Assembly: GCA_900215285.1 (NCBI GenBank)
Contig: OCMG01000004.1
Location: forward strand, 2,588,001-2,652,000
Source: Ensifer adhaerens
GTDB lineage: Bacteria > Pseudomonadota > Alphaproteobacteria > Rhizobiales > Rhizobiaceae
DNA length: 64,000 nucleotides
Reading direction: 5' to 3'
Below, piece by piece: positions 1 to 64,000 of this stretch. The translations under genes were made by a program, and so were the position numbers. How positions within the stretch are numbered: position 1 is the first letter of the stretch; the number at the start of each line of letters is the position of its first letter. Under the pieces are notes generated by a model. The model searched no databases, had not been told where the DNA came from, and saw only the letters and a list, made by a program, of their open reading frames with translations.

Positions 1-986
1 GGGTGCGACGCACGCGTCCGAAGGCTGTGCCGAAGGGTGTCCGCACCGGATTCTTCGACGGGTCGAACATCCGGTTCATGCGGCTGCGCAACTTCAACTT
101 CGGCCTTTCCGCCATGCTGTCGGTCGCCTCCGTTGTGGGCTTCATGACGGTCGGCATGAACCTGGGCATCGACTTTACCGGTGGTTCGATCTTCCAGGTG
201 AAGGCGATCCAGGGCGATGCCAATCTCGAAAGCCTGCGCCAGCGGCTATCGGGACTGAATCTCGGTGAAGTGCAGGTGCAGGGATTCGGCTCTCCGTCGG
301 AGGCGCTGATCCGTGTGCAGGCGCAGAACCGCGGCGAGAATGCCGAACAGTCGGTGGATTCGCTGGTTCGAGGCGAACTTCAGAAGGATTACAGCTTCTC
401 GCGTGTTGAAGTCGTGGGTCCGACTGTGTCCGGCGAGCTCGCCAAGACAGGCACGATCGGCGTGACGGTGGCGCTCATCGGCATTCTTCTCTATGTCTGG
501 CTGCGGTTCGAATGGCAGTTCGCTGTGGGCGCCATCATCGCGACCGTGCACGACGTGTTGCTGACGATTGGGATGTTCGTGATTACCGGGACCGAGTTCA
601 ACGTCTCCAGTATTGCGGCCGTCCTGACAATCGTCGGCTACTCTCTGAACGACACGGTGGTCATTTACGACCGTGTCCGAGAGACGATGCGGCGATACAA
701 GAAGATGCCCATGTCGTTGATCATTGACACATCGACCAACCAGACGATGTCGCGCACGATCATGACCTCGATCACCACATCGCTGGCGATCCTGGCGCTC
801 GTCATCTTCGGCGGTGAGGTCATCCGGTCCTTCACGATTGCCATGCTGTTCGGCGTGATCGTCGGCACCTATTCGTCGATCTATATCGCGGCTCCGATCC
901 TCATTCTGTTCAAGCTGCGTTCGGACGACGGCGCGGATACGAAGGACGCCGAGGACGGTAGCGCGCAGCCTGCGGGCGCAAAATGA
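1..986 (+). CDS. secF: Protein translocase subunit SecF (SecF half of SecDF), 5' end outside the window
   Basis: SecF works with SecD in the inner membrane and uses the proton gradient to help release preproteins from the Sec channel on the periplasmic side. The visible 327 residues show the first membrane segment (about 33-55), the SecF signature LGIDFTGG just after it, a periplasmic loop, and further membrane segments from about residue 150. The fourth-segment motif VGYSLNDTVVIYDRVRE is complete. The reading frame is open to the window edge. Rhizobial SecD and SecF are usually one fused polypeptide, so the GTG at position 3 is probably internal and not a start. The stop overlaps the next gene by ATGA, suggesting translational coupling. 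Function is certain; fusion versus separate SecF cannot be decided here. Confidence 0.93.
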   Translation, partial: VRRTRPKAVPKGVRTGFFDGSNIRFMRLRNFNFGLSAMLSVASVVGFMTVGMNLGIDFTGGSIFQVKAIQGDANLESLRQRLSGLNLGEVQVQGFGSPSEALIRVQAQNRGENAEQSVDSLVRGELQKDYSFSRVEVVGPTVSGELAKTGTIGVTVALIGILLYVWLRFEWQFAVGAIIATVHDVLLTIGMFVITGTEFNVSSIAAVLTIVGYSLNDTVVIYDRVRETMRRYKKMPMSLIIDTSTNQTMSRTIMTSITTSLAILALVIFGGEVIRSFTIAMLFGVIVGTYSSIYIAAPILILFKLRSDDGADTKDAEDGSAQPAGAK

Positions 987-1363
987 GCCGGGGCGAAGGT
1001 CCCGGCTACCTGCCCGAGCAGGCGCAGATCGACGTTTATGGCAATGGCGGCTTCCGCTTCGCCGACATGTCGCATCGCGGTTCCATTCTCTGCCTGCCGT
1101 CGGGCATTCATGCCTGGACGGCTGTGGAGGGGACGCCTCTGCGGCCGGAGGATTTCGAGAAGGTTCTTGCCGAGGCGGAACGGATCGAATTCCTGCTGGT
1201 TGGGACGGGCCTGGACATCAAGCCGCTTCCGGCTGAGCTGAAGGCGCTATTCCGGGCGCATGGCATGAACTCCGACCCCATGAGCACCGGGGCCGCCGTG
1301 CGCACCTACAACATCATGCTTTCGGAGAAGCGGCCGGTGGCAGCGGCGTTCATCGCCGTCTGA
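983..1363 (+). CDS. Mth938-like (DUF498) protein, NDUFAF3 homologue
   Basis: This 126-residue protein belongs to the Mth938-like family, whose mitochondrial member NDUFAF3 is an assembly factor of respiratory complex I. It covers the whole single-domain fold, from the N-terminal strand region (IDVYGNGGFRFADMSHRG) to the segment LLVGTGLDIKPLP and the C-terminal TGAAVRTYNIMLSEKR. No catalytic residues are evident. The ATG overlaps the secF stop (ATGA), and the NDUFAF6-like gene follows 17 bases after its stop. The biochemical role in bacteria is not established from sequence; a role in complex I biogenesis is inferred from the mitochondrial homologues and the neighbour. Confidence 0.88.
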   Translation: MSRGEGPGYLPEQAQIDVYGNGGFRFADMSHRGSILCLPSGIHAWTAVEGTPLRPEDFEKVLAEAERIEFLLVGTGLDIKPLPAELKALFRAHGMNSDPMSTGAAVRTYNIMLSEKRPVAAAFIAV

Positions 1364-1380
1364 GGCCTTGAGGGACCCGC

Positions 1381-2253
1381 ATGTCTACGCACCAACCCGC
1401 CAGCACGTCTGCTCTCGACGAGGCCTTTTCCTATTGTCTCTCAACGCTGCGCGATCTCGACCGCGATCGCTATCTGGCCTCATTGCTGATGCCGGAAGAG
1501 GTCAGGCGGGACATGGCGGCGCTCTACCTCTTTCATGCGGAGATCGCGCGTGTGCGGGATCTCGTGCGCGAGCCTCTGCCGGGTGAAATTCGGCTGCAGT
1601 GGTGGCGCGACCTCTTCGAGAAATCGGCAAACGGTGAAGATGCGGGCCCGCTTGCTGCAGCCTTGTTCGATGTCATCCGGCGCCACTCGCTGCCGCGCAG
1701 CGTGTTGATGAGCATGTGCGAGGCACGGATATTCGATCTCTACGACGATCCCATGCCGTCGCGGCACGATTTCGAAGGCTATGCCGGGGAGACCGCCTCC
1801 GCACTGATCCAGCTTGGACTGATGATCGTGGCGCCGACATCCGCGCAGGCGCATGCGGAAGCTGCGGGCCATGCAGGTGTGGCGCAGGCCGTCGCGGGCG
1901 CGCTTCTGCTGATGCCGCGTCATGCGGCGCGCGGACAAGTCTACCTGCCGCTCGACATGCTGTCTGCCGCCGGTCTTGATCGCGACACGTTTCTCGCGCG
2001 GCAGGACAACGCACGCGTGGATACGGCCATCGAAATCTTTGCGACATTCGGGCTGGAGCATCTCGCCAAGGCACGGGTGCATCTGCCTGATCGACGCGAA
2101 GCGTTCCTGCCCTTCCTGCCGGTGGCGCTTGCGCGCGGCGTGCTCAGACGCGGGCTGCAGGCGAAGGCCGGCATCTTCGCGGCGAACATCGCCGACGGCC
2201 AGCTTGGCGCGCAGTGGCGGTTCTGGCGGGCCTCACGCACGCGGTCGCTTTGA
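1381..2253 (+). CDS. Squalene/phytoene synthase family protein, NDUFAF6-like
   Basis: The 290-residue protein has the all-helical squalene/phytoene synthase fold, with recognisable IRLQWWRDLFE near residues 63-73 and RGQVYLPLDML near residues 180-190. The two Asp-rich motifs that bind the prenyl diphosphate magnesium ions in true synthases are not present: the place of the first reads YLFHAEIARVRDLV and that of the second reads GALLLMPRHAARG. This fits the non-catalytic branch that includes the mitochondrial complex I assembly factor NDUFAF6. It lies directly behind the NDUFAF3 homologue in an apparent secF operon, which supports that reading. A carotenoid or hopanoid function is unlikely, since no other isoprenoid gene is near. 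Confidence 0.85.
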   Translation: MSTHQPASTSALDEAFSYCLSTLRDLDRDRYLASLLMPEEVRRDMAALYLFHAEIARVRDLVREPLPGEIRLQWWRDLFEKSANGEDAGPLAAALFDVIRRHSLPRSVLMSMCEARIFDLYDDPMPSRHDFEGYAGETASALIQLGLMIVAPTSAQAHAEAAGHAGVAQAVAGALLLMPRHAARGQVYLPLDMLSAAGLDRDTFLARQDNARVDTAIEIFATFGLEHLAKARVHLPDRREAFLPFLPVALARGVLRRGLQAKAGIFAANIADGQLGAQWRFWRASRTRSL

Positions 2254-2331
2254 GCGCATCCGCAAAATTCGGACAAGCTCCGGCTTTTAAAGAAGGAACT
2301 TGTTCTCTCGTCTAAACTGCGGAGATGACCC

Positions 2332-2787
2332 GTGCCCGCCACCTATGTCTGGCTGCTGGCGATCTTCCTGATCACCATGTTTTCCATCTATTCGATGCAG
2401 CTTGCCGCGCGTCATCGCGAAGACGACGAAGAGGCCGGCCCGGCCCTGATCGAATTCGGCCGCGCTTTCCCGAATGAGGCGGTGCGCGATGTGGTGACGA
2501 CGGCAGACCGGCAGACGGTTTTCCTGCGGCTTTTCGACAATAAGGTGGGCTGCGTGCAATATCGCGGGCGGACCATGTCCTGCCGGCTGCTGCATCCGGG
2601 AAGCGTGACGGTTCTGCCGGGCGAGAGCGAGAACGCTGTCCGGCTCGACTTCAAGAATTCGGTCTCTGACAGCGGGCAATTTTTCTTCACATCCGAGAAG
2701 CAGGCTGCTGAAGTTTCGCTCTGGCTGCTCGGCAGTTTCGCCGCCAGCGGTGGCGGCGATGACTCGACGGTTCTCAGTCCGGCCTGA
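2332..2787 (+). CDS. Conserved hypothetical membrane-anchored protein
   Basis: A 151-residue protein that I do not recognise. It has one N-terminal membrane segment (about residues 5-23, YVWLLAIFLITMFSIYSMQL) followed by a soluble domain rich in beta-prone sequence, with two cysteines (GCVQY and MSCRLL) that could form a disulfide. The GTG start is preferred because GGAG lies seven bases upstream at 2321-2324 and no later start would keep the membrane anchor. It follows the NDUFAF6-like gene by 78 bases on the same strand and is convergent with trmFO. Single-anchor topology suggests the soluble part may be periplasmic. Function unknown. Confidence 0.7.
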   Translation: MPATYVWLLAIFLITMFSIYSMQLAARHREDDEEAGPALIEFGRAFPNEAVRDVVTTADRQTVFLRLFDNKVGCVQYRGRTMSCRLLHPGSVTVLPGESENAVRLDFKNSVSDSGQFFFTSEKQAAEVSLWLLGSFAASGGGDDSTVLSPA

Positions 2788-2797
2788 ATTCCTGCGA

Positions 2798-4216
2798 TCA
2801 GGCTTTTTCCAGCCAGACCTTACAGGCGGCCAGCGCGCGCGCGCTCATCGCCTTCTTCTTGGCGATCGCCTTGTCCTTGCCGCGGAAACGCTTGATGCCG
2901 TCGGGCCTGACGATAGAGCCAGGCTCCAGTTCCGGGAAGAGGCCGAAATTGACGTTCATCGGCTGGAAGGAGCGCTTGCCCGGCTCCTCGTCGGTCGAGA
3001 GGTGTCCGCCCGTGATGTGGCCGAGCAGGGCGCCAAGTGCTGTTTCCGGCGGTGGCGGAACGATCTCGCGGCCAAGGCGCTCGGCGGCGGCGAAACGGCC
3101 GGCGAGCAGGCCGATGCTGGCGCTTTCGACATAGCCCTCGCAGCCAGTGATCTGGCCGGCAAAACGCAGGCCGGGGCGCGACTTCAGCGTCAGTGAGCGG
3201 TCGAGCAGGACGGGCGAGTTGATATAGGTGTTGCGGTGCAGGCCGCCGAGACGGGCGAATTCGGCATTCTGCAGACCGGGGATCATGCGGAAGATCTCGG
3301 CCTGCGCGCCATATTTCAGCTTCGTCTGGAAGCCGACCATGTTGTAGAGCGTGCCGAGTGCGTTGTCCTGGCGCAGCTGCACCACGGCATAGGCCTTGAC
3401 TGTCGGGTTATGCGCATTCGTGAGGCCCATGGGCTTCATCGGGCCGTGACGCAGCGTCTCGCGGCCGCGCTCGGCCATGATCTCGATCGGCAGGCAGCCG
3501 TCGAAATAGGGCGTGCCTTCCCATTCGTGAAAGCCGGTCTTGTCGCCGGCAATCAAGGCATCAACGAAGGCGTTGTATTGCTCTTCGTCCATCGGGCAGT
3601 TGATATAGTCCTTGCCCGTGCCGCCGGGGCCGACCTTGTCGTAGCGGGACTGGTACCAGCAGATGTCCATGTCGATCGAATCGCGGTGAACGATGGGCGC
3701 GATGGCGTCGAAGAACGCGAGCTGGTCTTCGCCGGTCGCCTTCTGGATGGCCTTTGCGAGGCCGGGCGAGGTCAGCGGGCCGGTGGCGACGATTGCCAGG
3801 TCCCATTCCTCGGGTGGCAGGTCGTCGATCTCCTCGCGCACGACCGTGATCAGCGGTTCGGCTTCCAGCGCACGGGTGACCGCTTCGGAAAACCCGTCGC
3901 GATCGACGGCAAGTGCGCCTCCGGCGGGAACCTGATGCCGATCGGCGCAGGACATGATGAGCGAGCCTGCCATGCGCATTTCCGCATGGATGACTCCCAC
4001 TGCATTGGTCTCCGCATCATCTGAGCGGAATGAATTGGAGCAGACCAGTTCAGCAAGACCGTCTGTCTTGTGCGCGTCAGTACCTCTAACGCCGCGCATT
4101 TCGTGAAGGACGACGGGGACGCCGGCGCGGGCGAGCTGCCATGCGGCTTCCGAACCGGCAAGACCGCCGCCGACGACGTGAACGGGAGAAATGGAAGTGG
4201 CGAAGATGTTTGTCAT
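2798..4216 (-). CDS. trmFO: Methylenetetrahydrofolate--tRNA (uracil-5-)-methyltransferase TrmFO
   Basis: TrmFO makes ribothymidine at position 54 of tRNA, using 5,10-methylenetetrahydrofolate as carbon donor and FADH2 as reductant. The N-terminus has the FAD-binding signature [20 protein letters not shown], and the family segments [11 protein letters not shown] and [11 protein letters not shown] carry the conserved cysteines. The C-terminal part ([20 protein letters not shown], then [11 protein letters not shown]) is complete. The 472-residue length is normal for the family. The ATG at 4216 is chosen because GGAG stands six bases upstream of it; the in-frame ATG at 4228 overlaps that ribosome site. 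Transcribed alone, convergent with the membrane-protein gene. Confidence 0.96.
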
Positions 4217-4297
4217 GGGCGGCTCCATATCATGAGCGCGGGCGCAAGCACGACAAAAAATTCATCATCGGAATTCGAGTCTTCAGCGTAGAATCGA

Positions 4298-4320
4298 AAC
4301 GGCGCCCTGACGGCGCCGTT
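4298..4320 (-). terminator. Hairpin downstream of DUF1127 gene 1
   Basis: A perfect nine-base-pair inverted repeat (AACGGCGCC / GGCGCCGTT) with a five-base loop lies 28 bases past the stop of the DUF1127 gene. The U-run on the minus strand is short (TTTCG), so termination may be partial. It also separates this gene from trmFO. Confidence 0.55.
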
Positions 4321-4348
4321 GCAAACATTCATCAATCTCTCAGACAGA

Positions 4349-4492
4349 TCAGCGTGCCTGGCGGGCAGCGACCATCCGGATGTCATAGCGCGTCAGGCCG
4401 ATGTCGCTGAGCGTGTGCGAGGGCAGGTTGCTCAGTTCGGACAGGGTGCGGCGGTAGGACAGCCAGTTCTTGGCAAGACGGATCGGGTTCAT
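4349..4492 (-). CDS. DUF1127 small protein (copy 1)
   Basis: A 47-residue Arg-rich microprotein starting MNPIRLAKNWLSYRRTLSEL and ending with the DUF1127 core LSDIGLTRYDIRMVAARQ. The family is very common and multicopy in alpha-proteobacteria; members have been tied to phosphate and carbon metabolism and to RNA turnover, mostly in Agrobacterium and Rhodobacter. The ATG at 4492 is chosen over an upstream in-frame ATG because GAGG lies eight bases before it and because it gives the standard family length. A second, divergent copy lies 350 bases away on the same strand. Exact role here unknown. Confidence 0.85.
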   Translation of the reverse strand: MNPIRLAKNWLSYRRTLSELSNLPSHTLSDIGLTRYDIRMVAARQAR

Positions 4493-4845
4493 GGTTGTTT
4501 CCTCAAAGGTTTCGAGATCCACATGCGCCGGTATGCGTCGCATAACCGCCCCGTCATCGCTGTGGTTCTTCAATGAGCTTCATATAGTGCATTGCAGTAG
4601 CAATGTGCAGTGCGGAATTTCATCATCTGCCATGCATTTGTGCAAATGCTTGCCCACGCCGCAATCGCTGGTGCGAAAATAGGCAGATGTGGGCGTCGCC
4701 TTTGAGATAGAGGATGTCGCCTTCGTTTGAAATTCCGCTTTTAAACCCGAATGTTAACGCCTCGTAAATGCCGGCTCGGCGTGCGGACAGCAAAAAGCCC
4801 CGCTAGCGGAGCCAGCGGGGCCTCTGAATGGGGAGGCTTTGCCGA
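4493..4845. other. Intergenic region between the two DUF1127 genes
   Basis: About 350 bases with no convincing coding sequence. It should hold the promoter of DUF1127 copy 1 (minus strand) and, at its right edge, the terminator of copy 2. It is AT-richer than the surroundings between 4560 and 4760. No further structure was recognised. Confidence 0.5.
4791..4821 (-). terminator. Rho-independent terminator of DUF1127 gene 2
   Basis: The inverted repeat GCCCCGCT / AGCGGGGC (eight pairs, nine-base loop) is followed on the minus strand by five T residues. It lies 25 bases after the stop of the second DUF1127 gene, a classic intrinsic terminator. Confidence 0.85.
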
Positions 4846-4989
4846 TTAGCGGACGGCAGCGCGGGCAACGCGCTGGATATCCGACCGTGCAATGCCGAGG
4901 TCCGTCAGTTCGCGGTTCGACATACGGTCAAGTTCGACAACGGTCTGACGGTACTTGCGCCAGGTTGCAAAAGAGCGAGCAATGTTCAT
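4846..4989 (-). CDS. DUF1127 small protein (copy 2)
   Basis: A 47-residue protein translated from ATG at 4989 to TAA at 4846: it begins MNIARSFATWRKYRQTV and ends in the DUF1127 core LTDLGIARSDIQRVARAAVR. It has the same length and the same layout as copy 1 but only about 40% identity, so the pair is an old or diverged duplication. An AAGGA-type ribosome site precedes the ATG. It has its own strong terminator and so is probably a monocistronic transcript. DUF1127 proteins are thought to act through protein or RNA contacts; nothing here fixes the target. Confidence 0.85.
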   Translation of the reverse strand: MNIARSFATWRKYRQTVVELDRMSNRELTDLGIARSDIQRVARAAVR

Positions 4990-5360
4990 GGCCTTTTCCT
5001 TCTCTAGGGTTTGGCAACGCGTCTGGCTGCCTCTTCGTCTCTGATCACTGTTATATGTTGCGCCGCAGCAATGATAAAGCGCAATTGTCTCAGGTCACCC
5101 ATGCGCAAAATGCATGGCGTCTTGCAAAGGCCGGATTTTGTTTAGGATTTTTTAACGGATGGGCGTTTTCGCGGCTGCGAGCATTTTCGAGCTGTGTAAG
5201 GCTCGTTTCGTGATTTCGGGACCGTCGGAATGAGGTGGCGGGAGCAATACGGGCGGCGTTCGGAATATCCATTCCGCGCGCGCGGCTGATGCGTGCCGTG
5301 TCGGGCCGCGGCATCACGATGGGACGTGCGAAGTATAAGGAAGCCAATCCCGGAAATTAT
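4990..5360. other. Intergenic region between DUF1127 copy 2 and the sRNA
   Basis: About 370 bases. Long minus-strand frames here lack ribosome sites and coding character. It should contain the promoter of DUF1127 copy 2. No repeat or RNA structure was recognised apart from the sRNA end at about 5361. Confidence 0.45.
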
Positions 5361-5485
5361 AACGCCCGCCGCGGGAGGAGGTGCGGCGGGCGTCATATAA
5401 GCGACTGACAACTGGGAGGAGGAGTGTCGTCAGTCATAAACGAGACGCCCTGGGAGGAGGAGTGGGCAGTCTCGAATTCGAATTT
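5361..5485 (-). ncRNA. Alpha-r14 (NfeR1)-like trans-acting sRNA with three anti-Shine-Dalgarno loops
   Basis: On the minus strand three hairpins follow one another, and each carries the same pyrimidine-rich CCTCCTCCC in its loop. Stem 1 pairs 5469-5474 and 5464-5467 with 5441-5450 (one bulge). Stem 2 pairs 5429-5435 with 5403-5409. Stem 3 is a perfect eleven-pair stem, 5383-5393 with 5362-5372, and is followed by TTATAATTT, so it should also terminate transcription. This is the architecture described for the alpha-r14 family (NfeR1 of Sinorhizobium meliloti), which binds Shine-Dalgarno regions of transporter mRNAs. The length of about 120 bases also fits. The 5' end is estimated. Family assignment is from memory of the motif and architecture. 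Confidence 0.8.
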
Positions 5486-5798
5486 CATGTCTCAGTCCGT
5501 TCAGCAGTTCTCTGCGCCCGTCTGATGATTTGAATATAGATCACGCATTCCATTTTGTGCAGTGCGAAATAATCATACGAGGCATGCACGTTTCGCATGG
5601 CTTTTGTCTATCAACTTTAAGGACGATAACAGACCTTCCTTAAAAGGCTGCTAACATGCTGCGGCCTTGCGTTCGATACATATAGGGAGGCTGACCGTGG
5701 ATTGCGCGGTTTTTTGTTGCGATCTTCATGTCGGGTGATATAGAGGCGGCTTCCGTGCGGGCCGGTTTCCTCGAGGAGAGGGCGGGCCAGCTCTGGGG
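5486..5798. other. Intergenic region upstream of tRNA-Leu
   Basis: About 310 bases that must hold the sRNA promoter (minus strand) and the tRNA-Leu promoter (plus strand). A small inverted repeat with AAGGC/GCCTT arms lies near 5643-5667, and a weak hairpin followed by six T residues lies near 5690-5715. Neither is enough to name a feature. Confidence 0.4.
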
Positions 5799-5883
5799 GC
5801 GGGTATGGCGGAATTGGTAGACGCAGTGGATTTAGGTTCCACCGCTGAAAGGCATGGGAGTTCGAGTCTCTCTACCCGCACCA
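5799..5883 (+). tRNA. tRNA-Leu (anticodon TAG)
   Basis: The acceptor stem GCGGGTA pairs with TACCCGC. The long variable arm typical of tRNA-Leu is present, the anticodon loop reads TTTAGGT with TAG as anticodon, and CCA is encoded. It sits upstream of tig. Confidence 0.95.
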
Positions 5884-6066
5884 TATATATAAGGTAGGCA
5901 GGTCAGGCGGGAAACGAGGCTTTTGCGCGCGAGATGCGCCATTTTGCTTGCCAAAGCGCCCGGAATTTGCATAGAAGCCACTCCGGCAAATCGAGGTTCC
6001 GGCTGCGCGCCTCGCGATCAATGAGGCACAAATTACGCGCCGCCGCTTGGAAATGAAGGTTTAGAC

Positions 6067-7560
6067 ATGCAGGTAATCGAAACGCTCGCTGAAGGGCTGA
6101 AGCGCGAAATCAAGGTCGTCATCCCGGCCAAGGACATGGAAGCTCAGATGAACGAGCGTCTTGAAGGGGTGAAGGATCGCGTCCGGATCAACGGTTTCCG
6201 TCCGGGCAAGGTGCCATTCGCACAGCTCAAGAAGATGTACGGCAAGTCGGTGATGGCCGAACTCGTCAACGAGATCGTCCGCGCCCGCCCGAACGAGATC
6301 CTCACCGAGCGTGGCGAAAAGTCTGCTACCCAGCCTGACATCACCATGACCGAGGACGAGGCGGAAGCCGACAAGATCCTCGCTGCCGAAGCCGACTTCG
6401 AGTTCACGATCGCCTATGAAGTGATCCCGAAGTTCGAGCTCAAGGACGTCTCCAAGATCAATGTCACGCGCGAAGTCGTCGACATTGCCGACGAGGAAGT
6501 CGACGCGCAGGTCCTGCAGATCGCCGAAAGCGCCAAGACCTACGAAAGCAAGAAGGGCAAGGCCGCCCAGGGCGACCGCGTCACGATGGACTACCTCGGC
6601 AAGGTTGACGGCGTTGCCTTCGACGGCGGCAAGGACGAAGACGCTGAGCTCGTCATCGGTTCGAACCGCTTCATCCCGGGCTTTGAAGACCAGCTCGTCG
6701 GCCTCAAGGCTGGCGACGAAAAGGTCATCACCGTGACCTTCCCGGCTGATTACCCGGCTGCAAACCTTGCCGGCAAGGAAGCCACCTTCGACATCAAGGT
6801 CAAGGACGTTGCCGGTGCCAAGGACGTCGAGATCAATGACGAACTGGCCACCAAGCTTGGTCTCGAGTCCGCTGAAAAGCTGCGCGAAATCGTTCGCAGC
6901 CAGCTCGAAAGCCAGTATGGCTCGGTCACGCGCCAGAAGCTGAAGCGCCAGATCCTCGACCAGCTCGACGAAATGTATGACTTCGCAACGCCGGAAAAGC
7001 TGGTTTCGGCCGAGTTCGACAACATCTGGCGCCAGATCAACACCGATCTCGCACAGTCGGGCAAGACCTTCGCTGACGAAGACACGACGGAAGACGCCGC
7101 GCGCGAGGAGTATACCAAGCTCGCACAGCGTCGTGTCCGTCTCGGTCTCGTCCTGTCGGAAATCGGCGAGAAGGCCAATGTCGAGGTCTCCGACGAGGAA
7201 ATGCAGCAGTCGCTCTTTGCCCAGCTGCGCCAGTTCCCGGGCCAGGAGAAGGAAATCCTGGATTACTTCCGCAACACGCCCGGTGCTGCCGCTTCGCTGC
7301 GCGCGCCGATCTTCGAAGAGAAGGTCATCGACCATCTGCTGAACGAGATCTCTGTCACGGACAAGAAGGTCTCCAAGGAAGAGCTGCTGGCCGAGGACGA
7401 AGACGAAGGCAAGTCTGAAGGCAAGAAGCCTGCTCAGAAGAAGAAGGCTGCTGCCAAGAAGGAAGCCGCTGCCGAGGCTCCGGCGGAAGAGGCTGCTGCC
7501 GAAGACAAGCCGGCTGCAAAGAAGAAGGCTCCGGCCAAGAAGAAGGCTGCCGACGAATAA
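6067..7560 (+). CDS. tig: Trigger factor (ribosome-associated chaperone and prolyl isomerase)
   Basis: Trigger factor binds ribosomal protein L23 at the exit tunnel and shields nascent chains. The ribosome-binding signature [17 protein letters not shown] is at about residues 41-57. The FKBP-type isomerase domain follows at about 165-250 ([20 protein letters not shown]), and then the helical C-terminal chaperone domain. At 497 residues it is longer than the E. coli protein because of a tail of about 50 residues made of Lys, Ala and Glu after residue 445, a common rhizobial extension. It is followed directly by a strong terminator, so it is probably a single-gene unit behind the tRNA-Leu. Confidence 0.97.
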
Positions 7561-7590
7561 TCGTCGGCAATTCTTCGCAGATATTTGAAA

Positions 7591-7615
7591 GGCGGTCCTT
7601 GCGGGCCGCCTTTTT
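7591..7615 (+). terminator. Terminator of tig
   Basis: An eight-pair stem GGCGGTCC / GGGCCGCC with a four-base loop is followed by TTTTT, 30 bases after the tig stop. Confidence 0.88.
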
Positions 7616-7662
7616 CGTTATAGTCTTTCCTGACAAAGAGCAGTGAGATCAGGGGACGACAC

Positions 7663-8088
7663 TTGGTGAACGGTAGATGGAAACCGAGGATGCCTCACTT
7701 CAATTCCGTCGCGATGATCATTTCCCTCGTCGTGGTCGCACCGCTTCCGGTGCTGGTTTTCGTCAACGCCGAGAGTGCGGTTACAGATCGCCGGCTTGAG
7801 CCGCTTGCTGACAATATGTTGGGCTATCTCCTGCTCTTGCTCATCTTCTCGGCCAGCGCGACATCGACAGGGCTGTTCCACGCCCTGGGAACCCGCCGCG
7901 GCAATGTGGTGACGTATGCGATCGCCGGGGCCGTTGGCTCGACAGTTCTGATGACTGCGGCCGACATGACCGACAGCTATTTCACCGGGCCGGGGATTGG
8001 ATGGGTCTGGCCGGTGGCGGGTTTTGTTCTCGGTGTTGCGTTCGGAGTTGCTTTCCGCATTGTGGATGCCCGCTGCGCAGTCCGATAG
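7663..8088 (+). CDS. Small integral membrane protein, unknown
   Basis: Up to 141 residues with four predicted membrane segments: about 17-35, 51-70, 83-100 and 116-134. No family was recognised. The start is uncertain among TTG 7663, GTG 7666 and ATG 7690; the ATG would leave the first helix intact and is equally good. The gene stands alone between the tig terminator and a convergent periplasmic protein gene. A 15-base direct repeat (GATCCAAGACCGGCC, at 8108 and 8126) follows it. Confidence 0.6.
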   Translation: MVNGRWKPRMPHFNSVAMIISLVVVAPLPVLVFVNAESAVTDRRLEPLADNMLGYLLLLLIFSASATSTGLFHALGTRRGNVVTYAIAGAVGSTVLMTAADMTDSYFTGPGIGWVWPVAGFVLGVAFGVAFRIVDARCAVR

Positions 8089-8181
8089 AGCGAAACGTCC
8101 GTCCCTCGATCCAAGACCGGCCCTGGATCCAAGACCGGCCGGGGAATAAGAAATGGCTGGCTTTTAGGGCAAGGCTCGCGG

Positions 8182-9201
8182 TCAGTCGGGCGATATCATG
8201 TCACCGGCGGCGGCATTGGGGCCCTGCGGGATCTGGTTCTGGTTGGCGTCGTCGCGGCCCAGCATGAGTTCGACATCGGCGTTCCTGCCGGCCTTCACCT
8301 CGAAGTCGCGCTGATAGATCTTGTCCTTGTTGCGAGCCACGGCAGTATAGTTGCCCTCCGACAGGACCATTGTGGCGAAAGCGCCCACATTTTCTGCGAT
8401 AATGTCGCCCGAAGCGGTCAGGATCGACCAGGCGGTATCGGCAATCGCTTCGCCGCCGGCTGTCGAGACGAGCTTGAAGGTGATGCGGGCGGCACGGTGC
8501 TGAATGGTCGCCTGCGTGAGCTTGCCGGCCGCGACCTGAATGTCGGCACGGATGACCGCATTCAGGCTGCCATAGGTCGAGACCACGTGATAGGTGCCGG
8601 AGTTGAGCCGTACGACGACGTTGGGCGCGACATCCTGCACCACCAGCCCTCGTTCGCCATCGTCCTGGACGTCGTTCGTGTAGATCGAGAATTTCAGATC
8701 CTTGTCGGGAATCCTGGTGTCGCTGCCGGAGACCGCGTGCAGCACGATGCCTCCGGCATCGAGGACCAGTTCCTGGTTGGGGACCTCGCCGCTGGCAGGC
8801 ACGGTCAGGCGCTTGGTTGCAGTCGCCCGACCAAAGGCGGCATTGAGAAAGTAGTCGCCCGGCGCGAGACGGAAGTTATGGGAACCGCCTTCGGACGCGG
8901 CGATCAGCTGCAGCTTCCCGTCCTGGCCGGGAATGGCGGAGAAAACGTGCCAGGAAATGCCGTTCTGCATGACGGGGCCGCCGGCCGTGAGCTTGGCGTC
9001 GCAGCGCACCGTTCGGGCATCCTTGGATACGGGGGGCGGTTCACCCGCGGGGGTAAAGCTGTTTATGCCCGGAAGTTTCAGCTTCGGCTCGCCGTTCGGA
9101 GAGGCTGCAAACGGATCCACCGCACCGGCCATTGCCGGAATCAGCGCAACCAGAAGCGCTGTCGCAACGACCAGAAATGCGGGGGATGGGTTACGCGTCA
9201 T
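8182..9201 (-). CDS. Exported protein of unknown function, beta-rich
   Basis: A 339-residue protein with a clear signal peptide (MTRNPSPAFLVVATALLVAL, cleavage after AMAGA). The mature part is a series of beta-rich units of roughly 70-90 residues with recurrent patterns such as LAPGDYFLNAAFGRA, LNSGTYHVVSTYGS and LSEGNYTAVARN. This looks like three or four repeats of one small beta-sandwich module. An open frame runs far upstream to 9984, but ATG 9201 is chosen because it begins the signal peptide and has AGGA seven bases before it. It is divergent from the nitroreductase gene. I cannot name the family; a periplasmic structural or binding role is only a guess. Confidence 0.72.
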   Translation of the reverse strand: MTRNPSPAFLVVATALLVALIPAMAGAVDPFAASPNGEPKLKLPGINSFTPAGEPPPVSKDARTVRCDAKLTAGGPVMQNGISWHVFSAIPGQDGKLQLIAASEGGSHNFRLAPGDYFLNAAFGRATATKRLTVPASGEVPNQELVLDAGGIVLHAVSGSDTRIPDKDLKFSIYTNDVQDDGERGLVVQDVAPNVVVRLNSGTYHVVSTYGSLNAVIRADIQVAAGKLTQATIQHRAARITFKLVSTAGGEAIADTAWSILTASGDIIAENVGAFATMVLSEGNYTAVARNKDKIYQRDFEVKAGRNADVELMLGRDDANQNQIPQGPNAAAGDMISPD

Positions 9202-9393
9202 TTCGTCCTGCTTGAAGCCGAGCTTCGGGCGTACCGGAGCCGATGTGTTCATATCATAGGCAAAACTGAGGAAGCGAGCATAAAGCTTCACGGTCGGGCA
9301 TTTTGATGACAGCGACGCTTTGTTCAGCCTGCGCCCGCTTGCATAGGCGAGTGTGCTCGGCAATAAGCGTTCGTACAGGAAGCGAAAGAGGAC

Positions 9394-9978
9394 ATGTCCA
9401 TGGAACGCAATCCCGCACTCGTCGAGTATCTCAAGGTTCGCCGCTCCATTCCGGCGTTCCAGATGCGTGAGCCGGGGCCCGACCGGGCCGGGATCGAGGA
9501 GATCCTGCGTCTTGCCGTGCGCGTGCCGGATCACGGCAAGATCGCGCCGTGGCGCTTTATCGTCTACACGGGCGATGTTCGGGTTCAAATCGGCGAGAAG
9601 CTGCTGGAAATGGCACTGGAGCGCGATCCCAAGCTTTCGGGTGAGATGATTCAGGTCGAACGCAGCCGTTTCACCCGCGCGCCGGTCGTCATCGGTGTGA
9701 TCAGCACCGCCGCCCCGCACGCGAAAATACCGGAATGGGAACAGGTGATGTCCGCGGGCGCCGTGTGCCTCAACCTCCTCATCGCGGCCAATGCGCATGG
9801 CTACGTGGCGAACTGGCTTTCGGAGTGGTTTGCCTTCGACGAGAAGGCGTTTCCGCTGCTGGGCGTTGCGCCTGGCGAGAAGGTCGCGGGCTTCATTCAT
9901 ATCGGCTCGACCGACTTCCCGGCGGTCGAACGTCCGCGGCCGGAGCTTTCCGACAAAGTCACCTGGATGGAGGACTGA
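9394..9978 (+). CDS. Nitroreductase family protein (YdjA type)
   Basis: A 194-residue FMN-dependent oxidoreductase of the nitroreductase fold. The N-terminal FMN-phosphate segment VRRSIPAFQ (about residues 15-23), the central [14 protein letters not shown], and the C-terminal [12 protein letters not shown] with GFIHIGS are all present. The short length and lack of a lid insertion match the YdjA-type subfamily. The physiological substrate is not predictable. The flavin reductase family gene begins five bases after its stop, so the two are almost certainly cotranscribed and may share flavin chemistry. ATG 9394 is used; a second ATG two codons on is equally possible. Confidence 0.88.
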
Positions 9979-9982
9979 CACC

Positions 9983-10594
9983 ATGTTCTATGAAACCGGC
10001 CGTCGCCCCGAATTGCTGAAGCACGATCCGTTCAAGGCGATCGTCTCGCCGCGTCCCATTGGCTGGATCGGAACGAAATCGAAGGAGGGGGTGCTCAATC
10101 TGGCGCCCTATTCCTTCTTTGCGGCGATCGCGGATCGCCCGCCGCTCGTCATGTTTTCCTCCAGCGGGCGCAAGGATAGCCAGCGCAATGTCGAGGAAAC
10201 CGGAGTTTTCACCACCAATCTCGCCGGTCACGCCCTGCTGGAGGCGATGAACCTCAGTTCGGCGTCTGCACCCGCAGAGATCGACGAGTTCGTCCTTGCG
10301 GGTCTGACCCCGGTCATGGGCACGCTGATCGACGCGCCCATTGTGCTCGAGGCCTATGCGTCACTCGAATGCCGAGTCGTCGAGGTCAAGCCGCTGCGGG
10401 GGCTGGATGGCGTCGAATCGGAGAATACAATGATCATTGGTCAGGTCGTGGGCGTCCATATCCGCGACGAGGCGATCAGGGACGGCAGACTGGATATGGC
10501 CCTTGTGAGGCCGCTCGGGCGTCTCGGCTATATGGACTATTGCGACGGAGGCGATGTGTTCGAGCTGTTTCGGCCCAATTGGCCGATCACCTGA
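9983..10594 (+). CDS. Flavin reductase family protein (FMN-binding split barrel)
   Basis: A 203-residue protein of the flavin reductase-like, DIM6/NTAB-type family. The hallmark N-terminal run is seen at about residues 15-40 (PFKAIVSPRPIGWIGT, then LNLAPYSFF), followed by PPLVMFSS and KDSQRNVEETGVFTTNL. Such proteins bind FMN and supply reduced flavin or reduce small substrates. The gene is tightly behind the nitroreductase gene, which suggests a small flavin redox operon. The partner monooxygenase, if any, is not adjacent. It ends shortly before the first tRNA-Glu. Confidence 0.88.
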   Translation: MFYETGRRPELLKHDPFKAIVSPRPIGWIGTKSKEGVLNLAPYSFFAAIADRPPLVMFSSSGRKDSQRNVEETGVFTTNLAGHALLEAMNLSSASAPAEIDEFVLAGLTPVMGTLIDAPIVLEAYASLECRVVEVKPLRGLDGVESENTMIIGQVVGVHIRDEAIRDGRLDMALVRPLGRLGYMDYCDGGDVFELFRPNWPIT

Positions 10595-10619
10595 AGGAAG
10601 GATAACTCGCGGGAGAGGG

Positions 10620-10694
10620 TGGCACGCCCTAGGGGAGTCGAACCCCTCTTTTCAGAATGAAAATCTGACGTCCTAACCGATAGACGAAGGGCGC
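10620..10694 (-). tRNA. tRNA-Glu (anticodon TTC), copy 1
   Basis: On the minus strand the acceptor GCGCCCT pairs with AGGGCGT, the anticodon loop is TTTTCAT with TTC as anticodon, and CCA is encoded. The gene is identical to copy 2, which lies 304 bases away. Confidence 0.95.
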
Positions 10695-10923
10695 ATGCCG
10701 TATCGTGAGAAAGTCTTTCGAACCGTTTCGCGATGTGGCGTCCTTATAGTCAGCGCTTCGGATTCCCGCAAGATGGAATTGCCTTTTTCAAACAGGATTG
10801 ATGCATTTTTTTCGGGGAAGTCCGAAGACCGAAAGACAAGCCAAGTCAGCGGTCTAGACGTGCGTGTTCACGCAACGCGGGAGCGTGCTGCGTGTCATGA
10901 TCAGACTTTCAGGAAGGGTGGGG

Positions 10924-10998
10924 TGGCACGCCCTAGGGGAGTCGAACCCCTCTTTTCAGAATGAAAATCTGACGTCCTAACCGATAGACGAAGGGCGC
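10924..10998 (-). tRNA. tRNA-Glu (anticodon TTC), copy 2
   Basis: Same 75-base sequence as copy 1, including the encoded CCA. It is transcribed toward copy 1 from the conserved upstream block at about 11000-11095. Confidence 0.95.
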
Positions 10999-11230
10999 AT
11001 GCCGAACCGGGGAAAGTTCTTTCGAACCGTCTCGCGGTGTGGCGACCTTATAGTCAGCGGAATTTCATCCCGCAAGCGGGAATTTCGCCTTTTTCAAAAA
11101 AAATTCATGAAGCCTGGGCGTGCGCAGCGGTGACTACTGCAAGAGTGGCATGCTCCGGTTAAGCCTTTTTGTTTGAAGCATAATCTGGAGCTGGTGGGTC
11201 TACATGCGATCCGGCAGGGCCGGATAGAAA

Positions 11231-12586
11231 CTAGCCGTGTCTCTTCTTCTTGCGCTGACAGCGCCAGTCCCAGTCGCGTTTGTCGCCGGTGTCGATATGG
11301 ACGGAGTTGGTATAGCAATAGGTGCCCACGCCGCCGCGCTCCGGCAGCGAGCGAAGATAGCTCGCGAGGTCCCATTTGGATACGCCATTCACCTGGATGT
11401 CGGCTGCACTGCAGGTGGTATGAAGCGAATGTTCCGCACCACCGGACTTGGCGTTCCACACCGGCGGACGGTAGCCGGACGTGACGATCGGCGGCTTTCC
11501 GTAATGCTTTTCCACCGTGTGAAGCATCTTCATCAGTTCAGGCTTGAAGCAGTCGGTCTCGACATAGGGCGTCTGGATCCAGATGCCGTTCGGCGCCACC
11601 CGAGCAAGGCCTGGCGCCGAGATCAGGCGCATCAGGCCAGCGGGTTCGCTGTCATCGTCACTGGTGTCGGTGCTGTCGCCGTCGTCTCCTTCGCCTTCGA
11701 CCGCGGCCGGCTTGGGCGGGAAGAATGCGTTGAGTTTCGCCACCGGACGGCTGCCGTCATCCGGTGTTGCGCTCAGCGGATTGGCGGGTTGTGGTGTCTG
11801 CAGGCGAAGGGGGTTGGCTGGTTCGATCTTTGCCGTCTTCTCTTCCTGCGGCTGACTGAAACGGCCGCTATTGAAATCCTGCAACGGAGGCGGCGTCGGC
11901 ACGGGAACGGCAACGGGATTTTGTGGCTGCATCGTGAACAGCCCGGCAACCTTCACCTGCTGCTGTTGCTCCTCGGCTGGAGTGAGCACGCGGCCGCCCT
12001 TCGGGGCTGCCAGATGTTCCTCAGCGGTGACGGCTGGTGTCGCTGGTTGCGCCGCCACATCCGCCTCTGGTGGCGTGTAGATGTTGATGACCGAAGGATT
12101 GAAGCTCGGTGCAGGCACGGAGGTCGGGACCGTGACGCCGCTCTTCTGTGCGGCCGCCTGTTCCTCGGGTTTTGGCGGCGCGGTCGAGAAAATGCTTCCG
12201 CGCGCGGCGTTCAACGCGACCTGCATCTTTTGGTCCGCCGATGGCGAGCGGAAAGCAGAGGCGCTTCGGGGAATGGGAATCGCGCCCATGCGGGCCTGAG
12301 TGGCCGCGGCAATCACGGCCTGCTGATCGGCCGCCACGGGTTCGCCATTGCGGATTTCCACTTCCTGCGCATTTTCGGCATTGAGCGCGAGCCGTTGTGT
12401 CTTGGGCTGCGCCTTCGCAGACGGCTGAGCCTGCTGAGCAGCGTGGGCGTCGCTGAGGAGCTTGGGGTCGAGGGAGCTTTCCAACGAGGAAGACGTGCAG
12501 CCGGACAACGCGAGCGCCGTAAGCAGTCCGGTGGACAGGGCGTAGAGCCGCCGTTCCGCCGATCCTTTTCGCTGCTTGTGTTTCAA
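11231..12586 (-). CDS. Lipoprotein with C-terminal M15/YcbK-like peptidase domain
   Basis: A protein of about 451 residues. The N-terminus carries a lipobox (TALALSGC, Cys about residue 28), then a long low-complexity Pro/Ala/Gln-rich linker. The C-terminal 120 residues are a D-Ala-D-Ala carboxypeptidase-like M15 domain: VTSGYRPPVWN, then EHSLHTTCSAADIQV and CYTNSVHIDTGDKRDW give the His, Asp and His expected to bind zinc. It should act on peptidoglycan in the periplasm. A TTG start at 12586 is preferred because GGGAG stands about eight bases upstream; the TTG at 12601 would overlap that site. The tail ends in RKKKRHG. It is monocistronic. Confidence 0.82.
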   Translation of the reverse strand: MKHKQRKGSAERRLYALSTGLLTALALSGCTSSSLESSLDPKLLSDAHAAQQAQPSAKAQPKTQRLALNAENAQEVEIRNGEPVAADQQAVIAAATQARMGAIPIPRSASAFRSPSADQKMQVALNAARGSIFSTAPPKPEEQAAAQKSGVTVPTSVPAPSFNPSVINIYTPPEADVAAQPATPAVTAEEHLAAPKGGRVLTPAEEQQQQVKVAGLFTMQPQNPVAVPVPTPPPLQDFNSGRFSQPQEEKTAKIEPANPLRLQTPQPANPLSATPDDGSRPVAKLNAFFPPKPAAVEGEGDDGDSTDTSDDDSEPAGLMRLISAPGLARVAPNGIWIQTPYVETDCFKPELMKMLHTVEKHYGKPPIVTSGYRPPVWNAKSGGAEHSLHTTCSAADIQVNGVSKWDLASYLRSLPERGGVGTYCYTNSVHIDTGDKRDWDWRCQRKKKRHG

Positions 12587-12629
12587 ACGCGGAACTCCCA
12601 AATCTCAAACTGGCGCAAATTTCTAAGGA

Positions 12630-12661
12630 AAGGCCCGGACGATGTAAACCGTCCGGGCCTT
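12630..12661 (-). terminator. Terminator between gloA and the M15 lipoprotein gene
   Basis: A twelve-pair inverted repeat with core GGCCCGGAC / GTCCGGGCC and an eight-base loop lies 78 bases after the gloA stop. On the minus strand it is followed by a broken T-tract (TTTCCTT). Confidence 0.75.
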
Positions 12662-12738
12662 CCGTTGCGTCAATTTGAGAGGTTCGGCATAAAACCCCTA
12701 AGGATTTCAGGGATATGCCTTGGGCAAAAAATCGCCGT

Positions 12739-13179
12739 TCACCACGATCCGGTGTTCTTCATGGAGGCCCAGGGCTCCTGCGGTGCCAAACTTTTGCCTT
12801 TTTGCAGAATCTCGAAGGAGATGTTGTCGGGCGAGCGAATGAAAGCCATGTGACCGTCCCGCGGGGGGCGGTTGATGGTGACGCCATGCTTCTGTGCGTT
12901 GTCGCAGAAGGCGTAGATATCGTCGACCTCGTAGGCGAGATGGCCGAAGTTGCGGCCTCCGGTGTAGGTTTCCGGATCCCAGTTGTATGTGAGTTCCAGG
13001 CAGGGAGCGCCGGTTTCGGCAGCATGGGCCCTGTCTTCCTTTGCGGCAAGAAATACCAGCGTGAAACGACCGGCTTCATTTTCGATGCGTCGTGTTTCTT
13101 CAAAACCCATCACGTTGCGGTAGAATGCCAGCGATGCGTCAAGATCGGTCACGCGGACCATGGTGTGCAGATAGCGCAT
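12739..13179 (-). CDS. gloA: Lactoylglutathione lyase (glyoxalase I)
   Basis: GloA isomerises the methylglyoxal-glutathione hemithioacetal to S-lactoylglutathione in the cytoplasm. The four metal ligands expected for the family are visible: His in MRYLHTMVRV (residue 5), Glu in CLELTYNW, His in FGHLAYEV and Glu in ISFEILQKG. The 146-residue length is that of single-domain bacterial enzymes, and the short form without the eukaryotic insertions suggests nickel or cobalt rather than zinc activation. Transcribed alone toward the terminator at 12630. Confidence 0.95.
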   Translation of the reverse strand: MRYLHTMVRVTDLDASLAFYRNVMGFEETRRIENEAGRFTLVFLAAKEDRAHAAETGAPCLELTYNWDPETYTGGRNFGHLAYEVDDIYAFCDNAQKHGVTINRPPRDGHMAFIRSPDNISFEILQKGKSLAPQEPWASMKNTGSW

Positions 13180-13393
13180 GTCGATGTCCCTTTGTTTCGT
13201 GCCGTCCTCATATGCAGTCGGCTAAAGCCTGAGGCAAGCCCGCAATGTCACGAATCGAGCTGTGGAAGACGCGAGTCGCCGGCATTAAATGCAAACTGGC
13301 ACTTGCACTGAAACCCGAACACATTGTTAATCTTTGTGGCGAGAATCAGTTAACCGTGATTGCATGTAACGCGTAAACGAGGGGCAACGGGAA

Positions 13394-13972
13394 ATGGCGG
13401 ACAGAATATCGGCGAAAGATATTTCTACTGTTGACGACGTCTCCGGTGAATCCGTCGATCTCATTGAAATCACCGGTGTCGTGAAATGGTTTGATGTTGC
13501 CAAGGGGTTTGGTTTCATCGTTCCGGACAATGGCATGCAGGACGTGTTGCTGCATGTGACATGCCTGCGCCGGGACGGTTACCAGACGATTCTCGAAGGC
13601 ACCCGCATCGTCGCTCTCGTCCAGAAGCGGGACCGCGGTTATCAGGCCTTCCGTATCCTCTCCATGGACCAGTCGACAGCCGTTCATCCGTCGCAGCTCC
13701 CGCCGGTCAAGACTCATGTGCAGGTGACGCCGACGAGTGGGCTTGAGCGTGTTCTCGTGAAGTGGTTCAATCGCACGAAGGGCTTTGGCTTCCTGACGCG
13801 CGGCGAGGGGACCGAGGATATCTTCATCCACATGGAGACCCTGCGTCGCTTCGGCATGACGGAACTTCGGCCGGGTCAGACCGTGCTCATTCGCTTCGGC
13901 GATGGGGAAAAGGGCCTCATGGCTGCGGAAATCCATCCGGATGTTCCGGCACCGCCGGTGCGCTCACATTGA
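13394..13972 (+). CDS. Double cold-shock-domain protein
   Basis: A 192-residue nucleic acid-binding protein with two cold-shock domains. Domain 1 (about residues 22-90) starts TGVVKWFDVAKGFGFIVPD; domain 2 (about 115-182) starts VLVKWFNRTKGFGFLTRG and has EDIFIHMETL. Both keep the RNP1-like KGFGF motif; in domain 1 the RNP2-like segment reads DVLLHVT instead of DIFVH. It is about twice the length of ordinary CspA, an arrangement common in rhizobia. The stop overlaps the DUF192 gene start, so the two are translationally coupled. Likely RNA chaperone or transcription antiterminator. Confidence 0.93.
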   Translation: MADRISAKDISTVDDVSGESVDLIEITGVVKWFDVAKGFGFIVPDNGMQDVLLHVTCLRRDGYQTILEGTRIVALVQKRDRGYQAFRILSMDQSTAVHPSQLPPVKTHVQVTPTSGLERVLVKWFNRTKGFGFLTRGEGTEDIFIHMETLRRFGMTELRPGQTVLIRFGDGEKGLMAAEIHPDVPAPPVRSH

Positions 13973-14460
13973 TGAGCCGCAACCACTTCATGGCCAAAGT
14001 AGGAGGCGCGCTTGGCGCGCTTTTGCTTTTTGTGCTCGTCGCTCTTCCCGCAGCCGCAGACGGGTTGCCGGTCAGCTGGCTCAGGATCACGACGCCCGAT
14101 GGACGGGGCCACGACTTCAAGGTGGAAGTTGCCGCCTCGGCACCAAGCCGCGCGACGGGTCTGATGAACCGGAAAAGCCTTGGCGAGGGCAGGGGGATGA
14201 TCTTCATCTTTCCGCAGCCGAAAGACGTGATGATGTGGATGAAGGACACGCTCATCCCGCTCGACATGCTCTTCATCGATACAGATGGCAAGGTCATCAA
14301 TATCGCCGAGAACGCAAAGCCCATGGACGAGACCATTATTCCTTCACGGGGCCTGGCTGCCTATGTGCTGGAACTTGCCGGCGGTGAGGCCAGGCGCCTG
14401 AACCTGGCTGCCGGCGACAAGGTCAGCGGTGCTGCGCTTGCGTTCAAGGCAACGGATTGA
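13972..14460 (+). CDS. Exported DUF192 protein
   Basis: A 162-residue protein with a signal peptide (about residues 1-29, ending ALPAAADG) and one DUF192 domain. The domain shows the usual RATGLMNRKSLGEGRGMIFIF, VMMWMKDTLIPLDMLFID and ENAKPMDETIIPS. Family members are small periplasmic or extracellular proteins with no settled activity. The ATG at 13972 shares one base with the stop of the cold-shock gene (TGATGA), so it is read by coupled translation. A link between cold-shock response and this exported protein is inferred only from that coupling. Confidence 0.9.
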   Translation: MSRNHFMAKVGGALGALLLFVLVALPAAADGLPVSWLRITTPDGRGHDFKVEVAASAPSRATGLMNRKSLGEGRGMIFIFPQPKDVMMWMKDTLIPLDMLFIDTDGKVINIAENAKPMDETIIPSRGLAAYVLELAGGEARRLNLAAGDKVSGAALAFKATD

Positions 14461-14545
14461 GCGCACTCGAAACGCAGTCCTGAAAACTGCAAGTTTGCTG
14501 TTGCGATAGCGTTTTCAAGCGTGTATCAGCGGGTCTCGAATGTGA

Positions 14546-14622
<77 letters not shown>

Positions 14623-14727
14623 TTTCGAGCCTGTTTCCCGGGCGTGAATTTTGTGGCAGGAATAGCTTGAGCGGATTCGGATGTCGATATTCCGGCTCAA
14701 TGGGTTCCACGAGGCAAGAGTTTCAAG

Positions 14728-15033
14728 ATGTCGGCAAAGATTTATCGCCCCGCAAAGACAGCCATGCAGTCTGGCAAGGCCAAGACCCATCTCTGGGTTC
14801 TGGAATTCGATCAGCAGGCGCCGCGCGTGATCGATCCGCTGATGGGTTACACCGGTTCGGGCGACATGCAGCAGCAGGTCAAGCTGAGCTTCGAGACGCG
14901 CGAGGCCGCAGAGGCCTACGCCAAGGCCAACGGCATTGCTTTCCGCGTTATCGAGCCGAAGGAAGCGACCCGCAAGGCCGTGTCCTACTCCGACAATTTC
15001 CGCTATTCGCGCACCCAGCCCTGGACGCACTGA
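14728..15033 (+). CDS. NDUFS4-like complex I accessory subunit (ETC complex I subunit family)
   Basis: A 101-residue homologue of mitochondrial NDUFS4 (AQDQ subunit), an accessory subunit at the peripheral arm of NADH:ubiquinone oxidoreductase. Family features include AKIYRPAKTAMQSGKAKTHL at the N-terminus, PLMGYTGSGDM in the centre, FETREAAEAYAKANGI, and the C-terminal YSDNFRYSRTQPWTH. Alpha-proteobacteria are the bacteria that carry this subunit, usually away from the nuo operon, as here. The gene stands alone between tRNA-Pro and tRNA-Arg. Confidence 0.93.
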   Translation: MSAKIYRPAKTAMQSGKAKTHLWVLEFDQQAPRVIDPLMGYTGSGDMQQQVKLSFETREAAEAYAKANGIAFRVIEPKEATRKAVSYSDNFRYSRTQPWTH

Positions 15034-15123
15034 AGACCGGAGCCGGCTTCCACGTTGCGGCGATCACTGCGGCGCGTGACAGATGACGGGCAGGGCGGCA
15101 AAAATGCCCTGATCCCTACCAAC

Positions 15124-15200
15124 GGTCCCTTAGCTCAGCTGGATAGAGCAAGTGCCTTCTAAGCACTAGGTCGCAGGTTCGAGCCCTGCAGGGATCGCCA
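15124..15200 (+). tRNA. tRNA-Arg (anticodon TCT)
   Basis: The acceptor GGTCCCT pairs with AGGGATC (one G-U pair). The anticodon stem-loop TGCCT-TCT-AAGCA gives anticodon TCT, and CCA is encoded. Confidence 0.94.
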
Positions 15201-15292
15201 TACTTGTCCATTTTTTGTTGAAGCTATTTGAGCAGGGCGTGGCAAAGACGCGAACCCTTTAGCAAGCAGGTGAAATCCGCGAGTCCAATCGT

Positions 15293-15424
15293 ATGAAGTG
15301 TTGTCTTGTCGATTTACCGCTCAAAATTGTGCTTCTGATCTTGTTGATTGGTGGTTTCGAGGAAATCTGGAGAAGTGTTGTAGCGCTGGATTCTGGATCT
15401 GATGCCTGGCCTCGTCAACGATAA
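15293..15424 (+). CDS. Possible 43-residue membrane microprotein
   Basis: A short open frame beginning MKCCLVDLPLKIVLLILLIGG that has one hydrophobic segment and ends nine bases before a bidirectional terminator hairpin. No good ribosome site precedes it and no family is known to me. It could equally be chance in the space between tRNA-Arg and aapP. Confidence 0.2.
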   Translation: MKCCLVDLPLKIVLLILLIGGFEEIWRSVVALDSGSDAWPRQR

Positions 15425-15432
15425 GGACACAG

Positions 15433-15460
15433 AAAAAGGCGGACTCAACACCCGCCTTTT
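15433..15460 (-). terminator. Terminator of the aap operon
   Basis: A nine-pair stem AAAAGGCGG / CCGCCTTTT with a nine-base loop lies 34 bases beyond the aapP stop and is followed by T residues on the minus strand. Its symmetry also permits use on the plus strand. Confidence 0.88.
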
Positions 15461-15493
15461 CCAGATCCGCCGCTCTCTTTGTTTCTTGCCTGC

Positions 15494-16261
15494 TCAGTGC
15501 AGGATCTGGCTCAGGAACAGCCTGGTGCGCTCATGCTGCGGGTTGTCGAAGAACTCGTTGGGGGAGTTCTGTTCGACGATCTGGCCCTGGTCCATGAAGA
15601 TCACGCGGTTGGCGACCTGGCGGGCGAAGCCCATTTCATGAGTCACGCAGAGCATGGTCATGCCTTCTTCGGCAAGGCTCACCATGGTGTCGAGCACTTC
15701 CTTGACCATTTCCGGGTCGAGCGCCGAGGTGGGTTCGTCGAAGAGCATGATTTTCGGCTTCATGCAGAGCGAGCGGGCAATCGCCACACGCTGCTGCTGG
15801 CCGCCGGAAAGCTGGCCGGGATATTTGTTGGCCTGTTCCGGGATCTTGACGCGTTGCAGGTAGTGCATCGCAATCTCTTCCGCTTCCTTCTTCGGCATCT
15901 TGCGAACCCAGATCGGGGCGAGCGTGCAATTCTCAAGGATGGTCAGGTGCGGGAAGAGGTTGAAGTGCTGGAACACCATGCCGACTTCGCGGCGGATCTC
16001 ATCGATCTTCTTCAGGTCGTTGGTCAGTTCGATGCCGTCGACGACGATCTTGCCCTTCTGGTGCTCTTCCAGGCGGTTGATGCAGCGGATCATCGTGGAC
16101 TTGCCGGAGCCGGACGGACCGGCGATGACGATGCGCTCGCCCTTCATGACCTTGAGGTTGATGTCGCGCAGTACGTGAAAATCTCCGTACCACTTGTTCA
16201 TGTTGGTGATTTCGACGGCGACGTCCGTCGCAGAAACCGCCATTTTCTGTGCCTGGGCCAT
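15494..16261 (-). CDS. aapP: General L-amino acid ABC transporter, ATP-binding protein AapP
   Basis: A 255-residue ABC ATPase that powers the Aap amino acid importer from the cytoplasmic face. Walker A is GPSGSGKST (about residues 48-56), the signature is LSGGQQQR, Walker B is IMLFDEP, and the switch His is in CVTHEMGFA. The HisP/GlnQ-type Q-loop reads [12 protein letters not shown]. It is the last gene of aapJQMP and lies 16 bases after aapM, just before the operon terminator. The assignment rests on family type plus the two unusually long permeases and the aapJ binding protein in order. Confidence 0.95.
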
Positions 16262-16277
16262 TTGTTTTTCCCTTATG

Positions 16278-17438
16278 TTATCGTTTGTGTCCGGTATCGA
16301 GGTGCCGTTCCATAAAGGCGGAATAGCGCGACATACCGAAGCAGAAGAGCCAATAGACGAAACCTGCGAAGATCAGGCCGGTGACGGGCGTTACCGCCGT
16401 CGCCCAGGTCGCGTCGGCAAAACTCTGGTTGATGATGCCGAGCAGGTCGAACATGCCGATGATCATCACGAGCGACGTGTCCTTGAACATGCCGATAAAG
16501 GTGTTCACGATGCCCGGAATGACCAGCTTGATCGCCTGCGGCAGGATGATGAAGCGGATTTTCTGCCAGTAGCTCAGACCGAGGGAATCGGCCCCTTCAT
16601 ACTGACCTTTCGGCAGCGCCTGCAAACCGCCGCGGATCACTTCCGCCATGTAGGCGGCCGCGAAGATCGAGACGCCGACCAGCGCGCGCAGGAACTTGTC
16701 GAAATTCACCCCGTCCGGGAGGAACAGCGGCAACATGACCGAGGCCATGAAGAGCACGGTGATCAGCGGCACGCCGCGGATGATCTCGATGAAGAGGATG
16801 CAGAGCGTCTTGATGACCGGCATTCTCGAGCGCCGTCCGAGCGCCAGCAGGATGCCGGCGGGCAGAGATATGGCGATGCCGACGAATGACAGGATCAGCG
16901 TCACCATGAGGCCGCCCCAGTTTGCCGTTTCGACATGGGGAAGCCCGAAGACGCCGCCCAGAAGCAGGTAGAAGGCGATGATCGGGAAGACGATGAAAAG
17001 CAGGAGCGCGTTCAGCCCCTTGCGCGGCACTTTCGGGATCAGGAGCGGGACGAGAAGCGCGATGAGCATCACGCCCACCAGGATCGGCCGCCAGCGTTCC
17101 TCAACGGGATAACGGCCGAAGATGAAGATGCTGAAACGCGATTCGACGAAGGCCCAGCAGGCACCGCTCCAGCCGGCAGGCTGAATCCCGCCGACCTGTT
17201 CGGTGGTGGCGCAGGCGGTGCGATCGACTCCGCTCCAGACGGCGTCGATAAACAGCCAGCGGAGGGCATCCGGGATGAGCCATGCCAGCACCAGCAGCGC
17301 GATGATGGTCAATGCCGCGTCCGTGGGCGTGGCGAAGAGGTTCTGGCGCAGCCATCGGCCGAGGCCGCTGGTCTTGCCCGGCGGCGTCTCCGCCTTCAGC
17401 ATTTCCGTGCGAACGAAGTGTGTGGCGATCTCGGCCAT
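16278..17438 (-). CDS. aapM: General L-amino acid ABC transporter, permease AapM
   Basis: A 386-residue inner-membrane permease of the polar amino acid family, about 150 residues longer than HisM-type proteins because of additional N-terminal membrane segments, as expected for AapM. The conserved cytoplasmic loop is seen in the C-terminal half: [20 protein letters not shown], then [18 protein letters not shown]. Its start is one base after the aapQ stop (TAAG then ATG), which implies translational coupling. It forms the heteromeric channel with AapQ. Confidence 0.95.
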
Positions 17439-17439
17439 C

Positions 17440-18633
17440 TTATCTCTCCACCAGTGCCATTCTGGCGTTGAACCAGTTCATGAACAGCGAGGTCACCAGG
17501 CTGATTCCCAGATAGACCACCATCCAGATCGCAACGATCTCGACCGCATGGCCCGTCTGGTTGAGAATGGTGCCGCCCACGGCGACGAGGTCCGAGAAGC
17601 CGATGGCGATTGCCAGCGACGAGTTCTTCGTCAGGTTGAGGTACTGACTGGTCAGCGGCGGAATGATGATGCGCAGCGCCTGGGGCACGATGATCTTGCG
17701 CGTTGTGACGCCCGGCTGAAGGCCAAGTGCGAAGGCGGCCTCGGTTTGCCCCTTGGCCACGGCACGAATGCCGGAACGGACGATCTCGGCGATAAATGCA
17801 GCAGTATAGAAAGAGAGCGCCAGATAGAGGGAGATGAATTCCGGCCCGATGTGGGTTCCGCCGGTCAGGTTGAACTTGCCAGCGGTCGGATAGTCAAAGG
17901 TCAGCGGCGAACCGAGGGCGAGAAAGGTGACGATCGGCAGACCGATGATCAGGGCGGCTCCGGTCCAGCCCGACGGGAAGGGCTGCCCGGTGCGCGCCTG
18001 TCGTGCACGGGCCCAGCGGGAGACGAGGAACGCGGCAATGATGCCGACGAGGAAAGCCACCGCAATCAGCCAGGCGCCATCTCCCCAGATCGGCAGGGGG
18101 AAGAACAGGCCGCGATTGTTCAGGAAGCTGCTGGCGGGCAAATGGACGGAATCGCGCGGCTGCGGCAGGACGGAAAGCACGCCCTTGTACCAGAAGAAGA
18201 TAACCAGCAGCGGCGGAATGTTGCGGAAGACCTCGACATAGACCAGCGACAACTTTGCAATCAGCCAGTTTTTCGACAGGCGCCCGATGCCCACGATAAA
18301 GCCGACGATGCTTGCCGTGACGATGCCGGCCACTGCGACTAGAACCGTGTTCAGCAGGCCGACGACCAGAGCGCGCATATAGGTCGAATCGCTCGAATAA
18401 TCGATCAGCGACTGGCCGACCTGAAATCCGGCGCGGCCGTTGAGAAAGCCGAAACCGGAGGCGATATTGGCGCGCTTGAGGTTCTCGAGCGTGTTGCCCC
18501 AGACCCACCAGATCAGGGCGAGGACGAGAATGGCGGTCAGCAACTGGTAGATGATGCTGCGGATTGTCGGATCATAGAGCAGGGACGCGCGCGGTCGGTC
18601 TTCACCCGCCGAGTCCGGGATGTTTGCGGCCAT
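17440..18633 (-). CDS. aapQ: General L-amino acid ABC transporter, permease AapQ
   Basis: A 397-residue permease and partner of AapM, with the same long N-terminal extension and eight or so membrane segments. The EAA-type loop is [20 protein letters not shown], then [20 protein letters not shown]. The ATG at 18633 is chosen over one at 18669 because AGGGGA lies about ten bases upstream and the N-terminus then matches the family ([20 protein letters not shown]). It follows aapJ by 95 bases, a gap that in other species separates the abundant binding protein from the membrane genes. Confidence 0.94.
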
Positions 18634-18728
18634 GGCCAATTTTCCCCTGTTGCCTGTTATTGCTGGCAATCTTGTTTAGAGGTGGCGAAGGCGGGACATG
18701 CCCGCCTTCGCTTCATGCGTCGCGCTGC

Positions 18729-19754
18729 TTAGCGGATCGGCGGGGCGTATTGCAGGCCGCCCTTGGTCCACAGTGCGTTGAGGCCGCGGGCGATCTTCAA
18801 GGGCGAGCCCGAACCGATGTTCTTTTCGAAGATCTCGCCGTAATTGCCCACCGTCTTCACGATGTTATAGGCCCACTTTTCGTCAAGGCCGAGGTCCTTG
18901 CCGATATGCTGGTCCTTTTCGACGCCAAGGAAGCGCTTGATGTCCGGGTTGTCGGACTTCAGGAAGTCGTCGACATTGGCCTTGGTGATGCCGAACTCTT
19001 CGGCCTGAACCATGGCATAGAACGACCAGGTCACGATATCGAACCACTGGTCGTCGCCCTGGCGGACGGCGGGCCCTAGCGGCTCCTTCGAGATGATTTC
19101 CGGCAGGATCATGTGATCGTCCGGCTTCGTGAGCGTCAGGCGGACGGCATAGAGGCCCGACTGGTCAGTCGTGTAGACGTCGCAACGACCGGCATCATAG
19201 GCGGCGTTGACTTCTTCCAGCTTCTCGAAAACCACCGGATTGTACTGGAGGTTGTGCGAACGGAAGTAGTCAGCGAGGTTCAGCTCGGTCGTGGTGCCGG
19301 CCTGGACGCAGACGGCAGCGCCAGACAGTTCGAGCGCGGACTTCACGTTCAGGCTCTTGCGAACCATGAATCCCTGGCCGTCATAGTAGTTGACGGCGCG
19401 GAAGTTGAAGCCGAGCGCGGTGTCGCGGCTGATCGTCCAGGTCGTGTTGCGGGCGAGCATGTCGATTTCGCCGGACTGGAGAGCGGTAAAGCGCTCTTTG
19501 GCCGTGGTGGGCGTGAACTTCACCTTGGTCGGGTCGCCGAAGACGGCGGCCGCGACGGCGCGGCACAGGTCTACGTCGAAACCGGTCCAGTTGCCGTTGG
19601 CGTCAGCCGATCCGAAGCCGGCAAGACCCGTGTTGACACCGCACTGCAGAAATCCCTTGGCTTTTACGTCGCTCAGCGTGTTGGCCGAAGCCGCGTGGGC
19701 GGTCAGGCCCAGGAGGGCCGTGCCGACGACGGCGGACAGAAGCTTCTTGCTCAT
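18729..19754 (-). CDS. aapJ: General L-amino acid ABC transporter, periplasmic binding protein AapJ
   Basis: A 341-residue solute-binding protein with a signal peptide (MSKKLLSAVVGTALLGLTAH, cleavage after AASA). The mature part has the type 3 binding-protein fold: GFLQCGVNTGLAGFGSAD near the start, then GFDVDLCRAVAAAVFGD and LARNTTWTISRD, the ligand-binding region. AapJ in Rhizobium leguminosarum binds a broad range of L-amino acids. It is the promoter-proximal gene of aapJQMP and faces away from metC. Regulation is likely by nitrogen status as in other rhizobia, but no NtrC or sigma-54 site was found. Confidence 0.96.
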   Translation of the reverse strand: MSKKLLSAVVGTALLGLTAHAASANTLSDVKAKGFLQCGVNTGLAGFGSADANGNWTGFDVDLCRAVAAAVFGDPTKVKFTPTTAKERFTALQSGEIDMLARNTTWTISRDTALGFNFRAVNYYDGQGFMVRKSLNVKSALELSGAAVCVQAGTTTELNLADYFRSHNLQYNPVVFEKLEEVNAAYDAGRCDVYTTDQSGLYAVRLTLTKPDDHMILPEIISKEPLGPAVRQGDDQWFDIVTWSFYAMVQAEEFGITKANVDDFLKSDNPDIKRFLGVEKDQHIGKDLGLDEKWAYNIVKTVGNYGEIFEKNIGSGSPLKIARGLNALWTKGGLQYAPPIR

Positions 19755-20197
19755 TTGTTTTTCAACCTTTTTTTCTTGTCGGTGAATCCCAGAACCACGC
19801 GAGGCGAATTTCCCCAGCCACCGGCGCGGCAGCTCACAAACCTCCCGGCGCGAGCACGATTATTCCATGCGGTTTCGACACAATGGTCAAGTCGAATTGC
19901 CACATTTTTTCCAAAATCGGGCCAAATTTCAATCGATGCTTAATCTGAAGGCAGGCATATCAACGGTTTGACGTTAATTGCTGCAGAACGATGCCACATC
20001 TGCCGAAAATACGGCTTTTTCTATATTTCGGCGCTTCCCACATGGGTGTGCAGGTGGGGTTGACCATGCCGACCGGCGGCTCCAAAACAGGTCGGACACG
20101 GCTGCGGGTTTTCCCGCAAGTCGTATCGACGGCATGATTTGAGGCAAGCGGCGGGTGGTCTTTCCGCTCAGACCGCAGGATATGGACAGTTTCGACA
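19755..20197. other. Divergent control region aapJ / metC
   Basis: 443 bases without a convincing gene. It should hold the promoters of both operons. I looked for a sigma-54 GG/GC promoter and for a SAM-II riboswitch and found neither in acceptable form. AT-rich tracts lie at about 19760-19780 and 19900-19950. A hairpin-prone stretch with CGAAAATACGG and TTTCGGCG is near 20010-20035. Confidence 0.5.
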
Positions 20198-21409
20198 ATG
20201 AGCGCGGGTAAGAAAGAAATTCTCGACACGGCAGGCATCAATACGCGGCTTGGACATCTGGGCCTCGATCCCTTTGCCTGCCACGGCTTCGTCAATCCGC
20301 CCATCGTGCGGGGGTCGACCGTGCTCTTCCCAACGGCCGGCGACATGGCCCGTCCGGCCGGTGCGCCGTCGCAAAAATACACTTACGGCACCCACGGGTC
20401 TCCCACCACAGAGGCCTTGTGCGAGGCAATCAATGAACTTGAGGGAACTGCCGGGACCGTGCTTGTTCCCTCGGGACTCGTGGCGATCACGCTTCCGCTT
20501 CTGGCCTATCTTTCCGCTGGCGATCATGCGCTGATCGTCGATTCGGTCTACAATCCGACGCGCGTCTTTTGCGACAAGGTGCTAAGGAAATTCGGCATTT
20601 CGGTGGATTACTACGACCCGGAAATCGGCGCCGGCATCGAAGCGCTGATCAAGCCGAACACGAAGCTTGTGCATCTCGAAGCACCGGGCTCGCATACGAT
20701 GGAAATGCAGGATGTGCGCGCCATATCGGATGCTGCCCACCGCCATGACTGTGTGGTGATGATGGACAATACCTGGGCGACGCCGGTCTTCTTCAGGCCG
20801 GTTGACCATGGCGTTGATGTCGTCATTCACGCGGCGACCAAATATCCTTCCGGACACTCGGATGTCCTCATGGGCTTCGTATCGGCCAACGAGAAGCACT
20901 GGCCGGCGCTGCATGAGGCCAATTGGCAGTTCGGCATGTGCGTCACGTCGGATGATGCCTATCAGATCCTGCGCGGGCTGCGCACGATGGCGCTTCGGCT
21001 GGAGCGTCACCAGGATTCGGCGCTGAAGATCGCGCGGTGGCTTGAAGGCCGGGAAGAGGTCGCTGCGGTTCTGCATCCGGGCCTGCCGAGTTTTCCCGGC
21101 CACGCGATCTGGAAGCGTGACTTCAAGGGCGCCAGCGGCGTCTTCTCTTTCGTCCTCAGGGAAAATGACGCGGAACGCTTCAAGCCGCGAGCCCATGCCT
21201 TTCTCGACGGGCTCAAGCTCTTCGGTCTTGGCTATTCCTGGGGAGGCTATGAATGCCTCGCGGTCCAATCCTTCCTGGGTGATCGGACAATCCGCAAGGC
21301 TCCGAAGGAAGGTCCGGTCATCCGGCTTCAGATCGGTCTGGAAGATGTCGAGGATATCATGGCCGACCTCGATCGCGGTTTTGCAGCGGCGCGGGCTCTG
21401 GATGACTGA
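20198..21409 (+). CDS. metC: Cystathionine beta-lyase
   Basis: A 403-residue PLP enzyme of the Cys/Met metabolism family, expected to cleave cystathionine to homocysteine, pyruvate and ammonia. The Schiff-base lysine is in HAATKYPSGHSDVLMG (about residue 219). The cofactor-contacting YTYGTHGSPTTEAL and LVPSGLVAITLPLLA, and the aspartate in MMDNTWATPVFF, are all present. The position next to aapJ, divergently transcribed, is the known rhizobial arrangement. A related cystathionine gamma-synthase or lyase activity cannot be fully excluded from sequence alone. Confidence 0.92.
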   Translation: MSAGKKEILDTAGINTRLGHLGLDPFACHGFVNPPIVRGSTVLFPTAGDMARPAGAPSQKYTYGTHGSPTTEALCEAINELEGTAGTVLVPSGLVAITLPLLAYLSAGDHALIVDSVYNPTRVFCDKVLRKFGISVDYYDPEIGAGIEALIKPNTKLVHLEAPGSHTMEMQDVRAISDAAHRHDCVVMMDNTWATPVFFRPVDHGVDVVIHAATKYPSGHSDVLMGFVSANEKHWPALHEANWQFGMCVTSDDAYQILRGLRTMALRLERHQDSALKIARWLEGREEVAAVLHPGLPSFPGHAIWKRDFKGASGVFSFVLRENDAERFKPRAHAFLDGLKLFGLGYSWGGYECLAVQSFLGDRTIRKAPKEGPVIRLQIGLEDVEDIMADLDRGFAAARALDD

Positions 21410-21427
21410 CGGATCTGGACCCGACGG

Positions 21428-22603
21428 TCAGGCCGGCTGCTCGCCGGCCTTGTAGCCGTAGATCCAGTCGAGCTTCCCGGCCAGTTTCGTTGCGGGGCTC
21501 AGCGCGAAGACCGCATCCCGGGCGAGCCTGACGGGTCCGCGCGCATGATAGGCGAAGCGGTTGAAATCTCCGCGGGCCCGAATCTTGACGACACGGGCGC
21601 GGCGCATGGCCTCGAAGCGAGTGAGCGCTGCCCCGACCGGCAATGATTTCACCAGGGCTGCCAGATCATAGGCGTCTTCGATTGCCATGACGGCACCCTG
21701 CGCTGCAAAGGGCAGCATGGCGTGGGCTGCGTCGCCAATCAGGACGACATCGCGGTTGTCTGTCCAGTGACCCTCCCCGACGCCGAAAAGCGGCCACCAT
21801 GTCGGCTGCGGTGCTTTCAGCAGCAGCTGGCAGAGGTCTGTGTTCCAGCCGGCAAGTGCGCGGCTGATGAAGGCGCGGCGTTGCTCTTCGGAGGGAGAGA
21901 TGGACCAGGCATGGCCCGGGTCCTCGCCGGCCGATATGGCCACCAGATTGATCGCACCAACCTCTTTCAGCGGGTAGCAGACGATGTGTGCGTCCGGTCC
22001 CGTGAAGGCGGTGACGCGGTTCCTCTGGATGAAGGCGGAGGCTTCCGCATCAGGGATGACGAAGCGCCAGGCAACGAAGCCGGAAAACCTGGCCTGTCCC
22101 GCACCGTCGACCAGGGTCCGCATCTTCGACCAGACGCCATCGGCGCCGACGAAAAGATCGGCATGTAGCGCTGCTTCCGACTCGAGCGACGGCCTTGATG
22201 GCCTTTCCACCCGCGCGCCCAGCCTCAGGGATATCAGGGGATTCTGCTCAACCTTGTGAAGCAGTGCCTGCTGCAAGGTGGCGCGGTGCAGCACGCCATA
22301 GGGCCCACCCCAGCGATCGGAGCCCGTGCGACCGAGCGGTATCGAGGTCAGGTCGCGCAGGGACGTGCCGGAGGCGAGGGTGACGCTCTCGGGCTGAAGC
22401 CAGCGCGAGGAAAAGAGGGGCAAAACGCCCAATTCGTCCAGAACGCGTGCGCCGTTTGGTGAAATCTGGAGGCCCGCGCCGACCTCGCTCATCTGTGCCG
22501 ATTGTTCGAGAACTGCAACTCGCACGCCGTTTTGAGCCAAAGACAGCGCAGCGGTCAGTCCCGCAACGCCGGCGCCCACGACAATCGCTGACTGGACGGC
22601 CAT
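21428..22603 (-). CDS. FAD-dependent monooxygenase (salicylate hydroxylase-like)
   Basis: A 391-residue class A flavoprotein monooxygenase. The three diagnostic motifs are present: GxGxxG in VVGAGVAGLTAALSLA at residues 8-23, the DG motif in FVGADGVWSKMR near residue 155, and the GD motif in VVLIGDAAHAMLPFAAQGA near residue 290. Such enzymes hydroxylate aromatic or similar small substrates with NAD(P)H. No aromatic-degradation genes surround it, so the substrate is unknown; other possibilities are quinone or secondary metabolite hydroxylation. It ends 18 bases from metC, converging with it. Confidence 0.87.
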   Translation of the reverse strand: MAVQSAIVVGAGVAGLTAALSLAQNGVRVAVLEQSAQMSEVGAGLQISPNGARVLDELGVLPLFSSRWLQPESVTLASGTSLRDLTSIPLGRTGSDRWGGPYGVLHRATLQQALLHKVEQNPLISLRLGARVERPSRPSLESEAALHADLFVGADGVWSKMRTLVDGAGQARFSGFVAWRFVIPDAEASAFIQRNRVTAFTGPDAHIVCYPLKEVGAINLVAISAGEDPGHAWSISPSEEQRRAFISRALAGWNTDLCQLLLKAPQPTWWPLFGVGEGHWTDNRDVVLIGDAAHAMLPFAAQGAVMAIEDAYDLAALVKSLPVGAALTRFEAMRRARVVKIRARGDFNRFAYHARGPVRLARDAVFALSPATKLAGKLDWIYGYKAGEQPA

Positions 22604-22653
22604 ACCGCCACCTGCCTGTCTGGAAATTCAAAATGCCCTACGGCCGTGAAGCC

Positions 22654-22899
22654 TCAGGCGACCTTGTCGAGGAAGACGCAGCCCGGAGGGTTGGTCTGAT
22701 TGGACTTCAGCGACGGATTGTACTTGTAGAGTGTCGAGCAATAGGAACAGACCTTCTCGCTATCGGCACCCATGTCGATATAGATGTGTGGATGATCGAA
22801 GGGCACGGATGCGCCCGTGCACATGAATTCCTTGACGCCGACCTCGATGACGCGATGGCCTCCGTCGTTCTGGAAATGGGGAATGGTGTGACCGGCCAT
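22654..22899 (-). CDS. Zinc-finger (CHCC) protein, NDUFS6-like
   Basis: An 81-residue protein of the zf-CHCC family. Cys27, a His at 36 or 38, and the pair Cys51 and Cys54 (VCSYCSTLYKY) form the zinc site. The mitochondrial relative is NDUFS6, a zinc-binding subunit on the peripheral arm of complex I, and alpha-proteobacterial homologues are considered complex I accessory proteins. It lies 50 bases upstream of the monooxygenase gene on the same strand. The real partner is more likely the nuo-encoded complex than its neighbours. Confidence 0.9.
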   Translation of the reverse strand: MAGHTIPHFQNDGGHRVIEVGVKEFMCTGASVPFDHPHIYIDMGADSEKVCSYCSTLYKYNPSLKSNQTNPPGCVFLDKVA

Positions 22900-23004
22900 G
22901 AATGCCTCCGAATGCGTTCTGCAAATTTCAAACCAGGATTTTGCCGGACATTATAACGGCACTGCACAAAAGTGTAGGGGTCGAAGCCAAGTTTAGGTCA
23001 AAAC

Positions 23005-24294
23005 TCAGCGTCGCTTCTCCATCTGCTGGAAATACCACATGCCAATCGCCAGCGCCGTGTTGCCAAGCGTGCGCCCGACCGGAAGTCGCCAGTGCCAGGC
23101 GCTCGCAAAGATATCGAAATCGCGGGGATTGCCGGTCAGTGCTTCCGCCATGATCTCGCCGACGATATGCGAGGTCGCCACGCCATGGCCGGAATAGCCC
23201 TGCGCATAGAAGACGTTGCTCCGGATGCGACCAAGCTGCGGGATGCGGTTGATGGTGATTCCATCCTGACCCTGCCAGGCAAAATCGATGCGCACGCCCT
23301 TCAATTGCGGGAAGGTCCTTTCGATGGCCGGGCGGAGCTGATCGGCTAGGTTCGGGGTTTCGCGGCCGGTGTAATTCGTGCCGCTGCCGAACAGCAGGCG
23401 GCGGTCGGCGGTGAGGCGGTAATAGTCGAGCACGAAGCGGGTGTCATAGACGGCGATGTCCTGCGGATTGATGGCGCGGGCGACATCCTCCGGGAGGGGC
23501 TCGGTCGTGACAATGCCGAGCGAGGCGGGGAAGAGCATTCCGGCGAGCTTGAAGCGTTCCAGATGATGCGAGGCATTGCCGGCGAGCAGAATCTTCTCGG
23601 CGATGACTGATCCGCCCGCCGTGACCAGCTCGACGCGCTTGCCGTGACGGATGTCGAGAACCTTCGAGTCTTCGAAAATCTGGACGCCAAGCCCGCGTGC
23701 CGCATCGGCCTCACCGAGGCAGAGGTTCAGCGAATGGACGTGCATGTTGCGGCGGTTGATGAGGCCGGCGGCGTAAAGGTCGGTGCCGATGACCTCGCGG
23801 ACGGCGCTGCCATAGACCATCTCGACCTCGTCACCCATGCCGCGCGCGACCGCCATCCTGTAGATGGCTTCCAGTTCGGGAACGTGCGACGGCTGCCACG
23901 CAGCCTGCATATGGCCGAATTTCAGGTCGCAGCTTATGCCGCATTTTTCGACGCGGTTCCGGATGATGCGCTGTCCGCGCCAGCGCAGGTCCCAGACGAA
24001 GTCCTCGGCCTTTGGGCCGAGCGTCCGGGAGAACTGTTTCAGCATCGCCTTGTCACCGGAAAGTGACCCGGTTATCTGCCCACCGTTTCGGCTTGAGGCG
24101 CCCCAGCCAATGACATTGGCTTCCAGCAGTGCCACCGAGACGCCGCGTTCGGCAAGTTCCACGGCTGTCGCCACGCCGGTAAAGCCGCCGCCGATAATGG
24201 CGACATCCACGTCGAGCCGGCGATCGAGGCGCGGGAAGGGCGCGATGGGGTTTCGCGTCGCTGCGTAATAGGAGTTGCAATAGGTCTCGGCCAT
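23005..24294 (-). CDS. puuB: FAD-dependent oxidoreductase, gamma-glutamylputrescine oxidase-like
   Basis: A 429-residue D-amino acid oxidase-type flavoprotein. The dinucleotide-binding motif is VAIIGGGFTGVATAVELAER (about residues 31-50), followed by the family segment GWGASSRNGGQITGSLSGDK. Near the C-terminus AQGYSGHGVATSHIVGE contacts the flavin. PuuB oxidises gamma-glutamylputrescine to the aldehyde, hydrogen peroxide and ammonia. The neighbouring glutamine synthetase-like gene, 15 bases upstream, is the expected PuuA, so the pair looks like the first two steps of putrescine breakdown. PuuC and PuuD are not in the window, so other amine substrates are possible. Confidence 0.8.
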   Translation of the reverse strand: MAETYCNSYYAATRNPIAPFPRLDRRLDVDVAIIGGGFTGVATAVELAERGVSVALLEANVIGWGASSRNGGQITGSLSGDKAMLKQFSRTLGPKAEDFVWDLRWRGQRIIRNRVEKCGISCDLKFGHMQAAWQPSHVPELEAIYRMAVARGMGDEVEMVYGSAVREVIGTDLYAAGLINRRNMHVHSLNLCLGEADAARGLGVQIFEDSKVLDIRHGKRVELVTAGGSVIAEKILLAGNASHHLERFKLAGMLFPASLGIVTTEPLPEDVARAINPQDIAVYDTRFVLDYYRLTADRRLLFGSGTNYTGRETPNLADQLRPAIERTFPQLKGVRIDFAWQGQDGITINRIPQLGRIRSNVFYAQGYSGHGVATSHIVGEIMAEALTGNPRDFDIFASAWHWRLPVGRTLGNTALAIGMWYFQQMEKRR

Positions 24295-24309
24295 CGATCC
24301 GTTCCGTGG

Positions 24310-25641
24310 TCAGACGCTCAGGCGATAGGTGGCGATTTCGAAATCGGTCACCTGCGCGGCGAAGACATCCTGTTCCTGCTGCTTGGCGGCGGCGAAGCAG
24401 GTGACGAATTCCGGATGCAGGATGCGCTTCATGCTCTCGGCCACCTCGAAACGCTCCAGCGCCTGGCGCCAGTCCTTGGCGAGCTTGGGCAGGCCGAGTG
24501 CGTGCGAATTGGTGGTGACAGGCTCGGCCGGCATCAGCATGCGGGCTATGCCGTCCAGCGCGCCGCCGAGGATGGCGGCGAAGACCAGAAAGGGATTGGT
24601 ATCAATGCCGGCGACACGATGCTCGATCCGCCTTGCGGCGTGCGGTCCGCCCGGAATGCGGATAGCCGCAGTCCGGTTTTCATAGCCCCAGCCGACCGTC
24701 GTGGGGGCAAGGCCGCCGGGACAGAGACGGCGGTAGGAATTGAGATGCGGCGCGAAGATGAGCGTTGCGTCCGCCATGCTGTCCATGAGCCCGGCGACGG
24801 CGGCGCGCATGATCTCCGAGCCCTGGTCCGTGCCGTCGTCGAAGACGTTGCGGCCGCTCTCGTCCAGCATGGAGAAGTGGATATGCAGGCCGCTGCCGGC
24901 CTTGTCGGCGTAGGGCTTGGCCATGAAGGTGGCCAGAGTGCCATGGCGACGGGCGACATTGCGGATGATCTGCTTGAGGAAAAGCGTGTCTTCGGCCGCC
25001 TTCAGCGCGTCGGGCTGGTGCATGAGATTGAACTCGAACTGCCGCTGCGCGCCTTCGGCAATCGTTGCGTCGAGTTCGATCCCAGCGGCGGCAGCCGCCC
25101 GGTAGAGGTCATCGATGAACGGACCAGTGTCCCGCAGTTCCTCCAGCGAATAGATATTGTCGAATTCGCGGGGCGGGCCGCCGACATGCGGCCGGGCGGG
25201 GGCAATGCCGTCGTTCTCCGGATCGAGCAGATAGAACTCGACCTCGGCCGCCACGACCGGGGTCAGGCCCGCCGCCTTGTATCGATCAAGCACCAATTGC
25301 AGCAGATGCCGGCCATCGGCGAAATAGGGTTCGCCGGTTTCCTTGCGCATGCTCATCGGCAGGACCGGTGCATCCATTCCCAGGTCGATGAGGCCGCGTC
25401 CGGTCGCTTCGCAAACCCCGTCGAGATCGCCGCGCTCCATCGTCAGTTGGGTCCCGGCCGTATCCGTTCCCCAGATGTCGACGCCGATGGAGGACATGGG
25501 CATGCGGATGCCCTCCTTCTTCAGCTTGTCGATCTTTTCCGCCGAAACCCGCTTGCCCCGAAATATGCCGTTCATGTCGGTAATGGCGGCGTAGACGTGG
25601 GAAGGGTCGACGGCGGATTGCTGGGGGGCTGATGGCGACAA
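24310..25641 (-). CDS. puuA: Glutamine synthetase family protein, gamma-glutamylputrescine synthetase-like
   Basis: A 443-residue GS-like ligase. The catalytic domain shows AEVEFYLLD (metal ligands), GSGLHIHFSMLDESGRNVFD, APHLNSYRRLCPGG, and the arginine-rich ENRTAAIRIPGG. The N-terminal beta-grasp domain is present (VYAAITDMNGIFRGKRVS). It lacks the adenylylation-site region of GlnA. PuuA ligates glutamate to putrescine using ATP. The order puuA then puuB in one unit supports the assignment over other GS-like ligases such as ethanolamine or isopropylamine ligases, which remain alternatives. Confidence 0.82.
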   Translation of the reverse strand: MSPSAPQQSAVDPSHVYAAITDMNGIFRGKRVSAEKIDKLKKEGIRMPMSSIGVDIWGTDTAGTQLTMERGDLDGVCEATGRGLIDLGMDAPVLPMSMRKETGEPYFADGRHLLQLVLDRYKAAGLTPVVAAEVEFYLLDPENDGIAPARPHVGGPPREFDNIYSLEELRDTGPFIDDLYRAAAAAGIELDATIAEGAQRQFEFNLMHQPDALKAAEDTLFLKQIIRNVARRHGTLATFMAKPYADKAGSGLHIHFSMLDESGRNVFDDGTDQGSEIMRAAVAGLMDSMADATLIFAPHLNSYRRLCPGGLAPTTVGWGYENRTAAIRIPGGPHAARRIEHRVAGIDTNPFLVFAAILGGALDGIARMLMPAEPVTTNSHALGLPKLAKDWRQALERFEVAESMKRILHPEFVTCFAAAKQQEQDVFAAQVTDFEIATYRLSV

Positions 25642-25798
25642 GGGAGGGCTCCGGATGACAATTTTCTGGCGTCATCTACGTATGACTTGATCAAATTTGC
25701 AAGATCGATGTTCATTCGGCGGTTGTCGAAAGAGGCTTGCGAATTTGAGAAACTGCAATAGGTAAGAGTGTATCCATCGACGCTTGTGGAGCCACATC

Positions 25799-26578
25799 TT
25801 GCATCTCAACGCCCCCGCCTTTTCCTCCTTCCAGCATGACGGACTGACGCTTTCCTTCTTCGACGAGGGGGATCCGGCTGGCGATCCGATCCTGCTGATC
25901 CACGGCTTTGCCTCGTCGGTCGTTTACAATTGGGTGAATCCGGGTTGGCTGAAGGCGCTCGGCGATGCGGGCTACCGGGTGATCGCCATCGACAATCGCG
26001 GGCACGGGCGCAGCGACAAGCCGCACGAGCCATCCCGCTACCATGTGCCGCTGATGGCCGCCGACGCGATTGCGCTGCTGGACCATCTCGGCATTCCGGA
26101 AGCCCATGTGATGGGCTATTCGATGGGCGCGCGCATCACGGCGTTTGCCGCACTCTCCTTCCCCCACCGTATTCGCACCGTCATTCTCGGCGGCCTGGGT
26201 ATCGGCATGGTCACGGGGGTCGGCGACTGGGACCCGATAGCCGATGCGCTTCTTGCGCCGTCGCTAGACGATATCACGCATGAGCGCGGGCGCATGTTCC
26301 GCGCCTTTGCGGAGCAGACCAAAAGCGACCGCCTGGCGCTTGCGGCCTGCATTCGCACCTCGCGCGATCTCCTGACCGCCGAGGATATGGCGAAGATCGA
26401 CATGCCGGCGCTGATCGGTGTGGGAACCAAGGACGATATCGCCGGGTCGCCGCAGGAGCTTGCGCTGCTGATGCCGCATGCAGAGGCGCTGGATATCCCG
26501 AACCGGGATCACATGCTGGCGGTGGGGGATCGGGTATTCAAGAAGGCCGTGCTGGAGTTTCTGGCGAAGCATTCCTGA
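25799..26578 (+). CDS. Alpha/beta hydrolase
   Basis: A 259-residue hydrolase with the full alpha/beta core. The oxyanion segment is LLIHGFASSVVYNW, a DNRGHGRSDKP turn follows, the nucleophile elbow is GYSMGAR, and the catalytic His is in NRDHMLAVGD near the end. The substrate cannot be predicted. A TTG at 25799 is chosen because GGAG lies seven bases upstream; the TTG at 25784 has no ribosome site. The gene is divergent from puuA across about 160 bases and converges with the enoyl-CoA hydratase gene. Confidence 0.86.
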   Translation: MHLNAPAFSSFQHDGLTLSFFDEGDPAGDPILLIHGFASSVVYNWVNPGWLKALGDAGYRVIAIDNRGHGRSDKPHEPSRYHVPLMAADAIALLDHLGIPEAHVMGYSMGARITAFAALSFPHRIRTVILGGLGIGMVTGVGDWDPIADALLAPSLDDITHERGRMFRAFAEQTKSDRLALAACIRTSRDLLTAEDMAKIDMPALIGVGTKDDIAGSPQELALLMPHAEALDIPNRDHMLAVGDRVFKKAVLEFLAKHS

Positions 26579-26599
26579 GGCGAAGAGGCGGCAACGGCA

Positions 26600-27400
26600 T
26601 CACTGCCCGGTGAACCTCGCCTTCCGCTTCTCCGCAAAAGCCGCACGCCCCTCGCGATAGTCCTCACTGTCGAACGTTGCCGCGCCCTGTCGCGCCGCCT
26701 CTGCCTGAAGCGCCGGATCGCCTGCTACGACGGCGCGGATCGAGACTTTCGATGCTTTTACAGAAAGCGGTGCGTTCCCTGCGATATCTGCAGCGACTTT
26801 CGCCACGGAATCATCCAGTGCGCTGCTCTCGACCTGCAATGTCAGGAACCCGCAAGCTGCAAGATCGGCAGCCGAAAACTGCCGTGCCGTAAACACCGCA
26901 AGCCTTGCCGTCGCCTGACCGAGAGCAGCGACGATATCTGCCATCGCGTCGGCCGGATAGGCGAGGCCTAGCTTGCCGGCGGGCACGGCGAAGCGGCCGG
27001 TTTCGTCGCCGATGCGGACATCGGAGGCCGCCGCCAGCCCAAGTCCGCCGCCGAAGCAGATGCCGCGCAGCTTGGCGATGACCGGAACCGGGGCCTCGCG
27101 GAGGGCGGCAAAGGCGGCGCTGTTGGCTGCTTCGTAGGCGAGCGCGCTTTCCGTGTCCTTCCGCACCGTGTCGAATTCGGAAATATCCGCGCCGGCCGAG
27201 AAGTCGACACCTCCATCGCCTTGCAGGACGATCGCGCGGGCGTCCTGTGCGACGAGCCATGCGATTGCTTCCGGCACGCCCTGCCACATCGCGAGGTTCA
27301 GAGCGTTCTTGCGGCGGGCGTTGGAGATCGTCAGCGTGCCGACATGTCCGTCGAGCGCGACGACGATACCACCCCCGGCGAAGACTTCCGTCAAGTTCAT
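26600..27400 (-). CDS. Enoyl-CoA hydratase/isomerase family protein
   Basis: A 266-residue crotonase-fold protein. The CoA-binding and oxyanion-hole segments are seen: FSAGADISEFD at about residue 70 and LRGICFGGGLGLAAASDVRI at about 110-130, followed by FAVPAGKLGLAYP. At the second catalytic position the residue between GLAYP and ADAM is not the usual glutamate, so hydratase activity is uncertain and isomerase or hydrolase activity is possible. ATG 27400 is taken as start (MNLTEVFAGGG). It is monocistronic and divergent from cysE. Confidence 0.85.
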   Translation of the reverse strand: MNLTEVFAGGGIVVALDGHVGTLTISNARRKNALNLAMWQGVPEAIAWLVAQDARAIVLQGDGGVDFSAGADISEFDTVRKDTESALAYEAANSAAFAALREAPVPVIAKLRGICFGGGLGLAAASDVRIGDETGRFAVPAGKLGLAYPADAMADIVAALGQATARLAVFTARQFSAADLAACGFLTLQVESSALDDSVAKVAADIAGNAPLSVKASKVSIRAVVAGDPALQAEAARQGAATFDSEDYREGRAAFAEKRKARFTGQ

Positions 27401-27475
27401 TTGACCCCACCCCATTTAAGTTCTCATCGGGATGGAATATATTGAAGGTCCGAGGAAGCCAACAAGGAGCATGGC

Positions 27476-28297
27476 ATGTCCGCGCACAGCGAACTGAAGC
27501 CGGTCCATCTCAAGAGTGTCGATCCCATCTGGGATGCGATGAAGCTTGAGGCGGAGACCGCAGCAAAGCACGATCCGGTGCTTGCCGCCTTCATGTATTC
27601 GACCGTCATCAATGCACGTTCGCTGGAAGATTGCGTTATCTACCGGATCTGTGAACGCCTCGATCACCCCGACATGCAGGCCGTTCTCTTGCGCCAGACA
27701 TTCGAGGAAATGCAGGCCGACTGGCCGGAATGGGCAACCATCCTGCGCGTTGATATCCAGGCCGTCTATGATCGCGACCCGGCCTGCACGCGCTTCATCG
27801 AGCCTGTGCTCTATTTCAAGGGCTTCCATGCCATCCAGACGCACCGCCTGGCGCATTGGCTATGGAACAAGGGCCGCAAGGATTTCGCGCTTTATCTGCA
27901 AAGCCGTTCGTCGAGCGTCTTCCAGACGGATATCGCGCCGGCCGCTCCGATCGGGCGCGGCTTCTTTCTCGACCATGCAACGGGTCTCGTCGTTGGGGCG
28001 ACGGCCGTCATCGGCGACAACGTCTCGATCCTGCAGGGCGTAACGCTCGGCGGCACCGGCAAGGAAACCGGCGACCGCCATCCGAAGATCGGCGACGGCG
28101 TGATGATCGGCGCGGGCGCGAAGGTGCTCGGCAATATCAAGGTCGGTTGCTGCTCGCGCATTGCGGCTGGGTCTGTCGTCCTGAAGCCGGTTCCCCAGGC
28201 GACCACGGTTGCCGGCGTTCCCGCGCGCGTCGTGGGCGAGGCGGGTTGCCAGGAACCGTCACGCAGCATGAACCAGTTTATTGACAGTGACGACTGA
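27476..28297 (+). CDS. cysE: Serine O-acetyltransferase
   Basis: CysE acetylates serine with acetyl-CoA, the committing step of cysteine synthesis. The 273-residue protein has the N-terminal helical SATase domain (DPIWDAMKLEAETAAKHDPV onward) and a C-terminal left-handed beta-helix of hexapeptide repeats. The active-site segment FFLDHATGLVVGATAVIGD has the catalytic Asp-His pair, and GGTGKETGDRHPKIGDG follows. The C-terminus ends in acidic residues (FIDSDD) and not in the usual Ile, so binding to CysK through the tail may be weak. A terminator follows. Confidence 0.95.
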   Translation: MSAHSELKPVHLKSVDPIWDAMKLEAETAAKHDPVLAAFMYSTVINARSLEDCVIYRICERLDHPDMQAVLLRQTFEEMQADWPEWATILRVDIQAVYDRDPACTRFIEPVLYFKGFHAIQTHRLAHWLWNKGRKDFALYLQSRSSSVFQTDIAPAAPIGRGFFLDHATGLVVGATAVIGDNVSILQGVTLGGTGKETGDRHPKIGDGVMIGAGAKVLGNIKVGCCSRIAAGSVVLKPVPQATTVAGVPARVVGEAGCQEPSRSMNQFIDSDD

Positions 28298-28309
28298 CCG
28301 ATAGTTTTT

Positions 28310-28439
28310 CGATATATCTAAATTACTGATTTGGCGGCCGGAAATGTTTTCCCGGCCGTTTTCGTTCGTCTAAAGATGCAAATCCGATATATCTAACTCT
28401 TGCGCTCGCGAAAATTTCGTCTATATTTCCGATATATCG
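28310..28439 (+). promoter_or_regulatory. Three CGATATATC palindromes upstream of the PadR/YqjI-like gene
   Basis: The word CGATATATC occurs at 28310-28318, 28385-28393 and 28430-28438; the last is a full ten-base palindrome, CGATATATCG. The eight-base core GATATATC is self-complementary. The last site ends 25 bases before the ATG, in or next to the expected promoter. Repeated symmetric sites ahead of a winged-helix regulator suggest autoregulation. Confidence 0.65.
28335..28363 (+). terminator. Terminator of cysE
   Basis: A seven-pair stem CGGCCGG / CCGGCCG with a ten-base loop is followed by TTTTCG, 37 bases past the cysE stop. Confidence 0.8.
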
Positions 28440-28463
28440 TAAACACATCTCAAGGAGAAACGC

Positions 28464-29201
28464 ATGCAAGATCAATTTGAAGGGCGACATGGTCGCCACG
28501 ATCATCATCACCGGGGCCATCACGGCGAAGGCCGTCACGGCGGTTGCGGCGAACATGGCGAAGGTCGCCGTTTCGGCAAGCGCGAAAAGATGATCGCGAT
28601 GATGCTGATGGGTCGCGGTCCGTTCGGGCGCGGCTTCATGGGTGATCGTGGGGGCGAGGGTGGCGGACGCGGCCCGGGTCGCGGTGGTTTTGGCGGCGGC
28701 GATGACGGGTTCGGCCCGCGCGGGCGTTCGCTCGGCCAGGGCCATATCCGGCTTCTCGTGCTGTCGCTGATCGAGGCCGAGCCGCGTCACGGCTACGATC
28801 TCATCAAGCAGATCGAGGAGATGAGCGGCGGTGCCTATGCGCCCAGCCCCGGCGTCATCTATCCGACGCTGACGCTGCTGGAAGAGGCAGGCTATGCCGC
28901 GACCACGTCCGAGGGCAATAAGAAGCTCTACTCGATCACCGAGGAAGGCAAGGCGCATCTCGATGAAAACCGCCGCCATGCGGCGAAGATCGTGGAGCGG
29001 CTGACGGAGCTTGGCGAGCACATGAAGGCCCGCGAGGAGCTCCATGGGCGCGGTCGTGACGAGGGCCCGGAACTTCCCCGCGGCGTCGACGCAGCCTTCC
29101 TCAACCTCCGCGAAGCCGTTGCCCGCAAGCTTGGCAAGGACGATGCGGCGGCGACCGAGATCGTGCGGAGGCTGTTGGCGATGGCTGAGGAGTTGGGGTG
29201 A
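28464..29201 (+). CDS. PadR family regulator with His/Gly-rich N-terminus (YqjI-like)
   Basis: A 245-residue protein in two parts. The first 90 residues are His- and Gly-rich (HGRHDHHHRGHHGEGRHGGC near the N-terminus, then repeated GGRGPGRGGFGGG), a likely metal-binding region. The rest is a PadR winged helix: LVLSLIEAEPRHGYDLIKQI and GGAYAPSPGVIYPTLTLLEE are the helix-turn-helix region, with a C-terminal dimerisation helix. This domain order is that of E. coli YqjI, a nickel-responsive repressor of a ferric reductase gene and of itself. No yqjH-like reductase lies nearby. Three CGATATATC sites precede the gene. Nickel response is inferred only. Confidence 0.87.
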   Translation: MQDQFEGRHGRHDHHHRGHHGEGRHGGCGEHGEGRRFGKREKMIAMMLMGRGPFGRGFMGDRGGEGGGRGPGRGGFGGGDDGFGPRGRSLGQGHIRLLVLSLIEAEPRHGYDLIKQIEEMSGGAYAPSPGVIYPTLTLLEEAGYAATTSEGNKKLYSITEEGKAHLDENRRHAAKIVERLTELGEHMKAREELHGRGRDEGPELPRGVDAAFLNLREAVARKLGKDDAAATEIVRRLLAMAEELG

Positions 29202-29245
29202 GGGCGCTGGGCTGAAGTGCTGATGGCGGCGCGCCTCGCGCCGCC

Positions 29246-29390
29246 GTCATCCTCGCCCCTGTGGCGAGGATCTACCGACGAAGACGGGAACTGGACGGTG
29301 CCGCAGGAATGCCGCAGGTGACGCGGCAGGCGCCATTCAGGGAGCGGCGTGGTTCGCTTAGCAGATCCTCGGGACAAGCCCGAGGATGAC
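29246..29390. repeat. MITE-like element with GTCATCCTCG/ATGAC ends (copy 1)
   Basis: About 145 bases whose two ends are inverted copies of each other: GTCATCCTCGCC...GCGAGGATCT at the left and AGATCCTCGGG...CCCGAGGATGAC at the right. Each end is itself a small palindrome. It lies in the 260-base gap between the PadR gene and the GNAT gene. A related element is at 56058-56161. Confidence 0.65.
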
Positions 29391-29464
29391 GTCTGATGGG
29401 CTAAGGCCCTAGCATAACTGCGGAATTTGAGCCTGCTTCTCCTGAATACCGTCAGCGCAAGCCC

Positions 29465-30076
29465 TTACTTTTGCGCGCCTTCCGCCACCGGCACCAACCC
29501 ACTATCCCGCTTCGCCAGTTCCAGCAGTTCCTCGTCGCTGAGCGGCCGCACCAGTGCGTCCGACGTCGACACCGGCGAGAAGCCGAACATCTGGTAGAGC
29601 TGCAGCGCGCGCGGATGATCGAGATTGTTTGTCGTGACCGTGAGCTTCTGCGGGTTGAGGTTCCAAGCGGCGCGGAGCGCCTGCAGAAGGAACCATTTGC
29701 CGACGCCGAGGCCGAGCGCATGTTCCATGAGGCCAAAGTGACAGAGTTCGACAACCTCTTCGCTCTCATGGCGCAGCTCATAGAAGCCCGCCGGCGCGCC
29801 GTTGACATAGAGAATGCCGATATAGCTCGCCGCACTATGCAGAAGGGCGGCCAGCCGCTTGTCGGAAAGACGCAGGCGATCCACCCAGTGCCAGCGCGCG
29901 CCAACCTGACGGTAGAGATAACGGTAATAGGCGAGCGGAATGTTTTCCGCGCGCATGATCGCCGTGTGCAGGTTGGCCGGCACGGGCAGTTGCGCCTTTG
30001 GCGGCGCGGTCATTTCGAGATAGGTGATATGGGCCTTGATGGCCTTCGGCTTCTTCGTGGCTGCCATCTTGCTCAT
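29465..30076 (-). CDS. GNAT family N-acetyltransferase
   Basis: A 203-residue acetyltransferase. The acetyl-CoA-binding region is the segment HALGLGVGKWFLLQALRAAW, the usual Q/RxxGxG/A pyrophosphate loop in slightly altered form, followed by KLTVTTNNLDHPRALQLYQM and FGFSPV, typical of the C-terminal half of the fold. The substrate is unknown. ATG 30076 is taken as the start because it overlaps the sseA stop (ATGA), so the two are translationally coupled. Confidence 0.88.
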   Translation of the reverse strand: MSKMAATKKPKAIKAHITYLEMTAPPKAQLPVPANLHTAIMRAENIPLAYYRYLYRQVGARWHWVDRLRLSDKRLAALLHSAASYIGILYVNGAPAGFYELRHESEEVVELCHFGLMEHALGLGVGKWFLLQALRAAWNLNPQKLTVTTNNLDHPRALQLYQMFGFSPVSTSDALVRPLSDEELLELAKRDSGLVPVAEGAQK

Positions 30077-30927
30077 TCCCGGCCCCTGACGATGGGCGTA
30101 TCGGGTTTCGAGCCCCATTCCGACCAGGAGCCGTCATAAAGTGTGTTGTCGGTGTGGCCGAGCGAGGTCAGCGCCAGCGTGATGACGGCGGCGGTGACGC
30201 CGGAGCCACAGCTGGTGACGACGGGCTTTGAAAGGTCGATGCCGGCCTTTTCGATGGTGTCCTTGATCTCGGGTAACGACTTGAAGCGGCCGTTTTCAGA
30301 GAAGACGCCCATCGGCAGGTTCTTGGCGCCCGGCATATGGCCGCCGCGCATGCCGGCCCGGGGTTCGGGTTCTTCGGCCGTGAAGCGGCCCGCACCGCGT
30401 GCGTCGGCAATCTGCTTAGCGCCGGAGGCGACGATGTCCCTCATCGCGTCAAAGGTGGTGATCTTGGAGGCGTCGAAATTCGGCTTGAAGATCGCGGGTG
30501 CCGGTTCCGGCAAATCGGTTTCCAGCGGACGGCCGTCACGCTTCCAGCCGTCGAGGCCGCCATTCATGACATAGACCTTCTCGGCGCCCATGAGGCGGAA
30601 GAGCCACCAGACGCGGGGTGCGGTAAAGATGCCGGGGCCGTCATAGACGACGATTGTGTCAGTCTCGGAAATGCCGAGCTTGCCGACTTCGGCGGCAAAG
30701 AATTCGGGCGAGGGGACGGAATGCGGCAGGCCAGTGGACTGGTCGGCAATGACGTCCTGATCGAAGAAGACCGCGCCCGGAATATGGCCTGCGGCATATT
30801 CTTCCGCGCCGTTGCGATTCTGGGCCGGCAGATACCAGGCCGCGTCGACAATCTTGAATTCGGGCGCGCCGAGCTGTTTTTCGACCCAGTCTGGCTCGAC
30901 CACGAAGCGGCTCTTGTCAGCAGTCAT
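30073..30927 (-). CDS. sseA: 3-mercaptopyruvate sulfurtransferase
   Basis: A 284-residue two-domain rhodanese. The catalytic loop in the C-terminal domain is TSCGSGVTAAV, and CGSGVTA is the mercaptopyruvate-type loop, unlike the CRxGxR of thiosulfate sulfurtransferases. The N-terminal inactive rhodanese domain has the usual VVYDGPGIFTAPRVWW. The enzyme transfers sulfur from 3-mercaptopyruvate to thiol acceptors. ATG 30927 is chosen because AGGA lies eight bases upstream; the ATG two codons earlier is too close to that site. It heads a two-gene unit with the GNAT gene. Confidence 0.93.
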   Translation of the reverse strand: MTADKSRFVVEPDWVEKQLGAPEFKIVDAAWYLPAQNRNGAEEYAAGHIPGAVFFDQDVIADQSTGLPHSVPSPEFFAAEVGKLGISETDTIVVYDGPGIFTAPRVWWLFRLMGAEKVYVMNGGLDGWKRDGRPLETDLPEPAPAIFKPNFDASKITTFDAMRDIVASGAKQIADARGAGRFTAEEPEPRAGMRGGHMPGAKNLPMGVFSENGRFKSLPEIKDTIEKAGIDLSKPVVTSCGSGVTAAVITLALTSLGHTDNTLYDGSWSEWGSKPDTPIVRGRE

Positions 30928-31035
30928 TCTCATCTTCCTCCGAGCCTTCGGTGAAATGCTTTCACCGCTCATGCTCTCGTTTGCAGTTGTCGCATTGTGT
31001 GGCGCCAAGGCGGAACCACTTTGGTGGGACAAGCT

Positions 31036-31773
31036 TTAAGCGCCATCCCCTGGCGCGCCGAATCGGATTCGGAACCTGCGGTTTTCCTTACCCTTTTTCT
31101 CGATCTTGGCGATATGGATCGCGCCGACTTCCTGCGTTTCGGACACATGGGTCCCGCCGCAGGGCTGGCTGTCGACGGAAGAGTTCTCGCCGATGCAGAC
31201 AAGACTGACGCGGCCCAGCCCCATCGGCGGGCGGACATTCTTCGATTTCACGATACCGGGATTGGCCGCCAGCTCCTCATCCGTGATCCATTGCAGGAAG
31301 ACGGGATGATTGGCGTTGACGAGTTCCATCAGCTTCGCCGTCACCTCGTCCTTGTCGATCGTCTCGCTCATGTCGAAATCGACGCGGGAATCGTCCTCGC
31401 TCACCGAAGCCCCGGTGATCGGGTAAGGGCAGACGACGGAGAGAAGGTGGCAGGCGGTGTGCATCCGCATCAGTCTGTAGCGGCGCGGCCAGTCGATATG
31501 GAGCACCAGCTTTTCGCCAACGTCCGGGGACGGCTGGCCTTCCAGCGGGCGATGGAGGATGATGTCCTTCGTTTCGCCAGTGATTGTCACGTCGAGGGCG
31601 ATGCGACTGCCATCGGCGCGTTCGAGAAAGCCCGTATCGCCCGGCTGGCCACCGGAGGTCGCGTAGAAACAGGTCTGGTCGAGCTCGATCGCGCCGTCGT
31701 CATGCACCGCCGTGACCGTCGCTTCGCAGGTTGAGAGATAGAAATCGTCGCGAAACAATAGTCTTGTCGGCAT
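31036..31773 (-). CDS. Alanyl-tRNA editing protein (AlaX family)
   Basis: A 245-residue trans-editing hydrolase related to the editing domain of AlaRS, which removes Ser or Gly mischarged on tRNA-Ala. The zinc ligands are MHTACHLL (HxxxH) near residue 103 and QPCGGTHV (CxxxH) near residue 208. The N-terminal FYATSGGQPGDTG segment is the conserved Gly-rich motif. It starts eight bases after the cysteine synthase stop and so shares its transcript. A stand-alone editing factor for Ala/Ser confusion next to cysteine synthesis is a reasonable but unproven pairing. Confidence 0.92.
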   Translation of the reverse strand: MPTRLLFRDDFYLSTCEATVTAVHDDGAIELDQTCFYATSGGQPGDTGFLERADGSRIALDVTITGETKDIILHRPLEGQPSPDVGEKLVLHIDWPRRYRLMRMHTACHLLSVVCPYPITGASVSEDDSRVDFDMSETIDKDEVTAKLMELVNANHPVFLQWITDEELAANPGIVKSKNVRPPMGLGRVSLVCIGENSSVDSQPCGGTHVSETQEVGAIHIAKIEKKGKENRRFRIRFGAPGDGA

Positions 31774-31780
31774 TGAACCT

Positions 31781-32821
31781 TCAGTCCACGGGCTGGAAAG
31801 GAACCCGGATATCGGGATTCGTTAGCAACCACTGTGGCACGGGCAGGCCCTTTTCTTCAAGGAAAGACGGATTGAAAAGTTTCGACTGGTAGCGGTTGCC
31901 GTAGTCGCAGAGGATTGTCACCACGGTGTGACCGGGGCCGAGATCCTTCGCAAGACGGATCGCGCCGGCAATATTGATGCCCGAGGAGCCGCCGAGGCAC
32001 AGGCCTTCTTCTTCCACCAGATCGAAGACGATCGGCAGCGCCTCGCTGTCGGGGATGCGATAGGAGAAGTCCGGCGTGAAGCCTTCGAGGTTGGCCGTGA
32101 TACGGCCCTGGCCGATGCCTTCGGTGATGGAGGAGCCGGGCGAGGCGAATTCGCCGGTCGTGTAATACTGGTAGAGCGCAGCGCCTTCCGGATCGGCGAG
32201 GCCGATCTTGATGTCCTTGTTGAAGCCGCGCAGGCCCATGGCCGTGCCGGCCAGCGTTCCGCCCGAACCGACGGCGCAGATGAAGCCATCGACCTTGCCA
32301 TTCGTCGCGTCCCAGATTTCAGGGGCCGTGGTGGCGATATGGGCGTCGCGATTGGCGACATTGTCGAACTGGTTGGCCCAGATCGCGCCGTTCGGCTCGG
32401 TCTTGGCCAATTCCTCTGCCAGACGGCCGGAGACCTTCACATAGTTATTGGGGTTCTTGTAGGGGACTGCCGGAACTTCCACCAGTTCGGCGCCGAGCAG
32501 GCGCAGCGCGTCCTTCTTTTCCTGGCTCTGCGTTTCCGGGATCACGATGACCGTGCGATAGCCGAGCGCCTTGGCGACCATGGTGAGGCCAATGCCGGTA
32601 TTGCCGGCCGTGCCTTCGACGATGACGCCGCCGGGCTTGAGAAGGCCATTCTTCTCCGCATCGCGGATGATGAAGAGCGCCGCACGGTCCTTGACCGACT
32701 GGCCAGGGTTCAGGAACTCGGCTTTCCCAAGAATGGTGCAGCCCGTCAGTTCCGATGCCTTTTTCAGCTTGATCAGCGGCGTGTTGCCGATGGCTTCGAT
32801 AACGGATGGGAACTGGGACAT
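31781..32821 (-). CDS. cysK: Cysteine synthase (O-acetylserine sulfhydrylase)
   Basis: A 346-residue PLP enzyme that makes cysteine from O-acetylserine and sulfide. The PLP lysine is in NPGQSVKDRAALFI near residue 44. The substrate loop GTAGNTGIGLTMVAKALG has T-A-G-N-T, a small change from the usual TSGNTG. The cofactor-phosphate loop is CAVGSGGTLAG, and a C-terminal GGSSGINIAGA is present. The ATG at 32821 (MSQFPSVIEAIGNTPLIKL) is the family start; the open frame extends further upstream without support. A cystathionine beta-synthase-like or second OASS paralogue is possible. Cotranscribed with alaX. Confidence 0.9.
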   Translation of the reverse strand: MSQFPSVIEAIGNTPLIKLKKASELTGCTILGKAEFLNPGQSVKDRAALFIIRDAEKNGLLKPGGVIVEGTAGNTGIGLTMVAKALGYRTVIVIPETQSQEKKDALRLLGAELVEVPAVPYKNPNNYVKVSGRLAEELAKTEPNGAIWANQFDNVANRDAHIATTAPEIWDATNGKVDGFICAVGSGGTLAGTAMGLRGFNKDIKIGLADPEGAALYQYYTTGEFASPGSSITEGIGQGRITANLEGFTPDFSYRIPDSEALPIVFDLVEEEGLCLGGSSGINIAGAIRLAKDLGPGHTVVTILCDYGNRYQSKLFNPSFLEEKGLPVPQWLLTNPDIRVPFQPVD

Positions 32822-32983
32822 GGTTTGGGACCTTCTCATTCTCGCAGTCTTGGAATTTGCCACGAGTTTTGTCTGCGAAAAGGCCATCTCGCAAGGCAAT
32901 CGTTTTCTTATTTGGGGTCGAAAAGCGAAGGTTTGTTCCGGCTTGAACTTTTGAGGTGTCCTGCCGTCGTTCTGAAAAGAGAA

Positions 32984-33009
32984 AGGCGGGCGACCGAAGC
33001 CACCCGCCA
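32984..33009 (-). terminator. Terminator of the DJ-1 family gene
   Basis: A stem GGCGGG / CCCGCC with imperfect inner pairing lies 17 bases past the stop. On the minus strand it is followed by TTTCTCTTTT. Confidence 0.7.
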
Positions 33010-33025
33010 TCGTGTTAAGGAAATA

Positions 33026-33586
33026 CTACGCCGCGCGGCGTTCGTGACGGCCTTCGCCGATTTCCTCGATGATCTTCGAGACGAAGGCTTCGAGATCCTT
33101 CGGAGATCGGCTGGTGACGATGCCTTCGTCGGTCGCCACCTCGACATCGCGCCAGCGCGCGCCAGCATTGACCATATCGGTCTTGATCGAGTGATAGGAC
33201 GTAGCCTCGCGGCCCTTGATGACCCCGGCCTCAACCAGCATCCACGGGCCGTGGCAGATCGCGGCGATGACCTTGCCGCTGTCGGCGAATTTGCGGACCA
33301 GAGATACGGCGTCCTGCTGCGTGCGCAGGATATCGGGGTTCATCTGGCCACCGGGGATCACCAGCGCGTCATACTGGTCGATGCGTGCGTCGGAAATCTT
33401 GAGGTCGGCGTTCACGCTCTCGCCCCAGTTCTTGTCCTTCCAGCCCTTGACCGGCTGGCCGTCCGGCGTTGCGACATGCACGGTCGCGCCGGCCGCTTTC
33501 AGCTTTTCCAGCGGAACCATGAGTTCAGACTGTTCGAAACCATTGGCGGAAATGATGAGGATCTTTGCTTCGTTGATGGAAGGCAT
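33026..33586 (-). CDS. DJ-1/PfpI family protein (type 1 glutamine amidotransferase-like)
   Basis: A 186-residue protein of the DJ-1/PfpI superfamily. The nucleophile elbow is VIAAICHGPWMLVEAG, with Cys about residue 107 and the following His as expected. The N-terminal ILIISANGFEQSELMVPLE gives the family Glu. The closest bacterial types are YhbO/PfpI-like proteins of 170-190 residues, linked to stress and protein deglycation, although that activity is debated. It has its own terminator and is monocistronic. Confidence 0.9.
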   Translation of the reverse strand: MPSINEAKILIISANGFEQSELMVPLEKLKAAGATVHVATPDGQPVKGWKDKNWGESVNADLKISDARIDQYDALVIPGGQMNPDILRTQQDAVSLVRKFADSGKVIAAICHGPWMLVEAGVIKGREATSYHSIKTDMVNAGARWRDVEVATDEGIVTSRSPKDLEAFVSKIIEEIGEGRHERRAA

Positions 33587-33753
33587 TGCTTCCTCCGTAA
33601 TCGTTGATTGCGAATGGGTGAGACAGGCGCCGCGATTGCAGCGTCCTGCCTTCTCAACGGCTTATGCAGGAGGGTTGTTCCGCAGGAAATTTTTGCAAGC
33701 GCGCTGATGTCGGCTTGGCATCTCCCGAGAGCGGCGCTCAAGAGCCGGTTCGG

Positions 33754-35205
33754 TCAGCCCTGACCTTTTACGGTGTCATAGGCGCGCAGAGCCCGGTCGC
33801 GTGCGGCACGATGGTCGACCATGGGCTTGGGATAGGTGGATCCCAAGCGGATTTCCGCCTTGTCGAGCGCCGCATTGCCGGCCTCGAATGGCCTCTGGAT
33901 GACATCATTGCCGAGCTTTGCGATTTCCGGAACGTAGCGGCGGACATATTCTCCCTGCGGATCGAATTTCTCGCCTTGAAGGACCGGGTTGAATATCCGG
34001 AAATAAGGTGCAGCGTCTGCGCCGGAGCCTGCGACCCATTGCCAGCTGGCGGCATTCGAGGCGGGATCGGCGTCGATCAGCGTGTCGCGGAACCATTGTT
34101 CGCCGTGCCGCCAGTCGATCATCAGATCCTTGATGAGGAATGACGCGGCGATCATGCGGACGCGATTATGCATCCAGCCGGTCTGCCAGAGTTCGCGCAT
34201 GCCGGCATCGACGATCGGATAGCCCGTGATGCCGCGTGTCCAGGCGCGGAAGGCGTGTTCGTCGAAATCCCACCCGAAACCGGCAAAGCGGGGGTTGAAC
34301 TCCTTCTCGGCCAGATCGTGATTGTGAAACAGCAGATGCCATGAGAATTCGCGCCAGGCCAACTCCTTGCGGAAATGCACCGTGTCTTCCGTCGGACGGC
34401 CATTCTCGGCTTCCATCACGGCATGCCAGATTTGCAGGGGCGATATTTCGCCGAGCGCAAGGTAAGGGGAAAGACGCGAGGTATGTTGCCCGCCCGGAAC
34501 ATCGCGCTGCGTCCGGTAACCGCGCAGCGCGTTTTCGAGGAAGAGCAGCAATGCGGCCTGGGCGCCCTGTTCGCCGGGAACCCAAACCTCCTCGAAACCG
34601 GCGGCCCAGTTCGGTTTTTCGGGCAAGAGGTGCCAGTCTTCCAGCGCTTCGCTTTCGGGAAAGCTCTCAGGTGCGGGAATTCTGGCGGGGGCGGGCAGGG
34701 GCTCGCCGAAGCTTTCCGTTGCGGAGAAGGCTTTCCAGAAGGGCGTGTAGACACGGTAGGGGCCGCCGGCTCCAGTCAGCAGCCTGGACGGTTCATGCAG
34801 GAGATTTGCGGCGAAGCTGTTTGCCTCGAGTCCGAGTTCCTTCGCCCAACTCTTCAGGTTCGCATCCGTTTCCCGGCCCTTGAGGTGGTATCGTCTATTC
34901 CAGTAGACAGCCGTCGCGCCCGTTTCCTTGACGATTTTCTCGATGATCGCGTTCTGGCTGCCGGTGCGGAGAATGATCCGGCTGCCGCGGCTTTCGCAGG
35001 CCTTCATATGCCGCTGCAGCGAATGATGCAACCACCAACGTTGTGCAGCGCCGAGCGCGCCGGCGTCCTGATCGTCGGTCTCCCGGATATGAAGAAGGAT
35101 GACAGGCCCGCCGCGGTTCACCGCCTCCGTCAGAGCCGGATTGTCTGCGAGTCGAAGATCGCGGCGAAAGAGGACCAGAGCGGGTGTATGCGGACTGCGG
35201 GACAT
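33754..35205 (-). CDS. phrB: Deoxyribodipyrimidine photolyase (CPD photolyase)
   Basis: A 483-residue class I photolyase that splits cyclobutane pyrimidine dimers with blue light. The N-terminal antenna domain starts LVLFRRDLRLADNPAL. The FAD domain has the usual run HTSRLSPYLALGEISP, GWMHNRVRMIAASFLIKDL and DADPASNAASWQWVAGSG. The Trp and His residues that line the FAD and dimer pocket are kept. It is monocistronic, with its start 90 bases from the Lrp gene end. A cryptochrome-like light sensor with the same fold is a less likely alternative. Confidence 0.94.
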   Translation of the reverse strand: MSRSPHTPALVLFRRDLRLADNPALTEAVNRGGPVILLHIRETDDQDAGALGAAQRWWLHHSLQRHMKACESRGSRIILRTGSQNAIIEKIVKETGATAVYWNRRYHLKGRETDANLKSWAKELGLEANSFAANLLHEPSRLLTGAGGPYRVYTPFWKAFSATESFGEPLPAPARIPAPESFPESEALEDWHLLPEKPNWAAGFEEVWVPGEQGAQAALLLFLENALRGYRTQRDVPGGQHTSRLSPYLALGEISPLQIWHAVMEAENGRPTEDTVHFRKELAWREFSWHLLFHNHDLAEKEFNPRFAGFGWDFDEHAFRAWTRGITGYPIVDAGMRELWQTGWMHNRVRMIAASFLIKDLMIDWRHGEQWFRDTLIDADPASNAASWQWVAGSGADAAPYFRIFNPVLQGEKFDPQGEYVRRYVPEIAKLGNDVIQRPFEAGNAALDKAEIRLGSTYPKPMVDHRAARDRALRAYDTVKGQG

Positions 35206-35295
35206 GCGAGGGCCAGTTCATGCTGAGGCAAGATGTGTCGCTTCCTTTACGTCTGCCTGCTGCCGGTGGATCAGAACGGCATTCGGCGGCCGCTT

Positions 35296-35733
35296 TCACA
35301 GCCGCGCACTCGTGCTCTTGGGCGTCGAGAGCAGGATGTTGGTTTCGGAGGACACGATGCCGGGAATGCGACGAATGCGATGCAGGATTGCATCGAATTC
35401 GGTCAGGCTGGTGGCGGCGATCTCAGCAATGAAGTCCCATTTGCCGTTGGTGTTGTGCAGCGCGGTGACTTCCGGATAGCCGCCGAGTGCGGAGGCGACG
35501 CGCTCTCCGGTGCGGCCTTCCACCTCGATCAACATGAGGCCTCGGACCGGTGCGCTGAAAGCGTCGGCGCGCAGGACGACCGTGTAGCCGACGATGTCCC
35601 CCGAGCGCTCGAGCTTCTCGATCCGCGCCCGAACCGTCGCCCTCGAAAGCCCGGTCTCCTGCGCAAGATCCGAAATGGCGCGGCGTCCGTTCTGGCGCAG
35701 CAACGTGATCAGCCTGTAATCGAACTCATCCAT
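35296..35733 (-). CDS. Lrp/AsnC family transcriptional regulator
   Basis: A 145-residue regulator with an N-terminal helix-turn-helix (LITLLRQNGRRAISDLAQET, then GLSRATVRARIEKLERSG) and a C-terminal RAM ligand-binding domain (LRADAFSAPVRGLMLIEV onward). ATG 35733 (MDEFDYRL) is the usual family start. It is divergent from arginase across 124 bases, the common layout for a local activator of arginine or ornithine catabolism. Two ATTGGCTT repeats 43 bases apart sit in that gap. The effector is probably arginine or ornithine, by context only. Confidence 0.9.
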   Translation of the reverse strand: MDEFDYRLITLLRQNGRRAISDLAQETGLSRATVRARIEKLERSGDIVGYTVVLRADAFSAPVRGLMLIEVEGRTGERVASALGGYPEVTALHNTNGKWDFIAEIAATSLTEFDAILHRIRRIPGIVSSETNILLSTPKSTSARL

Positions 35734-35753
35734 CGTATTGTCCAAAATGTCAG

Positions 35754-35804
35754 ATTGGCTTCGCATAATGGTAGATCATTTCCGATCAACTGCCAAATTG
35801 GCTT
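35754..35804. promoter_or_regulatory. Putative Lrp-type operator between lrp and arginase
   Basis: The word ATTGGCTT occurs at 35754-35761 and again at 35797-35804. The second lies in the near-palindrome GCCAAATTGGC. The 43-base spacing is close to four helical turns, so an oligomeric regulator could bind both on one face. It covers the likely promoters of both divergent genes. Confidence 0.5.
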
Positions 35805-35857
35805 GTTCATATCGCCGGATTTCATCGCTAGAGTTTGACAAGGATCAGGAGTAGGAC

Positions 35858-36787
35858 ATGGATCGGCAGAAGCTTATCGTCATTGGTGCCCCCGTTCAGG
35901 AAGGAACGGGCCGCCCCGGATGCAATATGGGACCGGATGCCTTTCGCGCCGCCGGCCTGATTGAGGCATTCAGCGAGCTTGGGCACGTCGTCGAGGACTG
36001 CGGCAATCTGGTGCGTCGCAGCGGCACGACGGCTCACCACGACAATCCCGTGCTCAAGTTCCTGCCGGAATTCATCGGCTGGACCGATACGATCCGCGAG
36101 GCAGTCATGGCCGCGCGCCGCGAAGGCGTGCCGGTGGTCATCGGCGGGGACCACAGCCTGGCAGCGGGTTCGCTGACGGGAAATGCCGCCCATGCCGGCG
36201 AGAAGGGCAGGCCCTTCTTCGTCCTATGGCTCGACGCGCATCCGGACTTTCACACGCTGGAAACGACGACCAGCGGCAACCTCCACGGCGTACCCATGGC
36301 CTATGCATGCGGGCTTGGCGGCTTTGAGGGCGCGTTGGAGCGGCCGGCTTATCCGGTCGATCCGAAGAATATCTGCATGATGGGCATTCGCAGCGTCGAT
36401 CCGGCGGAGAAGGTGGCGCTGGCCACCCATGGCGTGACCGTCTGCGACATGCGCATGATCGACGAGGAGGGTGTTGTGCCCTTGCTCAAGCGTTTTCTTG
36501 AGACGGTGAGGGCGGCAGGCGGCGATCTCCATGTCAGTCTGGATGTCGATTTCCTCGATCCGTCGATCGCGCCGGGCGTCGGCACGACCGTCCCCGGTGG
36601 CGCAACATTCCGCGAGGCGCATCTGATCATGGAGATCGTCTCTGACAGTGGTCTGGTCACCAGTCTCGATCTTGTCGAGCTGAACCCGTTCCTGGACGAA
36701 CGCGGCCGCACGGCCATCTTGATGACCGATCTCGCGGCGAGCCTGATGGGAAAGCGGGTCATGGACCGGCCCACCCGGGCATATTGA
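35858..36787 (+). CDS. rocF: Arginase
   Basis: A 309-residue ureohydrolase that splits arginine to ornithine and urea. The manganese ligands are in the three standard motifs: GGDHSLAAG (near residue 101), WLDAHPDFHTLE (near 127) and SLDVDFLDPSIAPGVGT (near 230). The segment TSGNLHGVPMAYACG is a further family motif. Arginase is favoured over agmatinase because of the ornithine cyclodeaminase gene directly downstream. Likely regulated by the divergent Lrp-type protein. Confidence 0.95.
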   Translation: MDRQKLIVIGAPVQEGTGRPGCNMGPDAFRAAGLIEAFSELGHVVEDCGNLVRRSGTTAHHDNPVLKFLPEFIGWTDTIREAVMAARREGVPVVIGGDHSLAAGSLTGNAAHAGEKGRPFFVLWLDAHPDFHTLETTTSGNLHGVPMAYACGLGGFEGALERPAYPVDPKNICMMGIRSVDPAEKVALATHGVTVCDMRMIDEEGVVPLLKRFLETVRAAGGDLHVSLDVDFLDPSIAPGVGTTVPGGATFREAHLIMEIVSDSGLVTSLDLVELNPFLDERGRTAILMTDLAASLMGKRVMDRPTRAY

Positions 36788-36869
36788 AACACGAGGGATG
36801 GCTTCTGAGGGCACGTGTCCGAAAGAAAGCCGATCCGCCCCATTTCCGAAATGCCGGCGAGGTGAAATC

Positions 36870-37925
36870 ATGCAGCCAAAGCTCAATATCGTCCCCTTCG
36901 TCAGCGTCGACAAGATGATGAAACTCGTCCACGCGGTGGGGGTTGAGACATTCCTCGGCGACCTTGCGGTGGCGATCGAGACAGATTTTCGCCGTTGGGA
37001 AAGCTTCGACAAGGTGGCGCGGATTCCCGCCCACAGCCTGGAGGGCGTCATCGAGTTGATGCCCACGACCGATGGCGAAGTCTACGGGTTCAAATATGTG
37101 AATGGCCATCCGAAGAATGCGCGGACCGGCCGCCAGACCGTGACGGCCTTCGGTCTTCTGGCTGACATGGCGACAGGCTATCCTCTGCTGCTTTCGGAGA
37201 TGACCATACTCACGGCCCTGCGGACGGCAGCCATGTCCGCGCTGGCTGCGAAATATCTGGCGCGGGAGGATGCGCGCACCATGGCAATGATTGGAAATGG
37301 TGCGCAATCCGAGTTCCAGGCGCTCGCTTTCAAGGCCATTCTTGGCGTCGACAGGGTCCGGATTTATGACATTGATCGTTCGGCGAGTGTGAAATGCGCG
37401 CACAATCTGGCGGAAGCGGGTGTCGATTGCGTCATCTGCGAGAGTTCGCAAGAGGCTGTCATGGGAGCGGATATCATCACCACCGCGACGGCCGACAAGC
37501 TGAACGCCACCATTCTCACGGACAACATGATCGGCCCCGGCGTCCACATCAACGCCGTTGGCGGTGACAGTCCGGGCAAGACTGAGCTGCACGCGGATAT
37601 TCTTCGCCGCTCGTCGATCTTCGTGGAGTATCCGCCACAGACGCGGGTGGAAGGCGAAATCCAGCAGCTGCCGCTGGATCACCCGGTGACGGAGCTGTGG
37701 AGTGTCATGGCGGGCAGGGCAGCGGGTCGGCGTCAACGCGACGAGATCACGCTGTTCGATTCAGTCGGGTTCGCGATCGAGGATTTCTCGGCTCTGCGCT
37801 ATGTGAGAGGAAAAATCGAGCAAACCGGCCTGTTCGAGGAGCTCGACCTTCTGGCCGATCCGGATGAGCCGCGCGATCTTTTTGGCATGCTGATGCGGGC
37901 GAGAAAGCCATGCGCGGTTGCATGA
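36870..37925 (+). CDS. ocd: Ornithine cyclodeaminase
   Basis: A 351-residue NAD-dependent enzyme of the ornithine cyclodeaminase/mu-crystallin family that converts ornithine to proline and ammonia. The Rossmann motif is MAMIGNGAQSEFQALAFKAI (about residues 137-156), with the substrate-binding YGFKYVNGHP before it and GGDSPGKTELHADILRR after it. ATG 36870 is chosen because GAGGTGAA lies eight bases upstream and it gives the family length. With arginase it forms an arginine to proline pathway, as in the Agrobacterium arc/ocd regions. Confidence 0.94.
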   Translation: MQPKLNIVPFVSVDKMMKLVHAVGVETFLGDLAVAIETDFRRWESFDKVARIPAHSLEGVIELMPTTDGEVYGFKYVNGHPKNARTGRQTVTAFGLLADMATGYPLLLSEMTILTALRTAAMSALAAKYLAREDARTMAMIGNGAQSEFQALAFKAILGVDRVRIYDIDRSASVKCAHNLAEAGVDCVICESSQEAVMGADIITTATADKLNATILTDNMIGPGVHINAVGGDSPGKTELHADILRRSSIFVEYPPQTRVEGEIQQLPLDHPVTELWSVMAGRAAGRRQRDEITLFDSVGFAIEDFSALRYVRGKIEQTGLFEELDLLADPDEPRDLFGMLMRARKPCAVA

Positions 37926-38028
37926 CAAAATTTTTCTCGCTGTCATGAAAGTTACACATTTTTAATTTGCTATGGTCGCCTTAATGTAGGATAAGCATGA
38001 GCGGGAACACCAGTTCCCGGCCAATAAC

Positions 38029-38070
38029 AAGCCGGTGCCTTAACCTCCAGTCGGGCACCGGCTTTTGTCT
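38029..38070 (+). terminator. Intrinsic terminator downstream of ocd
   Basis: An eleven-pair stem AAGCCGGTGCC / GGCACCGGCTT with a thirteen-base loop is followed by TTTGTCTT. It is preceded by a second hairpin, GGGAAC-ACCA-GTTCCC at about 38003-38018. It lies about 100 bases after the ocd stop and may instead end a small independent RNA. Confidence 0.75.
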
Positions 38071-38671
38071 TCCAGAAGTTGGGCGAAATCCCGGGGTCCT
38101 TCTGGAACGAGCCGGGGTTTTCAACCGCCCCGGCACCGCCTCAGGCTGGCGAGTCACTCCTCCCGAATTGCTGAAGTCTCCATCGTCGCGTGCATTCCTG
38201 TTTGCGCAGCGACCCCATTGCGCTTGTCAATATTGCGCTGCATCGCGCCGGCAGGTCTCCCGATGTGAGCAACACGGCAAGGGGGGCGTCGCACCAGCAG
38301 ATAGACTGCCAGCGAGGTAGCGCCGAGGGCTGCGAAAGCTGTCTCTGGTAAGGCTTGCTTCATCGCTCTGGTCATCGTCGCGATCGCCTCTTGCCTCTAC
38401 CGCCTTGCCGGGACGACGCGTGGCAGGCGCGAAGAGGTGCCGCTGATGCGCTGTGATCCTTACAGCGGGTATGAATATGGGCGGGAGGCGGCCACCCCGA
38501 CGGCTCTTTTCCCTGTTGGGTCGCAGCACCTATTGTGTTCCGTCGCGAGAAGGTCTTTCGAAACCTCCTGTCTTTCTTCGGATCGCGACAGGATCGGCAT
38601 TTTCGCGAGCCGATCTGGCGCTTCCGGCAAGGCCGTGTTAGCAGCCCGCAAAGTTCTTCCGGAAAACACCC
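38071..38671. other. Region without convincing genes
   Basis: About 600 bases downstream of the terminator. Open frames on both strands lack ribosome sites and known domains, and their composition is erratic. A decayed gene is possible. Nothing else was recognised. Confidence 0.45.
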
Positions 38672-39034
38672 ATGCAAATGATGCTGGTCCGCAGGCTGTT
38701 CGTTCTGATCCTGATGCTTCTGTGTCTGGTGTCGGGGCCGCTTGACGTCTCTGCGCGTCTTGTCATGGCTCCGGGCGTCCCGAGTCTCGCGCAGGACCGA
38801 ACCGAGACGAAATTTGCATTGCCCTCGCATCGCAATGCCGTCCAGGTTCTCGTCGCTTCGCGCGATCCTGCTCCTCCGTCGGCAGGCGGCTCGATTGTCG
38901 CGGTCCTGCCTGTTTCGCCCGGTCTCGAACCGTTTGGCAAAAGCGGCTGTCAGTCAGGCGCGGCGCTTGCCGCAACTTTCTCGCGGCAGCCGGATCATCA
39001 ACGGGCTCGCTCCCCCCCACATTCCCGTCCCTGA
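38672..39034 (+). CDS. Possible small exported protein
   Basis: An open frame of 120 residues beginning MQMMLVRRLFVLILMLLCLV with signal-like charge and hydrophobicity and an Ala-rich boundary near residue 29. The remainder (SLAQDRTETKFALPSHRNAV onward) matches nothing I know and ends in a proline/arginine-rich tail, which hints that the true frame may be shorter or decayed. A weak GGAAA precedes the ATG. Treat as tentative. Confidence 0.35.
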   Translation: MQMMLVRRLFVLILMLLCLVSGPLDVSARLVMAPGVPSLAQDRTETKFALPSHRNAVQVLVASRDPAPPSAGGSIVAVLPVSPGLEPFGKSGCQSGAALAATFSRQPDHQRARSPPHSRP

Positions 39035-39131
39035 TCTGTCCACAGGTGCATGATGCACCTCAACAAAGGATTGCTCCTTGCAAGGCAAGGACAGGCGCGC
39101 CTATGCGCGTCCAGAGGATTGGATTTTTCTC

Positions 39132-39386
39132 ATGAAACGAAGCGGACTCACTTTGGGGAGCCTGTTCGGAATCGTCTCGGTGACGACATTGATTGCCGTC
39201 GAACTTTTCAGCGCGGTCGGCGCCTTTGCATGGGCGCTCTCGGGAGTCTTCAAACTGACTGATGTCGCATCCTACGTGCTGGCCGTCATTTTTGGAGTTC
39301 CATCGCTTGTTCTGGTCGTCAAGGTCGCCCAACTCGCGCTAGAGAGCGAAAGGGCGTTGTGCGAGGCCTCTGGCGGGCAAGCATAA
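39132..39386 (+). CDS. Small membrane protein, unknown
   Basis: An 84-residue protein with two membrane segments (about residues 12-36 and 43-66), starting MKRSGLTLGSLFGIVSVTTL and ending in a short charged and Ala-rich tail (ALESERALCEASGGQA). No family was recognised. The gene is alone, upstream of tRNA-Cys, and on the same strand as the tentative exported protein 100 bases before it. Confidence 0.5.
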   Translation: MKRSGLTLGSLFGIVSVTTLIAVELFSAVGAFAWALSGVFKLTDVASYVLAVIFGVPSLVLVVKVAQLALESERALCEASGGQA

Positions 39387-39552
39387 ATCAGGCATGGCGG
39401 GTCGCCACGCAGGCTTCGCGCCTGGTTGGCGGCCCGTTCCAGTGCGGAGGTGAAGAAAGTGATGGGAGCCAGTCCGTGCTGGCAGAAACTGCCTGCTCCA
39501 GACAAATGCCTGGGCCCACACATCTCATGCTGTCGTCTGTCGTGGAATTTTT

Positions 39553-39626
39553 TGGAGGCCTCGCCCGGAATTGAACCGGGGTACAAGGATTTGCAGTCCT
39601 CTGCGTCACCACTCCGCCACGAGGCC
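39553..39626 (-). tRNA. tRNA-Cys (anticodon GCA)
   Basis: On the minus strand the acceptor GGCCTCG pairs with CGAGGCC, the anticodon loop gives GCA, and CCA is encoded. Confidence 0.94.
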
Positions 39627-39745
39627 TCACTGCACCGCTCCGTCCTTCAAGATGAAGTTCATGAGCCTTGGTTGGTGCCTGTCGGGGGAGCCCGTCCCGC
39701 GACGAGGGGCGATTTAGAATGAATATAGGCGAACTGCAAGAGGTT

Positions 39746-40012
39746 TTATCGACCGGGATCGGCTTTTTCTCTTCGCCGGCGCGCCCAGCTCACGGCCATG
39801 CGTCGGCGCCACCTGCGCGCCACTGGAATATCCTGTGATAAAATCAGGAAGCCCAGCGGCAGCATCCAGAAGCCGAGAACAGGAAGGAAACCCAAGACCC
39901 CGCCGCCGATGAAGGCAAGACCCAGTGCGATGCGCGCGCCGCGTGCGCGGGGAAGTCGAAACTTGCGGTTTGCGACCTCGATTTTGCCGTTCGCTATCTG
40001 AAAATAGGCCAT
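39746..40012 (-). CDS. Small membrane protein, conserved hypothetical
   Basis: An 88-residue protein with a basic N-terminus (RKFRLPRARGARIALG), one or two membrane segments (about residues 28-60, LGLAFIGGGVLGFLPVLGFW and onward) and a very basic tail (RRWRRRMAVSWARRRREK). The layout suggests both ends cytoplasmic. I cannot name a family. It is transcribed toward tRNA-Cys on the same strand and may share its transcript. Confidence 0.55.
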   Translation of the reverse strand: MAYFQIANGKIEVANRKFRLPRARGARIALGLAFIGGGVLGFLPVLGFWMLPLGFLILSQDIPVARRWRRRMAVSWARRRREKADPGR

Positions 40013-40197
40013 GACGTCTTTCTGGTTCGGTCCGAGGCGGAGCTTCGGCAGTCATCCACAGTTTGGTGAGCCTGACTATTCACCTCAAATCGGCTGATTT
40101 TCGGGACTTTCAAGTTTTTCACGCAGATTTTTCAAAAAACCGCTTGGCAAATCGGAAAAGCGTTTGTATTACGCCGCCAACCGCCGCAAGGCGATGA

Positions 40198-40272
40198 TCC
40201 CTGGTAGCTCAGCGGTAGAGCATTCGACTGTTAATCGACAGGTCGCCGGTTCGAATCCGGCCCGGGGAGCCA
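40198..40272 (+). tRNA. tRNA-Asn (anticodon GTT)
   Basis: The acceptor TCCCTGG pairs with CCGGGGA (one U-G pair), the anticodon stem-loop GACT-GTT-AATC gives GTT, and CCA is encoded. Confidence 0.95.
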
Positions 40273-40569
40273 TATTTGGTGCTGACGTCTAACGTCGCAC
40301 AGCTTAAAGATACCCCGGTACGTCATTGACGTCCGGGGTTTTTCTTTGGAGTTCCCGGTTCCTTCCGTTAGGGGAGGTCCAGGCAGCATCCCGTACGCAG
40401 CGGCAGACACATATCCTGTGCATTGCTGCAACGCCGTCCCGATTTTTCCCGCAATTGCCCTATGCCTGCTTGAAAGCGTCATCGGCCACGGTTAAAGACC
40501 GTTAAGAAACGTCGGAAAATCCGCATTCCTCCTGTCAGCGGATCGTCAGACGGAACAGGGACATAGCTT
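40273..40569. other. Gap between tRNA-Asn and pcm
   Basis: About 300 bases. It holds the tRNA terminator at 40311-40344 and, toward its right end, the pcm promoter. Nothing else was seen. Confidence 0.5.
40311..40344 (+). terminator. Terminator of tRNA-Asn
   Basis: A long stem (ACCCCGG with CCGGGGT, extended inward by ACGT pairs) is followed by TTTTT, 40 bases after the tRNA. Confidence 0.85.
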
Positions 40570-41241
40570 ATGATTGACTTTGAATCTGCGCGCGCCCGGA
40601 TGGTGGACAACCAGCTGCGTACGACCGATGTAACCTCTCACTCGCTTCTTTCGGCCTTTCTGACTGTGCCGCGCGAGGCCTTCGTTCCGGAAAAGCTGGC
40701 GGCTCTCGCCTATATTGACAGCGATCTCGAAATTGCCCCGGCCGCCGATGGGCAGCTTCCTCGTTACCTGATGGAGCCGTCGCCGCTGGCAAAGCTGCTG
40801 CAGGCCGCCGAAATGGGGCCGGATGATTCCGTGCTCGATGTTGGGGCTGGTACGGGTTACGCATCGGCGATCATGTCTCGCGTCGCGAAATCGGTCGTCG
40901 CCCTGGAATGCGACGAAAATCTGGTGTCGCGCGCGACGGTCGTTCTCGCCGAGCAGGGTTTTGACAATGTGTCGGTCGTGAAGGGCAGTCTGGAAAAGGG
41001 CTATGCGAGCGAAGCGCCGTACGACGTGATCTTTCTCAACGGTGCCGTGGAATATGTTCCGGACGCGCTGTTCGATCAATTGCGGGACGGCGGGCGCCTG
41101 ATCGCCGTGGTCGGTTACGGCAACGCTTCGGCCGCGCAAATCTATGTTCGCGAAGGGGCGTCGGTATCCAAGCGGTTTGCCTTCAATACGTCGGTCAGGC
41201 CCTTGCCCGGTTTCCGCAAGGTTGCGGAATTCGTGTTCTGA
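40570..41241 (+). CDS. pcm: Protein-L-isoaspartate O-methyltransferase
   Basis: A 223-residue SAM-dependent methyltransferase that methylates L-isoaspartyl residues in damaged proteins. The SAM-binding motif is VLDVGAGTGYASAIMSRVAK (about residues 87-106), the N-terminal family segment is MVDNQLRTTDVT, and LMEPSPLAKLLQA precedes the SAM site. In many alpha-proteobacteria it precedes a tolC gene, as here, 165 bases upstream. Some rhizobial members lack demonstrated activity, so the role could be structural or regulatory. Confidence 0.92.
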   Translation: MIDFESARARMVDNQLRTTDVTSHSLLSAFLTVPREAFVPEKLAALAYIDSDLEIAPAADGQLPRYLMEPSPLAKLLQAAEMGPDDSVLDVGAGTGYASAIMSRVAKSVVALECDENLVSRATVVLAEQGFDNVSVVKGSLEKGYASEAPYDVIFLNGAVEYVPDALFDQLRDGGRLIAVVGYGNASAAQIYVREGASVSKRFAFNTSVRPLPGFRKVAEFVF

Positions 41242-41406
41242 GAATCGTGCGTGGCGATTCGGGGTTGTTGCGATGGTGCAACGTGACCCCGGATTGTCAG
41301 GCCGGCCAGGCCCGTGAGGGTTGAAGATCGGCGCACGCATGTTAATTTTCATATGTCATCAATGTCGTCGCGCGATGATGCTCGGCGTGCAGTCGGGAGA
41401 AAGTTC

Positions 41407-42792
41407 GTGATCAATTTCCGTAGGACGCTTCTTGCAGCGGTCGTCATCCCGGTCACGTTGAGCCTTTCGGTGGTTGCGCAGGCCGAGACGATCCAGGGCG
41501 CGATGGCCAAGGCTTACGCCAACAACCCGGATGTGAACGCGGCCCGCGCGAGCCTTCGTGCCACTGACGAGAATGTCACGATGGCGAAGGCCGGCTACCG
41601 TCCGCAGGTCGGGGTGACCGCCCTGCACACCAATGCCATCGCCTATGGCGTCAACAATATTGCCGGCGCGGACGCAGCGACACAGAGCGATTCCATCGCG
41701 CTCACCGTGACGCAACAGATTTTCGACGGCTTTCAGGTTCTGAACAGGATCAACGCTGCGGAATCCGGTGTCTACGCGACTCGCGAGCAGGTCCGCGGCA
41801 CGGAAATGCAGATCCTCTATTCCGCCGTCCAGGCCTATGCGAACGTGGCGCTCTACAAGGATTTCGTCGCGATCCGCAAGCAGAACCTCGGCTTCCTCAA
41901 CGAGCAGGTGAAGGCCGCCAATGCCCGGCTTCAGGTGGGTGAGGGCACCAAGACCGATGTCAGCCAGGCACAGGCACAGCTTGCGGCAGCGCAGGCACAG
42001 CTGGCTGCCGCCGTTGCGCAGCTGAAGATCGCCGAGGCGACCTATGTCCAGATCGTAGGCGAAGAGCCGAAGGGCATCTCGCTTCCCGCAGCCGCCAAGC
42101 GTGGCATGCCGTCCACGCTCGACAAGGCTGTTGCCCTTGGCCTCCAGCAGCACCCGTCCATCCTCGCGGCTGAGCATGTCGTCGATGCGTCGGGCTACCA
42201 GGTCAAGTCGGCCGAGGGCGCGCTGCTCCCGGGCGTTGCGATCCAGGGATCGGTGGGGCGCAACTATGGCAGACCTTCCAGCCTGTCGAGCCCCAGCACC
42301 TACAATTCCGCCAGCGTGACGGCGCAGCTGACGATACCGCTCTACAAGGGCGGCGCGGAATATGGCGCGGTGCGTCAAGCCAAGGAAACGCTTGGCGCGA
42401 ACCAGATCAAGGTTGATTCGGCGCGGCTTTCCGTTCGCCAGTCCATCGTCTCCGCCTATGCGCAGATGCAGGCTGCCAGCGCCTCGATCAAAGCCAACAG
42501 GGATGCTGTTTCTGCCGCCAACCTGGCGCTTTCGGGTGTTGTGGAGCAGCGCAATGTCGGTCAGTCGACGACGCTTGATGTGCTGAACTCCCAGCAGACG
42601 GTTCTCACCGCCAAGCTCAACCTTGCCCAGGCGCAGCATGACCTCGTGGTTGCAAGCTATGGCGTTCTGGCGGCGTCCGGCCAGCTGACGGTGCAGACCC
42701 AGGGCCTGCAGGTGGCGGAATACCGGCCGGAAGAGCATTATGAGGCGGTCAAGGACGCCTGGGTCGGGCTCAGGACTGTGGACGGCAACTAA
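41407..42792 (+). CDS. tolC: TolC family outer membrane efflux channel
   Basis: A 461-residue outer membrane channel used by type I secretion and RND efflux. It has a signal peptide (INFRRTLLAAVVIPVTLSLS, cleavage after VVAQA) and the two internally repeated helical hairpins of TolC. Coiled-coil stretches rich in Gln and Ala occur at about 200-235 (QAQAQLAAAQAQLAAAVAQL) and again near 360-430. A GTG start at 41407 is chosen because GGGAG lies eight bases upstream and it begins the signal peptide; the frame stays open upstream to an ATG at 41353. The length matches S. meliloti TolC. Confidence 0.93.
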   Translation: MINFRRTLLAAVVIPVTLSLSVVAQAETIQGAMAKAYANNPDVNAARASLRATDENVTMAKAGYRPQVGVTALHTNAIAYGVNNIAGADAATQSDSIALTVTQQIFDGFQVLNRINAAESGVYATREQVRGTEMQILYSAVQAYANVALYKDFVAIRKQNLGFLNEQVKAANARLQVGEGTKTDVSQAQAQLAAAQAQLAAAVAQLKIAEATYVQIVGEEPKGISLPAAAKRGMPSTLDKAVALGLQQHPSILAAEHVVDASGYQVKSAEGALLPGVAIQGSVGRNYGRPSSLSSPSTYNSASVTAQLTIPLYKGGAEYGAVRQAKETLGANQIKVDSARLSVRQSIVSAYAQMQAASASIKANRDAVSAANLALSGVVEQRNVGQSTTLDVLNSQQTVLTAKLNLAQAQHDLVVASYGVLAASGQLTVQTQGLQVAEYRPEEHYEAVKDAWVGLRTVDGN

Positions 42793-42873
42793 GCCGTCCC
42801 TGCTTTTCGTTGTTTCAACGGACAATTGGCGTAACCTCCGCGCGAACGTTTGGTTTGCAGTACGGGATTCGCA

Positions 42874-43614
42874 ATGGTTCGATTTCTTCTCAGGACAGTC
42901 ATGTCGGTCTGCGCGGCCGGGGCTCTCTCTGGATGCATGACGACGGCCTTTGCCCCGACTTCCGCTGATGTCCAGACCTATGCGATCAAGTCGGTGTCTG
43001 TCTCCGGCCTGGCACCGCAGGCGGTTTCAGAAGCTGTTGGCAGCGACCTGGGTTCCGCGATCCGCTCCGTGCCGGTGAAGCCGGGTGCGTTGGCGGTCCA
43101 GATGGTCGTTTCCATTCCGGGCTTTTCAGGCGGACGCGTCGCCAACGGCTACAAGGCTGGCGCGGATGTCACGGTCAGCCTCAAGGCAGCGGCAGGCGGC
43201 AAGGCCCTGCAGACTGCGACCTTCCATGAGGATGCGGTTTCGGCGGACGAGGCGCGCGCCGGCGGCCAGCTGGCATCGGCAATCACAGCGCGCGTGCGTC
43301 GCATTTTCGACCTGCCGGCTTCAGCCTCGGCGAGCGATTCGAACGTTGCGCATCGGACGCCACAGACGAAGAAGGCGACAGACTCAAAGGCTGCGGCTAA
43401 AGACAATGCCGCGGCGGATCCCGCCCTGTCGAGCGACGCTCTCGACACGCTGATGCGAGCGGCAACCGGTTCGGATGCGCAACAGGACCAGACCAAGACG
43501 AGCAGCGTGCCCGCAGGGACGGTCGCCTTGCCGGATACGGTCTGCTCGGGCGACACCCTGACAACCTGCCCGAACGGATCGCTCCTGTCCGGCGACTTCA
43601 ACCTTCGCAGATGA
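42874..43614 (+). CDS. Putative lipoprotein, unknown function
   Basis: A 246-residue protein with a lipoprotein signal peptide (MVRFLLRTVMSVCAAGALSG, lipobox Cys about residue 21). The N-terminal half (TYAIKSVSVSGLAPQAVSEA and onward) reads like a compact alpha/beta domain. The C-terminal half is low-complexity with many Ala, Lys, Ser and Thr, and ends with TLTTCPNGSLLSGDFNLRR. It is 80 bases behind tolC on the same strand. It may be a surface or periplasmic partner of the channel, but nothing in the sequence proves it. Confidence 0.75.
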   Translation: MVRFLLRTVMSVCAAGALSGCMTTAFAPTSADVQTYAIKSVSVSGLAPQAVSEAVGSDLGSAIRSVPVKPGALAVQMVVSIPGFSGGRVANGYKAGADVTVSLKAAAGGKALQTATFHEDAVSADEARAGGQLASAITARVRRIFDLPASASASDSNVAHRTPQTKKATDSKAAAKDNAAADPALSSDALDTLMRAATGSDAQQDQTKTSSVPAGTVALPDTVCSGDTLTTCPNGSLLSGDFNLRR

Positions 43615-43686
43615 GCCGCCAGACGTTTGTCTCCGCGTCCGGTCATGGATGCAAATTCAAGTCACACTTCCGCAGGCCGGCTGGCC

Positions 43687-44520
43687 TCAGCCCAGACGTT
43701 CGGCATGCCATTTCAAGTGATCGGCCATGAAGGTCGAGATGAAATAATAGGAGTGGTCGTAGCGCTCGCGCATGTTGAGCACGAGGCCGATCCCGGTTTC
43801 CTTCAGCGCTTCTTCCAGCTTCCAGGGCATGAGGCCCTTTTGCAGGAAGCTGTCGGCTGCCCCCTGGTCGATCAGGAATTCCGGGAAGCGCGCACCGTCC
43901 TCGATCAGCGCGCAGGCATCGTACTGTCGCCATGCGGCACGGTCATTGCCGAGATATTTTTCAAATGCCGGCACGGACCAGTCGGCTTCCATCGGGTTGA
44001 CGATGGGGGCGAAGGCCGAGCAGCTCCTGTAACGCTCCGGGTTCTTCAGCGCGATCGTCAGTGCGCCGTGCCCGCCCATGGAATGCCCGAATATGCCTTG
44101 GCGGCCCATGTCTGCGCGGAAATTGGCGGCGATCACCATGGGCAGTTCCTGCGTGATGTAGGAATACATCTGGTAATGCTGCGCCCAGGGTGCTTCGGTG
44201 GCATCGAGATAGAAGCCGGCACCCTTGCCCATCTGCCAGTTGCCAGCCTCGTCGGCGACGTCATCACCGCGCGGGCTCGTATCCGGGCAGACGATGATGA
44301 GGCCGAGTTCGGATGCGGCGCGGCGATATTCGCCCTTTTCCATGACGTTCGCATGGGAGCAGGTGAGGCCGGACAGATACCAGACGACCGGGCAGGGCGC
44401 GTGCGCCGCCTGCGGAGGAACATAGACGGCGAAGGTCATGTCGGTGCCGGTGATCTTCGACGTATGGCTATAGACGCCCTGTACGCCGTCGAAAGAGACG
44501 TTTTCGGAGATGATCTTCAT
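43687..44520 (-). CDS. fghA: S-formylglutathione hydrolase
   Basis: A 277-residue esterase D-type hydrolase that frees formate and glutathione in formaldehyde detoxification. The nucleophile elbow is FGHSMGGHGALTIAL (Ser about residue 147) and the catalytic His is in DHSYYFISTFMADHL. The family segment YLSGLTCSHANVMEKGEYRR is present. No glutathione-dependent formaldehyde dehydrogenase is nearby. It precedes the YaiI-type gene on the transcript order by 14 bases, so the two could be one unit. Confidence 0.94.
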   Translation of the reverse strand: MKIISENVSFDGVQGVYSHTSKITGTDMTFAVYVPPQAAHAPCPVVWYLSGLTCSHANVMEKGEYRRAASELGLIIVCPDTSPRGDDVADEAGNWQMGKGAGFYLDATEAPWAQHYQMYSYITQELPMVIAANFRADMGRQGIFGHSMGGHGALTIALKNPERYRSCSAFAPIVNPMEADWSVPAFEKYLGNDRAAWRQYDACALIEDGARFPEFLIDQGAADSFLQKGLMPWKLEEALKETGIGLVLNMRERYDHSYYFISTFMADHLKWHAERLG

Positions 44521-44534
44521 GGCTGCTGATCCTG

Positions 44535-45014
44535 TTACGATTTTTGTCGTTCTGATTTCGCTCTCCGGCAGAGCCGGTCGAGCGTTTCGAGGAAGCTGGA
44601 GCGGTCGCGCGGGCTGAATGCCGCATTATAGCCCTTGCTCTCGCCGGTTTCGCGCAGGTGCTGACCGAGGTCACGCATGGCGGATGCCATGCCGATATTG
44701 GCGCGGTCGAAGATGCGGCCTTGAGGTCCCGTCACCAGCGCGCCCTTGTCGACGCAGCGCACGGCAAGCGGCACATCGGCGGTAATCACGATGTCATGAT
44801 CGCCCGCATTTTCGGCGATCCAGTTGTCGGCGGCGTCGAAGCCGGCACTGACGATGACGTTCACCACCATCGGGTCGCGCGAGGGACGCAGGCCGGAATT
44901 GGCGACGAAGACCGTCTTCATGCCGTGGCGTTCAGCCACTTTCAGCACTTCCGGCTTCACCGGGCAGGCGTCGGCATCGACGTAGATGATGGGTGATTTG
45001 CTTTCGTCTCGCAT
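44535..45014 (-). CDS. YaiI/YqxD family protein (DUF188)
   Basis: A 159-residue protein of the UPF0178 family, beginning MRDESKSPIIYVDADACPVK. The conserved acidic DADACPVK at residues 13-20 and VITADVPLAVRCVDKGALVTGP near residue 80 resemble the PIN-like nuclease fold. The biochemical role is unknown. ATG 45014 is used because the longer open frame upstream lacks family sequence. It lies between the SulP transporter and the formylglutathione hydrolase gene on the same strand. Confidence 0.88.
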   Translation of the reverse strand: MRDESKSPIIYVDADACPVKPEVLKVAERHGMKTVFVANSGLRPSRDPMVVNVIVSAGFDAADNWIAENAGDHDIVITADVPLAVRCVDKGALVTGPQGRIFDRANIGMASAMRDLGQHLRETGESKGYNAAFSPRDRSSFLETLDRLCRRAKSERQKS

Positions 45015-45054
45015 GGCCCGCTCATAGCGCGGCGGCGGATCATGGGGAAGCGCT

Positions 45055-46734
45055 TTATGCGCCGGATGCTGTCGCCATGAAACGCGGCGGTTGCAGATGG
45101 ACGGCGGCAGCGGCTTCCTTGAAGGTCGAGACATACTCGACCTGGGGCGCCTTGACGTGGTTCGCTTCAAGGATCGCGCGTGCCTCGGGCGAGGCGCCGG
45201 CGATGAGCACGCGGATGCCGTTCTTGTGTGCCTTTCTCACCGCCCCTTCGATGACATTTGCAGCTGAGGAGTCCATGAAGGGCACGGAGGAGCAATCGAG
45301 AATGAAGTTCTTGCGGCTATCGGCAATGCGGTCCAGGACCGAGGCGACGGTTGCGGCCGCGCCGAAGAAGAAGACGCCTGAGATTCGGTAGACGACCGTG
45401 TCCGGGTCCGTGGTGCGGAAGGGCTTTTCCGGACCTTCCGAATCGTCGGCGAAGAGGTCTCCCGGCTGTTCGCTGACCTGAACGTGCCGGGCCATGCGCT
45501 CGATGAAGAGGAAGGCGCCCAGCACGAAGCCCACGATGATGCCTTCCGTCAGATCGCGGAAGATGACGACGAGGAAGGTGGCCGACAGCACGATCGCATC
45601 GCCCCGGGAGGAGCGGAAGAGAGCGGCAATCGCTTGTCTTTCAATCATGTTGTAGCAGACGAAGGCAAGCACGCCGGCAAGCGCTGCCAACGGTATGTAT
45701 TTCGCGAGCGGGGCCGCCACCAGCAGGAAGGCCAGCACGAAGACTGCATGCAGCATGCCGGAGACGGGGCTGGTCGCGCCGGCGCGGACATTGGTCGCCG
45801 TGCGGGCTATCGTCCCGGTCACGCAGATGCCACCGAAGAGGCCGGACGTGATATTGGCGAAGCCTTGCGCAATCAGTTCCATGGACGAGCGGTGGCGACG
45901 GCCGGACATGCCATCCGCAACGACCGCCGAGAGCAGCGATTCGATGGCTCCGAGCAGCGTGAAGGCAATGGCGTCGGGCAGAACCTTGATCGCAAGGTCG
46001 AAGCCCGGCGACGGCAGATGCGGCATGGGAACCGCATCGGGAATGCCGCCGAAGCGGGTGCCGATGGTCTCGACATCCAGGCCGAGCACGGCTGCCAGCA
46101 CAGAGGAAAGCACGACGGCGATCAGCAGGCCCGGCCAGTTCGGCAGGAAACGCTTGAGCAGCAGGATGATGGCGATGGTAAAGACCGCGACCGCCGTCGC
46201 CTGCGCGCTGATCGTCCCCATGTAACCGTAAAGAAAGGCCAGCTTGTCGATGAGCGGGCCGGGTTCCTTGCCCTCAGTCGTCAGGCCGAAGAGGTCGTGT
46301 ATCTCGCCGGAGAAAATGATGACGCCGATGCCGGCGGTGAAACCCACCGTCACCGGATAGGGAATGTACTTGATGTATTTGCCGAGCCGCAGGAAGCCGG
46401 CCGCGATCAGGAAGAGGCCGGACATCATGGTGGCGAGGATCAGTCCTTCGACGCCGTTGCGCGCCACGCAGGCCGCGACCAGAACGATGAAGGCCCCCGC
46501 CGGTCCGCCGATCTGGAAGCGGCTGCCACCGAGCAGCGACACCACGAACCCGCCGAAGATCGCCGTGTAAAGGCCACGCTCCGGCGTGACGCCGGACGAG
46601 ATCGCAATCGCCATGGACAACGGCAGGGCCACGATGGCCACCGTGAGGCCGGCCAGTGCATCCGCCTTCAGGCGCGAAAGGCTGTAGCCTTCCTTCAGCA
46701 CGCTGACGAGTTTGGGTTCAAGTCTGTCTGTCAT
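45055..46734 (-). CDS. SulP family inorganic anion transporter with STAS domain
   Basis: A 559-residue transporter. The first 420 residues give about twelve to fourteen membrane segments, with the SulP signature region near GLYTAIFGGFVVSLLGGSRF and QIGGPAGAFIVLVAA. The C-terminal 120 residues form a cytoplasmic STAS domain (FILDCSSVPFMDSSAANVIE). Substrates in the family are sulfate, bicarbonate or C4-dicarboxylates and cannot be read from sequence. No carbonic anhydrase or sulfate-assimilation gene is next to it. ATG 46734 gives the normal N-terminus. Confidence 0.92.
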   Translation of the reverse strand: MTDRLEPKLVSVLKEGYSLSRLKADALAGLTVAIVALPLSMAIAISSGVTPERGLYTAIFGGFVVSLLGGSRFQIGGPAGAFIVLVAACVARNGVEGLILATMMSGLFLIAAGFLRLGKYIKYIPYPVTVGFTAGIGVIIFSGEIHDLFGLTTEGKEPGPLIDKLAFLYGYMGTISAQATAVAVFTIAIILLLKRFLPNWPGLLIAVVLSSVLAAVLGLDVETIGTRFGGIPDAVPMPHLPSPGFDLAIKVLPDAIAFTLLGAIESLLSAVVADGMSGRRHRSSMELIAQGFANITSGLFGGICVTGTIARTATNVRAGATSPVSGMLHAVFVLAFLLVAAPLAKYIPLAALAGVLAFVCYNMIERQAIAALFRSSRGDAIVLSATFLVVIFRDLTEGIIVGFVLGAFLFIERMARHVQVSEQPGDLFADDSEGPEKPFRTTDPDTVVYRISGVFFFGAAATVASVLDRIADSRKNFILDCSSVPFMDSSAANVIEGAVRKAHKNGIRVLIAGASPEARAILEANHVKAPQVEYVSTFKEAAAAVHLQPPRFMATASGA

Positions 46735-47059
46735 TTCCGGTGCCTGCCTTTGCATTGAAAGACGGGCGTGGCGGCTGGCCGTCGCGCCTTGCGGCAGGAG
46801 TTTAGACCGAATTTGAGTCGATGAGGTATGCAAAAGTGATGCAGCGTTTCGAGTTCAAGAATTTTAAAGCCACAAAACAGCGGCTTTGAAAACTCAGCCA
46901 TGCGCATTTGCATTGATATGCAACGAAGGCTGATGGCTCCCACTTTCGAATTGGGAGGGGGCCGCCCTCGAATTCGCCCGACTTTGCCTTCATTTCCACC
47001 GCTCTGGCCTTCTCGTCGCAATTCCGGTAAAGCGGGCGCAAGTTGAAGGAAGAACAAGA
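46735..47059. other. Divergent gap between SulP gene and rluC
   Basis: About 325 bases holding the promoters of both genes. A hairpin-prone pair TTTTAAAGCC / GGCTTTGAAAA lies at about 46862-46892. No coding sequence is convincing. Confidence 0.45.
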
Positions 47060-48055
47060 ATGGCTGGCATTGAACATAGGGATGTGAGCGAGGACGAGGC
47101 CGGGATGCGGCTCGACCGGTGGTTCAAGGTCCATTACCCGGGGCTCGGTTTCGGCGCGCTGCAGAAGCTGCTCCGCTCCGGCCAGATCCGCGTCGACGGC
47201 GGCCGGGTGAAGTCGGACACGCGCGTGCAGGCCGGCCAGAAGGTGCGCATCCCGCCGATGGATATCGACGCCAAGGGCGAGGAGCGCACGGGCGCGCCTT
47301 CCGGCAAGGAACTCAAGCATTCTGGCGATGCCGAGCTTCTGTCCCGCATGCTGCTGCATGAGGATGACAAGGTTTTCGTTCTCAACAAGCCGGCGGGCCT
47401 TGCCGTTCAGGGCGGCTCTGGTCTGACGCGCCATATCGACAAGATGCTGGAGGCATGGACCAGCAAGAAGGGCGAGAAGCCACGCCTCGTTCACCGCCTC
47501 GACCGCGACACATCCGGCGTGCTGGTCGTTGCCCGGACCCGTGGCGCAGCGCAGAAGCTGACGGCCGCGTTTCGCGAGCGCGATACCAAGAAAACCTATT
47601 GGGCGCTGGTGAGCGGCGTGCCGCGCCAGCGCGAGGGCCGCATCTCGACGTGGCTCGTCAAGGAGGAGACGCCGGACGGCGACCGGATGCGCGTCACCAA
47701 GCATGGCGAGGACGGGGCCGATCACGCCGTATCCTATTACCGCGTTCTCGAGCAGGCGGCGCAGAACCTCGCCTGGCTGGAGATGGAGCCCTATACCGGC
47801 CGCACGCACCAGCTTCGCGTCCACGCCGCCCATATCGGCCATCCGATCATCGGCGATCCGAAATATTTCCAGGCCGATCTCAACTGGACCTTCCCCGGCG
47901 GCGTCCAGAACCGGCTGCATCTTCATGCCCGCCATATCGACATTCCGCATCCCTCCGGCGGACGGCTGAAGGTCACCGCGCCGCTGTCGCCCCACATGGT
48001 GCAGACCTGGAACCTGCTGGGCTTTGACCAGAACGGGCCGGACTACGACGAATGA
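47060..48055 (+). CDS. rluC: RluA-type pseudouridine synthase (RluC-like)
   Basis: A 331-residue pseudouridine synthase for 23S rRNA. It has an N-terminal S4 RNA-binding domain (GMRLDRWFKVHYPGLGFGAL, then QKLLRSGQIRVDGGRVK) and the RluA-type catalytic domain with HRLDRDTSGVLVVART, where the second Asp is the nucleophile (about residue 149). GRTHQLRVHAAHIGHPIIGD closes the active site. RluC, which modifies positions 955, 2504 and 2580, is the closest type; RluD is less likely. It overlaps the HAD gene by ATGA. Confidence 0.93.
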   Translation: MAGIEHRDVSEDEAGMRLDRWFKVHYPGLGFGALQKLLRSGQIRVDGGRVKSDTRVQAGQKVRIPPMDIDAKGEERTGAPSGKELKHSGDAELLSRMLLHEDDKVFVLNKPAGLAVQGGSGLTRHIDKMLEAWTSKKGEKPRLVHRLDRDTSGVLVVARTRGAAQKLTAAFRERDTKKTYWALVSGVPRQREGRISTWLVKEETPDGDRMRVTKHGEDGADHAVSYYRVLEQAAQNLAWLEMEPYTGRTHQLRVHAAHIGHPIIGDPKYFQADLNWTFPGGVQNRLHLHARHIDIPHPSGGRLKVTAPLSPHMVQTWNLLGFDQNGPDYDE

Positions 48056-48714
48056 AACTCGTTCTCTTCGATTGCGACGGGACGCTGGTCGATAGCGCGC
48101 ATCTGATCCACGAGGTCATGGTGCGCACCTTCCGGCATTTCGAGCTGGATGAGCCGGAGGCCGCAGCCACGCATTCAATCATCGGGCTGACGCTGGACAG
48201 CGCGATTGCCCGCATGCGCGGTCTTGATGTGGTGGACGCGCAGGCGACGGCCATGATGGCCCATTACAAGTCGATCTTCGCGGCGACGCGGCTGGAGGCG
48301 GGCTTTCACGAGCCGCTTTATCCCGGCATAGACGGCGTGATTGCCGAGCTTTCGGGGCAGGACGATCTGATCCTTGGCGCCGTCACCGGCAAGTCGCGGC
48401 GTGGTCTCAATCTCGTCTGCGAGACGCATGGCTGGACGGAGACCTTCTTCGTCGCCCGCACAGCCGACGACTGCCCGTCCAAGCCGCATCCCGCCATGGT
48501 GCTGGAATGCTGCGATGCGACCGGGATTTCTCCTTCCGAGACCATTGTCATCGGCGACAGCATTTACGATATGGAGATGGCGAAGGCGGCGGGCGCCCAT
48601 GCGCTTGGCGTGTCCTGGGGCTATGGCGCGGTCGATGATCTGAAGCGCGCCGGTGCGGACCGGATCGCTGACGCCACGACCGACATTCCTTTGCTCATCC
48701 GTAAATTCGGGTAA
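48052..48714 (+). CDS. HAD-IA family hydrolase
   Basis: A 220-residue phosphatase-like protein of the phosphoglycolate phosphatase type. Motif I is LVLFDCDGTLVDS with the nucleophile Asp at residue 7. Motif II is in LGAVTGKSRRG, motif III is the Lys in CPSKPHPAM, and motif IV is TIVIGDSIYDMEMAKAAG. The substrate is unknown. It is translated in overlap with rluC (ATGA) and is followed within six bases by the ATP12 gene, so rluC, HAD and ATP12 form an operon. Confidence 0.92.
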   Translation: MKLVLFDCDGTLVDSAHLIHEVMVRTFRHFELDEPEAAATHSIIGLTLDSAIARMRGLDVVDAQATAMMAHYKSIFAATRLEAGFHEPLYPGIDGVIAELSGQDDLILGAVTGKSRRGLNLVCETHGWTETFFVARTADDCPSKPHPAMVLECCDATGISPSETIVIGDSIYDMEMAKAAGAHALGVSWGYGAVDDLKRAGADRIADATTDIPLLIRKFG

Positions 48715-48719
48715 ATACC

Positions 48720-49505
48720 ATGCGCGATATCCTGACTGACCTCAACGATGCGTTTCTCTCGGATCCGGACCCGGTGCGCCGTGCCCAGATCCAGATGAAG
48801 ACGCCGCTGCCCAAACGCTTCTATGACGCGGTGAGCGTGGGCGAAGACGGCGAGGGTGGTTTCTCGGTCCTGCTCGACGGCAAGACGGTGCGCACGCCTT
48901 CCAAGGCGAAGCTTTCCGTCCCGACGCAGGCTGCCGCCGACATGGTCGCGGCCGAGTGGGCGGCGCAGAAGGATGTGATCAGCCCCTTGACCATGCCAGT
49001 CACGCGCCTGGTCAATACGGTTCTCGATGGCGTGGCGGTCGATCCGCAAGCCGTGTTCGAAGACATTCTGCGTTACTCCTCGAGCGACCTTCTCTGCTAC
49101 CGGGCGGATGCGCCGCAGAAGCTCGTCGATCTTCAGGCGGATAACTGGGAACCGATCCTCGGCTGGGCCTCCGACCGCCTCGGCGCGCGTTTCATCCTGG
49201 CCGAAGGTGTCATGCATCAGGAACAGCCGCGCGAGGCGATCGCCGCCTTCGGCGCGGGCCTGAAGCGCCACGACGACGCCTTCCGTCTCGCCTGTCTCCA
49301 TACGGTGACGACGCTGACCGGCTCGGCGATCCTGGCGCTCGCCTTTGCCGAACAGTTTGCCGATGCGGATGAGGTCTGGCGGCTTGCCCATGTCGACGAG
49401 GACTGGCAGATCAGCCAATGGGGCGACGACGAAGAGGCCATCCGCCGCCGCGCCGCAAGGAAGATCGATCTGGACGCGGCCTGCCGATTATTCAAGGCGC
49501 TCTGA
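48720..49505 (+). CDS. ATP12 family chaperone (F1-ATPase assembly factor)
   Basis: A 261-residue homologue of mitochondrial ATP12, which binds the F1 alpha subunit before assembly. Family features are KRFYDAVSVGEDGEGGFSVL near residue 31, VLLDGKTVRTPSKAKLSVP, MPVTRLVNTVLDGV and DLLCYRADAPQKLVDLQ. The protein is confined to alpha-proteobacteria and mitochondria. It is the last gene of the rluC operon; the atp genes are not in this window. Confidence 0.94.
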   Translation: MRDILTDLNDAFLSDPDPVRRAQIQMKTPLPKRFYDAVSVGEDGEGGFSVLLDGKTVRTPSKAKLSVPTQAAADMVAAEWAAQKDVISPLTMPVTRLVNTVLDGVAVDPQAVFEDILRYSSSDLLCYRADAPQKLVDLQADNWEPILGWASDRLGARFILAEGVMHQEQPREAIAAFGAGLKRHDDAFRLACLHTVTTLTGSAILALAFAEQFADADEVWRLAHVDEDWQISQWGDDEEAIRRRAARKIDLDAACRLFKAL

Positions 49506-49628
49506 CGGCTTTGTCGCCAACCAGATTTTTCTCGGTAGATTGTCTATAAAGTTAAAGTCCAAGTTGCAAAAACCCGTCTAAAGAGTCTCACTAGCCGATC
49601 TCGAAGGCAGCTTTGTTGGGGAAGATAG

Positions 49629-50159
49629 ATGGGCGAATCCGGCCAGAACCAACCTGGGAACAAGATATTTATGGCTGACCGAAAGGAGGTAGCTGGCGTC
49701 GTTTATCATGAATATCGACATATGCAGCGAGCGACATCTGCAATTTTTGCAGAATGGGGAAGATGGTTAGTCGCTAGTTTGATGCTAGTACACGGCGGAG
49801 CGTTGTTTGGACTTTTTGGATTCTTGGGAAAGTTCGCTGATAAGCCTGAGTCATTAGCTCAGTACCAGTGGACGGTTTGGTGGTTTGTTGGCGGAATGGT
49901 TGCGACCTTTGCCGCGGGTTTCTGTGCTTGGCTTAATTGGAGCATGCACAGCGACAATTATGATTCTTTTGCCAACATGGGTATGCTTTGGGACCCCGAA
50001 GTTTGGTGTGGGCCCTTAAAGCACGATCGGGGGCTTTGGTGGACTAATTGGCTTGCCATTATCTTTGGGTTCATATCTGCATTCTGCATTGTAGGCGGCG
50101 CCTATTCCACGCTCTATGGAAACTGGATTTCTAAAATTGGGGCGGTTGCCCTGGCCTAG
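49629..50159 (+). CDS. AT-richer orphan membrane protein
   Basis: A 176-residue protein I do not recognise. It has a polar N-terminus and about four membrane segments (near residues 45-70, 82-105, 136-158 and 160-175), with a Trp-rich loop (WDPEVWCGPLKHDRGLWWTN). The ATG at 49629 has GGGGAAGATAG just before it. Base composition is visibly lower in GC than the genes around it, and it uses codons such as TTA and CTA that are rare in the neighbours, which suggests recent acquisition. It is between ATP12 and popZ, on the same strand. Confidence 0.6.
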   Translation: MGESGQNQPGNKIFMADRKEVAGVVYHEYRHMQRATSAIFAEWGRWLVASLMLVHGGALFGLFGFLGKFADKPESLAQYQWTVWWFVGGMVATFAAGFCAWLNWSMHSDNYDSFANMGMLWDPEVWCGPLKHDRGLWWTNWLAIIFGFISAFCIVGGAYSTLYGNWISKIGAVALA

Positions 50160-50307
50160 GGTGCGCAATTCCGACGAGGCTTCCTGAAACTGTGGATGGC
50201 GCGGTGGATAACCTCCGCGTCCTGTTCTTTTTCCCTTTCGCCCCATTTAGGGTAAACTGTCTGCTAATAATTATTGTGTCCTGCAGGCCTGTTGAACGGG
50301 GATGAAA

Positions 50308-51240
50308 ATGGCTCAGCCAAATGTAGCGCGTGAACCGTCCATGGAAGAAATCCTGGCTTCGATCCGTCGGATCATTGAGAACAATGATCCGGTCGAAAAC
50401 ATTGAAAATGCTTCCTATTCTAATCAAGCGCCGGGCGTTCCCGAGACGATCGAGCTGACGATCGACGAAGATATCGCGCTGATGGCGGCCGGTGCGGATT
50501 TCACCCCGGCCCGTGTGGCTCCGGCCCAGCTTGCCGAATCAGTTGCAGCGCCGCGCGCGCCTGAAAAGGCGGAGCAGCCGGCTGCGCGGCCCATGTCGCT
50601 TGCCGACGTTGCCGCCCGCGTAAAGGCAGCTTCCGAGCGCCGTCAGCCGGCGCCTCCCGCCAACGACACTGAACGTCAGGCACAGGTCTTCTCCGCCGCG
50701 GTCGAGGCTGAGCCTGTCGAGGCCAAGACGGTTGATGCTGATGACGATGCGGTTCAGGTTTCTCCGGTGTCCGCGGACGAGCGCCATGCGCCGGTTCAGG
50801 CTGTTGCCGTTGAACCACATCCGGCCTTGATGGCCGAACCGAATTTCTATTCCGAACCGCAATCGCCGGCCCCGGCTTCTGAGACTAGCGAGGTCGACTT
50901 GGACCATTTCGAGGTCGTGAACGATACGGTGGAGTCGTCCGCCGATGCCACGGACGAGGTGAGTGTCGATCCGATGGAGCGGTTTGCCGCCGAGATCGGC
51001 AATGGAATTGCCGCTGCCGTGCCGGCACAACTTCTGTCGCCGACGACCGAGGAGAAGGTATCGCGCTCGTTCGAAGAACTCGCCGATGCGCTGGGCGGCT
51101 CGAAGCGTTCGCTTGACGAAATCGCGGAAGAGATGCTCAAGCCGATGCTTCAGGAATGGCTCGACGATAACCTGCCGACGCTGGTCGAGCGGCTTGTCCG
51201 CGAAGAGATCGAGCGTGTGGCGCGCGGCCCGCGCCGCTGA
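50308..51240 (+). CDS. popZ: PopZ-like polar organizing protein (DUF2497)
   Basis: PopZ forms a self-assembled network at the cell pole and tethers ParB and the cell-cycle regulators. This 310-residue protein has the N-terminal binding segment EPSMEEILASIRRIIENND (residues 9-27), a long acidic Pro/Ala-rich disordered middle, and the C-terminal multimerisation region (SLDEIAEEMLKPMLQEWLDD, then NLPTLVERLVREEIERVARG). This three-part plan matches Agrobacterium and Caulobacter PopZ. The second ATG at 50308 is preferred: GGGGA lies five bases before it and overlaps the first ATG at 50302. Confidence 0.9.
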   Translation: MAQPNVAREPSMEEILASIRRIIENNDPVENIENASYSNQAPGVPETIELTIDEDIALMAAGADFTPARVAPAQLAESVAAPRAPEKAEQPAARPMSLADVAARVKAASERRQPAPPANDTERQAQVFSAAVEAEPVEAKTVDADDDAVQVSPVSADERHAPVQAVAVEPHPALMAEPNFYSEPQSPAPASETSEVDLDHFEVVNDTVESSADATDEVSVDPMERFAAEIGNGIAAAVPAQLLSPTTEEKVSRSFEELADALGGSKRSLDEIAEEMLKPMLQEWLDDNLPTLVERLVREEIERVARGPRR

Positions 51241-51264
51241 GTTTAGAACATCGAGAGACAGAGA

Positions 51265-52233
51265 TCAGCGCAGCAGGACATCCTGCATGCGCTTTATTTC
51301 GCCGATCTTCGCCTTGGCTTCCAGATAGCCGCGGTCGATGGCTTCGCCAGCGCGGTGGAATTCCGAAAGACCGATATCGGCAAGGCGCGGCTGCAGGGAC
51401 AGGTCCGGCGGATCACCGGCGAGCCTTGCCCGCGAGATGCGATCCTGAATGATGTTGAACGCTTCCACCATGACCGAGGTGACGCCATGGCGGCGTTCGT
51501 TGTCCGGCTTTGACTGCGTGTCGCGATAGGTGGTTGGTTGGTGCGCAGCGGTGTGCTTGATGACGGCCGAGCGACCGTAGAGGTCGTAATGGAGGTTGAC
51601 TGCCACGACGAGCTGCTGCTCGTAGGCGCGGCACACGGAGACAGGAACCGGATTGACGAGCGCGCCATCGACTAGGGCCCGGCCGTTGCAGACGATGGGT
51701 TCGAAGATGCCCGGGAGCGCATAGGAGGCGCGCAGGCCTGTGATCAGCGAGCCGGAATGCATCCACACTTCATGGCCGGTCTTCAGTTCGGTCGCGACAG
51801 CCACGAAGGGGCGGTCAAGGTCTTCGATGTCGAGGCCTTCGAGATGTTCCTGCATGCGCTTGGTGAGCCTGAGCCCGCCGAGCAGGCCGCCGCCGCCGAT
51901 GGTGAAGTCGAGGAAGGCGGCGATGCGGCGCATGGTCAGCGAGCGGGCGAAGCTTTCCAGTTCATCGAGCTTGCCGGCCAGATAACAGCCGCCGACCAGC
52001 GCGCCGATCGAGGTGCCCGCGACCATGCCGATCTTGATGCCTTCCTCGTCCATAGCACGCAGTACGCCAATATGGGCCCAGCCGCGCGCCGCGCCGCCGC
52101 CGAGGGCGAGCGCAATGCGCGGTTCGGGTCGTTTGGGTTCAGGAATGAGCGGGGGCGAGGGGATGTCAGGAGTCAGGGCCTTGTCGGCCTGCAACTGATT
52201 GGCGTTGTCGCGTTTCAAACTCCAGTTCAGCAT
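51265..52233 (-). CDS. Patatin-like phospholipase (RssA type)
   Basis: A 322-residue serine lipase with a catalytic Ser-Asp dyad. The oxyanion loop is ALGGGAARGWAHIGVLRAM (about residues 42-60), the nucleophile elbow is GTSIGALVG, and the Asp is in DGALVNPVPVSV. These belong to the RssA/YlbK subgroup of bacterial patatins, probably acting on membrane phospholipid. ATG 52233 is used because GGGGAG lies six bases upstream; the longer frame to 52263 lacks it. It converges with popZ with a gap of 24 bases. Confidence 0.9.
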   Translation of the reverse strand: MLNWSLKRDNANQLQADKALTPDIPSPPLIPEPKRPEPRIALALGGGAARGWAHIGVLRAMDEEGIKIGMVAGTSIGALVGGCYLAGKLDELESFARSLTMRRIAAFLDFTIGGGGLLGGLRLTKRMQEHLEGLDIEDLDRPFVAVATELKTGHEVWMHSGSLITGLRASYALPGIFEPIVCNGRALVDGALVNPVPVSVCRAYEQQLVVAVNLHYDLYGRSAVIKHTAAHQPTTYRDTQSKPDNERRHGVTSVMVEAFNIIQDRISRARLAGDPPDLSLQPRLADIGLSEFHRAGEAIDRGYLEAKAKIGEIKRMQDVLLR

Positions 52234-52342
52234 GATACTCCCCATACAGCGCTGAACGTTCACCGTTCCATCACATTAGGCGCGCGCAGGACTTTCCAAA
52301 CCGTAAACGCGGGAGCTGCCTGTATCGTTTCAAGGCATATGC

Positions 52343-52795
52343 CTAATTTTTGATATAGACGTCTTCCGGGTCGAAATGGCGGTGATGATCGGTAATTTCA
52401 ACCACCGCCCGGCCGTCTTCGGTTCTGGCGACACGGTAGAAGCAAGAGCGCCGGCCGGTGTGGCAGGTCGCGTCGTGTCCAGCGACCTCGACCTTGAGCC
52501 ATACGGCGTCCTGATCGCAATCGGTGCGCAGTTCCTTGACCGTCTGGAGATTGCCAGAGGTCTCGCCCTTTTTCCAAATCATGTTTCGCGAGCGGCTGTA
52601 ATAATGCGCGATCCCGGTCTCGAGCGTGAGCGCCAGCGCCTCGGCATTCATGTGCGCCACCATGAGGAGTTCGCCGTCGCGCGCATCGGTCACGACGGCC
52701 GTGATGAGGCCTTCGCGGTCGAATTTGGGGGTGAAGGCGCCATCGCCTTCGAGTTCCGCCTTGTCCGAGGGTGGCGGAGGGAATGTGAGGGACAT
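52343..52795 (-). CDS. hisI: Phosphoribosyl-AMP cyclohydrolase
   Basis: A 150-residue stand-alone HisI that opens the purine ring of phosphoribosyl-AMP, step three of histidine synthesis. The motif WKKGETSGN is near residue 74, [14 protein letters not shown] carries zinc and magnesium ligands, and [11 protein letters not shown] carries further zinc cysteines. HisE is not fused, which is the alpha-proteobacterial state. It follows folE by four bases and so is cotranscribed with it. Confidence 0.95.
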
Positions 52796-52799
52796 GAAT

Positions 52800-53417
52800 T
52801 TACTTCCGCCCGTAGAGCATGGTCATGAAGCGGGCCTGGAGCGCCGCATCGGTCTTGAAGTCGCCGGTGAAGGTTGTGGTCAGCGTCGTCGAGCCCTGCT
52901 TCTTGATGCCGCGCATGGACATGCACATGTGCTCGGCATCGATCATGACGGCCACGCCCTTTGGCGCCAGCGTCGTGTCGATGGCAGAGGCGATCTGGGC
53001 CGTCATCGATTCCTGCGTCTGCAGACGGCGGGCGAAGATGTCGACCACGCGGGCGACCTTGGAAAGGCCGAGCACGCGACCGTCCGGCATGTAAGCGACA
53101 TGCGCCTTGCCGATGATCGGCACCATATGGTGTTCGCAATGCGAGAAGAACGGAATGTCTGCGACGAGCACCATGTCGTCATATCCGGCCACTTCCTCGA
53201 AGGTGCGGCCTAGAACCTCGACCGGATCCTCGTCATAGCCGCCGAACAGCTCCTTGTAGGCCTTGGCGACGCGCTTCGGCGTGTCGATGAGGCCCTCACG
53301 AGTCGGGTCTTCGCCGGCCCAGGCAAGCAGCGTGCGGACGGCGTCCTCGGCTTCCTTCTGGCTCGGGCGATTGGCTTCGGTGTTGGCGGAACCGATGCGT
53401 GTTACAACTGCGTCCAT
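52800..53417 (-). CDS. folE: GTP cyclohydrolase I
   Basis: A 205-residue enzyme that turns GTP into dihydroneopterin triphosphate, the first step of folate synthesis. The zinc ligands are in [20 protein letters not shown] (Cys and His) and in [14 protein letters not shown] (second Cys). The central [13 protein letters not shown] is present. ATG 53417 is chosen over the open upstream frame as it gives the family length. It is the first gene of a two-gene unit with hisI and is divergent from the NifU-like gene. Confidence 0.95.
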
Positions 53418-53842
53418 TCTGGCCTCCTGACCTGCCTCGACGCGAGGCGCGGTCGTTTTGGTTCGGACCGCCAGACCGGCACGCCAGACCTTCACGAGAA
53501 GACCTTCAACGCCATGGCGGGCTCCGGGGCTTTCGATCCGCGTTCAAGGCGCGGTCTCCGGCACGGTTTCCCATTGTAGCGATTTTGTTCCCGAAAAAAG
53601 AGAACGCATCCGCCAAACTCTGATCCATTTACGCACGAAGATTTCAAACGGATGTGTACGTTCGAAAAAATCGCCGTAAAATTCGGAGAGAAAAGGCGCT
53701 GTTTTGCGGCTTGCAAAACGCGCCTCCATCTCCGACATAAGATATAGTAAGTTTGTGCCTTGAGGAAAGAGGCAATTGGCGAACGCATTGTCAGCTTGCG
53801 GCAGTATCCTGCCGCGCCCGACATTTCATCCGGTTCAAGGTC

Positions 53843-54289
53843 ATGATCGACGACATCTACAATGCCCGTATTCTCGAATTCGCCGGCAACATCCCGCGCC
53901 TCGGCACGCTTGAGGATGCGGATGCGAGCGCCATGGCGCATTCCAAGCTTTGCGGCTCCAAGGTGCGCGTGTTTCTGAAGGTCGAGGACGGCAAGGTCGC
54001 CGATTTCGCCCATGACGTGAAAGCCTGCGCGCTGGGTCAAGCCTCGTCCTCCATCATGGCTCGGCATGTGATCGGCGCGACCCCGGACGAGCTGCGTGAG
54101 GCAAAGGCCGACATGCTGGCCATGCTGAAGGCGGACGGCGAGGGGCCTTCCGGCCGCTTCGAGGACATGCGCTACCTGAAACCCGTCAAGGACTACAAGG
54201 CCCGCCACGCCTCCACCATGCTCACCTTCGACGCCGTCTGCGACTGTCTCGACCAGATCGAGGCGGGGGCGAAGGTTGCGGCGGGGTGA
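53843..54289 (+). CDS. NifU-like iron-sulfur cluster assembly scaffold protein
   Basis: A 148-residue protein similar to the N-terminal IscU/SufU-like domain of NifU. The three expected cluster-binding cysteines are in KLCGSKVRVFLKVEDG, VKACALGQASSSIMARHV and FDAVCDCLDQIEAG. The signature Gly-Ser and Ala-Ser neighbours of Cys 2 are present. ATG 53843 begins MIDDIYNARILEFAGNIPRL. It probably holds a transient iron-sulfur cluster. No SUF genes are near; the rhizobial suf operon is presumably elsewhere. It is 220 bases upstream of yidD with one RIME-like repeat in between. Confidence 0.88.
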   Translation: MIDDIYNARILEFAGNIPRLGTLEDADASAMAHSKLCGSKVRVFLKVEDGKVADFAHDVKACALGQASSSIMARHVIGATPDELREAKADMLAMLKADGEGPSGRFEDMRYLKPVKDYKARHASTMLTFDAVCDCLDQIEAGAKVAAG

Positions 54290-54312
54290 GGCGGGTGTGT
54301 ACCGGTTTCCCT

Positions 54313-54430
54313 CTTCTCCCCTTGGGGAGAAGGTGGCCCGAAGGGCCGGATGAGGGGTTTTTCCCCTCCGGGCAAGATGGGAACCCCTCATCGCCTCACT
54401 GCGTTCGGCACTTCTCCCCAAGGGGAGAAG
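54313..54430. repeat. RIME-like mosaic repeat, copy A (upstream of yidD)
   Basis: A 118-base element. At each end it has a twenty-base palindrome of the form CTTCTCCCC-NN-GGGGAGAAG, and next to the left end a second palindrome, GGCCCGAAGGGCC. Copy B at 54862-54978 is the same in plan and mostly the same in sequence. This matches the rhizobial intergenic mosaic elements known from Sinorhizobium and relatives. Confidence 0.8.
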
Positions 54431-54511
54431 AGGGCGCAAACCAACCCGCGCCTCTTGCCAATCTCCCTCCATGCGGGGGAGATGTACGGCAGGACAGAGG
54501 GGGGGACCCCC

Positions 54512-54853
54512 ATGTGCGCTGACCACCACAACCCCCATTCCCGCAACTGGCAAGGCGCGTTTCCCAAGACGCCCGGCCGGCTTCTCGGTCTGGCGCTGAT
54601 CCGCGCCTACCAGCTCACGCTTTCCTCCCTCATCGGCCAGTCCTGCCGCCATTCGCCGACCTGTTCGGAATATGGCTATGAGGCGGTGGCGCGGCATGGG
54701 CTTTGGAAGGGGTCGTTCATGGCGCTGTTCCGCTTCATGCGCTGCGGGCCGGGTGGCACCTGGGGGTACGATCCGGTGCCGGAAGTGCTGGAGCGGCGGT
54801 TTGTCTGGTGGGCGCCATGGCGGCTCTGGAGTGTTTCGCGGCCGGAGCATTGA
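54512..54853 (+). CDS. yidD: Membrane protein insertion efficiency factor YidD
   Basis: A 113-residue protein of the haemolytic domain family that helps YidC-dependent membrane insertion. The signature is GQSCRHSPTCSEYGYEAVAR followed by FMRCGPGG with the three conserved cysteines, and TWGYDPVP follows. An amphipathic N-terminal helix (LLGLALIRAYQLTLSSLIGQ) is present. ATG 54512 has GAGG and a G-rich run just upstream. Each side of the gene is bordered by a RIME-like repeat. It lies in the run folE, NifU-like, yidD, thrS. Confidence 0.92.
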   Translation: MCADHHNPHSRNWQGAFPKTPGRLLGLALIRAYQLTLSSLIGQSCRHSPTCSEYGYEAVARHGLWKGSFMALFRFMRCGPGGTWGYDPVPEVLERRFVWWAPWRLWSVSRPEH

Positions 54854-54861
54854 GGCTTCCC

Positions 54862-54978
54862 CTTCTCCCCTCGGGGAGAAGGTGGCGCGAAGCGCCGGAT
54901 GGGGGCCTTTATGGCATGGCAAGCGGATGGGAACCCCTCATCTGTCACTGCGTGACATCTTCTCCCCAAGGGGAGAAG
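54862..54978. repeat. RIME-like mosaic repeat, copy B (downstream of yidD)
   Basis: A 117-base element in the same orientation as copy A, with end palindromes CTTCTCCCC-TC-GGGGAGAAG and CTTCTCCCC-AA-GGGGAGAAG and an inner palindrome GGCGCGAAGCGCC. Where the arms of the inner palindrome differ from copy A, both arms changed together, so base pairing is kept. Confidence 0.8.
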
Positions 54979-54986
54979 AGGAGACC

Positions 54987-55466
54987 TCATTTCCGCTTCT
55001 TCCAAAGCCACCACATAGACCGTGCCTCTATTTTGGCCTTCTCCGCCGCCGCTCTCTCCGCTGCCTCTGCGGCCAGCCGCGACCGGCGAAAGCTGTCGCT
55101 GGCTACGGCAAATACCGCTTTGTCCACCTCGTCGTCAGAGTCGTCTCCACCCTCTTCGGCTTTCACCCTGATGGTTTCAACAGAGGCATGGATAAGCTTG
55201 ACGGCCTCGATGTTGCGAATGCAGGCGGGGTAGAGCTTGATCGGCTCGGCGCAATAGTCGGCTGCGAGCTGGTAGGAGACGCAGGCATGTCGGCGGCGGC
55301 AGCGAAGTTTGGGGCAATGGTCCGGAAGGCCGAGTGCGGCGGCCGTCTGTTGATAGAACCAGCGCGTTTCCAGCATCGCCTCGATCAAGTCTGGCGCGAT
55401 TGCACGTGGGCCGATCCATTCGGGCCGCATGATCTCCGGCATGATCCTCTTCCTGCGCCTTGCCAT
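54987..55466 (-). CDS. Hypothetical Cys-containing protein
   Basis: A 159-residue protein starting MARRRKRIMPEIMRPEWIGP. The central part holds four cysteines in CPKLRCRRRHACVSYQLAAD and two more (DYCAEP, YPACIRN), which could bind a metal. The C-terminal third is a charged Ala/Glu-rich helix (RLAAEAAERAAAEKAKIEAR) ending WWLWKKRK. AGGAG lies eight bases before the ATG at 55466, supporting that start over the long open frame upstream. It converges with yidD. No family was recognised. Confidence 0.58.
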   Translation of the reverse strand: MARRRKRIMPEIMRPEWIGPRAIAPDLIEAMLETRWFYQQTAAALGLPDHCPKLRCRRRHACVSYQLAADYCAEPIKLYPACIRNIEAVKLIHASVETIRVKAEEGGDDSDDEVDKAVFAVASDSFRRSRLAAEAAERAAAEKAKIEARSMWWLWKKRK

Positions 55467-55558
55467 CCTCTTCGTCTCCTGGCCCTGTTTCAACGCATGT
55501 CCGGGCGGAAGGCCGGTTCCCAATTTTCCTGAATAGCCGCCGGGCGCGCCGAAACGCC

Positions 55559-55630
55559 CCGGAAAACTTGTGCCCGAGTTCCACTCCGGTTCTGCCGCTC
55601 TTGCCCCTGTCTCTGGGCACAAGCTTCCGG
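55559..55630. repeat. Inverted repeat with CTTGTGCCC / GGGCACAAG arms
   Basis: Arms of about 16 bases (CCGGAAAACTTGTGCCC, and GGGCACAAGCTTCCGG on the other side) are separated by about 39 bases. They are imperfect inverted copies. No transposase gene lies between them. Confidence 0.5.
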
Positions 55631-56057
55631 AGAGCCGCGCTGACGCGCCGCCCTGATTGGGTAGTTAAAAACGGCGGCCCGCCAGCGCGGCCCGTCGAGA
55701 TTGCCAAGGGGAGCCTCATCCGACTCCAGTCCTCAAGCGCGGGCCGCCTCGCTAAACCGCCTGCGGAGGCAGACGGGTTCTCTGGCGCAGCCAGGCCGCC
55801 GAGCTATTCGCAGCCCATCGGGGGAGTCGTTTCGCCGGGTGTTGTTTCACCCGCCGCCGCCCGCGCCCCCTGATGACATCCGCCGCACGTTACGATGGAC
55901 ATCACCAAGCTCTCCTCCCGCCTGAACCAGTCGTCGCCGGTCCATCCGGTGACGGGAGGGGTGTAGGATAAGGGAAGATCAAGCAGCGGGGAAATTGAGG
56001 GACGAAAATTTTTATTGGACATACAGATGAGGCAACCGCGGCAAAACATTCAACGCC

Positions 56058-56161
56058 GTCATGGTCGGGCCTGTCCCGACCATCTGCTGACGAAGCCAAG
56101 CAATTGACGGAGCAGCAGAATCTCTTCCGTAGCAGATCCTCGGGACAGGCCCGAGGATGAC
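56058..56161. repeat. MITE-like element with GTCAT/ATGAC ends (copy 2)
   Basis: About 104 bases, starting GTCATGGTCGGG...CCCGACCATCTGC and ending GCAGATCCTCGGG...CCCGAGGATGAC. The ends are inverted copies apart from compensated changes. It matches the ends of the element at 29246-29390; the interiors differ. Confidence 0.65.
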
Positions 56162-56218
56162 GGAGGAGAGGGCGCGGTCCAGCCTCTCCCCTTGTGGGAG
56201 AGGAAGCGATTTCAACAT

Positions 56219-56335
56219 CTTAGCTTCAGCTAAGTGTTAGAAATCTCAGGTGACGGGGCTGCATTTGTCCCCGCCGCGAAACCCCCTCTCTGGCAAAATC
56301 TACGACTTAGCCTGCGGCTAAGACCGTGATTTTGC
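56219..56335. repeat. Paired palindromes with CTTAGC/GCTAAG arms
   Basis: Two small palindromes, CTTAGCT-TC-AGCTAAG at 56219-56234 and CTTAGCC-TGC-GGCTAAG at 56306-56322. The second lies inside a larger hairpin with GCAAAATC / GATTTTGC arms at 56293-56335. Flanking tracts resemble degenerate RIME ends. Confidence 0.5.
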
Positions 56336-56493
56336 TTTCTTCCCCACCAGGGGGGAGATTGGAGCAAGAGGCCGCCTCGTCCTCCCCATCTCCCCCTCGG
56401 TGGCGGAGAAGGGAGAGCGGGAGCGGTCGCCACCTCAAATGCGGTCACGCCCACAGGTCTTGAAAAACCGTATTCGATCGGATACATTTACCC

Positions 56494-56799
56494 ATGATCA
56501 CCTTCAAGAAGTCCGATCTCTTTGAAGCATGGTTCGCGGCTCTGAAGGACACGCGGGCGAAGGCGCGGATTTTGGCGCGGGTGTTGTCTGCCGAGAAGGG
56601 CAATTTCGGTGATTGCCAGCCTGTCGGCAGCGGCGTTTCCGAAATGCGCATTCATTACGGACCCGGTTATCGGCTCTATTACACGCGGCGCGGCGAGGTG
56701 GTTTATCTGCTGCTGCTCGGCGGCGACAAGAGCACGCAGAAGCGCGACATCGCCCGCGCGCTCGAAATGGCAGCCAGATTGGAAAAGGACCAGCCATGA
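56494..56799 (+). CDS. Type II toxin, RelE/ParE superfamily (HI1419 type)
   Basis: A 101-residue toxin of the RelE/HigB-like group known as addiction module killer protein. It begins MITFKKSDLFEAWFAALKDT, has ARILARVLSAEKGNFGDCQP in the middle, then the conserved strand pair VSEMRIHYGPGYRLYYTRRG and VYLLLLGGDKSTQKRDIARA near the end. Members of this fold cut mRNA at the ribosome, or act on gyrase in ParE types; the HI1419 type is thought to be an RNase. The stop overlaps the antitoxin start (ATGA), so the toxin is encoded first. Confidence 0.88.
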   Translation: MITFKKSDLFEAWFAALKDTRAKARILARVLSAEKGNFGDCQPVGSGVSEMRIHYGPGYRLYYTRRGEVVYLLLLGGDKSTQKRDIARALEMAARLEKDQP

Positions 56800-57080
56800 A
56801 CACGTTCACGACATTCGATATAGCCGATTACCTCGACAGCGACGAGATGATTGCCGAGTTTCTGACGGCAGCCCTTGAGGATGACAACCCGGAGGTTTTC
56901 ATCGCAGCCCTAGGTCATGTCGCAAAGGCAAAGGGCATGAGCGAAATTGCGCGGGAAACGGGGCTGGGGCGTGAAAGTCTCTACAAAGCGCTGAAGGAAG
57001 GGGCGAAGCCGAGGTATGAGACCGTGGCGAAGGTGCTTTCGGCGCTGGGGGTGAGGCTGACGGTGGAGAAAGTGGCCTGA
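56796..57080 (+). CDS. Cognate antitoxin, HI1420 type with helix-turn-helix
   Basis: A 94-residue antidote protein. The N-terminal part is acidic and would bind the toxin (TFDIADYLDSDEMIAEFLTA). The C-terminal part is a Cro/C1-type HTH (MSEIARETGLGRESLYKALK, then PRYETVAKVLSALGVRLTVE). It overlaps the toxin gene by ATGA, giving the reverse toxin-antitoxin order typical of the HI1419/HI1420 and HigBA groups. It should autoregulate the operon from the region ahead of the toxin gene. Confidence 0.9.
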   Translation: MNTFTTFDIADYLDSDEMIAEFLTAALEDDNPEVFIAALGHVAKAKGMSEIARETGLGRESLYKALKEGAKPRYETVAKVLSALGVRLTVEKVA

Positions 57081-57145
57081 GGTCGATGAGGCGTCTCGGC
57101 GCTGGTTCTCACCAATCGCCAATTCCAATTGAAAGTCAGCGTACC

Positions 57146-57442
57146 ATGGGCAAACACTTTTCGGACCAGCAGATAGAGTTTTTCCTCGAGAAAGCCATAG
57201 AAGAGAACCCTGATGCGATTGATATGTATATCAAAATTTTCACTAAATATGCTTGGGATGCGATTGTTGAAATCAAAATTCTTACGGCCGAGGCAGGGAT
57301 GATAACCCGCAGGTTTGGCCTTCTTCTGCCTCTTGAAGAAGAGGTGGGGCACGTTAAAGCGTATAAGCTTTTCATTGAAGATCTTCGACGATATTTTGCA
57401 AATAAGTTCCCTCATGAGCAAATCATGTTCGAACCCGAATAA
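57146..57442 (+). CDS. AT-rich hypothetical protein next to the toxin-antitoxin pair
   Basis: A 98-residue protein, mostly helical, starting MGKHFSDQQIEFFLEKAIEE. It has no recognised motif. The segment AIEENPDAIDMYIKIFTKYA is acidic and amphipathic. Its base composition is clearly lower in GC than that of the toxin, antitoxin and thrS, so it probably has a separate recent origin. The upstream open frame to 57086 is ignored because it lacks a ribosome site. It lies 65 bases after the antitoxin. Confidence 0.6.
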   Translation: MGKHFSDQQIEFFLEKAIEENPDAIDMYIKIFTKYAWDAIVEIKILTAEAGMITRRFGLLLPLEEEVGHVKAYKLFIEDLRRYFANKFPHEQIMFEPE

Positions 57443-57686
57443 TCGAGTGGGCCGTTTTGATAGATGCGGTTGAGCGATCCGGAACGTGGACGGGAGTGAA
57501 GCTCTCTCGAAGATGTTTCGGGCAACTGCCCCTAGGGCCGCGGCTCTTCAACACTCCCCCTTCCCAATCCCCCCAAATCCCCTTATACCGCCCACGTCCC
57601 GCGACGCCCTCGGCGCACTCGCCCCGCGTCGCCCCCAACCACCTCCACCCGCGCTCGTAGGCGGGACTGGATAAAGGAGACCTTAG

Positions 57687-59696
57687 ATGTCTGTTTCCCT
57701 GACTTTTCCCGATGGTTCCGTTCGATCCTATGATGCCGGTGCGACTGGCAAGGACGTTGCGGAATCGATTTCCAAGTCGCTGGCCAAGAAGGCGATTGCG
57801 GTGGCGATCGATGGCGTGGTGCGCGATCTCTCCGACCCCGTGACCGAGGGCCGGATCGAGATCGTGACGCGGACCGATCCGCGTGCGCTGGAGCTCATTC
57901 GCCACGATGCGGCGCACGTCATGGCCGAGGCCGTGCAGGAGCTTTGGCCCGGCACGCAGGTCACGATCGGGCCGGTGATCGAGAACGGGTTCTATTACGA
58001 CTTTGCGAAAAACGAGCCCTTCACCACCGAAGATCTGCCGAAGATCGAGAAGAAGATGAAGGAGATCATCGCCCGCAACCAGCCTTTCACCAAGGAAATC
58101 TGGTCGCGCGAGAAGGCGAAACAGGTGTTCGCCGACAAGGGTGAGGGCTACAAGGTCGAGCTGGTGGATGCGATCCCCGAAGGCCAGGACCTCAAGATCT
58201 ATTATCAGGGCGACTGGTTCGACCTCTGCCGCGGGCCGCATATGGCCTCCACGGGTCAGATCGGCACGGCCTTCAAGCTGATGAAGGTGGCCGGCGCCTA
58301 TTGGCGCGGTGACTCGAACAATCCGATGCTGACGCGCATCTACGGCACCGCCTGGGCCGAGCAGGAAGACCTCGACCGCTATCTCCACATTCTGGAAGAG
58401 GCGGAAAAGCGCGACCACCGCAAGCTCGGCCGCGAAATGGATCTCTATCATTTCCAGGAAGAGGGGCCGGGCGTCGTGTTCTGGCATTCCAAGGGCTGGC
58501 GCATGTTCCAGACGCTGACGGCCTATATGCGCCGCCGGCTTGCCGGCATCTATGAGGAAGTCAACGCCCCGCAGGTGCTGGACGCTTCGCTTTGGGAGAC
58601 CTCCGGTCACTGGGGCTGGTATCAGGAGAACATGTTCGCGGTGAAATCGGCCTATGCGTTTACGCATCCGGACGACGAGGAGGCGGACAACCGCGTCTTT
58701 GCGCTTAAACCCATGAACTGCCCCGGCCATGTGCAGATCTTCAAGCATGGGCTGAAGTCCTATCGCGAGCTGCCGATCCGTCTCGCCGAATTCGGCATCG
58801 TGCATCGCTATGAGGCGTCCGGCGCGCTGCACGGGCTGATGCGCGTGCGCGGTTTCACGCAGGACGACGCGCATGTGTTCTGCACCGACGAGCAGATGGC
58901 GGCGGAATGCCTGCGCATCAACCAGCTCATCCTCTCGGTCTATGAGGATTTCGGCTTCCATGAGGTCGTCGTGAAGCTCTCGACGCGGCCGGAAAAGCGC
59001 GTTGGGTCCGATGCGCTATGGGATCGCGCCGAAAGCGTCATGATGGAGGTTCTCAAGACCATCGAGGAACAGTCGGAAGGCCGCATCAAGACGGGCATTC
59101 TGCCGGGCGAGGGCGCGTTCTACGGGCCGAAGTTCGAATATACGCTGCGCGACGCCATCGGGCGCGAATGGCAATGCGGCACGACGCAGGTCGACTTCAA
59201 CCTGCCGGAACGCTTCGGCGCCTTCTATATCGACCACAATTCGGAAAAGCAGCAGCCGGTGATGATCCACCGCGCCATCTGCGGCTCGATGGAACGGTTC
59301 CTCGGCATTCTCATCGAGAACTTCGCCGGCCATATGCCTCTGTGGTTCGCGCCGGTTCAGGTCGTGGTTGCGACCATCACGTCGGAGGCCGACGATTACG
59401 GCCGCGAAGTGGCCGAGTTGCTGCGTGATGCGGGTCTGCATGTCGAGACTGACTTCCGCAACGAGAAGATCAACTACAAGATCCGCGAGCATTCCGTCGG
59501 CAAGGTGCCGGCGATCATCGTCTGCGGCAAGCGCGAGGCGGAAGAGCGGACGGTGAACATCCGCCGTCTCGGCTCGCAGAACCAGACGTCGATGACGCTG
59601 GCGGAAGCGCTTGCGACACTCGCCGACGAGGCAACGCCGCCGGATGTGAAGCGCAAGGCGGCCGAAAAGGCCGCGCGGGCGGCCCGGGTGGCTTGA
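57687..59696 (+). CDS. thrS: Threonyl-tRNA synthetase
   Basis: A 669-residue class II synthetase with the whole domain order: TGS at residues 1-63, the editing SAD domain at about 70-230 ([20 protein letters not shown]), the catalytic core (motif 2 [20 protein letters not shown] and motif 3 [20 protein letters not shown]), and the anticodon-binding domain ([20 protein letters not shown]). The zinc site Cys is in [17 protein letters not shown] precedes the start. A long frame on the opposite strand is a shadow. A clear terminator follows. Confidence 0.97.
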
Positions 59697-59707
59697 ACGG
59701 GATGAGG

Positions 59708-59734
59708 GGGCGGGACTTCGGTTCCGCCCTTTTT
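59708..59734 (+). terminator. Terminator of thrS
   Basis: A nine-pair stem GGGCGGGAC / GTTCCGCCC (one G-U pair) closed by a TTCG tetraloop is followed by TTTTTG, twelve bases after the thrS stop. Confidence 0.88.
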
Positions 59735-59747
59735 GTTTGCCCGCGTT

Positions 59748-60101
59748 TCAGGCTTTGAGTGCATCGAGATAGGTGCGCACGGCATCCGTCACATGGCGGA
59801 ACCGGTCGCCGCCGAGATGCTTGCCGCCATACCAGCGGGTGACGACGACGATGTGTTCGGAGAGCCCCTCGCGCTCCAGCATCCGAACGATGATCGCACC
59901 CGCGCCGCTTTCGCCGTCATCGTTCTTCAACGGACCTTCGGCGCAGATCAGGCCCCAGCTGTTATGCGTGGCTTTCGCAAATTTCTTCGTCTGCTTCAGC
60001 TCGTCGATAAAGGCCTTTGCCTCCGCGGCCGAGCGGCAAGGGCCGCCGGAGACGGCATATTTCGAGCCGCGATCGGAAATGATGTTGTCGAGGATCAGCA
60101 T
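59748..60101 (-). CDS. YigZ/IMPACT family protein (UPF0029)
   Basis: A 117-residue single-domain IMPACT-type protein. The family motif NDDGESGAGAIIVRMLEREG is near residues 60-79, with KFAKATHNSWGLIC before it and the signature VVVTRWYGGKHLGGDRFRHV after it. E. coli YigZ has two domains; this one keeps only the N-terminal UPF0029 domain. Function is unknown. It converges with thrS and is separated from the amidohydrolase start by about 110 bases. Confidence 0.88.
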   Translation of the reverse strand: MLILDNIISDRGSKYAVSGGPCRSAAEAKAFIDELKQTKKFAKATHNSWGLICAEGPLKNDDGESGAGAIIVRMLEREGLSEHIVVVTRWYGGKHLGGDRFRHVTDAVRTYLDALKA

Positions 60102-60213
60102 GGAGCGGCTTTAAGCCGTTGGAGGAGGCGGGGCAAGCCTTCCCCGAGGCTTGACGCGAGCGCGTGCATCGCAAAGATTGGCGGCATCCCTTCCTTATTC
60201 GAGTATCCCGCCC

Positions 60214-61500
60214 ATGTTTGATCTCCTCATCAAAAACGCCAACCTTCCCGATGGCCGCTCCGGCATCGATATCGCCGTCAACGGCGGCAAGATCGCAGCC
60301 GTGGAGGCGGGCATCACGGCGGAGGCGGGCGAGGTGATCGATGCGACGGGCAGGCTCGTTTCGCCGCCGTTCGTCGATCCGCATTTTCACATGGATGCGA
60401 CGCTGTCGCTCGGCCTGCCGCGGATGAATGTCTCCGGCACGCTGCTGGAAGGCATTCAGCTTTGGGGCGAGCTTCGGCCGATGCTGACGAAGGAGGCTTT
60501 GGTCGAGCGGGCGCTGCGCTATTGCGATCTCGCGGTCACACAAGGCCTTCTCTATATCCGCAGCCATGTCGACACGTCCGATCCCCGGCTGGTGACAGCG
60601 GAAGCGATGATCGAGGTGCGCGAGCGGGTGAAGCCGTATATCGACCTGCAGCTCGTCGCCTTCCCGCAGGATGGCTATTATCGTGCGGCGGATGGTGTGA
60701 AATCGCTGGAGCGGGCGCTGGACATGGGGCTCGACATCGTGGGCGGCATCCCGCATTTCGAGCGGACGATGGAGGAGGGCGGGCAGTCGCTGGCAGCGCT
60801 CTGCCGGATCGCCGCCGAGCGCGGCCTACCGGTCGATATCCATTGCGACGAGACGGACGATCCGATGTCGCGCCATATCGAGCGGCTGGCAGCGGAGACG
60901 GTGCGCTTCGGCCTGCAGGGGCGCGTTGCGGGATCGCATCTCACCTCGATGCATTCGATGGACAATTACTATGTCTCGAAGCTCATTCCGCTGATGGCGG
61001 AAGCGAAGATCAACGTGATCCCGAACCCGCTGATCAACATCATGCTGCAGGGCCGGCACGACACCTATCCGAAGCGGCGCGGCATGACGCGGGTCAAGGA
61101 GTTGATGGAAGCCGGTCTCAACGTCTCCTTCGGGCACGATTGCGTGATGGACCCCTGGTACAACATGGGTTCCGGCGACATGCTGGAAGTCGGCCACATG
61201 GCGATCCATGTGGCACAGATGGCCGGCATCGAGGACAAGAAGAAGATCTTCGAGTGCCTGACCGTCAATTCCGCCAAGACGATGGGCATCGAGGGCTACG
61301 GGATCGAGAAGGGCGCCAAGGCCGATTTCGTCATCCTGCAGGCGCGGGATGCTGCGGAAGCACTGCGGCTCAAGGCCAATCGGCTCTTTGTGATCAAGGG
61401 CGGCAGGACGATTGCGAAGACCGCACCGCGCGTCAGCGACCTCTTTATCGAGGGACGGCCGGCAGCCGTGGATGGGGCGGAATACGCGCCGAAAATCTGA
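60214..61500 (+). CDS. codA: Cytosine deaminase-like amidohydrolase
   Basis: A 428-residue metal-dependent amidohydrolase close in size and sequence plan to E. coli CodA. Metal ligands are in FVDPHFHMDATLS (HxH), VDIHCDETDDPMS (His and Glu), GSHLTSMHSMDNYY, and FGHDCVMDPWYNMGSGD (Asp). The middle QLVAFPQDGYYRAADGVKSL contains a family Gln. CodA turns cytosine or related rings into uracil and ammonia; isoguanine or creatinine-like substrates are known in close relatives. ATG 60214 is used; the upstream frame to 60151 lacks family sequence. Confidence 0.85.
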   Translation: MFDLLIKNANLPDGRSGIDIAVNGGKIAAVEAGITAEAGEVIDATGRLVSPPFVDPHFHMDATLSLGLPRMNVSGTLLEGIQLWGELRPMLTKEALVERALRYCDLAVTQGLLYIRSHVDTSDPRLVTAEAMIEVRERVKPYIDLQLVAFPQDGYYRAADGVKSLERALDMGLDIVGGIPHFERTMEEGGQSLAALCRIAAERGLPVDIHCDETDDPMSRHIERLAAETVRFGLQGRVAGSHLTSMHSMDNYYVSKLIPLMAEAKINVIPNPLINIMLQGRHDTYPKRRGMTRVKELMEAGLNVSFGHDCVMDPWYNMGSGDMLEVGHMAIHVAQMAGIEDKKKIFECLTVNSAKTMGIEGYGIEKGAKADFVILQARDAAEALRLKANRLFVIKGGRTIAKTAPRVSDLFIEGRPAAVDGAEYAPKI

Positions 61501-61826
61501 GGGACCAGGCCTTCGGTGCCTACCTGCGCCTCCTCAGCCTCGACTTCATCGTTATAGACCGCCCTGTGCTGCACCGAAACCACGGGCGCCCTGGGCGCAT
61601 TGCCTTCGGCAAGCGCCGGACTGGCCAACAACGACATCGTCGCCGCAAGAACCCGCTTGAGACTCTTGTTTCCCCTCTGCGCCTGACATTGGTCGTCGAG
61701 TTCATCCTGGGATCGGATTTTCTGTTTCCCGGTGACCCTTTGCCAAGGCCTTGACATGCACTTGATGCACCATTCCGGGATTGCAAGACAAAACGAGTTC
61801 TGGAGCCCGCCAAGGTCGTGCCCAAC

Positions 61827-61856
61827 AAAAAAGCGGCGGCCTGAGGCCACCGCTTT
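61827..61856 (-). terminator. Terminator of the Ala-rich protein gene
   Basis: A twelve-pair stem (AAAGCGGCGGCC / GGCCACCGCTTT, with G-T) and a three-base loop, followed by six T residues on the minus strand, lies 25 bases past the stop at 61881. Confidence 0.85.
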
Positions 61857-61880
61857 CCATTCCGATGCACTGCCGAAAGC

Positions 61881-62417
61881 TCAGGCGCGGAAGTAGGTCG
61901 TTGTCGTACCCGTGTTCTGACCACTGTTTTCCATGTACTTTGCAGTGGCGGCCTGCGCTGCGGCTGCAGACGGCTGGGCTGCGGCCTGTGTCTTGCTCGA
62001 ATCCGGCGTCGAAACCTTTGCCAGCATGGAAGCGTGAAGCTTCGACATGGACTGGTTGTAGGCGTGTTGCTTTTCGAAGACCGTTTCCTTGTGAGCTGGC
62101 TTTTTCTGCGTCGCCTGGGTGGACTGTGTCGTCTCGACGCTCTTGGCGTTTGCTGCGGCCTTGGTGGAGGTCGTTGCGCCGGCTGCTGCGGTGGCTGCCG
62201 TCGCGCTCGCTGCCGTTGCGGCGGCGGCGCCTGCCTTTGCAGTGGCGTCGTCGTTGGCAACCTGCTTGCCCGATACCTTGGCGAGCTTGTCGGCGTCGAC
62301 CTTGGCCTGCTGCTTGTTATGAGCGAGCTGCGCCTGGACCGCCTGCTGGGTCTTGCTGAGCTCGCGGCCCTTCTTTTCGGCTACGGGGGCAGAGGCGTAA
62401 TTGTTTGAAACTTGCAT
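61881..62417 (-). CDS. Ala-rich protein of unknown function
   Basis: A 178-residue protein beginning MQVSNNYASAPVAEKKGREL. The first 50 and last 60 residues are ordinary helical-looking sequence; the middle is an Ala-rich stretch (GAAAATAASATAATAAAGAT). There is no signal peptide and no family I know. A strong terminator follows, so it is expressed as its own unit. The C-terminus TGTTTTYFRA and a short repeat of Ala, Gln and Thr suggest a disordered, structural or secreted protein. Confidence 0.6.
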   Translation of the reverse strand: MQVSNNYASAPVAEKKGRELSKTQQAVQAQLAHNKQQAKVDADKLAKVSGKQVANDDATAKAGAAAATAASATAATAAAGATTSTKAAANAKSVETTQSTQATQKKPAHKETVFEKQHAYNQSMSKLHASMLAKVSTPDSSKTQAAAQPSAAAAQAATAKYMENSGQNTGTTTTYFRA

Positions 62418-62682
62418 TATCGAGACCTTTCTTTTCCGCGCGCGTCATTTCCTCAAACGAGGCGGCCGGAGGTTGCCTTCTGTTTTACCGGGCAGTCTTT
62501 TCTGCGGGAGCCGCCCCATCTACCCGTCGATGCGGGCGGCTGATCTTTTGAAAGTCATTTCACTTCGGTTCTAGCGGTCATTCTCGAATTTAGGTTCAAT
62601 TCAAAAGTTAGAATTTTATCCTTCTGTCGTTTTTCCTGCGTTTTGCTTCGTTTTTTCCTGGGCAATCAAGAAATAGTCCGCA
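62418..62682. other. Gap between the Ala-rich and the 90-residue protein genes
   Basis: About 265 AT-richer bases, probably with the promoter of the Ala-rich gene. Nothing else was recognised. Confidence 0.4.
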
Positions 62683-62955
62683 TTACTTGAGTGCTGTCGA
62701 AGGGCCACGCTTGAGATGTTCTTCGTAAGCTGTGTGCGCTACCCGAAAGGGCACGCCGGTGCCCGGAGCCTTGGGGTTCGCCGCCAGCTCGAAAAGCTGG
62801 CTCTGCAGGCTGTACTTGTCATTGTAGTAGGGTGTGTCGCGATGAGCCTCGGCGACATTTGCGGTGGCGGCCTGCAGGTTGAAAGCGCCGTTCTGCGCCT
62901 GGATCTTGCGGCCTTCCGGAAAGTAGGGTGGCATAAAGCCTGAAACCTGGGGCAT
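62683..62955 (-). CDS. Small protein of unknown function (90 residues)
   Basis: A 90-residue protein beginning MPQVSGFMPPYFPEGRKIQA, with no membrane segment or known motif. It has a balanced composition with aromatic residues (DTPYYNDKYSLQSQLFELAA), so it could be folded. It is in the same direction as the Ala-rich protein gene 265 bases downstream of it. An alternative ATG at residue 8 is possible. Confidence 0.5.
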   Translation of the reverse strand: MPQVSGFMPPYFPEGRKIQAQNGAFNLQAATANVAEAHRDTPYYNDKYSLQSQLFELAANPKAPGTGVPFRVAHTAYEEHLKRGPSTALK

Positions 62956-63351
62956 CGCGTCTTTCTCCCGGGAGAATGGCGATGTCGTGCCTTCTTCTTA
63001 TGCTCTCGCCTGTCTCCTTGAGCCGGTTCTACAAGCAAGGCGCAAAGAGGCGCTGAAAAGGATCATTACAATTTGAGCGATCCTTTCGATTTTCCAGGCA
63101 ACCTCGGAAAGTGGCCCTGAAGGTGTCCTCCACCAGCACGCTCTGCTGCACCGACAGACGCGGCAAGGCGAATGGAGGATGGGCGAGGCCGCGATCGGAT
63201 TCCGGACAGGGTTCAGCTTCGACTTGCGACCGGCGCCCAGGATTTCGGCAAAATCCGCTCAAATGCGATGAAAAGGATTCACTCTGATTTCATCCGAAAG
63301 ATCTAAAATTCGACAACACGGTGTTGAAATATAAAGGATTTTATATTCATC
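62956..63351. other. Divergent region between two small-protein genes
   Basis: About 395 bases with no gene. It should carry promoters for the 90-residue protein (minus strand) and the 101-residue protein (plus strand). Similar words AAAAGGATCATTAC (63056) and AAAAGGATTCACTC (63271) occur near its two ends, which may be a shared control sequence or chance. The stretch 63290-63350 is AT-rich. Confidence 0.45.
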
Positions 63352-63657
63352 ATGGCCATAGAAACCGTTTCAGGCGTGCATGGGACCGCGCGCGACATTC
63401 AGAGCGAGGCTGCGGACCGGTTTGCCGTCCGGCAAATGAGTGTCATGCAGGAGATCATACAAGGTCGCAACACGGCGCAACGCGCGTTTGTCGACTCGCA
63501 TCCGGATACGCGACAAGCCTTCGAAAGCGTCATCAATGCCCTGTTTGCCCAGGGCAGTTCACATGCCAACGAGGCAGCCCGCATTGCAGCGACGGTGCAG
63601 GAAATGCGCAGCGCGGCCAAGGCGTATCAGGAAAATTCGGCCGTCAGCAAAAAGTAG
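63352..63657 (+). CDS. Small helical protein of unknown function (101 residues)
   Basis: A 101-residue protein beginning MAIETVSGVHGTARDIQSEA and almost fully helical by composition, with regular Ala, Gln and charged residues (ANEAARIAATVQEMRSAAKA). It has no signal peptide or known motif. It is divergent from the 90-residue gene and converges with the deaminase gene with a gap of 12 bases. Confidence 0.55.
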   Translation: MAIETVSGVHGTARDIQSEAADRFAVRQMSVMQEIIQGRNTAQRAFVDSHPDTRQAFESVINALFAQGSSHANEAARIAATVQEMRSAAKAYQENSAVSKK

Positions 63658-63669
63658 CCTGATCTGGGA

Positions 63670-64000
63670 TCAACCCCAGAAGCCCTCATGAACCTTTGCA
63701 GCTTCTTCCACGAGGATCGGGCCGATGACCTCGACCTTGCGCTGGCCGGCCGCGAAGACGATCTCGCAAGGTAGATCCAGTGTCGGATTTTCCGGGTGAT
63801 TGCCGGTGATTTCCTTTAGATGCTTTTCCGTCATCCCATAGACGCAGCGCTTCAGTCCGGTCCAGTAGATGGCTCCGGCGCACATGGCGCAGGGTTCTGC
63901 CGACGTGTAGATCGTGCATTCCTTGAGAAGGTCATGCGGCAAGGTCGTGGAGGCACGGGTCATCAGCACGCGCTCGGCATGGCCGGTCATGTCGTGATCC
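63670..64000 (-). CDS. Nucleoside deaminase (guanine deaminase / tadA-like), 5' end outside the window
   Basis: The C-terminal part of a zinc-dependent cytidine-deaminase-fold enzyme. The first metal motif is visible near the window edge (DMTGHAERVLM, with HAE) and the second is SAEPCAMCAGAIYWTGLKRC (PCxxC). The remaining segment VYGMTEKHLKEITGNHPENP and ENPTLDLPCEIVFAAGQRKV is closer to guanine deaminase (GuaD) of the nucleoside deaminase family than to TadA. About the first third of the protein is missing. No stop interrupts the frame to the edge. Confidence 0.88.
   Translation of the reverse strand, partial: DHDMTGHAERVLMTRASTTLPHDLLKECTIYTSAEPCAMCAGAIYWTGLKRCVYGMTEKHLKEITGNHPENPTLDLPCEIVFAAGQRKVEVIGPILVEEAAKVHEGFWG

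Follow-up and report, generated by a model that had tools for sequence, protein, structure and literature searches.

Several described systems resemble the locus analysed here. A 2011 survey of the Rhizobiales described members with three or four hairpins carrying CCUCCUCCC, represented by the models SmelA075 and SmelA099 (PMC3927594). The related sRNA NfeR1 of Sinorhizobium meliloti is reported to silence ABC-transporter mRNAs and ntrB, pairing with them through redundant loops (PMC10746234). The same report gives the LsrB motif as TGCA-N6-GCAT, places the LsrB site of NfeR1 at -72, and describes an NtrC motif, TGC-N11-GCA, as restricted to plant symbionts (PMC10746234).

An association of anti-Shine-Dalgarno sRNAs with DUF1127 genes is also already known, from ccaF1-CcsR and the CIN1 locus (PMC10253847). 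In Rhodobacter sphaeroides, RNase E is described as cutting AU-rich sites and maturing the CcsR RNAs (PMC8625941), and in Brucella VtlR is reported to control three DUF1127 genes together with AbcR2 (PMC12595884). Our literature search found no paper treating both DUF1127 and NfeR1. Here we describe an sRNA gene that has features of both systems and lies in a 64-kb stretch of DNA, hereafter the window.

Results

An ar14 sRNA on the minus strand

An earlier note on this DNA had placed a three-hairpin sRNA of the alpha-r14 kind at 5361-5485 and had named a covariance search with the alpha-r14 model as its check. That search returned a match to Rfam RF02344 with 112 bits against a gathering cut-off of 58.8 (E 6.6e-20), covering model positions 1-123 of 123, and the match lies only a few bases off the proposed range (Table 1). 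Apart from seven tRNAs, it was the sole Rfam match at the gathering cut-off in the whole window.

The three minus-strand hairpins with one common loop motif were borne out. The 9-mer CCUCCUCCC occurs three times in the 64 kb, each time within a hairpin of the sRNA; CCTCCTCCC has three minus-strand copies, beginning at 5460, 5422 and 5381, and no further copy on either strand of the window. When the minus strand from 5480 to 5357 is folded, it forms three separate hairpins in which all three loop motifs are unpaired, with a minimum free energy of -59.5 kcal/mol compared to -29.9 (sd 3.3) in 200 shuffles (z -9.08). The last stem had been called a perfect terminator; it is indeed unbroken, with 15 pairs including one G-U, but the U-tract 3' of it, UUAUAAUUU, is weak. 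We conclude that the minus strand encodes an ar14 or 'cuckoo' anti-Shine-Dalgarno sRNA, a further member of a known family.

Table 1. Positions in the window of the sRNA, its predicted control elements and the neighbouring genes.
Feature	Position	Strand	Remarks
ar14 sRNA (Rfam RF02344)	5357..5480	minus	112 bits, cut-off 58.8
Hairpin 1	5441..5474	minus	loop CCUCCUCCC at 5460-5452; from the fold
Hairpin 2	5403..5435	minus	loop CCUCCUCCC at 5422-5414; from the fold
Hairpin 3, terminator-like	5358..5397	minus	loop CCUCCUCCC at 5381-5373; weak U-tract after it; from the fold
GAAATTCGAATTC, candidate RNase E processing site	5474..5486	minus	directly 5' of hairpin 1; putative cleavage
Predicted 5' leader, ~47 nt	5481..5527	minus	57% invariant columns (5533-5481, five species)
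-10 element CTATAT	5534..5539	minus	17 nt from the -35-like hexamer; conserved in the alignment
Conserved promoter block GCACTGCACAA	5555..5565	minus	contains -35-like CTGCAC at 5562-5557
LysR-type (LsrB/VtlR-like) box TGCGAAACGTGCAT	5584..5597	minus	at roughly -70 to -57 relative to the predicted start
Second LysR-type box TGCATTTTGCGCAT	5101..5114	minus	TGCA-N6-GCAT kind, 125 nt before DUF1127a
DUF1127a, 47 aa	4846..4989	minus	PF06568
DUF1127b, 47 aa	4349..4492	minus	PF06568
trmFO, locus anchor	2798..4228	minus	TIGR00137 and NF003739
tRNA-Leu(TAG), locus anchor	5799..5883	plus	
tig (trigger factor), locus anchor	6067..7560	plus	

We aligned 16 of the 24 first copies of the arrangement in which the sRNA precedes the DUF1127 genes (hereafter sRNA-first). 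In this alignment, 99.4% of the ar14 stem cells are paired, and two-sided changes are found in 19 of 30 stem pairs (in at least one of the 16 relatives each), which none of 500 shuffles matched. CCTCCTCCC is invariant in loops 1 and 2 and CTCCTCCC in loop 3, an invariance that is partly built in because the copies were found by the model and sorted by motif, both of which favour these letters. With this reserve, the data support the earlier suggestion that stems change freely while selection holds the loops.

Conservation along the locus is uneven. Invariant columns make up 92% of the sRNA and 11% of the DNA just 3' of it in five close species; across the five closest genomes (L001, L125-L128) the values are 78% for the promoter (5612-5534), 57% for the leader (5533-5481), 11% each for 5346-5300 and 5300-5150, 77% for 5090-4990, 5' of DUF1127a, and 79% for DUF1127a itself. 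This pattern looks like that of two conserved units, the sRNA and DUF1127a, with near-neutral DNA in between.

Two other products of the same stretch were considered and rejected. The plus strand, too, folds better than its shuffles, though by a smaller margin (z -4.64 vs -9.08), and Rfam at the gathering cut-off matched the minus strand only; a 31-aa frame running from 5488 across the sRNA lacks its ATG in the other five genus sequences aligned.

Promoter and predicted leader

VtlR is described as a LysR regulator of alphaproteobacteria that resembles LsrB. A box of the LsrB/VtlR kind is present in all six genus orthologues of the window copy, followed by a conserved block and a -10 element, from which a transcription start near 5527 is predicted, ~47 nt upstream of the ar14 model. 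Relative to this start the box lies at -70, close to the -72 published for NfeR1. On its own, the box shows no enrichment in the window (14 matches vs 9.4 expected), and box and block combined occur once in the source genome. Across 220 loci their spacing is 18 nt in 52 of 52 matches, four of these matches being re-fetches, even though 12-24 nt were allowed.

Allowing at most one mismatch, 22 of 24 sRNA-first loci have the block 5' of their first cluster. It heads the first cluster in 13 of 44 loci with DUF1127 directly in front, in none of 16 with DUF1127 farther upstream and in 2 of 87 without DUF1127, and reversed controls gave 0 of 171. The literal published promoter, CTTAGAC-N17-CTATAT plus box, was found in none of 16 genomes of one genus, and the NtrC motif TGC-N11-GCA does not occur in 5481-5760.

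The distance from the box to the first loop is 85-86 nt in all 11 box-bearing copies of two paralogous groups. For the six orthologues of the window copy it is 138 nt, except for one genome with 166 nt. The conserved -10 element and box thus stand 52 nt farther out than in the paralogues, and by this prediction the extra 52 nt is a leader.

A GAATT element at hairpin 1 marks the sRNA-first class

The predicted leader carries a GAATTC-containing element just 5' of hairpin 1. In the first set, whose observed counts leave out the contig-edge locus L007 (the shuffled GAATT expectations were computed before its removal), GAATT stands at hairpin 1 in 17 of 24 first copies of the sRNA-first class (0.4 expected) and a -10-like element in 0 of 24 (1.6 expected). 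In second copies of tandem loci the -10-like element is found in 8 of 10 and GAATT in 0 of 10. For the remaining clusters of this set, GAATT and -10-like elements were counted in 13 and 2, respectively, of 46 with DUF1127 directly in front, in 5 and 9 of 25 with DUF1127 farther upstream, and in 5 and 35 of 82 without DUF1127.

Because the idea arose from this set, only a held-out set counts as a test. This comprised 49 new loci with 78 clusters, 70 after removal of 8 identical ones, scored with unchanged definitions. Among the held-out first copies, 24 of 25 had GAATT, against 0.5 expected and in 5 of 6 genera, and 0 of 25 had a -10-like element. A single genus supplied 15 of the 25, and for 4 of the 6 genera other species were already in the first set. 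Second copies gave GAATT in 0 of 24 and a -10-like element in 19 of 24, copies without DUF1127 0 of 15 and 9 of 15; GAATT was seen in 1 of 5 clusters with DUF1127 directly in front and in 0 of 1 with it farther upstream.

Since the GAATT element marks copies that lack a promoter at hairpin 1, we infer 5' processing, that is, that the sRNA-first class is cut out of a longer RNA. The consensus of E. coli RNase E is RN-WUU. As a counterpoint, the class with DUF1127 directly in front, for which cleavage is best documented elsewhere, has GAATT in only the 13 of 46 and 1 of 5 copies given above. A weak U-tract was also tried as a class mark and rejected: T-runs of at least 4 occur in 11 of 24 first vs 9 of 10 second copies in the first set, and in 15 of 25 vs 15 of 24 in the held-out set.

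Taken together, the following course of events appears to fit the locus best. An LsrB/VtlR-type regulator would bind the box at 5597-5584 and transcription would start near 5527, as the conserved sequence and the published work on NfeR1 suggest; a nuclease, most likely RNase E, would then cleave the leader at the AU-rich GAAUUC that precedes hairpin 1, yielding an RNA of ~120 nt. We lean slightly towards these two steps as a pair. Transcription would end at hairpin 3, perhaps incompletely because of the weak U-tract. Finally, by analogy with NfeR1, the three CCUCCUCCC loops would block translation of several mRNAs by pairing with their purine-rich ribosome-binding sites; that the RNA belongs to the ar14 family and works in this way we consider highly probable.

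A simpler possibility is an sRNA of the plain NfeR1 type, started right at hairpin 1 without leader or processing. NfeR1 is 122 nt long (coordinates 1667613-1667492 in S. meliloti; PMC7143759), the same length as the Rfam match here, and the window copy and NfeR1 have the LsrB-type box in common. Nevertheless, we regard this as unlikely, given that a -10-like element near hairpin 1 is found in none of the 24 and none of the 25 copies of the class and that the conserved -10 element and box are displaced outward by 52 nt.

Neighbourhood of the sRNA

The order tig, tRNA-Leu, sRNA, DUF1127a, DUF1127b, trmFO, in which the first two genes point one way and the other four the opposite way, is kept in six of six genus genomes; among named genomes, the nearest loci share ~84% identity with it at tig and trmFO. 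Judged by this arrangement, the window locus is a DUF1127-sRNA locus of the known CIN1 kind, a point that the earlier note had missed. We scanned named genomes for three spaced motifs, which yielded at least 120 stretches, a sample; among the matches listed, 7 of 120 titles name other phyla, and these were excluded from later class counts. In 179 loci (8 of them re-fetches) with 204 anti-Shine-Dalgarno clusters, a DUF1127 frame lies within 1.5 kb of 113 clusters and of none of the other 91. The nearest DUF1127 is on the same strand in 113 of 113 clusters, upstream in 76 and downstream in 37, and in the held-out loci an opposite-strand DUF1127 within 1.5 kb was found for 0 of 78 clusters. Within 1.5 kb upstream of the window sRNA there is no DUF1127 frame.

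Between the same anchors, the order DUF1127-sRNA is found in loci of Mesorhizobium, Phyllobacterium, Brucella and Oricola nitratireducens, the order sRNA-(sRNA)-DUF1127 in loci of Sinorhizobium, Shinella, Endobacterium and Rhizobium as well as in the window, and mixed orders in others such as L149, L155 and L163. Rhodobacterales-type genomes contain arrays of 10-12 CTCCTCCC behind a DUF1127 frame (L021:7269-7743, L098:351-826, L051, L061, L082, L104). Elsewhere in the window, two tRNA-Glu(TTC) genes lie on the minus strand at 10620-10694 and 10924-10998, with ~230 bases between them.

DUF1127a has a LysR-type box of its own, kept in six of six genus genomes at 125 nt before the ATG in five and 134 nt in the sixth, which makes common regulation of the sRNA and DUF1127a plausible. 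The hairpins could instead be a cis element, the leader or attenuator of the downstream DUF1127 mRNA, reached by read-through past the weak U-tract. Same-strand DUF1127 genes do follow the sRNA in six of six genus genomes, and a DUF1127 gene of S. meliloti is reported to be under leader attenuation, in a paper that mentions neither NfeR1 nor ar14 (PMC12218461). However, conservation falls to ~11% across 5346-5150 between the sRNA and DUF1127a, DUF1127a comes with its own conserved upstream block and box, and most other copies of the family are situated elsewhere, so that a cis role seems improbable.

Copies and paralogues

The source genome (5.19 Mb) holds four ar14 matches: the window copy, C4:1160419 and C3:448800 above the cut-off and C4:2223567 below it (55 bits). 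Matches were found in six of six genus genomes, in 97 of 101 and then 291 of 297 genomes of the family (the second draw takes in most of the first), and in 0 of 14 control genomes. That the window copy is a silent or decaying extra, as the presence of four copies and the Northern blot detection of just one of six S. meliloti copies (PMC7143759) might suggest, is very improbable, since the sRNA ranks with the best-conserved parts of the locus, its stems show compensatory changes, and its promoter is conserved as well.

The fourth ar14-like copy (L004:1466-1578, corresponding to C4:2223567-2223660; L139-L143) scores 49.9-55.5 bits, below the cut-off, in six of six genus genomes. It has a motif-free hairpin before the terminator, GATCAGCC-GGCTGATC in five of the six, and all six copies of this group are without the LsrB-type box. 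The paralogues at L002:1484-1609 and L003:1485-1604 carry an extra CCTCCTCCC hairpin 5' of the three covered by the Rfam model, and a DUF1127 gene lies ~200 nt upstream of the L002 paralogue.

Candidate targets

The window sRNA is best read as acting through NfeR1-like pairing of its loops with mRNAs. The earlier note had put forward aapJ and other genes of the window as plausible targets, which our search did not support. This search used contiguous base matching, with no energy model, on assumed start codons. The 24 bases before the start of the 'aapJ' frame contain at most 3 contiguous loop-complementary bases; the name comes from the earlier note, and the best NCBIfam match of the frame is a lysine/arginine/ornithine substrate-binding subfamily. 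At the listed starts of the other three operon frames there are at most 5 complementary bases, one wobble included. Among the 64 predicted window genes, two candidate starts stood out, with 8 and 7 matching bases, respectively; both starts are doubtful, and neither site is convincing. The ntrB gene, which NfeR1 is known to target, offers just 4 matching bases in a row in six of six genus genomes.

Origin of the sRNA-first arrangement

In three genomes of genus g85 (L195, L202 and L208) the same block and CTATATT precede an open DUF1127 frame, which is followed by the sRNA; the boxes of these three deviate from the strict pattern. A further g85 genome, L149, has box, block and sRNA, but only 81 nt of its DUF1127 frame (L149:1402-1482) match the profile and, on visual inspection, the frame has no start, while it is open in the other three sampled g85 genomes. 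At L155 both kinds of unit occur in one locus, each with box and block. The g85 units, including the decayed frame of L149, and the L155 locus suggest that the window arrangement may have arisen when a DUF1127 frame at the head of the unit was lost.

To look for remnants of such a frame, a profile built from the final 8 residues of DUF1127 proteins was run on leaders and control regions. It scored at p<=0.05 in 3 leaders out of 50, with 2.5 expected, and in 14 controls out of 100, with 5.0 expected; one leader, that of L155, was suggestive (p 0.007). The lack of an excess in the leaders counts against the loss of a reading frame. A trmFO tree (37 rows, 211 columns), with several of its deep forks open, requires 3 changes to account for the sRNA-first order and shows neither a single origin nor a direction of change.

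We offer only tentatively, and with some doubt, the wider scenario in which the ancestral unit was promoter, DUF1127 frame, RNase E site and hairpins, and the Rhizobiaceae lost the frame and kept the LsrB/VtlR promoter and the site, which would make the window copy part of a processed, LsrB-controlled subclass distinct from NfeR1.

Discussion

The family and its mode of action are already known, and the window copy is a well-conserved member at a known kind of locus. If the reading with a leader and processing is true, there would be two kinds of ar14 copy, those transcribed from hairpin 1 onwards and those released from a longer RNA. The amount of the latter would then depend on both RNase E and an LsrB/VtlR-type regulator, the kind reported to control DUF1127 genes in Brucella (PMC12595884). 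Furthermore, the locus would display successive stages between an operon that includes a protein gene and an sRNA gene on its own, and thereby a testable route for the origin of sRNA genes.

Compared with the ar14/alpha-r14 family (RF02344; SmelA075 and SmelA099, PMC3927594), the RNA itself is identical in kind, with three hairpins, variable stems, CCUCCUCCC loops and several copies per genome. The window copy differs in its promoter, which would lie ~47 nt upstream of where transcription from hairpin 1 would need it, and in its weak U-tract.

The likeness to NfeR1 (SmelC397) of Sinorhizobium meliloti, as described in PMC10746234 and PMC7143759, extends to the fold, the loops, a LysR-type box at about -70 and the -10 element CTATAT. 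Unlike NfeR1, the window copy has a predicted leader and GAAUUC before hairpin 1, no NtrC motif in 5481-5760 and no evident complementarity to ntrB. An RNA of 122 nt such as NfeR1 requires a -10 element at hairpin 1, as is seen in the second tandem copies of relatives and unlike the class of the window copy. Thus, of the alpha-r14/NfeR1 design originally proposed, the ar14 family, the fold and the loops hold; because its predicted start lies ~47 nt before the model and the NtrC motif is missing from 5481-5760, the window copy probably has another type of promoter than NfeR1.

The third comparison is with ccaF1-CcsR of Rhodobacter sphaeroides and the CIN1 locus (PMC10253847, PMC8625941). CcsR is described as lying in the 3' UTR of a DUF1127 mRNA and as being matured by RNase E and CcaF1, whereas in the window the sRNA comes first and the DUF1127 genes after it, with no DUF1127 frame within 1.5 kb upstream. 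What the systems share, going by these descriptions, is the placement of anti-Shine-Dalgarno hairpin RNAs beside small same-strand DUF1127 genes and an AU-rich element that may serve as an RNase E cut site.
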